DNA from: a virus
Direction: 5' to 3' (one strand)
Virus record (IMG/VR): IMGVR_UViG_3300043621_000114
Span: 1 to 26,020 of that record
Length of the DNA stretch: 26,020 nucleotides
A program made the position numbers and the translations under genes. Under the pieces are notes generated by a model. The model had not been told where the DNA came from, did not search any database, and saw only the letters and a list, made by a program, of their open reading frames with translations. Positions 1 through 26,020 of the stretch are shown one piece after another (positions within the stretch are counted from its first letter, which is position 1; every line of letters begins with the position of its first letter).

Positions 1-3000
1 GAGGGGCCGCGTCCCGGCGGCATCGAGGAGCCCGGCCCGTCCTATCCTCCTTCCAATGGCGGGGCCTTTGCGCCGGGCGCACTCAACACCGACTACGGGC
101 CGATGCGCACGGCCGAGCACAAGGCCAATCCGGCCAACGCCGGCTTCACCGAGGCGCCGGTGGTGAGCCGCCCGGCCTCGGTCGGCCGCCTCAACCACGA
201 CCTGCCGGACGACGCCGCCGGCGCCCGCGAGCTGGTACTCAACGGCCAGTCGCGCTCGGCCGCCGAGTTCGAAACTGGTCACCGCCTGAACACACCCTCG
301 GGCAAGGTGTGGACGGTGGCCGAAGTCGACGGCGTCAAGCGCTTCCAGCCGAGCGCCCGGCTGGTCGACCAGGAGTTCCGGCCGGGCGAGCTGCCCGAGG
401 CCGAGGCGCCCTACAAGGGGCCGCTCAGGGTCGACGAGCACGGCAACGTGGTGCCCGATCCCAGGGTCGAGGAGACCGTCGAGGGCGCCCACCAGCCGGG
501 CAGCGTCGGTGCGGCGCTCAGCCCGGCCAGCGTCGCCTACCAGCAGAGCGTGCTGCTGGCCCAGGGCCGCCTCGCCCCGACCGGCATCGGCCTCGAGCAC
601 CTGCCGCTCAACCCGATCGTGCGCGCCTTCCAGGGCGCCAGCGTCGCCGCCATGCGCTTCGTCGCCGATCTCGCCAGCACCGGCGCCCTGCAGACCGTCG
701 GCAACAAGGAGGGCATCGCCAACCTGCCGCCGGTTGAGACGATCTACCAGATGAACTGGCACAAGCGGCTGGTCGACGCGCTGCGCCACACCCAGGACCA
801 GTGGTCGGCCTACCGCAAGGCCGCGGCCGGCCACAGCGCGCCGGCGCCCGATCAGGTCGACATCACCGGACGGTCCGACTGGAAGCGGGTCAGCGAGCAG
901 GCCGGCACGGCACTCAAGGACAGGTTCGCGCCGGGCGAACGGCCGCTCAGCTACGAGCAGTTCCGCATCCGCGTCGCCGAGGCGCTCAACAACGGCGATC
1001 GCGACGAGCTCTCCGACGCCGCTACGCCCTACGTCAACCAGGCAGCGGGCTACGACCGCGCCAATATCTACAACCACGCGAAAGAGAGAGCTCTCGAAGC
1101 CGACATTTTCCAGGAGGCCCACGAGAAAGCGCTCTACAAGGCGCAGTCCGGCGTGCGCGCCATGGAGCGCGAGGCCAAGGAAGTCGCCGCCCAGGCAGCG
1201 CGGGAGAAGTGGTCGCCGTCGCGCACGCGGGATGCCGAGGAGGCTCTGATCGCCCGCACCGAGGACGCCAAGTTCAAGCTCGAGCAGATGCAGAACAAGC
1301 TCGACGACCTCAAGGCCAACGGTCCGTTGCTTAACGGCACGGCGGCGAGCTACCGGCCGCGCCTGTGGGACACCGGCAAGCTCCTGGACAACGAGGAGGC
1401 CTTCGTCACCAAGGTGACGGGGTGGCTCCAGTCGAAGGCCGGCGGCAGCCTCGACACGCCCGAGGCGGTGCGCATCGCCAAGCAGCTGCACGAGCAGCTC
1501 AGTCACCAGAACCCGATCTTCGAACGGGGCGATGCCGCGGCGCTGTTCCAGTCGGTGGCGGCGCCCGACTCGGCCTACGCCCGCTCGTTCACCATCCCCG
1601 ACAAGATGGTCAAGGAGTTCCTGGTCAACGACTCCGAGGTGCTGGCGCGCTACCACATCCAGCAGATGGGCCGCGCCATCGAGTTCAAGGAGCGCTTCGG
1701 CAGCCTCGACGGCGCCGAGCAGATGGCCGAGATCGAGCGCGACTACCGCACTGCCATCGAGGCGGCCAACGCCGGCTCAGCCGTCGTCACCGAGCAGGCC
1801 AAGCTGCTGGCCGCCCAGCTCAAGACCGCGCTCTATGACGCCCAGGCGCTGCGCGACAAATACTACGGCACCTACGGCGCCAGCCCCGACCCGCACCGCT
1901 GGGACAGCCGCACCATCCGCATGGCCAAGCAGTTCAACAACCTCACCATCCTCGGCATGTCGGGCATCAGCGCGCTGGGCGATCTGGTGCGGCCGCTGAT
2001 GACCGAGGGCCTCGACGCGATGTACGGCTACGGCTTCAAGTCGCTGATGAGCGAGAGCCGCGCCACCATCCTGCGCATGAACAAAGCCGAGCTCGAGCTC
2101 GAGGGCAATGGCATGGAGCTGCAGCTCAACGTGCGCGCCATGGCGGCGGCCGACACCGGCGATATGTTCGGCAGCCGCGGCCGCTTCGAGAACGGCATGA
2201 ACAAGGCCAACGCCTGGATGTTCGTCGCCAACGGCCTGAACGGCGTCAACCAGATCGACAAGGAATGGGCGCGGCTGTCGATCGGCGGGCGCGTCAACCA
2301 CGTGCTGCTCGACCTGCTGGCCGACATCCGCTTCAGTGAACGAGACCGCGGCCGCTTCGCCGCCGTCGGCATCGACGAGACGATCGGCAAGCGCATCGCC
2401 ATCCAGCTCAACGTGCACGGCGTCGACTTCGGCTCGGGCGGCAATGCGCTGACCATGCCCAACACCCTGGCATGGACCGACGACTATGCCCGCGACGTCT
2501 ACCGCTCGGCGATGAACCAGATGGTCAACCGCACCGTGCCGACGCCCGGCATCGGCGACCGGCCGAACTGGATCTCGACCGAATGGGGCAGCCTGATCGG
2601 CCAGTACAAGAGCTTCGCCATGGGCAGCCTGGTGCGCGGCGCCTACTCGGGCCTGCAGGAGGGCGGCAACCAGTTCTGGTACGGTGCGGCGGCGGCGGTC
2701 GGCTTTGCCATGCTGCTCAACGAGGTGCGCAGCCAGCTGTTCTACGACAAGTCGACGTTCGACAAGCCGGCCCCGGCGGTGCTGATCGACGCCATCGACC
2801 GCAGCTCGGTGCTCGGCTGGTTCTCCGACATCAACCGCGCCGTCGAGACGCTGTCGGGCCATCGTCTGGGCGCCAAGCCGATGATGGGTGCTGCCAACCC
2901 GGTGGCGCCCAACCTGCAGCAGATCGCCGGCACGCTGGGCGGACCGACCGCCGGGCAGAGTGCGCGGGTGCTGTCGATCGCCAACGACTACCTGCACAAC

Positions 3001-3123
3001 CATCCGACGGCGCAGACCACGCGCAACTGGCGAGCCCTCACGCCGGGCGGCAACCTGCCCTACACGGATCCGCTGATGGATGCGATCTACGGCACGGGCG
3101 ACACGAGAAAGAGAGCCTCATAA
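1..3123 (+). CDS. Very large internal virion / DNA-ejection-type protein, 5' end cut by window
   Basis: The reading frame is open from base 1, so the ATG at 103 is probably not the true start and the gene enters from the left; 1040 residues are visible. The middle (about residues 320-620) is strongly helical and charged, with coiled-coil character. The C-terminal third holds a stretch resembling podovirus internal-virion proteins: a tryptophan-rich GDRPNWISTEWGSLIGQYKSF motif near residue 860, then a hydrophobic alanine-rich segment (WYGAAAAVGFAMLL) that could insert in a membrane. Its place directly before the tail fibre, with the stop overlapping the next ATG (TAATG), fits a late virion operon. 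The likely role is an internal capsid or ejectosome protein that helps DNA cross the cell envelope. This is inferred from size, position and C-terminal style; a tape-measure-like or other large virion protein remains possible. No lysozyme or protease motif was seen. Confidence 0.6.
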   Translation, partial: EGPRPGGIEEPGPSYPPSNGGAFAPGALNTDYGPMRTAEHKANPANAGFTEAPVVSRPASVGRLNHDLPDDAAGARELVLNGQSRSAAEFETGHRLNTPSGKVWTVAEVDGVKRFQPSARLVDQEFRPGELPEAEAPYKGPLRVDEHGNVVPDPRVEETVEGAHQPGSVGAALSPASVAYQQSVLLAQGRLAPTGIGLEHLPLNPIVRAFQGASVAAMRFVADLASTGALQTVGNKEGIANLPPVETIYQMNWHKRLVDALRHTQDQWSAYRKAAAGHSAPAPDQVDITGRSDWKRVSEQAGTALKDRFAPGERPLSYEQFRIRVAEALNNGDRDELSDAATPYVNQAAGYDRANIYNHAKERALEADIFQEAHEKALYKAQSGVRAMEREAKEVAAQAAREKWSPSRTRDAEEALIARTEDAKFKLEQMQNKLDDLKANGPLLNGTAASYRPRLWDTGKLLDNEEAFVTKVTGWLQSKAGGSLDTPEAVRIAKQLHEQLSHQNPIFERGDAAALFQSVAAPDSAYARSFTIPDKMVKEFLVNDSEVLARYHIQQMGRAIEFKERFGSLDGAEQMAEIERDYRTAIEAANAGSAVVTEQAKLLAAQLKTALYDAQALRDKYYGTYGASPDPHRWDSRTIRMAKQFNNLTILGMSGISALGDLVRPLMTEGLDAMYGYGFKSLMSESRATILRMNKAELELEGNGMELQLNVRAMAAADTGDMFGSRGRFENGMNKANAWMFVANGLNGVNQIDKEWARLSIGGRVNHVLLDLLADIRFSERDRGRFAAVGIDETIGKRIAIQLNVHGVDFGSGGNALTMPNTLAWTDDYARDVYRSAMNQMVNRTVPTPGIGDRPNWISTEWGSLIGQYKSFAMGSLVRGAYSGLQEGGNQFWYGAAAAVGFAMLLNEVRSQLFYDKSTFDKPAPAVLIDAIDRSSVLGWFSDINRAVETLSGHRLGAKPMMGAANPVAPNLQQIAGTLGGPTAGQSARVLSIANDYLHNHPTAQTTRNWRALTPGGNLPYTDPLMDAIYGTGDTRKRAS

Positions 3124-5099
3124 TGCAGCCCACCATCCCGCCGAATGACGGTCGCGTCACCAGCCACGTCGGCAGCACGCCGAACGCCGGGCCGTTCCAC
3201 ATCGACTTCCCGTTTACCAGCCTGGGCGAGATCATCGTGCAGACCCAGGCCGACGGCTCGGCGACGTGGTCGACGCTGGTCTACGGCAGCCAGTACACCG
3301 TGCTCGGCACGGCCAACGAGGACGGCAGCTACACCAACGGCGACGTCTATCTGACCTTCAACATCAGCAACAGCACGGTAGCGCGCTTCCGCAATACCTT
3401 CATCGAGCGCCTCAGCAACTTCCCGCTGACCGGCTACTTCGACCGGCTGTCGCTCAACGCCGAGATGAACCGCTACGTCATGTGCCTGCAGGACTTCCAG
3501 CGCCGGCTCTTTGACTTCGGCGGTGACAGTGGCGGCGGCGGTACCTCGCCCGACTCGCCGCTCACGCTGCGCGCCCTGCAGACGCCGCTCGGCGAGGCCC
3601 CGGTGACGGTGACGGCCGGGCTGATCGCGGTGCGCGCCAACAAGCTGCTGGCCTGGAACGCCGGCGGCAACCTCACCCAGTCGAACGTGACCCTGGCCCA
3701 GATGGAAGCGGTGGTCGGCGCCGGCGTGCCCGACCTCACGCCCTATGCGCCCAAGGACTCGCCCTTGTTCACCGGCGATCCGCGGGCGCCGACGGTGGTC
3801 ACCACCGACAACGACCAGTCGATCGCCACCACGGCCTTCGTCAAGGCGGTGCAGGCGCTCGGTCCGCTCGGCGCCGCCGGCGGCGACCTGGTCGGCACCT
3901 ATCCCAACCCGGTGCTGGCGCCGATCATCGTCCCCGGCACGATGGGCGGCTCCGGCCTGCGCATCACCGTGCAGTTCGACGCCAAGGGCCGCGTCACGGC
4001 GGCCGCCCAGTTCGCCATGACGCCGGGCGAGATCGGTGCCGCGCCCAACGATTCGCCGACGCTGACCGGCAACCCGACGGCGCCCAATCCCTCGGCACCG
4101 CACGCCAACGACCAGACGCTGGCGACCACCAAGTTCGTGACCGATGCGGTGGCTTCGGTGATCGGCGGCGCCGTGCCGAGCGGTCCGGCGGGCGGCGACC
4201 TGGTCGGCAGCAACTATCCCAACCCGCTGATCAAGACCGACGTCGGGCTGGCCGGCGCGCCGACCACGACGACGGCAGCGGCCGGCGACAACTCGACCAA
4301 GATCGCCACCACCAAGTTCGTCAAGGACCAGGCCTACGCGCCGCTCGCCGATCCGGTATTCACCGGCAACCCGACGGCGCCGACGCCGGCGACGGCCGAC
4401 AACGACACCTCGATCGCCACCACCGCCATGGTGCAGGCGGCGATCGCCGCGGCGCTGTCGACTGCTGCGTTCTTCACCGGCGAGCTCAAGGACCTGGCGG
4501 GCAACGTCGCCGCGCCGACCGGCTGGGTGCTGGCCATCCAGGGCACCATCGGCAACGCCGCCTCGGGCGGCACTATCCGCGCTCATGCCGACTGCGCCAA
4601 CCTGTTCGCCCACCTGTGGACGCTGACCAACACCATTGCCCCGGTGCTGCCGGGCGGGCGTGGCGCCAGTGCAGCGGCCGACTTCGCCGCCAACAAGACG
4701 ATCGGCGGCCTCGACTTCCGCGGCATGACGCGGATCAGTGCCGACAACCTGGGCGGCACCGCGTCCAACCGGGCGCCCGGCTACACGATCGGCGTGGCGG
4801 CCGGCGAGTCGGCGCATCCGCTAACGATCGCCGAGCTGGCGCAGCATCTTCACCGGGCGGACAACGGCAACCTCGCCATGCCGGCGCACAGCCACGGCAT
4901 CACCCGCGGCGCCAACGCGACCGGCGGCACCATCACGCCGCGAGGCACCTACGGCGACGGCACCAATGCCTCGGTGAGCGGCACCACCGAGAACCTGGCG
5001 GCGACCAGCATCACCGGCCAGACCGACACCACGGGCAGTGGCACGGCGCACAACAACATGCAGCCCACCCGGGCGGTGACGACGATCATGAAGCTCTGA
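3123..5099 (+). CDS. Tail fibre / receptor-binding protein
   Basis: The protein has 658 residues. It starts at the ATG overlapping the previous stop; the open frame further upstream is a shadow of the virion gene. The N-terminus (residues 1-135) follows the T7-type fibre attachment pattern, with FPFTSLGEIIV, the GSQYTVLG turn and the LTGYFDRLSLNAEMNR stretch. The middle carries tail-fibre repeats of the form SPxFTGxPxAPT...DNxxxIATTxFV (near residues 208-240, 306-340, 376-400 and 405-438), interleaved with two GGDLVGxYPNP units. The C-terminal 200 residues look like a collar-type receptor-binding domain: the GTIGNAASGGT stretch, a PAHSHGI segment near residue 588 that may bind metal, and the terminal NNMQPT...IMKL signature. 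The fibre joins the tail through its N-terminus and contacts the host surface with its C-terminus. No separate chaperone gene is visible. Function is well supported; the receptor is unknown. Confidence 0.92.
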   Translation: MQPTIPPNDGRVTSHVGSTPNAGPFHIDFPFTSLGEIIVQTQADGSATWSTLVYGSQYTVLGTANEDGSYTNGDVYLTFNISNSTVARFRNTFIERLSNFPLTGYFDRLSLNAEMNRYVMCLQDFQRRLFDFGGDSGGGGTSPDSPLTLRALQTPLGEAPVTVTAGLIAVRANKLLAWNAGGNLTQSNVTLAQMEAVVGAGVPDLTPYAPKDSPLFTGDPRAPTVVTTDNDQSIATTAFVKAVQALGPLGAAGGDLVGTYPNPVLAPIIVPGTMGGSGLRITVQFDAKGRVTAAAQFAMTPGEIGAAPNDSPTLTGNPTAPNPSAPHANDQTLATTKFVTDAVASVIGGAVPSGPAGGDLVGSNYPNPLIKTDVGLAGAPTTTTAAAGDNSTKIATTKFVKDQAYAPLADPVFTGNPTAPTPATADNDTSIATTAMVQAAIAAALSTAAFFTGELKDLAGNVAAPTGWVLAIQGTIGNAASGGTIRAHADCANLFAHLWTLTNTIAPVLPGGRGASAAADFAANKTIGGLDFRGMTRISADNLGGTASNRAPGYTIGVAAGESAHPLTIAELAQHLHRADNGNLAMPAHSHGITRGANATGGTITPRGTYGDGTNASVSGTTENLAATSITGQTDTTGSGTAHNNMQPTRAVTTIMKL

Positions 5100-5106
5100 C
5101 CATGCG

Positions 5107-5343
5107 ATGGACAAACCGCCGTTCGATCCCGTCAAGGCCTGCTTCTACCTCATCGCGGCCATCCTCGGCGTCGAGTGCTTCGTCGTCGTGGTCGGCATCC
5201 TGTCGTGCCTGTGGTACCTCGAGACCATCGTCAAGAACCCCGACATCGTGTGTGACCCCAAGGACCGGCTGTCGGGCCTGCTGACCGGCGCCCTGGCCGC
5301 CGCGCTGGCCTTCGCCAGCGGCTTCAACCGAAAGGACAAGTGA
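5107..5343 (+). CDS. Small two-helix membrane protein, holin-like
   Basis: A 78-residue protein with two predicted membrane segments (about residues 11-37 and 55-71), a short charged N-terminus and a basic C-terminal tail (FNRKDK). It lies directly upstream of the peptidase and overlaps it by one base (TGATG), a classic holin-endolysin arrangement. The loop between the helices carries two of its four cysteines' neighbours (one at residue 49) and is acidic. Size, topology and position fit a class II-type holin that permeabilises the inner membrane so that the endolysin can reach peptidoglycan. Holins share little sequence, so the call rests on topology and context. An ATG five bases upstream is in another frame. 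Confidence 0.72.
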   Translation: MDKPPFDPVKACFYLIAAILGVECFVVVVGILSCLWYLETIVKNPDIVCDPKDRLSGLLTGALAAALAFASGFNRKDK

Positions 5344-5792
5344 TGCCGGCTGTCATGCTCTCTCCCCACTTCACGCTCGAGGAGTTCACGGCGTCGCAGA
5401 CTGCGGCCCGCGAGGGCATTCCCAACGTGCCCGACGACGCCGCCTACCAGAATCTCAAGCACACCGCGGCGATCATGGAGAAGGTCCGCACCATCCTGGG
5501 CGGCAACCCGATCCTGATCTCGTCGGGCTACCGCGGCCCTGAGCTCAATGCCGCGGTCGGTGGCTCGTCGACCAGCGCGCACTGCTCAGGCCTGGCGGCC
5601 GACTGGACCTGCCCGATGGCCGGCTCGCCGCTCGAGATCTGCCACGTGCTGGAAAAGCACCTGGTGGCGCTCGAGATTGACCAGCTGATCTACGAGTACG
5701 ACAGCTGGATCCATCTCGGCCTCAGTGCCGGCACGCCGCGCCATCAGACGCTGACGATCGACAACGGGGGGACTAGGACCGGCCTGCCATAG
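5343..5792 (+). CDS. Endolysin, M15-type zinc peptidase
   Basis: 149 residues from the ATG at 5343; a GTG at 5340 is an alternative, but AAAGGA at 5331-5336 is well spaced for the ATG. The protein matches the peptidase M15A family: an N-terminal FTLEEFTAS segment, then SSGYRG and the signature SAHCSGLAADW, with the zinc ligands predicted as His80, Asp87 and His124 (in YDSWIHLGL). Members cleave peptide cross-links in peptidoglycan; this one would degrade the host wall at the end of infection. It has no signal peptide or membrane anchor, so it depends on the upstream holin-like protein for access. The length is normal for a single-domain phage M15 enzyme without a separate wall-binding module. 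All predicted metal ligands are present. Confidence 0.93.
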   Translation: MPAVMLSPHFTLEEFTASQTAAREGIPNVPDDAAYQNLKHTAAIMEKVRTILGGNPILISSGYRGPELNAAVGGSSTSAHCSGLAADWTCPMAGSPLEICHVLEKHLVALEIDQLIYEYDSWIHLGLSAGTPRHQTLTIDNGGTRTGLP

Positions 5793-5853
5793 AGCGTAGG
5801 ACAGGCTGCCGGACAAAAGTTCGGTGACCCCCCGCGCACAAGGAGACCTCGAC

Positions 5854-6396
5854 ATGCCTCTTGCAACGATCCGCCCGATGGGCGAGAGCGGCCTCTATCA
5901 CATCCACTTCCTCGATGCGTCGGAGCGTCCTGACCACAGCCTGCCGGGCGGCGGTCGTCCGGTCGATCCGGGCTATGGCGTCGGTGGCGGTGCTCATGCC
6001 GGCCAGCTGCCGAGCCACGGTGGCGCCCATCCCGGTCAGCTGCCCTCGCATGGCAGCTCGGGCATCCCCGACAACACGCTGCCCAGCGAGCGCCCGCCGG
6101 TGATGCTGCCGGGCTACTACCTGGTGCTGGTGCGCGATCAGGCCGGCATGTGGCGCTATGCGGCGATCGCACCCGGCTCGCCGCCGCCGCGCCCGCTGCC
6201 GACGCCGATCCCGCCCGGTGGCGCGCCCGACCAGGGCCTGCCGCCGCAGCCGCCAGTCGGTCCCGACCAGGGCCTGCCGCCCGGCTCGGCCGGCGCACCC
6301 GACCAGACGCTGCCGCCGTCCGGCGCACCGCCTGTCGCGGGCCAGCCGCTGCCGCCGACCGCACCGGCGCCGACGCCGACGCCGCAGCGCCGCTAG
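5854..6396 (+). CDS. Proline-rich protein with PDxxLP repeats
   Basis: 180 residues; the ATG at 5854 has a good ribosome-binding site (AAGGAG at 5840-5845), so an upstream in-frame GTG is not needed. The sequence is low-complexity, built around repeated units of the type PD(H/N/Q)xLP (near residues 26, 72, 125, 137 and 149) and GQLPSHG (twice, near 50 and 61). A short central folded stretch, PPVMLPGYYLVLVRDQAGMWRYAAIAP (given here only as its two ends, residues 81-107), is probably a beta element. Proteins of this style are often seen after virion or lysis genes in phages of alphaproteobacteria, but no function is known to me. It has no signal peptide. A structural or decoration role is a guess. 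It is the last gene of the + strand late operon and is followed by a terminator. Confidence 0.8.
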   Translation: MPLATIRPMGESGLYHIHFLDASERPDHSLPGGGRPVDPGYGVGGGAHAGQLPSHGGAHPGQLPSHGSSGIPDNTLPSERPPVMLPGYYLVLVRDQAGMWRYAAIAPGSPPPRPLPTPIPPGGAPDQGLPPQPPVGPDQGLPPGSAGAPDQTLPPSGAPPVAGQPLPPTAPAPTPTPQRR

Positions 6397-6408
6397 GTCA
6401 CCAACGAC

Positions 6409-6443
6409 AACGGGCCGTCCTGTGGGTGCAGGGCGGCCCGTTT
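6409..6443. terminator. Hairpin terminator between convergent operons, probably bidirectional
   Basis: A 14-bp stem with one T-G pair (left arm 6409-6422, right arm 6429-6442) and a 6-base loop. It starts 12 bases after the stop of the PDxxLP gene and lies between two operons that run toward each other. Short T-rich tails follow on both strands (TTTGCTT on +, TTGTCGTT on -), so it may end both transcripts. Confidence 0.8.
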
Positions 6444-6521
6444 GCTTGCCGGTGAGATGGGGAGTGTTGCCGGCAAGACACCCGACGGTGGGACTCTGGG
6501 AAAGAGCGCCGGGGAGGGAAC

Positions 6522-6686
6522 TCAGGCTCGTCGCACGACGATGACACGCTGCTGCACGAGCACCGGCTGCTGTAGCACGGTGTACGACCAGCCGGTCTGG
6601 GCGGGCTGTGCATAGGCCAACGGTCCCGGAATTGTCATATGAGCCGAGGCGTTGCAAAGCAGGGCGCCTGCGATGCAGGACAGCAT
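6522..6686 (-). CDS. Small predicted exported protein, 54 residues
   Basis: The ATG at 6686 follows AGAGG by five bases; the gene begins 9 bases after the preceding stop. The product starts with a short hydrophobic stretch (MLSCIAGALLCNASAHM) that could be a weak signal peptide or, because it contains Cys at 4 and 11, an anchor. The remainder is rich in Gln and Val (VLQQPVLVQQRVIVVRR) and probably forms beta strands, ending with basic residues. It is the last gene of a run of exported-protein genes. I do not recognise a family. The frame choice is supported by the ribosome-binding site and the end-to-end packing with its neighbour. Confidence 0.6.
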   Translation of the reverse strand: MLSCIAGALLCNASAHMTIPGPLAYAQPAQTGWSYTVLQQPVLVQQRVIVVRRA

Positions 6687-6695
6687 GGCAACCTC

Positions 6696-7046
6696 TCAGT
6701 CGAGCCGGGGCTGAAAGCCGAACTGCTGGGCCTGGTAGGGCTCGAGCATGGGCAGCTGCTGGGTCGGCGGCGTGACTGTCGGGCCGGCACCGATGGCCGG
6801 ACCGCCGGTGGCCGGGTTGATGACCAGGCCGGAGCCTTGGGCCCGTGCGCTAGGATCCGTACTGCCATTGCCGGTGAACACCTCGCCGTCCGGGGTGATG
6901 GTCTGCCAGTAGCCGTTGGCGCAGGCGATCGTGACGTTCGAGCCGTTCGGCACGTAGCGGCAGGGCGCCTGGGCATAGACCGTGGTGATCAGCAGCACGA
7001 TCACGGCCAGCACCAGGGCGACCCACAGACCCTGCCGGACCGTCAT
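6696..7046 (-). CDS. Exported or membrane-anchored protein of unknown function
   Basis: 116 residues. The ATG at 7046 overlaps the stop of the upstream gene by one base (TGATG), indicating coupled translation; the longer open frame upstream is a shadow. Residues 7-24 form a strong hydrophobic helix followed by AQA, a plausible signal-peptidase site after residue 26. Two cysteines follow (29 and 42), possibly a disulfide around a small domain with the motif GSNVTIACANGYWQTITPDGE. The second half is proline-, glycine- and glutamine-rich and looks disordered. Function unknown; it belongs to a block of four or five exported products. Confidence 0.72.
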   Translation of the reverse strand: MTVRQGLWVALVLAVIVLLITTVYAQAPCRYVPNGSNVTIACANGYWQTITPDGEVFTGNGSTDPSARAQGSGLVINPATGGPAIGAGPTVTPPTQQLPMLEPYQAQQFGFQPRLD

Positions 7047-7813
7047 CAGCTGTAGCAGTTGTCGGTGATGGTGCGGCTGCAGCGCGGCAGGTTGGTGCGG
7101 TCCTTGACCACGGTCTGCTGGGGGACCAGCGGCTGCGGCTGCACGATCGGCGGGGCTGGCTGCTGCGCCATCGTTGGCGGGCCATCGAACTGCGGCCTGG
7201 GATTGCACGGCGTCGGCGTGCCGCGGAACGCCAGGTAGGTTGCCTGATCGTTGCACATCAGCTCCTGGGCGGCCTTGGCGTAGCCGGCGTTGTGGATCAT
7301 CGCGATCTTCTGGCGGTCGGCACAGTCCTTGTCGACGAAGGTGCCGCCGGCGGCGGCGCCCCAGCCGATGACCGAGACGCCGCCCGACACGGCAAGGGTA
7401 CAGGGATTGCCGCCCGACACGGGGGGTGCGTACACGGTTGGCGTGGTGCGCACGGTGATGTCGGACTGGCCGTAAAAGGGGGCGCCTGTCGGGCCGCCCG
7501 GCGTGCTGCCGCCTCCATTGCTGCCGCCGCCGTTGCTGCCGTTGGCGCCCGGTGCGCCGGCCGGGTCGACGGTGTTGAGCGTGATCGGGATGTTGGTCGT
7601 GCTGCTGACGCGCTGCTGGCTGCGCTGCTGGTTGCCCGACGTGCCCGAGGTCGATGAGCCCGAGCGGCTGCCCGAGACCGAGCCCGACGACGAGCTCGAG
7701 CTCGAGGTCGAGCCGGAGGTCGACGTAGAAGTCTGGTCCTGCGCCTTGGCCGGCAGCGCCTGCAGCGCCAGGGCCGTGACGGCCAGCGCGGCGAAACTCA
7801 AGAAAGCCTTCAT
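7046..7813 (-). CDS. Exported Ser/Gly-rich protein with conserved cysteine domain
   Basis: 255 residues from the ATG at 7813, chosen because a classic signal peptide starts there (MKAFLSFAALAVTALALQAL, cleavage likely after AKA at residue 24) and AGGA lies upstream. Residues 28-60 are nearly all Ser, Thr and Gly; residues 82-112 are Gly/Asn/Pro-rich. A compact domain covers about residues 136-203 with four cysteines (138, 164, 187, 203) and the pattern NPC...SGG...D-x-x-C...AAQELMC, a layout I have seen in exported proteins of other proteobacterial phages whose function is not known. A proline/glutamine linker and two more cysteines (245, 253) end the protein. It probably acts in the periplasm or at the surface of the host, or in envelope disruption. 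It is translationally coupled to the next gene. Confidence 0.8.
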   Translation of the reverse strand: MKAFLSFAALAVTALALQALPAKAQDQTSTSTSGSTSSSSSSSGSVSGSRSGSSTSGTSGNQQRSQQRVSSTTNIPITLNTVDPAGAPGANGSNGGGSNGGGSTPGGPTGAPFYGQSDITVRTTPTVYAPPVSGGNPCTLAVSGGVSVIGWGAAAGGTFVDKDCADRQKIAMIHNAGYAKAAQELMCNDQATYLAFRGTPTPCNPRPQFDGPPTMAQQPAPPIVQPQPLVPQQTVVKDRTNLPRCSRTITDNCYS

Positions 7814-7854
7814 GATGGGGGAGTCCTGACCGAGTTGAAGTGACCTTCGCCACA

Positions 7855-7880
7855 CGCCGCCCCCGAGCGTGAGGGCGGCG
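7855..7880. other. Intergenic hairpin without U-tract
   Basis: A perfect 8-bp stem (CGCCGCCC / GGGCGGCG) with a 10-base loop in the 83-base gap between the 134- and 255-residue exported-protein genes. No T-run follows on either strand, so it is not a standard terminator; it may stabilise or attenuate the message. Confidence 0.35.
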
Positions 7881-7896
7881 GCAGCACCCGATAGGC

Positions 7897-8301
7897 TTAG
7901 GGCAGCGGGCTCAACACGATGGTGAAGAAGTTGCCCGTGGTGGCCGCGCCCGAGTTACCCGCACCGGCCGCGTTCGATCCGCTCGCATTGGCCGCCAGGC
8001 CGATCGCGAACTGAGCGTTGTTGGCCTGCGTCTGGCTGGTGTTGGCGTGGGTGGCCGTGCCGGTCGTGCCACCCGGCGTGGTCTGCGAGGTGCCCGTCGC
8101 GGTGCCGGTATTCTGGCCTGCGCCGGTCGTCGTGCCGGCGGTCAGGCCGACAATCGCAGCCGCACCATTGCTGGTGCTCTGCGCACTCGAGGTGCCCTGG
8201 CTGACGGTCTGGCTCGAACCGACGGCAAGGGTCAGCGAGGCTGCGTGGGCGATGCCCATCAGGGCAAAGAACGCAACCGTGGACAGAAGCAGTTTCTTCA
8301 A
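7897..8301 (-). CDS. Exported Thr/Ser/Ala-rich protein, TTG start
   Basis: 134 residues. The start is a TTG at 8301 preceded by GGGAG at six bases; it gives a textbook signal peptide (MKKLLLSTVAFFALMGIAHA, cleavage after residue 20), so the unusual codon is well supported. The mature part is almost free of charged and aromatic residues: Ala, Gly, Thr, Ser, Asn and Gln make up nearly all of it, with repeated TGTATGT- and ANN/ANAS-like segments. Such composition suggests a flexible secreted or surface-exposed protein. Family not recognised. It opens the set of signal-peptide genes at the end of the early operon; a small hairpin (8320-8335) lies just upstream. Confidence 0.75.
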   Translation of the reverse strand: MKKLLLSTVAFFALMGIAHAASLTLAVGSSQTVSQGTSSAQSTSNGAAAIVGLTAGTTTGAGQNTGTATGTSQTTPGGTTGTATHANTSQTQANNAQFAIGLAANASGSNAAGAGNSGAATTGNFFTIVLSPLP

Positions 8302-8384
8302 GGAAGTCTCCCGTTGTGACGCCGGCCATCCGGCGGGACGTCATAATGCCCATAAGTCCAACACGGGCAAGACCGCAATCTGCC

Positions 8385-8501
8385 TCAGCTCCTGAGCCAG
8401 GCCAGCACGAGGCGCGTGGTGAAGAAACCGAGTGACCAGAAAGCCACAGCGACCGGCAGGGCCAGCGCCAGTCCCTTCCAGACGCCACGGCTGACGCTCA
8501 G
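8385..8501 (-). CDS. Possible 38-residue single-helix membrane protein (CTG start)
   Basis: After the stop of the 88-residue gene an open frame encodes a short protein with one strong membrane segment (GLALALPVAVAFWSLGFF) and a positively charged N-terminus. There is no ATG, GTG or TTG at the right place; a CTG at 8501 overlaps the upstream stop (CTGA) and has AAGGGA five bases before it. The arrangement copies the ATGA/GTGA junctions used throughout the operon, so a rare CTG start is possible. It could also be a chance frame. Confidence 0.35.
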   Translation of the reverse strand: MSVSRGVWKGLALALPVAVAFWSLGFFTTRLVLAWLRS

Positions 8502-8764
8502 GCCCGTCCCTTGCTGTCGCCCATCGGGATCTGCTCCTGCCATTCGGCGATCCGGATGCCCTTGTTCCTGAGGATGGCCTCGAGGGTGAGCCGCATAGCA
8601 TCGAGGAAGTGGCGGCGCACGCTCTCGACCTCGACCGCCGAGCGCCGGATGCGGCCGATCTCGAGGGCGCCGTCGTAGCCCTCGATCGGCGCCAGCAGGC
8701 CGATCCACCAGCCGTCATCGGTGGTGCGCATGGCGATGCGGAAAGCCGCAGTGACCTTAGCCAT
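8498..8764 (-). CDS. Small protein of unknown function, 88 residues
   Basis: Starts at the ATG at 8764, inside the last 8 bases of the upstream gene. The product has an N-terminal beta-rich part (VTAAFRIAMRTTDDGWWIGLLA) containing a WW pair and a central helix (RRHFLDAMRLTLEAILR), then a short mixed tail. The layout (strands, a variable loop, then a helix beginning R-x-x-FLD) resembles that of the neighbouring 78-residue protein, so the two may be distant paralogues. Cytoplasmic; function not recognised. Confidence 0.72.
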   Translation of the reverse strand: MAKVTAAFRIAMRTTDDGWWIGLLAPIEGYDGALEIGRIRRSAVEVESVRRHFLDAMRLTLEAILRNKGIRIAEWQEQIPMGDSKGRA

Positions 8765-8993
8765 GACCTTCCTGCCCCATGATGCGGGTTTCGATCGTCG
8801 CGTCGGGCGCGAACTCGCGGATCATCTCACCGACCATCGCCGAGCACAGGTCGAGGAACAGCTGGCGCGTCGGGCTCTCGCGGGGCGGCTCCAGGACGCT
8901 GGCGATCAATGTTGACTTGTGGGGCAGCACCAGCGCCGCCACCAGGTAGCCCTCGATGTTCTGGATCTCGATCCGCACCGCCCGCTTTTGCAT
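8757..8993 (-). CDS. Small protein of unknown function, 78 residues
   Basis: The ATG at 8993 has AGGGGGG four bases upstream. The start lies inside the 3' part of the YkgJ-like gene in another frame. The product begins with two strands (VRIEIQNIEGYLVAALVLP) followed by a helix (RQLFLDLCSAMVGEMIREF) and a short final strand. The layout parallels the 88-residue neighbour. Cytoplasmic; function not recognised. A single-base deletion in the run of six G just upstream would fuse this frame to the YkgJ-like protein. Confidence 0.7.
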   Translation of the reverse strand: MQKRAVRIEIQNIEGYLVAALVLPHKSTLIASVLEPPRESPTRQLFLDLCSAMVGEMIREFAPDATIETRIMGQEGHG

Positions 8994-9582
8994 CGTGCCC
9001 CCCTGATATGACCTTGATGGTGGCGTTGTCGTCGCCGACTTCGATCTCCATGCCGATGCCCTGGCGGGCGAGCTCGCGCACCACCTCGCCGGCCGAGTTG
9101 GGCTTGCCCTGGCGCATGTTCGAGGTCTTCTCGACCCACGTGTGGCTGTCGCTCATCGACGGCGGGCAGATCAGCATGCCGCCATCGTTGCCGAAGCGCA
9201 CGATGGTCATCATGCGGAGCTCCTGGCCCTGCTGCTCGATCCAGCGCCTGAGCGCCGGCGCCTTGTGGGCGTCGGGCCGCGCCGGGTCGACCCACACCTG
9301 CATGACCGGCCAGCGCTTCTGCCGGCCGTCGTCGTCGTCCACCGAGGTGACGAAGTCGGGCATCATGTCGACGACGTAGCCCGAGCGGTCGGGGCGCAAG
9401 CCGACGTCCTCGCCGAGCAGCCACTTGCACGACCACATCTGGCAGCTGACCGGCCGCCTGGTGTAGATCGCGCAGCCCTTCCTGCACTCATGCTGGCAGT
9501 GCGTGTTGGCCGGCAGGTCGATGTCGGGCGTCGGCACCAGGTAGCAGCACAGCTTGCACTCGCCGCAGCTACGGGCGGTCAT
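8827..9582 (-). CDS. YkgJ-like cysteine cluster protein
   Basis: 251 residues. The N-terminus carries CGECKLCC (Cys 6, 9, 12, 13) followed by Cys 29, 33, 37, 47 and 52 in a context (GCAIYTRRPVSCQMWSCKWL) typical of the YkgJ / zinc- or iron-chelate-binding family, which binds a metal through an eight-cysteine cluster. The central part (70-190) is mixed alpha/beta and includes an acidic DDDDGR stretch. The last 55 residues overlap the 78-residue gene by 167 bases and look like a run-on in a frame with few stops (Gly/Ala/Pro/Arg-rich), so the functional protein may effectively end near residue 195. The role in phages is unknown. It sits in a chain of small metal-binding proteins. Confidence 0.75.
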   Translation of the reverse strand: MTARSCGECKLCCYLVPTPDIDLPANTHCQHECRKGCAIYTRRPVSCQMWSCKWLLGEDVGLRPDRSGYVVDMMPDFVTSVDDDDGRQKRWPVMQVWVDPARPDAHKAPALRRWIEQQGQELRMMTIVRFGNDGGMLICPPSMSDSHTWVEKTSNMRQGKPNSAGEVVRELARQGIGMEIEVGDDNATIKVISGGHDAKAGGADRDPEHRGLPGGGAGAAPQVNIDRQRPGAAPREPDAPAVPRPVLGDGR

Positions 9583-9748
9583 CGAGATTACCCTTCATCA
9601 TCACGCGACCGCGCCATTTCGAGGCATGGCACCAGCAGTTGATCCAGTCACCGATCTCCTTGCCGCACAGCGTGCAGTAAACATCCTTGCCGGCTTCGCG
9701 ACGCCGATTTCTGGCTTCGCGCTTCGCGGTTTCCTCCTGTTCAGTCAT
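9569..9748 (-). CDS. Small zinc-finger protein, 59 residues
   Basis: The ATG at 9748 has GAGGA at six bases and overlaps the upstream stop (ATGA). A very basic, charged N-terminal helix (about residues 3-21) is followed by a four-cysteine site: Cys 25, 28, 38, 40 in YCTLCGKEIGDWINCWC. This should hold one zinc ion. A basic C-terminal tail ends the protein. Likely a nucleic-acid- or protein-binding finger; no specific family recognised. The stop overlaps the YkgJ-like gene by 14 bases. Confidence 0.72.
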   Translation of the reverse strand: MTEQEETAKREARNRRREAGKDVYCTLCGKEIGDWINCWCHASKWRGRVMMKGNLDDRP

Positions 9749-9969
9749 GGCAGGTCCTCTTCGTCGGTGAAGCTGGTCCACACCCGTAGCCAGACGCGCT
9801 GGCCCGACAGCTTGCGGTGCGACTCGGCGAGCGGCTTCATCTGCAGCGCCGTCGAGCGGTTGCGGAAGTGCATCGGCACGTGGCCAAGCCCTGGGATCAG
9901 CCCGCCGATCGCGCCGGTCGAGCCGTCGGGATACTCGGTCATCCACGAGAACTGTCGTTGCCCGCTCAT
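9745..9969 (-). CDS. Small protein of unknown function, 74 residues
   Basis: Begins at the ATG at 9969, after GGAGGAAG, and overlaps both neighbours by four bases. The product starts with polar and aromatic residues (QRQFSWMTEYPDG), has a Gly/Ile-rich middle (GAIGGLIPGLGHVPMHFR) and ends with strands (QRVWLRVWTSF) and an acidic tail. No motif recognised, no membrane segment and no cysteines. The coupled overlaps support it as real. Confidence 0.65.
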   Translation of the reverse strand: MSGQRQFSWMTEYPDGSTGAIGGLIPGLGHVPMHFRNRSTALQMKPLAESHRKLSGQRVWLRVWTSFTDEEDLP

Positions 9970-10154
9970 CGCTTCTTCCTCCGCGGGTTGGCGACCTTGG
10001 CGATGAAGCTGCCGGTCTGCTTGACCTCGCCGCCGCAGTTGCCGCAGATCGGCCGGCCGTCGATCTTGCGCAGCTGCTCGGCCGTCCAGGTCCTGCGCTC
10101 GCCGCACTTCACGCACTCGACCATCACGCCATAGATCGACGCCATGAGGCTCAC
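9966..10154 (-). CDS. Small zinc-ribbon protein, 62 residues
   Basis: A GTG at 10154 overlaps the upstream stop in a GTGA junction, as at other sites in this operon; the ATG at 10145 with GGTGAG upstream is an alternative start three codons in. Two CxxC pairs (Cys 14/17 and 37/40, in ECVKCG and ICGNCG) form a typical zinc ribbon, and the C-terminus is strongly basic (NPRRKKR). This suggests nucleic-acid binding. No specific family recognised. Confidence 0.72.
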   Translation of the reverse strand: MSLMASIYGVMVECVKCGERRTWTAEQLRKIDGRPICGNCGGEVKQTGSFIAKVANPRRKKR

Positions 10155-10285
10155 CGTCTCTCGAGGTGGGGGGTCGTCGAGATGCCGCGCATCTCGGGCA
10201 GCACCCAGGGATCGTCGGGCAGCAGCAGGAGCAGCAGCAGCATCAGCGCCACCATGCAGCCCGCCACCAGCCAGTTGTTGTTCAC
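10151..10285 (-). CDS. Tiny single-helix membrane protein, 44 residues
   Basis: The GTG at 10285 overlaps the upstream stop (GTGA) and has AAAGGG six bases before it. The product has one long hydrophobic helix (residues 5-22, ending in seven leucines) followed by an acidic/proline turn (PDDPWVLP) and a short polar tail ending in ERR. Expected orientation: N-terminus in or across the inner membrane. One of several very small membrane proteins in this genome; function unknown. Confidence 0.65.
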   Translation of the reverse strand: MNNNWLVAGCMVALMLLLLLLLPDDPWVLPEMRGISTTPHLERR

Positions 10286-10479
10286 GGCCGGCCCTTTCTC
10301 TTTCTCACGTCAGGCGTCGGCGCCAGCTCGTTGATCTCCTCGAGGCGCAGCGGCTTGCGCCAGTGCGGCGCCACCGTGCCGGGCTCGTGAATCACCGACT
10401 CGTTGGTGCCGAGGTGGCGCAGGATCTTCTCGCAGATGTGCTCGGCCTTGCGACGCAGTGTGCGGTCCCACCGGGACAC
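10282..10479 (-). CDS. C-terminal part of a gene split by an in-frame UGA
   Basis: A GTG at 10479 would give 65 residues, but the coding pattern clearly continues upstream to the UGA at 10552-10554 in the same frame (VYAAGRPLWHLSLAFQRVGG...), with no start codon in that stretch. The pattern of a WHLS strand, a tryptophan-rich linker, a charged helix (RRKAEHICEKILRHLG), HWRKPL and an acidic helix looks like one continuous small phage protein family of unknown function when joined to the 55-residue frame upstream. It is either expressed by readthrough of the UGA, reinitiated at the GTG, or broken. The 3' end overlaps the next gene by four bases. Confidence 0.55.
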   Translation of the reverse strand: MSRWDRTLRRKAEHICEKILRHLGTNESVIHEPGTVAPHWRKPLRLEEINELAPTPDVRKRKGRP

Positions 10480-10551
10480 GGGCAGCGGGCCGCCGACGCG
10501 CTGGAACGCCAGCGAGAGGTGCCAGAGGGGCCGGCCAGCTGCATAGACCTG

Positions 10552-10719
10552 TCACTCGTCGCCGATGTTGACCGACAGCATGGCCGAGAGCTCGCCGTCG
10601 ACCATCCAGCTATGACCGGGGCGGAACTGGGTCATCGGGTCGTACACCGGATGGGCCAGGGCGAACGTCCGCTGACGGGCGATCTCGAACGGCAGGTTGG
10701 GAGGCGCGGGCACGTGCAT
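10552..10719 (-). CDS. N-terminal part of the UGA-split gene, 55 residues
   Basis: The ATG at 10719 has an excellent ribosome-binding site (AAAGGA six bases upstream). The product runs from MHVPAPPNLPFEIARQR through a VYDP turn to strands (GHSWMVDGELSAMLSVNIGDE) and stops at UGA followed by C, a context known to be leaky. The same frame stays open for another 270 bases with sensible protein sequence. The start lies inside the 3' end of the zinc-ribbon gene in a different frame. Function unknown. Confidence 0.6.
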   Translation of the reverse strand: MHVPAPPNLPFEIARQRTFALAHPVYDPMTQFRPGHSWMVDGELSAMLSVNIGDE

Positions 10720-11257
10720 GGCGGTTCCTTTCGTTGGCTTTGGCGATGTTGGCGACAGCCCACGGCTGAGGCTTGCGGGTCAGCCGCGCCGCGTGCTTCT
10801 CGTCCATGATGCGGCGGCGGTGCTTCTTCTCGCCGCGGCCCCGCGGCATGCCGGGCTCGAGCCAGCGCTCCGCCGGCCAGTGGTGGAGGCGGTGGTGCAT
10901 GGCGTTGTCGGAGATACCGACGCACTGCGCCAGCTCGTGCACCGTCTCGAAGCGCCGGCCGTCGGCCAGCACGATGCGCTTGGCGTTGACGTGGCCCCAC
11001 GTGCCGTCGATGCGCTGCACCCGGAAGTCGCGCATCTGGCCGGCCTCCTCGTTGAGGCAGCCGCACGACAGGATGCCGGCGCGCCAGCGCAGCTCGACGG
11101 TGCGCCCGCAGTCGCACTGGGCGCGCCAGAAGCTGCGCTTCTTCCAGCGCCCCAGCCATTCCAGGCAGAGCAGCCGGCCATGCTGCTCGCCGGCGTGGTC
11201 CTGAAAGCGCAGACCACGCCCCTTGCTGCGATCGTACTGGCGACGCTTGACCTTCAC
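10610..11257 (-). CDS. Zinc-ribbon / HTH DNA-binding protein
   Basis: 215 residues from a GTG at 11257 that overlaps the stop of the annealing-protein gene (GTGA). Residues 17-67 match the zinc ribbon seen in many phage DNA-binding and AP2/HNH-associated proteins: GRLLCLEWLG, FWRAQCDCG and ILSCGC, with Cys 48, 50, 65 and 67 as probable ligands. Residues 103-135 (FETVHELAQCVGISDNAMHHRLHHWPAERWL) form a helix-turn-helix of the type often attached to homing-type nucleases, but no HNH motif is present. A basic stretch follows. The last 36 or so residues overlap the 55-residue gene by 110 bases and are probably run-on. Likely role: sequence-specific DNA binding, perhaps in regulation. Confidence 0.72.
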   Translation of the reverse strand: MKVKRRQYDRSKGRGLRFQDHAGEQHGRLLCLEWLGRWKKRSFWRAQCDCGRTVELRWRAGILSCGCLNEEAGQMRDFRVQRIDGTWGHVNAKRIVLADGRRFETVHELAQCVGISDNAMHHRLHHWPAERWLEPGMPRGRGEKKHRRRIMDEKHAARLTRKPQPWAVANIAKANERNRHARARASQPAVRDRPSADVRPGPSGVRPDDPVPPRS

Positions 11258-12117
11258 GGCTGGGTCGTCGGCCCGCCGGTGTGCAGGTCGCCGGTCGGCT
11301 CACCCGAGTGCTCGGGCGGCGGGTTCTCGTCGCCGGCCTGCTCGCCCGGACCGGGATCCTCGGGCGCCAGCTGGCGCTTACGCATGGCGAAGCGCGCCTT
11401 CATGTAGTCGAGCTGGGCGGGCTGAAGCTTCTTGAGATCCTGCTTCAGCGCCTTCCAGGTGATGTCGAGCTCCTGCAGGTCCTTGACGTCGGGCAGCTTG
11501 GCCACCGCCTTGACCAGCATGTCGGGCAGCTTGTTGGACTGCGCCTGCGCCTTCTTGGTGAAGTCGTCCTTGAGCTTGGCGACGTACTTCATGTCGTCGT
11601 AGAGGCCCATGAAGATGTCGGCCGAAAAGCCCAGGTAGCTCAGCGACTTGGTGATGCCGTCGCTGGTCGCCTTCTTGAAGGCCTCGTCGTCGACGTAGCC
11701 CGAGCCGGTGACCAGCTGGTTGCAGGCGATCACCGGCCCGAGGTAGGCGCGCTGGTCCTCGCTGCCGCCCGGCGGGATGTACCACACCGTCACCTTGCAC
11801 TTGGCGACGGACACCGTGCGGCCGTCCTTGCTGGTGCCCTCGACGACCTCCTCCTCGAGGTTCCAGCCCCAGCCGATGCCGATCGGCCCGAAGGTCTCAG
11901 TCGCCCGCTTGATCTGGTAGTAGGTGTCGATCGCCGTCATGTCCTTGCCGATCTTGACCGGCTTGGTGTGGGCGGGATCGGTCGTCTCGTTGAGGCGCCA
12001 CAGCGCCAGGTTCTTGTCCGAGCGCGCCTCGAGCTCCTCGATCGGGCTCAGCTGCTCGGGTCCGTTGATGCGGTCGACGGTCGCGGCCGCGCTGGCGGCT
12101 TCCTTCACTCGTCCCAT
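11254..12117 (-). CDS. Rad52-like single-strand annealing protein
   Basis: 287 residues; the ATG at 12117 follows GGAG and the upstream stop. The core (residues 50-185) has the layout of phage Rad52/Sak-type annealing proteins: TAIDTYYQIKRATETFGPIG, a strand-rich centre (CKVTVWYI), and the signature DDEAFKKATSDGITKSLSYLG followed by DIFMGLYDDMKYV. The C-terminal third is a long charged helix (LKKLQPAQLDYMKARFAMRKRQL) and a disordered Pro/Glu/Gly tail. Such proteins coat single-stranded DNA and pair complementary strands, working with a 5'-3' exonuclease; the exonuclease gene lies two small genes upstream in the same operon and SSB is encoded elsewhere in the window. The subfamily (Rad52 versus Sak3-like) is uncertain. 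Confidence 0.7.
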   Translation of the reverse strand: MGRVKEAASAAATVDRINGPEQLSPIEELEARSDKNLALWRLNETTDPAHTKPVKIGKDMTAIDTYYQIKRATETFGPIGIGWGWNLEEEVVEGTSKDGRTVSVAKCKVTVWYIPPGGSEDQRAYLGPVIACNQLVTGSGYVDDEAFKKATSDGITKSLSYLGFSADIFMGLYDDMKYVAKLKDDFTKKAQAQSNKLPDMLVKAVAKLPDVKDLQELDITWKALKQDLKKLQPAQLDYMKARFAMRKRQLAPEDPGPGEQAGDENPPPEHSGEPTGDLHTGGPTTQP

Positions 12118-12119
12118 GT

Positions 12120-12452
12120 TCACTCCTTCAGTCGGTAGGTTGAGATCATGCGCGCATGCGCACTGGGCCGCTTCGAGGCTCGCCAGCCGGTCTTCACGAA
12201 CAGGCCACCGCGGAAGACCGGCCCCATCACGCTGGGATGGCAGTCGGCCGGCGGCGGGCAGAGGTCCCATACATCGTCGCTCGAGACCTCGGCGTACTTG
12301 CCGAACAGCTCGCGGCGGTCCTCGAACAGCGCGACCATGCGAGCGCGAGCCCGCGCCATCCAGTTCGACTCGTGGTGCTCGAAGCTGTCGAGCGCCTCGG
12401 CCTTGAGCTGCTGGCCGGTCGGTGTTTTGCGGAACAGGTCGGGCTGCCTCAT
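12120..12452 (-). CDS. Unknown protein between exonuclease and annealing genes, 110 residues
   Basis: The ATG at 12452 overlaps the upstream stop (ATGA), and the end is followed after two bases by the start of the annealing-protein gene. The product has an N-terminal helix (SFEHHESNWMARARARMVALFE), a central VSSDDVWDLCPPP segment and a C-terminal GPVFRGGLFVKTG ... RPSAHARMISTYRL pattern that suggests a small winged-helix fold. Proteins ending in this RPxAHAR...Y-R-L style occur beside recombination and replication genes in many phages; their function is not known to me. A DNA-binding helper of the recombination module is a reasonable inference. Confidence 0.68.
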   Translation of the reverse strand: MRQPDLFRKTPTGQQLKAEALDSFEHHESNWMARARARMVALFEDRRELFGKYAEVSSDDVWDLCPPPADCHPSVMGPVFRGGLFVKTGWRASKRPSAHARMISTYRLKE

Positions 12453-12580
12453 GCCTCGATGTCCCTGATCTTGTAGCCGTTCTCATCGAGCAGGCTGGCG
12501 ATCTTCTCCAGCATGTCGACCTGCCATTCGGTGCCGTCGAGCAGTTGCTGGATCTCGAGCACGATGTCGTGGTCGTTCAT
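12449..12580 (-). CDS. Small acidic protein after the exonuclease, 43 residues
   Basis: The ATG at 12580 overlaps the exonuclease stop (ATGA) and the stop overlaps the next start in the same way, so translation is tightly coupled on both sides. The product is acidic and contains a helix-turn-helix-like pair of short helices: IVLEIQQLLDGTEWQ and LEKIASLLDENGYKIRDIE. The LLDGxxW...IAxLLxxxGYxIRD pattern is a recurring small phage protein, often found in recombination or replication operons. Function unknown. Confidence 0.7.
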   Translation of the reverse strand: MNDHDIVLEIQQLLDGTEWQVDMLEKIASLLDENGYKIRDIEA

Positions 12581-13443
12581 CGCGCTGCCGCCTTCTTGCG
12601 CTCCTTCTTGGGGCGCGGCGGGAAGGCCAGGTTGAAGCGCACGGCGCCGCGGGAGTCGGGCTTGAAGGTGACGCCGTAGCCCTCGGCGTTCTTCCAGGTC
12701 AGCGAGCCGCAGTCGGTGTACTCCTTGACCTTGATGATCTTCTTCATCTTGTCGAGGGCGTCCTCGTAAATCACCGCCTGCGCCATGTTGTCCATGATGT
12801 CGGTGCACAAAGGTCCGACGACGTTGTCGCCGACCGGCCACACATGGTCGCGCTTCCTCGGCACGTTGAAGTTGACGACGCTGTCGACCATCGACTCGGG
12901 CATCACCCCGGTCTGCCAGTATTGTTTGAACTCCATCGCCTTCATCAGGTACTGCTCGAGCAACGCCGGATCGGCGCGGATCTCCATGTGGTTGAAGCGC
13001 GTGTAGTGACCGAAGGTCACCGCTAGCCACATCCGGCTGGTGCCGGTCACCAGCATCTCGTGGGTCAGCTGCGCCTTGTAGGTCTCGGCCAGGTCGAGCA
13101 TGGTCTGGTCGCCCGAATGGAACTTGCACTGCACCACCTCGTGGTGCTCGGCGGTGATGCCGTCGGGCGTGAAGGCCAGGATCGGATCGTCCTTCCACAC
13201 CGTGTGCCCCTTGTTGGGGCCGAGCGGGATCTTCTTGTCGAACTCCCGGAGCGTCAGCGGCTCGATCGCCTGCCCGACATCCATCAGGAACTGGGTCTTG
13301 GCGTCCCACGATGGACGCTTGTCCTCAACCTTCTCGGCGCGCAATGCTGCCCATTCCTTCGCACCGCCTGTCAGGACGGTGCTCGCGTCGGACCCGCCGA
13401 TATATTTGCGCCTGTTCTGCAGCTCAGCTTCTGTCAATGCCAT
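12577..13443 (-). CDS. YqaJ / lambda-type recombination exonuclease
   Basis: 288 residues; the ATG at 13443 has a near-perfect ribosome-binding site (AGGAGG, seven bases away). The family signature is clear: an IGGSDAST motif (residues 15-22), DVGQAIEPL (55-63), FTPDG with the catalytic Asp94, VVQCKF with Lys107, and KAQLTHEMLVTG downstream. These enzymes degrade one strand from DNA ends and hand the tail to an annealing protein. In the usual PD-(D/E)xK motif an acidic residue precedes the lysine by two; here that place is Gln105 (QCK). The C-terminal third ends in a very basic tail (PRPKKERKKAAAR). It is the first gene of the leftward recombination operon, divergent from the XRE repressor, and probably controlled from the shared 90-base gap. 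Confidence 0.85.
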   Translation of the reverse strand: MALTEAELQNRRKYIGGSDASTVLTGGAKEWAALRAEKVEDKRPSWDAKTQFLMDVGQAIEPLTLREFDKKIPLGPNKGHTVWKDDPILAFTPDGITAEHHEVVQCKFHSGDQTMLDLAETYKAQLTHEMLVTGTSRMWLAVTFGHYTRFNHMEIRADPALLEQYLMKAMEFKQYWQTGVMPESMVDSVVNFNVPRKRDHVWPVGDNVVGPLCTDIMDNMAQAVIYEDALDKMKKIIKVKEYTDCGSLTWKNAEGYGVTFKPDSRGAVRFNLAFPPRPKKERKKAAAR

Positions 13444-13482
13444 GCCTATTCCTCCTGGAGACGACGATACAGAACGAGGCTC

Positions 13483-13512
13483 TTGATTTTGTCGACAGTG
13501 CCGACATATGTC
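13483..13512 (+). promoter_or_regulatory. Promoter and palindromic operator for the XRE repressor
   Basis: In the 89-base gap between divergent genes: -35-like TTGATT (13483-13488), 18-base spacer, -10-like TATGTC (13507-13512). The 10-bp palindrome GACATATGTC (13503-13512) covers the -10 region, and a TGTCG/CGACA inverted repeat (13490-13494 / 13502-13506) lies in the spacer. The ribosome-binding site is a GAGAGAGAGA run before the ATG at 13533. The same palindrome recurs at 17749-17760. Confidence 0.55.
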
Positions 13513-13532
13513 CATAAGAGAGAGAGAGAACC

Positions 13533-13760
13533 ATGTCCACCGCCGTCCAGCAGAAGATCGACACCCTGGTCCGCCGCCGTACCGACCTCGGCATCACGCA
13601 GCGCGAGCTCGACAAGCAGATCGGCGTCAGCGACTGCATGGTGGCGAAGTGGGAAAGCGGCCAGCGCAGCCCGACCGCCGAGAGCCTCGAACGGTGGGCC
13701 GGCGCGCTCGGCCTGCGCGTCGAGCTGGTCGGCAAGCCGCGCCGGCGCAAAGCCGCATGA
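13533..13760 (+). CDS. XRE/Cro-type transcriptional repressor
   Basis: 75 residues; an HTH_3 domain fills most of the protein: ITQRELDKQIGVSDCMVAKWESGQRSPTAESLERWAGALGL (ends of the motif are Ile21 and Leu62), with the turn at GVSD and the recognition helix at CMVAKWESG. The C-terminus is basic (GKPRRRKAA). There is no LexA-like peptidase domain, so it is a Cro-like or simple repressor rather than a self-cleaving one. It faces the exonuclease operon and is the first gene of a three-gene + strand operon, with its stop overlapping the RuvC-like gene (ATGA). The palindrome GACATATGTC in its own promoter and the matching site at 17749 are the best candidates for its operator. Confidence 0.9.
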   Translation: MSTAVQQKIDTLVRRRTDLGITQRELDKQIGVSDCMVAKWESGQRSPTAESLERWAGALGLRVELVGKPRRRKAA

Positions 13761-14389
13761 CCATCATGGCGATCGACCCGGGGCTGAAGGGCGGCGTCTG
13801 CATCTACCGCAGCGGCCGCGACTTCGGCACCTGGCCGATGCCGGTGACGCGCTACCGCTACGGCGCCGACAAGCGCAAGCGCGGCAAGGTGGTGGAGAAC
13901 GTCGACGTCGTGACGCTGCACTGGATGGCGACGATGCACCATGTCGAGGAGATCGTGGTCGAGCAGCAGACCTCGATGCCCGGCCAGTCCTCGGTGTCGG
14001 GCGGCACCAGCTTCACCAACTACGGCCTCCTGCTGTCGCTCCGCCTGGTTGCCCCGGTCCATGTCGTCCACCCGGCGACCTGGAAGGCAAACCTCAAGGT
14101 GCCGGCTGACAAGAAGGCAGCCACGCTACGATGCGCCGAGCTGTTCGACGGCACAGCGACGCCCGCGCAGGATGGTCCTGCCGAAGCGCTCATGCTTGCC
14201 CTCTACTGGACACGGGTGCGGAAGAATGACGCAGGAGATCAAGCAGAGCTTCGACGCGCTGGGGCCATCGGAAAAGCGAAGGCTGTACGAGGTGGCTTTC
14301 CGCCGGGCACGACAGGTCTGCGAGGCGGGAATGGTGCAGTGGCTGGTCGCCGAGCCGGGCGACTGGATCCTGCAGGCGGTGCTCACTGA
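13757..14389 (+). CDS. RuvC-like Holliday junction resolvase
   Basis: 210 residues from the ATG overlapping the repressor stop. RuvC motifs are in order: MAIDPGLKGG with Asp7, IVVEQQ with Glu69, and QDGPAEALMLALY with Asp139 and Glu143. The stretch VSGGTSFTNYGLL and HPATWKANLKVPADKKAAT are typical of RuvC-fold phage and bacterial resolvases. It would cut branched DNA formed during replication or recombination, before packaging. The conserved protein ends near residue 157; the last 54 residues overlap the next gene by 164 bases and are Gly/Ala/Arg-rich run-on. All predicted metal-binding acidic residues are present. Confidence 0.85.
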   Translation: MTIMAIDPGLKGGVCIYRSGRDFGTWPMPVTRYRYGADKRKRGKVVENVDVVTLHWMATMHHVEEIVVEQQTSMPGQSSVSGGTSFTNYGLLLSLRLVAPVHVVHPATWKANLKVPADKKAATLRCAELFDGTATPAQDGPAEALMLALYWTRVRKNDAGDQAELRRAGAIGKAKAVRGGFPPGTTGLRGGNGAVAGRRAGRLDPAGGAH

Positions 14390-14765
14390 GTGCCTGGTCC
14401 GCCAGGCCGGCTGCACCCGCGACGAGGCCTACGAGGCGCTCGACACGGCGATCGCCATCATGAACTGCAAGCGGCCCAACGACATGGTGGTGGCGGGCTA
14501 CGTCAACATCATGATGATGTTTCCGCGAGAGCTGCTGCTGCCCTCGATCCGCACGGCGCTCGCCAACGAGCGCTTCCACGTGCTGCCGACGGTCGGCGCC
14601 CTGGTCGCCGCCGCCAAGCTCGAGCACGAGCTGCGCCAGCGCAAGGTCACCGACCTCAAGATCGCCATCACCCGGCTCGAGCTCCGCAAGATGTTCGAGG
14701 ACAAGCAGGGCGACCGCAGCCGGGCCGCCCGCGTGCGCGGCTCAGCGGCTAGTCGTCCAGATTGA
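14226..14765 (+). CDS. Unknown helical protein, third gene of the repressor operon
   Basis: 179 residues from the ATG at 14226, just after a GGAAG. Almost entirely helical. It has a cysteine-containing N-terminal half (RRARQVCEAGMVQWLVAEPGDW, CLVRQAGCTRDEAYEALD), a central methionine-rich segment (YVNIMMMFPRELLLP) and a long charged C-terminal helix (AAAKLEHELRQRKVTDLKIA and onwards). The LPTVGALVAAAKxExxxR motif near residue 120 resembles the C-terminal part of some phage replication helpers, but this is weak. Its end overlaps the oppositely transcribed 83-residue gene by 17 bases. Function unknown. Confidence 0.7.
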   Translation: MTQEIKQSFDALGPSEKRRLYEVAFRRARQVCEAGMVQWLVAEPGDWILQAVLTECLVRQAGCTRDEAYEALDTAIAIMNCKRPNDMVVAGYVNIMMMFPRELLLPSIRTALANERFHVLPTVGALVAAAKLEHELRQRKVTDLKIAITRLELRKMFEDKQGDRSRAARVRGSAASRPD

Positions 14766-15000
14766 CGATCGACTTGCCGTAGGACAGGAAGAAGCCGACG
14801 ACTTCGTGCGCCGAAAACTGTTTCTGGTCCTGGACTAATGTCCAGTCGTGGAAGGCGATCGCGGCGGCCATCACGTTGGCCGCCTGGGTCATCGCCAGCG
14901 CCTTCGACATGGCGTCGGCGGCGGCCCGCGTGATGTTGTCGCCGAGATCGGCCAGCGTCTCGCGCTCCGACAGCCGGCCCTCGGGCGGCTTGCCGTTCAC
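14749..15000 (-). CDS. Small unknown protein after parB, 83 residues
   Basis: A GTG at 15000 overlaps the ParB stop (GTGA), so translation is coupled to the ParB-like gene. The product starts polar (NGKPPEGRLSERETLADLGDN), has a long Ala/Met-rich helix (AAADAMSKALAMTQAANVMAAAIAF) and a final mixed part ending in an acidic NLDD. The gene contains a TTA leucine codon, which is rare in this GC-rich DNA, inside the palindrome-like CTGGACTAATGTCCAG at 14830-14845. Last gene of the leftward operon. Function unknown; a partner of the ParB protein is possible by position only. Confidence 0.65.
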   Translation of the reverse strand: MNGKPPEGRLSERETLADLGDNITRAAADAMSKALAMTQAANVMAAAIAFHDWTLVQDQKQFSAHEVVGFFLSYGKSIVNLDD

Positions 15001-16631
15001 TTGATCAGGCCGAAGGTGAAGCCGGCCTCGGTATCGGCCGCCACGACACAGTCGAGCACGTGCGCCTCCTTCTTCTTGGGCGTGTGCCCGGCTTCCTTGT
15101 CACCCGAACGCTTACGGTAGTCGATCAGCTGGTCGGTGCGGAAGCGCTTGAAGAAGTCCTTGCCGGGCTTCAGCCAGTCCAGCCCGGCGAGCTCCTTGAG
15201 GCCCTTCTTGAGGACCTGCGAGGCCGGCGGCGGCACGATCATCGAGGCCACCGCATGGCTGAACAGCTTCTCGCGGTTGGGCTTGGAGAGCTCGCAGAAC
15301 TCCTCGTAGGTGAGCCGGCTGCGCAGCGCCTTGTCGTGCGCCTCGTCGTTCTCGACGAAGGCCTCGCCGTCGTATTCCTCGCCGAGCCGCTTCCACCTGG
15401 CCCGGCTGCCGTTGTGCTCGAAGGCGACCGCGTTGTAGCCGATCCAGCCGCCGCCGTAGAACTGCTGGGCGATCACCAGATACTGCACCAGGGCGAGCGG
15501 CGCCTTGCCGGCCGAGACCTGGTTGAACAGCGCTGCGGCGGCCAGCCCGTTGACGATCTCATGCTGCGCCGGCGACCACTCGGTGCACTTCAGCGGCTTG
15601 GGCTCGGCCTCGGTGGTGTCGGCCGCCGCGCCGTTCTTGGCCTTCTTCACCGCCGCCTTCTCGACGGTCTTGCGTTCCACCATGTTCTCGTGGACCTCTA
15701 TGTGCCCATGGTGGTCAGCCTTGAAAAACACCGTGAGCTTGGCGCGCTGCTCGGGCGTGCGAACCTTGCCTTCAAACTCGACGTACTTCTGCAGGGTCTG
15801 CCAGTCGTCGCGGTCGAGCACCTTCACCGCGTTGTAGCCGAGCTGCTGGTACTTCTCGACCTCCTCGGCCGCCCACGCATCCTGGAGCTCCGCAAACTTC
15901 CGGGCATCGAGCAGCCAGATCCCGGCGAGGGGCTGATCATGGTCAGCAAAGAGGTCGCGCTGGATCAGCTTTTCCGGGTAGAGAGCGAGATCGAAGTTGG
16001 CGACGGCAGCGCTGATTTTCTTTTCCGTCATAGCGCTGTGGATCTGGCCGATGTGCACGTCCAGCTTCTTGTTGCGCTTGAGGAAGGCCTTTTGCTGATC
16101 GGCCGACCCCAGCGTGAAAGCCATCGCAGCACCAAGGCCAATCTTGCCCTCACGAAAGACCTCCTTCACTTCGGGGGCCAGCTGAGCAAGTTTGACGCGC
16201 TGCTCGAGCCAGCGTTCGTCCTTGCCGAAGCGAAGCGCGATCGCTTCCTTCGTCTCGCTCTCTTTGGCGAGCCGCAGGATGGCCTCGCACTCGTCGAGCG
16301 GGTGCATCGGCGTGCGTAGGTTGGCGTGCAGCGACACCTCGAGGCCCTGCATGGTCGACGCGCCGTTGTTACGCACGCGGCACTCGATCTCGGTAAAGGT
16401 CTCGCCGGCGATCAGGCCCTCCTTGATGGCATGGCGGATCGCCAGCAGGCGCTGCGCGCCGTCGACGACGTCCCACTTGCCGCCCTCGACCGCATCGACG
16501 GTCAGCGGATAGAGCAGCCCGACGCTGGCGATCGAGGCGACCAGCGCCTTGTCGACAGTGTGGTCCTTGCGCGCATTGGTCTTGGTGATCTTGAGCTCGT
16601 CGATTGGTACCCAGACAGACTCGTTAGCCAT
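14997..16631 (-). CDS. ParB-family DNA-binding protein
   Basis: 544 residues; the ATG at 16631 has GAGGAGG six bases upstream, better than an upstream in-frame ATG. The N-terminal ParB/Spo0J domain is clear: VWVPIDELKITKTNARKD (6-23), a SIASVGLLYPLTV helix-strand (33-45), and VVDGAQRLLAI (55-65), where GAQR stands in the place of the CTP-contacting GERR motif. NLRTPMHPLDECEAIL (104-119) matches the second conserved box. Residues 126-150 (KEAIALRFGKDERWLEQRVKL) form the helix-turn-helix. The remaining 350 residues include an unusual, Lys/Glu-rich C-terminal part with no family recognised. Chromosomal ParB proteins bind parS and slide along DNA as CTP-driven clamps; phage relatives act in partition or as regulators. 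No ParA-type ATPase gene is visible in the window. A consensus parS lies at 21896. Confidence 0.85.
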   Translation of the reverse strand: MANESVWVPIDELKITKTNARKDHTVDKALVASIASVGLLYPLTVDAVEGGKWDVVDGAQRLLAIRHAIKEGLIAGETFTEIECRVRNNGASTMQGLEVSLHANLRTPMHPLDECEAILRLAKESETKEAIALRFGKDERWLEQRVKLAQLAPEVKEVFREGKIGLGAAMAFTLGSADQQKAFLKRNKKLDVHIGQIHSAMTEKKISAAVANFDLALYPEKLIQRDLFADHDQPLAGIWLLDARKFAELQDAWAAEEVEKYQQLGYNAVKVLDRDDWQTLQKYVEFEGKVRTPEQRAKLTVFFKADHHGHIEVHENMVERKTVEKAAVKKAKNGAAADTTEAEPKPLKCTEWSPAQHEIVNGLAAAALFNQVSAGKAPLALVQYLVIAQQFYGGGWIGYNAVAFEHNGSRARWKRLGEEYDGEAFVENDEAHDKALRSRLTYEEFCELSKPNREKLFSHAVASMIVPPPASQVLKKGLKELAGLDWLKPGKDFFKRFRTDQLIDYRKRSGDKEAGHTPKKKEAHVLDCVVAADTEAGFTFGLIK

Positions 16632-17004
16632 TGTGATCCTCCTCTGATGATGCACTGGCCGGCCGTGGCTCGGCCGCGGCGAAGCGGCGCCACAGCCAGT
16701 TGGTGAACTGCTTGTCCATCAGCGTGCGATAATGGCCGAGATACTCGTTGTCCCAGCCGCGCCAGTGCGGCTCGAACTGGTCGATGAACTCGGCCCAGCG
16801 CGTCGGGTACCAGGCGAAGAACCCGGTCATGACGTGATGCGGCCAGCGCCGGGCGTCGACCATCAGCTGCTGCAGCGGATCGCCATGCCCCATCGCGAAG
16901 CAGTAGGCCAGATAGGCCTTGTTCCAGTGCGCCAGCACAAAGCCATCGAGCTCGGGCGGGATGGCGATCGGCCCGAACGGCAGCGGCACCACGTCGTCGC
17001 TCAT
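16624..17004 (-). CDS. Unknown protein, 126 residues
   Basis: The ATG at 17004 overlaps the stop of the upstream gene (ATGA) and the stop overlaps the ParB-family start by 8 bases, so it is co-translated with parB. The product is rich in Trp, His and Tyr: IPPELDGFVLAHWNKAYLAYC, RRWPHHVMTGFFAWYP, EPHWRGWDNEYLGHYRTL. No transmembrane segment is convincing; the pattern suggests a compact helical domain. The C-terminus is disordered (Ala/Ser/Glu). Family not recognised. Confidence 0.7.
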   Translation of the reverse strand: MSDDVVPLPFGPIAIPPELDGFVLAHWNKAYLAYCFAMGHGDPLQQLMVDARRWPHHVMTGFFAWYPTRWAEFIDQFEPHWRGWDNEYLGHYRTLMDKQFTNWLWRRFAAAEPRPASASSEEDHNG

Positions 17005-17456
17005 TCGTCGCTTCGCTTGGTGAGCCCGTGCCATTCGCGGTCGACCAGGCCGCCCATCACGCCCTCCCACCACTTGACCGTTGCGTTGTGGATGCGCTCG
17101 TAGGTAGCGCTGGCGCCATGGCTCCAGTCGTCCGAGCACCATTCCATGCCGTCGGGCTTGCTCTGCTGGCGGCTGGTATTGGCCTCCCAGAAGGGCGGCT
17201 GCATCTCGGCCAGGAAGACCATCGTCTCCATGACCCGGCCGTCGATGCCGAGGATCATCGGCGTGTCGCTCTCCTTGTCGATGTAGCAGCGGCCGACGCT
17301 CGAGACGACGACGCGACGCCATTCGTCGAACACGTCCTTGGTCCGGCTGCCCCACACCTTGTGCTCGAGCAGGGTGTTGCGATGCCACACGCAGCGGCTG
17401 CCCAGGATGAAGTGACCAGGCCAGCCACGCTCGGTGATGAGGACGCGGTTGATCAT
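17001..17456 (-). CDS. Conserved phage protein of unknown function, 151 residues
   Basis: The ATG at 17456 overlaps the upstream stop (ATGA). The N-terminal motif ITERGWPGHFILGSRCVWHRNTLLE followed by VVVSSVGRCYI is a layout I have seen in many phages and some prophages: a small alpha/beta domain with conserved Gly-His, Cys and Arg. The C-terminal half has several tryptophans (EWCSDDWSHGAS, VKWWEGVM) and probably packs as helices. No catalytic motif can be assigned. Co-translated with the 126-residue and ParB-family genes. Confidence 0.72.
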   Translation of the reverse strand: MINRVLITERGWPGHFILGSRCVWHRNTLLEHKVWGSRTKDVFDEWRRVVVSSVGRCYIDKESDTPMILGIDGRVMETMVFLAEMQPPFWEANTSRQQSKPDGMEWCSDDWSHGASATYERIHNATVKWWEGVMGGLVDREWHGLTKRSDE

Positions 17457-17722
17457 CGGCCATCCTTTCGTTTGTTGAACTCGCGCACCATGAGCTGCAT
17501 GTAGCTGACCGCCCGTTTCTCCTCGAGACTAAGGCTGATCAGCTCGTCGTCGGTGATACCGACCCACTGCCCCTGCTTCAGCAGGTGGGGATAGCCGCAG
17601 CGCAGGCAGACCGAGACGTCGCCTTCGCTCGGCACGGCCTCGTCGTCGAGCGGATGGCTCGCCGAATCCATTTCGTGGTTGCAGCTGGCGCAGCGCCACG
17701 GCTCATAGCGGACAGTGACCAT
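17453..17722 (-). CDS. Small zinc-ribbon protein, first gene of the parB unit
   Basis: 89 residues; ATG at 17722 with AGGGGGG upstream. Two CxxC pairs (Cys 11/14 and Cys 39/42, in RCASCN and VCLRCG) make a zinc ribbon. The C-terminal half is a long charged helix (DDELISLSLEEKRAVSYMQLMVREFNKRK). It is the first gene downstream of a candidate promoter with the GGACATATGTCC operator and leads into the 151-residue, 126-residue, ParB-family and 83-residue genes, all coupled by 4- to 8-base overlaps. Probably a small DNA- or protein-binding factor. Confidence 0.72.
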   Translation of the reverse strand: MVTVRYEPWRCASCNHEMDSASHPLDDEAVPSEGDVSVCLRCGYPHLLKQGQWVGITDDELISLSLEEKRAVSYMQLMVREFNKRKDGR

Positions 17723-17737
17723 GATCCCCCCTGCTTT

Positions 17738-17766
17738 TCTCTAGCTCTGGACATATGTCCGCGCAA
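17738..17766 (-). promoter_or_regulatory. Candidate promoter with GGACATATGTCC operator, upstream of the parB unit
   Basis: On the - strand: TTGCGC (17766-17761), 17-base spacer, TAGAGA (17743-17738). The perfect 12-bp palindrome GGACATATGTCC (17749-17760) fills the spacer. It lies 26 bases upstream of the ATG at 17722, in a 136-base gap otherwise free of genes, and is shared (10 of 12 bases palindromic) with the XRE promoter at 13503-13512. This suggests the XRE repressor controls the parB unit. The rest of the gap (17767-17858) holds two small hairpins (GAAGG/CCTTC at 17813-17826 and CCACC/GGTGG beside it) and no gene. Confidence 0.5.
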
Positions 17767-17858
17767 GCGCTGGCCGCCGGGGCTGCGAGTCCGCCCCATT
17801 CCCTCCTCGCAGAAGGGCGTCCTTCCACCCCAGGGTGGCGACGCGGCCAACTCCGTTG

Positions 17859-18134
17859 TTACCTGTCGAGCCGGCCGTCGAGCGGCCGCAGACCGAAGCA
17901 CAGATCCTCCGGCTTGCAGCCGGCACTGGTCGGGCCACGGGTGAAGCGGGCGAACACCACGTTGCCGCGGAACGAGGTGATCACCCCGACCTCGTTGTAG
18001 ATGCCGTGGCTGTGATAGATCACCCGCCGGCCGATGTCGGCCTTGGTGAGCGCATCATAGACCAGCGGCGCGGTCTCCCAGGCGCCGATCCAGTCGTGCT
18101 GGCGGTCGATCACGTTGAAGCTGCGCCGGATCAT
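17859..18134 (-). CDS. Unknown beta-rich protein, 91 residues
   Basis: The ATG at 18134 overlaps the stop of the DUF932 gene (ATGA). The C-terminal half has the pattern DIGRRVIYHSHG, EVGVITSFRGNVVFARF and KPEDLCFGL: a small beta-barrel-like domain in which a hydrophobic strand is followed by a ...GVITS... turn and a PEDL closing motif. Very similar short domains recur in phage genomes without assigned function. The N-terminal third (RRSFNVIDRQHDWIGAWETAP) is less regular. It is the last gene before the operator-containing gap. Confidence 0.68.
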   Translation of the reverse strand: MIRRSFNVIDRQHDWIGAWETAPLVYDALTKADIGRRVIYHSHGIYNEVGVITSFRGNVVFARFTRGPTSAGCKPEDLCFGLRPLDGRLDR

Positions 18135-18973
18135 CCGACCTTCTCGAGCCCCTTCCACAGCTCGCCCTCGACCAGGGCGCCAACCCGCTTCTGGCGGTCG
18201 TTCTGCGTCTTGATCGGCACGTCGTGGGTGGCCCACGTGGTCAAGAGGTTGAAGGCGTCCCACAGCGAGACGCCCTGATCGCGGGCGAACTGCGCCGTCA
18301 GCTGGTCGACCAGGCGCGGGTTGGACTGCGGGATGTCGGCCACCAGCTCGCTGAACTCGATCGACGAGAGCTCGATCTGCGGCCAGCGCTGGTAGCGGTC
18401 CATGGTCTCGAGGAAGCTGGTCGCCGCCAGCGTCAGGCGCTCAGCCGCGCCCTCGATCTTGATCTCCATGTCGCCGGTGTGCTTGAAGCCGATCGCGTCG
18501 ATCGTCTTGCCGCTGACCACACCGTTGCAGCAGATGAAGTCGAAGCAGCCGCAGCGGCCCTGGAAGCGCATCGAGCCGTCGTAGCTGTCCATCATCATGA
18601 TGGAGAGCGCCATCCGCCGGCGCCCGCTGCGCCCGGTCTCGAACTCGACCATGTGATCGGGGAAGACATACTGGCGGAAGCACTTGGCGCCGTTGTCGGC
18701 CATGTCGGTCTTGACGATCATGGTCTGCCACTTGAGCTCCGACTCCCGGATCGCCTTCTCGAAGGCGTCGAAGTGAACCTGGTAGAGCACCAGCGAATAC
18801 TTGTCGCTGTGCACCGCCAGCGCGTCGCCGGTGTCGGTGCGGATCACTGCCTTGTAGCCGGGGATCTGTTTGGCGGTGCCGTCGAAGATCGGCGACAACG
18901 CCACGGCGAAGAACACCGGCTCGAGCTGGTTGAACGGGATGAAGCCATGCTTCTCGAGCGCACTCTCTGTCAT
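18131..18973 (-). CDS. DUF932 / phage-plasmid-like protein
   Basis: 280 residues; ATG at 18973 with AAGGAG at six to seven bases. The architecture matches the DUF932 (phage/plasmid-like TIGR03299-type) family: an N-terminal strand-rich part (YKAVIRTDTGDALAVHSDKYSLV), a central beta sheet with FPDHMVEFETG and GRCGCFDFICCNGVVSG, and a helical C-terminal part ending YxxLxTxxTH-like (FNLLTTWATHDV). Members are widespread on plasmids and phages; some are expressed early. Their biochemical role is not established. The length is normal and no truncation is seen. Co-translated with the 91-residue gene downstream and the 104-residue gene upstream. Confidence 0.8.
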   Translation of the reverse strand: MTESALEKHGFIPFNQLEPVFFAVALSPIFDGTAKQIPGYKAVIRTDTGDALAVHSDKYSLVLYQVHFDAFEKAIRESELKWQTMIVKTDMADNGAKCFRQYVFPDHMVEFETGRSGRRRMALSIMMMDSYDGSMRFQGRCGCFDFICCNGVVSGKTIDAIGFKHTGDMEIKIEGAAERLTLAATSFLETMDRYQRWPQIELSSIEFSELVADIPQSNPRLVDQLTAQFARDQGVSLWDAFNLLTTWATHDVPIKTQNDRQKRVGALVEGELWKGLEKVG

Positions 18974-19284
18974 GTCGTCTCCTTGAATCCGGGCGGCGCC
19001 GGCACGCCCACCATGGGCACGGCCAGCGTCCGCTCCTGCCCGGTCCGCGCATCGCGGAACCTGACCAGCCACGCCGTGGCTGACCGTTCGACGGCTATGC
19101 GACCCTGGGTATAGGCGTCGCTGTCCGGGCTGTAGTCGAGCAGCCAGCGTTCCAGTGCGCTGCGCTGCTCGAAGTCGTCGATGACATAGCGGCACTCCGG
19201 CTCGGGCCGCTGGTTGCGGATGGCATAAGGGCCTTCATCCCGCGTCGGCTTCCGGTCAGGGCCGAGCAGGAGGCGTTCCCTCAT
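18970..19284 (-). CDS. Unknown protein before DUF932, about 104 residues
   Basis: Three ATGs are possible (19314, 19293, 19284); 19284 is preferred because AGGAAG lies nine bases before it and the overlap with the upstream gene is shortest. The product has a basic N-terminus (MRERLLLGPDRKPTRDEG), an acidic linker (CRYVIDDFEQRSALERWLLDYSPDSD) and a final beta-rich part (RIAVERSATAWLVRFRDARTG, RTLAVPMVGVP). No family recognised. The stop overlaps the DUF932 start by four bases. Confidence 0.6.
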   Translation of the reverse strand: MRERLLLGPDRKPTRDEGPYAIRNQRPEPECRYVIDDFEQRSALERWLLDYSPDSDAYTQGRIAVERSATAWLVRFRDARTGQERTLAVPMVGVPAPPGFKETT

Positions 19285-19885
19285 CAGCCTCATCTTCCTC
19301 GGGGAAAGCATCATCCCACTCCTCGCCGGTGATGCCGGTCAGGATGAACTCGCGGTCATCCAGCGACAGGTGAGGGAGAGCGTTCTGTATTAATGCACCT
19401 TTGTCCAGCGCCGCCCACTGCTCGGCAGTGGCCACCAGCTTCTTCGTGCGCGTCTTGCCCGAGACCATCGACTGGCGCGTGACCTGGCGCTCGACCCGGC
19501 CGTCGGGCAGCACCTTGTCGACCGCCTGGTTGACGAAGCGGATGGCCGCCGCGCCGTCGCTGATGATGGTGACCTTGTCGGCGCCGAACACCGCCTTGAG
19601 CTGGTCGGCCACGCTCATGCCGGTGCGCTCGGCGATCTGGCCCAGCGTCTCGCCGCGGCCCGACCTGTCGGCGGCGTTGGGCGCCCGCTCGCTCGGGAAG
19701 TCAGCCATGCCGGGATCGGTGGTGTGATGGTCGCAGCCCTCGCTGCCCGCCGTGTAGCGGCCATGGCTGGGCGATTCGGGGTGGAGGCACATCGCCTTCA
19801 TCGGCTCGCCGGCCAGGGCGTGCGCCAGGAGCTCGGACCAGGCGCTGCAGCTTCGGCAGCTATTCAATCGGTTTCTTGCGGGCAT
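19256..19885 (-). CDS. Unknown protein with N-terminal zinc site, 209 residues
   Basis: ATG at 19885 with GGAGAAG four bases upstream. Residues 10-54 carry Cys 10, 13, 33 and 51 plus His 53/54 (CRSC...MCLHP...GCDHH), a typical small phage zinc-binding module. A flexible segment (56-80) follows, then a helix (ETLGQIAERTGMSVADQLKAVFG) and beta strands. The C-terminal motif LPHLSLDDREFILTGITGEEWDDAF followed by an acidic tail (PEEDEADEG) is a recurring ending in small phage proteins. Function unknown. The 5' end overlaps the upstream gene by 26 bases. Confidence 0.7.
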   Translation of the reverse strand: MPARNRLNSCRSCSAWSELLAHALAGEPMKAMCLHPESPSHGRYTAGSEGCDHHTTDPGMADFPSERAPNAADRSGRGETLGQIAERTGMSVADQLKAVFGADKVTIISDGAAAIRFVNQAVDKVLPDGRVERQVTRQSMVSGKTRTKKLVATAEQWAALDKGALIQNALPHLSLDDREFILTGITGEEWDDAFPEEDEADEGTPPARP

Positions 19886-20129
19886 AGTTCTTCTCCGGGT
19901 TGACGAAGTCGTGGTCGCGGCGACGCTCCTGCTCGTCGTAGCAGTGCAGTGGGTTGAGGCTGGTCGAGCCGCCGGCGTCGAGCGCCAAGGCGCCCAGCAT
20001 GGCGAACTTGAAGTACAGGCCGCAGAAGCGGCAGCGGCTTTTCATGATGCTGTGCAGCAGCTCGTTGTCGTCGAAGCTGCCCCTCATGGCGGCGACCCAC
20101 CGGGCGGCCGTCTGGTCCCTCTGTTCCAT
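19860..20129 (-). CDS. Unknown small protein with possible zinc site, 89 residues
   Basis: ATG at 20129 after GAGGAACGC. Contains SRCRFCGLYF with Cys 33 and 36 and another Cys at 63, followed by a hydrophobic segment (KFAMLGALALDAGGS) that is too short and interrupted for a clear membrane helix. The end is basic and charged (EQERRRDHDFVNPEKNYARKK). Could be a small zinc-binding protein with an incomplete four-ligand site. Function unknown. Confidence 0.6.
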   Translation of the reverse strand: MEQRDQTAARWVAAMRGSFDDNELLHSIMKSRCRFCGLYFKFAMLGALALDAGGSTSLNPLHCYDEQERRRDHDFVNPEKNYARKKPIE

Positions 20130-20320
20130 GCGTTCCTCTGGCGTAGCCTGTCGGCTGCGCTTTGAGGCTCATGGGGGCCGCCTTCACGATGCAGGCGGCG
20201 CGACCAGATGCTGCCGGCGGCAGCGACGAAACTGACGACGAAGACGCCGGCCAGCTTCTTGGCCCATTCAATCGTCGCCTGCGATTTGATCACCTCGATG
20301 ATCACCGATCTCAGCAGCAT
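20084..20320 (-). CDS. Small membrane protein, about 78 residues
   Basis: ATG at 20320, with GGAG ten bases upstream. One membrane helix (about 22-41, KLAGVFVVSFVAAAGSIW) is followed by a basic, polar C-terminal tail (SRRLHREGGPHEPQSAADRLRQR). The N-terminal helix (SVIIEVIKSQATIEWAKK) is amphipathic. The last 15 residues overlap the next gene and may be run-on. Expected in the inner membrane. Function unknown. Confidence 0.55.
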   Translation of the reverse strand: MLLRSVIIEVIKSQATIEWAKKLAGVFVVSFVAAAGSIWSRRLHREGGPHEPQSAADRLRQRNAWNRGTRRPPGGSPP

Positions 20321-20792
20321 ACGGCCATGTCTCCACGAACTGTCGCAACCGGAAGGTGAGGCTCTCGAGCGGCGGCCGGATCTCGTAGCTCGAGCCTGCC
20401 GGGTAGAACAGCCGGTGGGTGTCCCATTCGCGCAGGTGGAAGTAGATCATTGCCGCGGTCAGCCCGAAGGCTTCGCACTCCCGCGACTGGTAGTGCAGCG
20501 TGTAATGCTGCCAGTCCTTGAGCGGGAACTCGTCGAGCAGCACGTCGGCCATCAGCGGCGACTTGAGCTCGCTGCAGAAGTTGATCGGCTTGAGGCTAAT
20601 CAGCGGACTGCCGCCCGACCTGGCGAAGTGCCCGAGCATGCAGCCGACCGGCTGGATCTCGAGCGTGCGTGGCACCGCATAGTAGGTCGCCATGTTGAGG
20701 CGGTTCTGCGGGATCGTCGGCACCAGCTCGAGGACCTGGCGCAGGCGATGACGATCGGGCTCGACCGACTTCAGGCGTGAACGCATCGGCAT
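20268..20792 (-). CDS. Unknown phage protein, 174 residues
   Basis: Several ATGs lie within 18 bases; the one at 20792 is chosen because GGAG is six bases before it. The sequence has the pattern RLNMATYYAVPR (near residue 30), VGCMLGHFA, a polar middle and ECEAFGLTAAMIYFHLREWDTHRLFYPAGSSYE, which recalls a family of small phage and bacterial proteins of unknown function in which a Cys/Gly helix is followed by FGL...LFxP. The C-terminal 17 residues overlap the downstream membrane-protein gene. It sits directly after a terminator that separates it from ssb, so it may have its own promoter. No promoter could be assigned by eye. Confidence 0.65.
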   Translation of the reverse strand: MPMRSRLKSVEPDRHRLRQVLELVPTIPQNRLNMATYYAVPRTLEIQPVGCMLGHFARSGGSPLISLKPINFCSELKSPLMADVLLDEFPLKDWQHYTLHYQSRECEAFGLTAAMIYFHLREWDTHRLFYPAGSSYEIRPPLESLTFRLRQFVETWPYAAEIGDHRGDQIAGDD

Positions 20793-20808
20793 GGGCATCT
20801 CCATCGAC

Positions 20809-20847
20809 GAAAAAGAGTCAGCACCGTCCGGGCTGCCCGGCACTGAC
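20809..20847 (-). terminator. Rho-independent terminator after ssb
   Basis: On the - strand an inner CCGGG-CAG-CCCGG hairpin is enclosed by GTCAG/CTGAC (20847-20843 and 20821-20817), followed by TCTTTTTC (20816-20809). It lies 96 bases after the ssb stop and 17 bases before the next start. The rest of the gap (20848-20942) is G/C-rich with small inverted repeats and no gene. Confidence 0.72.
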
Positions 20848-20942
20848 GTGTGCCTCTCCCTGGGGGGGAAGGAGGCTCCTGCAGCCGCCCGGTCGTCAGG
20901 GTGGAGACCCCGCCCGGAAGGCAGCTGCCGCACCGCGCTGTG

Positions 20943-21464
20943 TTAGAACGGGATGTCTTCGTCCGCCATCTGGCGGCCGATGCGCGCCGCCCGCTGCTCG
21001 GGCGTCTCGCTGCCGGCGCGCTCGCCGTCGGCACCGTGCTCGGCATCGCCAGCCGGTCGGCGCACACCGCCCTCATAGCTCTCGGTGTCCTCGCCACGGC
21101 GCTCGCCGTTCGGCCGGCCGCCCAGCATCTTGATGGTGCTCTGCGGCCCCAGCTTGACCTCGAAGCTGTAGCGGTCGGCTCCCGACTGGTCGATCCACTT
21201 GCGGTTCTGTGGCGTGCCCACGATCATCACCAGCTGGCCCTGCTTCAGGTACTTGGCGATGAGCGACGTGATCAGCCCGGTCTCGCCCTGCTGATAGGCC
21301 ACGATGTTGAACCAGTTGGTCTTCTGCATGCGCTCGCCCGACTGGCGGTCAAGCCACTGCTCGTTCACCGCGACGCTGAAGTTGGCCGCGGTGGCGCCGT
21401 TCGGCAGATGGCGGATCTCCGGGTCACGTCCCAGATTTCCGACAACCGTGATCTGTGCGTACAT
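20943..21464 (-). CDS. ssb: Single-stranded DNA-binding protein
   Basis: 173 residues; ATG at 21464 with AAGGAG six to seven bases upstream. The OB-fold is textbook: ITVVGNLGRDPEIRHLPNG (5-23), ANFSVAVNEQW, TNWFNIVAY, and YLKQGQLVMIVGTP, followed by a disordered Gly/Arg/Glu-rich linker (110-165) and the acidic tip DEDIPF, which is the docking site for partner proteins in bacterial SSBs. It coats single-stranded DNA in replication and recombination. The full C-terminal tip and normal length indicate a functional protein. It ends a transcript at the terminator 20809-20847. Confidence 0.97.
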   Translation of the reverse strand: MYAQITVVGNLGRDPEIRHLPNGATAANFSVAVNEQWLDRQSGERMQKTNWFNIVAYQQGETGLITSLIAKYLKQGQLVMIVGTPQNRKWIDQSGADRYSFEVKLGPQSTIKMLGGRPNGERRGEDTESYEGGVRRPAGDAEHGADGERAGSETPEQRAARIGRQMADEDIPF

Positions 21465-21524
21465 CTCTCTCTCCTTGCCGCCAGCATCGGCGGACTGTTC
21501 ATCGCCAGGATCGGCGACGAATCT

Positions 21525-21878
21525 CTAATCTTGTGGCTCCGGCGAAGCCGGTATCGGTGCCTGCAACCCGGCCAGCCTCGCCGCCTCGGTCTCGTCGTGG
21601 GTCAGCAGCAGGGCCTGATGGGCCTTGTCGAAGCCCATGCGGTGCAGCAGCTCGTTGAGCGCGGCATCGAGCCGGGGCGAGCTCACCGAGACGCCGTAGT
21701 TGCGGTTGAAGTCGATGTTGAACTTGAGCACGGCGTCGCGCTTGTCGGCTGAACCCTCGATCTCGATCTTGAGGGTGAATCGGCAGTCGACGTCATAGGC
21801 CTGCATCTTGCCGCGGATGAAGGCGGCCGCCTCGGCGATCTCGGCCCGCAGCACCGTCTGGTCGAACTCGTAAGCCAT
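21525..21878 (-). CDS. Unknown small protein just downstream of parS, 117 residues
   Basis: ATG at 21878 with AGGAGA four bases upstream. An N-terminal helix (VLRAEIAEAAAFIRGKMQAY) is followed by two strands (CRFTLKIEIEGSADKRDAVLKFNIDFN) and a helical part (RLDAALNELLHRMGF, HDETEAARLAGLQ), then a Pro-rich end. Strand-helix order resembles the 78- and 88-residue proteins near 8800, but similarity is weak. Function unknown. The parS site lies 17 bases upstream of its start codon, so binding there could affect its expression. Confidence 0.65.
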   Translation of the reverse strand: MAYEFDQTVLRAEIAEAAAFIRGKMQAYDVDCRFTLKIEIEGSADKRDAVLKFNIDFNRNYGVSVSSPRLDAALNELLHRMGFDKAHQALLLTHDETEAARLAGLQAPIPASPEPQD

Positions 21879-21895
21879 TGCATCTCCTCTAAACG

Positions 21896-21911
21896 TGTTT
21901 CACGTGAAACA
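21896..21911. promoter_or_regulatory. Perfect consensus parS (ParB-binding) site
   Basis: The 16 bases are TGTTTCACGTGAAACA, a perfect palindrome identical to the conserved chromosomal parS consensus bound by Spo0J/ParB in most bacterial phyla. It lies in the 43-base gap between two leftward genes, outside coding sequence. No other copy was seen in the window. The phage encodes a ParB-family protein, but its specificity is unknown; the host ParB is an equally plausible ligand. Confidence 0.85.
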
Positions 21912-21921
21912 GCTCTGAGGC

Positions 21922-22182
21922 TCACCACGCCTCGACCTCACGGATCAGCTTGACCGTCGGCTTGTGGGCGTTGGGACCGACAATCGCCTGCACATAGACG
22001 GTCTGCCGGCCATCGAAGATCGAGACCCACGTGCGGTGGGCCTTGGGATCGCTCTTGGCGGTGATGAAGACCCAGCGCTTGCGGTCCTTGGTCATGCCGG
22101 TGATCACGTCGGGGTAGATCTGGTCGCGCTGGAAGCGCCAGACCTCCCACTGGTGGCGATCGGGTCGCAGCGGCGCCATCAC
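21922..22182 (-). CDS. Unknown small protein, 86 residues
   Basis: The start is either a GTG at 22182 (GTGA overlap with the upstream stop) or the ATG at 22179. The product has an N-terminal Arg/Trp-rich stretch (RPDRHQWEVWRFQRD), strands (RWVFITAKSDPKAHRTWVSIFDGRQTVYVQAIVG) and a short charged end. It looks like a small beta-rich domain. Not recognised. Its stop is 10 bases from the parS site. Confidence 0.65.
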   Translation of the reverse strand: MMAPLRPDRHQWEVWRFQRDQIYPDVITGMTKDRKRWVFITAKSDPKAHRTWVSIFDGRQTVYVQAIVGPNAHKPTVKLIREVEAW

Positions 22183-22310
22183 CAGCTCGTGAACTCAGCG
22201 AGCAGCCAGCCGGCGGTAAAGCTCAGGGCGACGATGCCGAAGAACTGCAGCGTGCCGCGGTGCAGATACCACCAATGTCGCAATTCCCTGCGCTGTTTGA
22301 GGCTAATCAT
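22179..22310 (-). CDS. Tiny membrane protein, 43 residues
   Basis: ATG at 22310 after an AGG-rich leader (GGGAGGGCCAGGCG). A basic N-terminus (ISLKQRRELRHWWYLHRG) is followed by one membrane helix (TLQFFGIVALSFTAGWLLA) and a short polar end. Orientation by the positive-inside rule: N-terminus in the cytoplasm. The stop overlaps the next start (TGATG). Function unknown. Confidence 0.65.
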   Translation of the reverse strand: MISLKQRRELRHWWYLHRGTLQFFGIVALSFTAGWLLAEFTSW

Positions 22311-22355
22311 CGCCTGGCCCTCCCTGGTGGCCGCTGGACAAGTGGGCAGCAGCAG

Positions 22356-22398
22356 AAGTAGAAACGGGGGCCAGCCTGTCCGTCAAGCCAGCCCCCGT
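22356..22398 (-). terminator. Strong rho-independent terminator after the 316-residue gene
   Basis: A 15-bp stem with three G-U pairs in RNA (arms 22384-22398 and 22364-22378), a 5-base loop, then a T-rich tail TTTCTACTTCT on the - strand. Another perfect 9+3-bp hairpin (22416-22446) precedes it. A short palindrome CCCGTCCCGACGGG (22394-22407) overlaps its upstream arm and could form an alternative structure. Confidence 0.75.
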
Positions 22399-22415
22399 CC
22401 CGACGGGTGCGCCAA

Positions 22416-22446
22416 GGCCGCTGGAGGGAGACAGCCCCCAGCGGCC
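22416..22446. other. Stable hairpin upstream of the terminator
   Basis: Arms GGCCGCTGG and CCAGCGGCC pair perfectly and extend by GGG/CCC across one bulged A, closing a 6-base loop. It lies in the 236-base gene-free stretch 22311-22546, which holds nothing else except the terminator at 22356-22398 and a small GCCTGC/GCAGGC hairpin near 22525. Confidence 0.55.
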
Positions 22447-22546
22447 CATACACAAGCCACCCGCCCTGCCGCAGCACCCCGCCGCCGGATACGACCCCGG
22501 CCCACGATGTCTCGGTCGAGCCTGCTCTGCAGGCCGCGCTCTGCGG

Positions 22547-23497
22547 TCAGTCGTTGCGCGGCAGGATGCCCCGCATGTCGTCACGGGCCTCCTCATCTGA
22601 GGCTGCCACGCCGTTGAGGCGCGGCTCGTAGCGCTTGGTGTTCTCGACCCAGCGGCCGTACTCGGCGTCGCTCATGTTCTCGATCACCGCTGCCAGCGAG
22701 CTGCGGCGGTGAACCTTCGAGCGGTAGGCCTGGGCCGACCGCTCGGAGCGCTGCTTGATGCCCTCGTAGCGGCCCCAGTCGAGGCCGGAGGCCGAGACCA
22801 CGGGGTCGCGCTCCTGCTGGAAGGCGTAGTTCATCAGCTCGAAGTGGCGCTGCTGGACGCGCAGGCCCTGCAGCTGCCGCTCGCAGCGCTCGATCTGCTG
22901 CAGCGGGATCTCGTCGCCCATGGTCTGCCGCGCCAGCGCCTTGAGCTGGGCCGCCACCTCGGCCTGCTTCAGGGTCACGCTGTGGACCAGCCGCTCGCAC
23001 ATGTAGAGCAGCTGGTCGATGATCTTGGGCCCGGCGATGGCGAGGTTCTCGTCCCAGTCGGCCTCTTGGCACATCACCTTGGCGGCGTAGCGATAGGCAT
23101 TGATCTTGGCGTCGCGGTCGGCCTTGGTCAGGGCGAGCAGCGGGTCGCCGCGAAACTCGGCCGGGTCGAAGCGCCGCGCATTGCGGCGCGGCGGCGGCTC
23201 ACGCCGCTCGGCCGGCTTGGGCGCGACCGTTGGCAGCACCCGTGGTGCCGGATTGAGGAAGCGCTCGTTGATGCCGATGGCATCATCGGCGCGCTGCCGT
23301 GAGGTCTGGCTCTGGCGGGCACGGTCGGCCGCCTTGCGCTCGGCCGTGATCATTGCCCATGCAGCGCGCTGCATCGGGCCTTCGGCGATCAGGCAGCCCA
23401 GCGTGCCGGGATCGCCGTTGTGCGGCAGCGACAGGTAGTCGGTGAGCGGCGGGCTCTCGAAGTAGGCAGCAAGCATCTTCTCGGTAACGAGGTTCAT
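22547..23497 (-). CDS. Unknown cytoplasmic protein, 316 residues
   Basis: ATG at 23497 with GGAG six bases upstream; a TTG four codons earlier is less likely. The N-terminal 60 residues are a hydrophobic/aromatic helix set (EKMLAAYFESPPLTDYLSLPHNG, GPMQRAAWAMITAERKAADRARQ). A basic, proline- and arginine-rich linker (105-120, PPPRRNARRFDPAEF) follows, then a long helical region with coiled-coil character (KQAEVAAQLKALARQTMG, QQIERCERQLQGLRVQQ) and a charged C-terminus. No motif recognised. Its leader shares a repeated sequence with two other genes (see the leader-repeat entry). It is followed by a strong terminator. Confidence 0.68.
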   Translation of the reverse strand: MNLVTEKMLAAYFESPPLTDYLSLPHNGDPGTLGCLIAEGPMQRAAWAMITAERKAADRARQSQTSRQRADDAIGINERFLNPAPRVLPTVAPKPAERREPPPRRNARRFDPAEFRGDPLLALTKADRDAKINAYRYAAKVMCQEADWDENLAIAGPKIIDQLLYMCERLVHSVTLKQAEVAAQLKALARQTMGDEIPLQQIERCERQLQGLRVQQRHFELMNYAFQQERDPVVSASGLDWGRYEGIKQRSERSAQAYRSKVHRRSSLAAVIENMSDAEYGRWVENTKRYEPRLNGVAASDEEARDDMRGILPRND

Positions 23498-23533
23498 GAC
23501 ATTCTCCAATGTGACGAGGTCGCTAGACGTGGC

Positions 23534-23686
23534 TCACCGCTTGCCGTGGCAAGCGGGATCGTAGGTGTTGAACGATTCGTGGCGGCAGTGCTCGGCGCGC
23601 TGCTGCTCGATGAAGGCCGGGATGCCGACAACGATGGCCAGTGTCGCCAGCAAGGCGAGCACTGGCTTGAGGAACAGGCGCAGCAT
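23534..23686 (-). CDS. Small exported or membrane-anchored protein, 50 residues
   Basis: ATG at 23686 overlaps the upstream stop by one base (TGATG). Residues 1-27 (MLRLFLKPVLALLATLAIVV and onwards) form a signal-anchor or signal peptide; the short remainder has two cysteines (CRHESFNTYDPACHGKR), possibly a disulfide in the periplasm. Size and topology resemble small lysis-associated proteins, but no spanin lipobox is present. Function unknown. Confidence 0.6.
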   Translation of the reverse strand: MLRLFLKPVLALLATLAIVVGIPAFIEQQRAEHCRHESFNTYDPACHGKR

Positions 23687-23844
23687 CACAGCACCTCGTT
23701 CCAGCGACGTTCGTTGTCGCTCGGGCGGTCGATATCGCGGGGATCGTCGCGGCACGGCTGGCACTCGAGCTTGCCGGTGCGCGGGTTGCGCCGCAGGTCG
23801 GTGTTGCCACAGACCGGGCACTCGCAGGTGACGCCGGGGATCAT
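23686..23844 (-). CDS. Small zinc-ribbon protein, 52 residues
   Basis: ATG at 23844 overlaps the upstream stop (ATGA). Cys 9/12 and 28/31 (CPVCG and CQPC) make one zinc ribbon, with an additional Cys7. The C-terminus is charged (DDPRDIDRPSDNERRW). One of at least five small zinc-binding proteins in the window; probably nucleic-acid or protein binding. Confidence 0.68.
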   Translation of the reverse strand: MIPGVTCECPVCGNTDLRRNPRTGKLECQPCRDDPRDIDRPSDNERRWNEVL

Positions 23845-23978
23845 GGCACGGTCCGCTGCTTGGCTGGTTGGTGCATGCGCTCGTGATCGACCCTCGCCAG
23901 AGTGAAGAAGGCGACGGTCATCAGCACGCCCCAGAACAGGGCGAGCGAGAGCAGGCAGGCGACGAGGAAGCGGATCAT
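23841..23978 (-). CDS. Tiny membrane protein, 45 residues
   Basis: ATG at 23978 overlaps the upstream stop (ATGA). One membrane helix (FLVACLLSLALFWGVLMTVAF, residues 4-24) and a basic hydrophilic tail (RVDHERMHQPAKQR). Inner-membrane protein of unknown function. Confidence 0.6.
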   Translation of the reverse strand: MIRFLVACLLSLALFWGVLMTVAFFTLARVDHERMHQPAKQRTVP

Positions 23979-24226
23979 GGCGTGGCGCCGCCGGTGAGCT
24001 GGCCGCGCAGGGCACGCATCGCCCACCAGTGGCGCAGCGCATAGAGCCACAGCCGGCAGCGCCCCTTGAGCACCAGCCATTCGCGCAGCAGGCCGCGGAT
24101 CAGCGGCTTGCTGCGGCGGAACGCCCAGCGGCACAGCAGGTAGAGGATGATGGCGAAGGCGAGCTTCTCGGCGAAGTAGACGACGGCTGCCAGCACGGCA
24201 GCGAGGATGGCAGTGATCGTAAGCAT
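23975..24226 (-). CDS. Membrane protein with basic cytoplasmic tail, 83 residues
   Basis: ATG at 24226, preceded by TTGGAGAAAACC, a strong ribosome-binding site inside the repeated leader. The N-terminal 35 residues hold two hydrophobic stretches (LTITAILAAVLAAVVYFA and LAFAIILYLLCRWAF), which may form a helical hairpin. The rest is an arginine/lysine/tryptophan-rich tail (RRSKPLIRGLLREWLVLKG, RLWLYALRHWW) that could bind the membrane surface or nucleic acid. Function unknown. Confidence 0.62.
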   Translation of the reverse strand: MLTITAILAAVLAAVVYFAEKLAFAIILYLLCRWAFRRSKPLIRGLLREWLVLKGRCRLWLYALRHWWAMRALRGQLTGGATP

Positions 24227-24255
24227 GGTTTTCTCCAATGAATGACGATGGTTGA
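24227..24255 (-). promoter_or_regulatory. Repeated gene leader (copies also at 23502-23520 and 24864-24890)
   Basis: On the + strand the copies share GGTxTTCTCCA..(A)ATGACGATGGTxGAT before the start codons of the genes at 24226 and 24863, and a shorter TTCTCCAATGTGACGAGGT before the gene at 23497. Read on the - strand this gives ACCATCGTCATT..TGGAGAA, with GGAG as the ribosome-binding site. The extended identity beyond the ribosome-binding site suggests a shared regulatory leader. Confidence 0.55.
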
Positions 24256-24264
24256 TGGCGTGGC

Positions 24265-24441
24265 TCAGTCTTCCCGCGGGCACGGATCCCGCGAGATCAG
24301 CAGATCTTCAAAGCGTTCCTTGGTGGTGCGGGGCGCACGCCCGGCCCAGTCGCTGTAGAACCAGTCGTGGTCGACCTCATCCATCGGTGGCTGGTTGAGC
24401 ACGCCGAGGATGAAGTTCACGCAAGCTGTGGTGAGGTCCAT
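24265..24441 (-). CDS. Small unknown protein, 58 residues
   Basis: ATG at 24441 overlaps the SLOG gene stop by one base (TGATG). The product is acidic and mixed: DLTTACVNFILGVLNQPPMDE, VDHDWFYSDWAGRAP, TTKERFEDLLISRDPCPRED. No membrane segment or known motif. Coupled to the SLOG gene, so it may act with it. Confidence 0.6.
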   Translation of the reverse strand: MDLTTACVNFILGVLNQPPMDEVDHDWFYSDWAGRAPRTTKERFEDLLISRDPCPRED

Positions 24442-24863
24442 CACAGGACCGCCTGATCGGTGTGCGAGGCGCAGGCATCGAGCAGCTCGCGCTGGCGCGA
24501 CTGCACGATGGTCTCGCCGGGCACCTCGATGACCCGCACACCGGCCTTGCGGGCGATGCCGATCATGTGCTGCGTGCCCACCCCACCGGGGAAGGCGACG
24601 ACGAGGTCGGGCACCGCATCGCGCAGCATCTGCACATTGCGGATCGCGCCGGCCTTGCGGCCGTACTTCTTCCACTCGGCCGCGAAGGCGAGCTGGCGGA
24701 CGCCGCGGGACAAGGCCCACGCGCCGGCCAGCGAGTCAGCGCCCTTGGCCGCGCCATGGACGAGCAGGCCGATCTTGGCCCGGTTGTAGTCGAGCAGTTT
24801 GAACAGACGCAGACGGTCGCTGTAGTCGCGGCCGCCGCAGACGAGCACGGTGAGTGTGGACAT
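24441..24863 (-). CDS. SLOG-domain protein (YspA / DUF2493-like)
   Basis: 140 residues; ATG at 24863 after TGGAGAA. The protein matches the DUF2493/YspA branch of the SLOG superfamily: VLVCGGRDYSD (7-16), LLVHGAAKGADSLAGAWA (33-50), FAAEWKKYGRKAGAIRN (60-76) and VVAFPGGVGTQHM (88-100). The paired GGRD and GAxKGAD motifs and PGGxGT loop form a nucleotide-ligand pocket. SLOG proteins bind nucleotides or derivatives and are often found in phage and defence contexts; the ligand here is unknown. First gene of the leftward operon after the large intergenic region. Confidence 0.82.
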   Translation of the reverse strand: MSTLTVLVCGGRDYSDRLRLFKLLDYNRAKIGLLVHGAAKGADSLAGAWALSRGVRQLAFAAEWKKYGRKAGAIRNVQMLRDAVPDLVVAFPGGVGTQHMIGIARKAGVRVIEVPGETIVQSRQRELLDACASHTDQAVL

Positions 24864-24954
24864 GGTGTTCTCCAGAATGACGATGGTGATTGAGGCTGAA
24901 AGCACAGCGCTGAGGCTCGCGCTGTGTCGTGGGTTTGATTCATGAGCTGCCTTC

Positions 24955-24993
24955 AAGAGCCAGATCGCTGAACAGCGTCGGGCTCTTTCTTTC
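24955..24993 (+). terminator. Terminator-like hairpin with no + strand gene before it
   Basis: AAGAGCC (24955-24961) pairs with GGCTCTT (24981-24987); inside, GA/TC and CGCT/AGCG close a GAAC tetraloop. The tail is TTTCTTTC, unusually T-rich here. On the - strand no T-run follows. Since all neighbouring genes are on the - strand, it may end a small + strand RNA starting near or within the hairpin at 24903-24926. Confidence 0.55.
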
Positions 24994-25018
24994 GGCAAAG
25001 CTCTCTCCTAAGAGGAGG

Positions 25019-25392
25019 AGGTCGAACCCACCGTGCCGTGTGCCAGAATGCGGGCGTCGCCCATGTGGTGCACCAATTCAGCGGGGTTCTTTGTTGCCGG
25101 CGTAGGTCGTAAGGGTTTGCTATGGCGCCTTGCCGTTGAGGAGCCCAGCGATCGCCGGCGGACAGGATCAAGTGACAGGCTGTTGCAGGCGCGCAGCGGC
25201 GAGCTTGCGAGCGGACCTGCGACTGCCTGTTGCTTGAAGGCGAACACCGTGAGCCGGTCCTGGCCGACGGCGAGCGCTTCTTGGCTCCGTGCGGCAAGGC
25301 GACAGAGCGAACCCGACCTTAGACGGCAATGAAGAACGCCGCGGTGCACCGCATGGGCGGCGCCTGCGCACACGGGATGGTGGGTTCGACCT
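25019..25392. repeat. Long imperfect inverted repeat, arms 80-90 bp
   Basis: The left arm (25019-25109) and the reverse complement of the right arm (25314-25392) align along their whole length: they share AGGTCGAACCCACC at one end, CCGTGTGC, CGCCCATG-GGTGCACC, GCGG-GTTCTT and TTGCCG, then AGGTCG at the other. Identity is about 80 percent, with two gaps of exactly six bases. The spacer is 204 bases. No target-site duplication is evident at the outer edges. Confidence 0.75.
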
Positions 25393-25578
25393 TCTTCGGG
25401 GGAGCGCAGCTCCCCGGCGGGCAGGCGCAGCCTGGCCGTCACACAGGCCCCGTGCACACCGATCGAGCGAAGCGAGACAGGTCGCATTGCGCAACAGTCA
25501 CTATCCGGCCCTAGCGCAGCCATCCGTGCCCGTGCCATCTATGGTCACAACAGAAAACTGGACAGCGGACGCCCACAA

Positions 25579-26020
25579 ATGCCCTCTTCAAAGGTCGCAC
25601 CGAAGCGCCGTATCCGGGCCAACCGCATGCCGCTCGGCCGCCTCACGCCCACGATCGCTCAGGACAAGGCCAACGCCAAAGCGCTCGAGCTACGCAACGC
25701 CATGGCCGACTGCATCCTGAGCGACGCGGCGATCCAGCTGATCGCCCTGCGCGTCAACACCGGCGCGTCAGTCGCCAAACTCGCTCGCGGGCTCGGGATT
25801 GAGCGCACAGCCGCATACGTCATGCTCGCCCGACCCCAGGCCCAGCAGCTCATGACAGACCTGGCGCGCACCCTGATGGGGGACGCGGCCATCATGGGTG
25901 CCCACACCATGATGCGTATCATGGGTAGCAAGGACCCTGCCCTTGCCTACCGTGCAGCCGAGACCATGATGGAGCGCGCAGGCTTGGGCATCAGCCAGCG
26001 TACACAACCGGAGGGAGCCA
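25579..26020 (+). CDS. Terminase-small-subunit-like HTH protein, 3' end cut by window
   Basis: Open from the ATG at 25579 to the window end (147 codons). An alternative ATG lies at 25627. A basic N-terminus (SKVAPKRRIRANRMPLGRL) is followed by a helix, then a helix-turn-helix like region (VNTGASVAKLARGLGIERTAAYVMLARPQAQQ) and a helical part with MGAHTMMRIMGSKDPALAYRAAETMMERAGLG. This order (DNA-binding HTH, then oligomerising helices with RAAExxxxxAGL) fits phage small terminase subunits, which recognise packaging sites and form rings. It starts a rightward operon, as packaging genes often do. No strong ribosome-binding site is visible. An alternative is another phage HTH regulator. Confidence 0.6.
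   Translation, partial: MPSSKVAPKRRIRANRMPLGRLTPTIAQDKANAKALELRNAMADCILSDAAIQLIALRVNTGASVAKLARGLGIERTAAYVMLARPQAQQLMTDLARTLMGDAAIMGAHTMMRIMGSKDPALAYRAAETMMERAGLGISQRTQPEGA

Follow-up and report, generated by a model that had tools for sequence, protein, structure and literature searches.

A perfect chromosomal-type parS site in a podovirus-like phage is a candidate loading site for host ParB

A parS palindrome in an early-type operon

The stretch of DNA analysed here (hereafter, the window) is a 26,020-base IMG/VR virus record. Its plus strand carries podovirus-type late genes, including those for an internal virion protein, a tail fibre and an endolysin, and its minus strand carries an early-type block encoding RecE/YqaJ-type exonucleases, a ParB-like protein, DUF932, a single-stranded DNA-binding protein (SSB) and a SLOG protein. 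Judged by this gene content, the window is a podovirus-like phage. The initial annotation, made from the letters alone, had called it a phage, and the label is borne out both by the classification of the record as viral and by its virion, lysis and recombination genes, together with those for SSB and the ParB-like protein. The features around the site are collected in Table 1.

Table 1. Features of the parS locus and the phage ParB-like gene in the window
Feature	Positions	Strand	Evidence and remarks
Phage ParB-like protein, ORF of 552 codons	14997–16655	−	PHROG 1033, HTH_ParB PF17762; phmmer, Foldseek
SSB	20943–21464	−	Next gene downstream of gene B; PHROG 44, E 7e-34; Pfam SSB, E 1.6e-24
Gene B, 117 aa	21525–21878	−	First gene downstream of parS; 52% identical in G001, 35% in G002
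43-base intercistronic gap, parS inside	21879–21921	no strand	ORF ends; G001 counterpart
Shine–Dalgarno-like AGAGGAG of gene B	21884–21890	−	Directly downstream of parS; read from sequence
parS palindrome TGTTTCACGTGAAACA	21896–21911	no strand	Exact match and orthologous site in G001
Gene A, 86 aa, function unassigned	21922–22182	−	Directly upstream of parS; 60% identical in G001

Within an early-type operon, a 43-base non-coding gap between the stop codon of gene A and the ATG of gene B holds, as the initial annotation had it, a perfect chromosomal-type parS: all 16 of its 16 bases match, with no mismatch. The site thus belongs with the 16-bp palindrome and its variants at positions 1/16 and 5/12, and it does not lie near the oriC of a bacterial chromosome, the record being a virus with structural genes. 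The Shine–Dalgarno-like sequence of gene B is placed between the palindrome and the ATG. Gene B had no match in Pfam or PHROG.

No other site with three or fewer mismatches to parS occurs in the window, and shuffles of the window give an expectation of 0.01 such sites. At 67% GC, the base composition predicts 5.5e-7 exact matches in a window, so the earlier estimate of one chance match in 10^5 windows proves conservative. The exact match alone is nonetheless not proof, because a control palindrome was found in 11 IMG/VR stretches when about ten are expected by chance. What leads us to discount chance is the combination of an orthologous site in a related phage and a collection-wide enrichment of parS, which are described below.

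Conservation in related phages

Scanning IMG/VR with the ParB-like protein, gene A, gene B and YqaJ gave three relatives with a common gene set, G001, G002 and G003. G001 is the closest relative found (67% identity in the ParB-like protein; genes A and B in Table 1), and its orthologous gap carries CGTTTCACGTGAAACA, identical to the window site except at position 1. Positions 1 and 5 are those at which chromosomal parS varies naturally (PMC5450999). Between the two phages the palindrome is identical at 15/16 positions, the 5′ flank at 11/13 and the 3′ flank at 7/17. Retention of 15 of 16 bases in roughly 70% identical DNA has a probability of about 0.03 under neutrality; with the 5′ flank also conserved, this comparison of sequences is by itself suggestive and not decisive.

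G002 is more distant from the window phage than G001; no parS was found in it, and its short gene A-like ORF overlaps gene B, with no gap between them. In G003 the region of the parS gap falls outside the coverage of the record. Only one close relative with parS was found. The initial annotation had proposed searching related phages for the 16-mer at the equivalent gap and would have given up the idea if every close relative lacked the site or carried only a decayed form of it and neither host nor phage ParB bound it; G001 keeps it there, with its single change.

Wider searches added little to this set. Megablast found no nearest phages, and a search of viral contigs for gene B relatives returned none. 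Profiles of gene A and YqaJ recovered from IMG/VR only the relatives already known, the ParB profile scan added only fragments that are 39% identical and without parS, and no YqaJ relatives were found in INPHARED. Relatives of ParB or YqaJ, sought in 84,980 genomes to find the host, were likewise not found.

Chromosomal-type parS across viral contigs

A pattern scan of IMG/VR finds exact parS in at least 120 stretches, and the Pseudomonas-type parS TGTTCCACGTGGAACA likewise in at least 120. By comparison, the control palindrome, which has the same half-site composition and a CACGTG core, occurs in 11, close to the count that a random 16-mer should give by our estimate of the size of the collection. 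Many of the listed parS contigs are short fragments, some of which may be host DNA. Among the matches listed, 67 of 146 parS sites lie in gaps, which make up 9.8% of the sequence; the control palindrome is mostly intergenic too (10/11), so we treat gap location as weak, supportive evidence.

The pattern of variation is more telling. The 120 listed loci contain 21 one-mismatch sites, with the mismatch at position 5/12 in 15, at position 1/16 in 5 and elsewhere in 1. Near-matches at position 1 or 5 are thus 20 of 21, and 9 of 10 among the matches listed when the array in contig L087 is set aside, whereas six control palindromes have zero exact or near matches in the same 120 loci. The tolerance profile of the viral sites is that of chromosomal parS, and it constitutes the strongest evidence that ParB-type recognition, rather than chance or a hairpin, maintains the sites.

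Shared proteins, mainly the terminase large subunit (TerL) and a portal-like protein, connect 41 of the 120 listed loci, and many of these 41 have parS just upstream of terL. Loci of this large clade with a perfect parS in the gap upstream of terL include L066, L083, L093, L097, L101, L119, L120, L027, L029, L042 and others. The TerL of the linked loci resembles those of two cultured Pelagibacter phages, HTVC027P (61%) and HTVC023P (53%). HTVC027P (MN698241.1) itself carries a one-mismatch parS, CGTTTCACGTGAAACA, at positions 16412–16427, in the gap between the genes for the small and large terminase subunits, and no ParB_N domain was found in it.

The sites also occur in groups. Clusters of three to five perfect parS are present in L017 (2657–3444), L044 (10535–11462), L053 (240–961) and L010; those in L017, L044 and L053 fall within about 1 kb, and those in L017 and L044 lie near terL. 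The largest array is on a 117-kb phage contig (G093; L087 in the list of loci; IMGVR_UViG_3300037518_000322, 116,662 bases), which has a terminase gene and, over the whole contig, 24 parS-type sites, nearly all TGTTTCACGTGGAACA and in one orientation. The 12 sites of the listed locus typically sit between a stop codon and the Shine–Dalgarno sequence of the next gene, a placement that they share with the window site. This contig, too, gave no ParB_N match. More generally, among the matches listed, the ParB_N domain is present in 4 of the 120 parS contigs, and the other 116 gave no match to it.

The phage ParB-like protein as a candidate reader

Two readers of the site had been proposed at the outset, the ParB of the host and a ParB-family protein of the phage. 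If it were the second, the protein would use the site either as its operator or within a ParA-less partition complex. This reading is supported by the protein itself, an HTH_ParB protein with a ParB N-terminal fold that is encoded about 5.2 kb from the palindrome and is present in both site-bearing phages; at that distance, parS is not adjacent to a cognate parB. Both phmmer and Foldseek match the protein to ParB/Noc, the Foldseek match to Myxococcus ParB (E 9e-11) being drawn from a low-confidence AlphaFold model (pLDDT 49), too poor as a whole for an assessment of its DNA interface. PF02195 is only marginal in G001 and G002.

The residues that would read parS argue against it. Contacts were mapped by a gap-free phmmer alignment to Myxococcus and Thermus ParB, in Caulobacter numbering (PMC7383237). 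The phage protein retains G170, K171 and G201, but Q162 is replaced by K, S172 by D, R173 by E, N178 by Q and R204 by M, so the set of parS-contact residues is incomplete; of these, R173 and G201 are reported to be absolutely conserved in ParB orthologues (PMC7383237). Moreover, all four phages share G-[KQ]-D-x-[RK]-W-[LV]-[ED]-Q as their recognition segment, the helix being near-identical in G002, where no parS was found, and in G003, whose record does not reach the parS gap. The general scarcity of ParB_N on parS contigs points the same way. The parS of the window is therefore probably not read by the phage's own ParB-like protein, as far as its sequence allows a prediction, and we regard this reader as decidedly unlikely.

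Two further features of the protein were recorded. It has no match to the ParA-binding motif, defined as [LFI]G[KR]G[LFI] (PMC12704722), and its long C-terminal part, from roughly residue 300 onwards, is conserved in all four phages (for example, DFFKR.RTDQLIDYR.RSGDKEAG). We also considered whether CACGATCGCGATCGTG, a palindrome conserved in G002 and G003, might be what the phage ParB recognises, and rejected it because it apparently lies inside a reading frame and its match in the window, with three mismatches, is at chance level.

Other explanations of the palindrome

Less likely still, the palindrome could be the operator of another regulator, a phage repressor or a host transcription factor, whose CACGTG-centred sequence resembles parS by coincidence. 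Its position between stop codon and Shine–Dalgarno sequence is that of an intercistronic operator, and the similar sites of the 117-kb contig precede many genes in one orientation. Against this, the match to parS extends beyond the core to all 16 bases, the variants in viral contigs follow the tolerance of ParB at positions 1 and 5, and no sigma-70-like promoter was found around the site, a weak test in GC-rich DNA.

A chance match or functionless relict is very improbable. A collection of the size of IMG/VR should yield about ten hits to any such 16-mer, and the site is kept in one relative only; however, the expectation within the window is minute, and G001 has an orthologous copy although the 3′ flank of the gap has diverged. 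Finally, an intercistronic RNA hairpin for translation or processing between genes A and B, for which a self-pairing palindrome just upstream of a Shine–Dalgarno sequence would be suited, was rejected as scarcely credible: the z-scores for folding, −1.2 and −1.6, are weak, the two minimum-energy structures disagree with each other, the one base that differs between the phages disrupts the outer pair with no compensatory change, and control palindromes of equal pairing potential are rare.

Recruitment of host ParB

We therefore favour the other proposed reader, and consider it reasonably likely that the 16-mer is a genuine parS kept so that the chromosomal ParB of the host loads on phage DNA. 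Host ParB is the likely reader because the phage ParB-like protein lacks several contact residues, the universally conserved arginine among them, and neither ParA nor an integrase was found. ParA (PF13614) was found in none of the records G000–G003, which may be fragments, whereas the control was found in 14 of 14 genomes; no tyrosine integrase was found in any of the four records. The suggestion that the phage partitions as a phage-plasmid is weakened accordingly, since a parA gene and an integrase were found neither in the window nor in a 38-kb relative.

On bacterial chromosomes, ParB-CTP, once loaded at parS, closes and slides, and ParA and SMC act on the resulting ParB zone. By analogy, host ParB-CTP would recognise the phage palindrome and close as a clamp that would slide into the adjoining early genes (gene B and ssb), and the phage genome would thereby bear a mark typical of host chromosome origins. 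According to a review (PMC7022226), plasmids that would otherwise be unstable are stabilised by a chromosomal par operon together with one parS.

Several uses of such a mark can be envisaged, the most likely order being positioning or tethering, then operon control, then titration of ParB. First, ParA- or SMC-dependent positioning or tethering could place the incoming genome in the host nucleoid or origin zone and, by extension, segregate it should infection stall in a dividing cell; we put this use forward tentatively, with segregation as an option. Second, the ParB clamp could control the operon locally, a doubtful use that the intercistronic position favours. Third, host ParB could be titrated once genome copies are many after replication, which seems unlikely; SMC-mediated compaction or other uses, taken together, appear rather unlikely. 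A genome-level mark fits the observation that neighbourhoods differ across clades and that the number of sites ranges from 1 to 24.

Whether many unrelated phages without ParABS share recruitment of host ParB by host-type parS as a widespread strategy is a more tentative proposition, which we hold to be possible. In the open-licence literature that we searched, we found no description of host-type parS on phages that lack ParB. As a DNA element, parS ranks among the most conserved in bacteria, and ParB-CTP clamps, ParA action and SMC loading start there; phages that carry it would have the DNA positioning and condensation of the host at their disposal for 16 bp. If the proposition holds, copies of parS numbering from one to dozens (24 in the 117-kb phage) would make phage DNA resemble host origin DNA for the purposes of positioning, segregation, gene control or ParB sequestration, and parS in viral contigs would offer a sequence handle on phage DNA positioning in infected cells.

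Comparison with known systems

Phage-plasmids such as P1, N15 and the RedRock-type mycobacteriophages encode their own parA–parB and use a site-specific parS unlike that of the host. Like the window phage, they carry a partition-type site on a phage; in the window, by contrast, the parS is of the host type, and ParA and an integrase were not found. Start-associated repeats in phage operons are short repeats between the stop codon and the Shine–Dalgarno sequence of successive genes. The array of the 117-kb contig resembles them in placement, the repeat there being parS, whereas the window has a single copy. The Staphylococcus phage Lacachita has, as does the window phage, a ParB-family gene without ParA, and we found no chromosomal-type parS described for it (PMC10286716); compared with such ParB-only phages, the window phage has a ParB-like protein without parS-contact residues. 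Finally, set against bacterial chromosomal parS of the Spo0J/ParB ParABS system (consensus TGTTTCACGTGAAACA), the window site differs in lying on a phage, beside an early operon and without parA or a nearby parS-reading parB, but it consists of the same 16 bp, and the positions at which chromosomal parS tolerates change match those that vary in the relatives and in other viral contigs.
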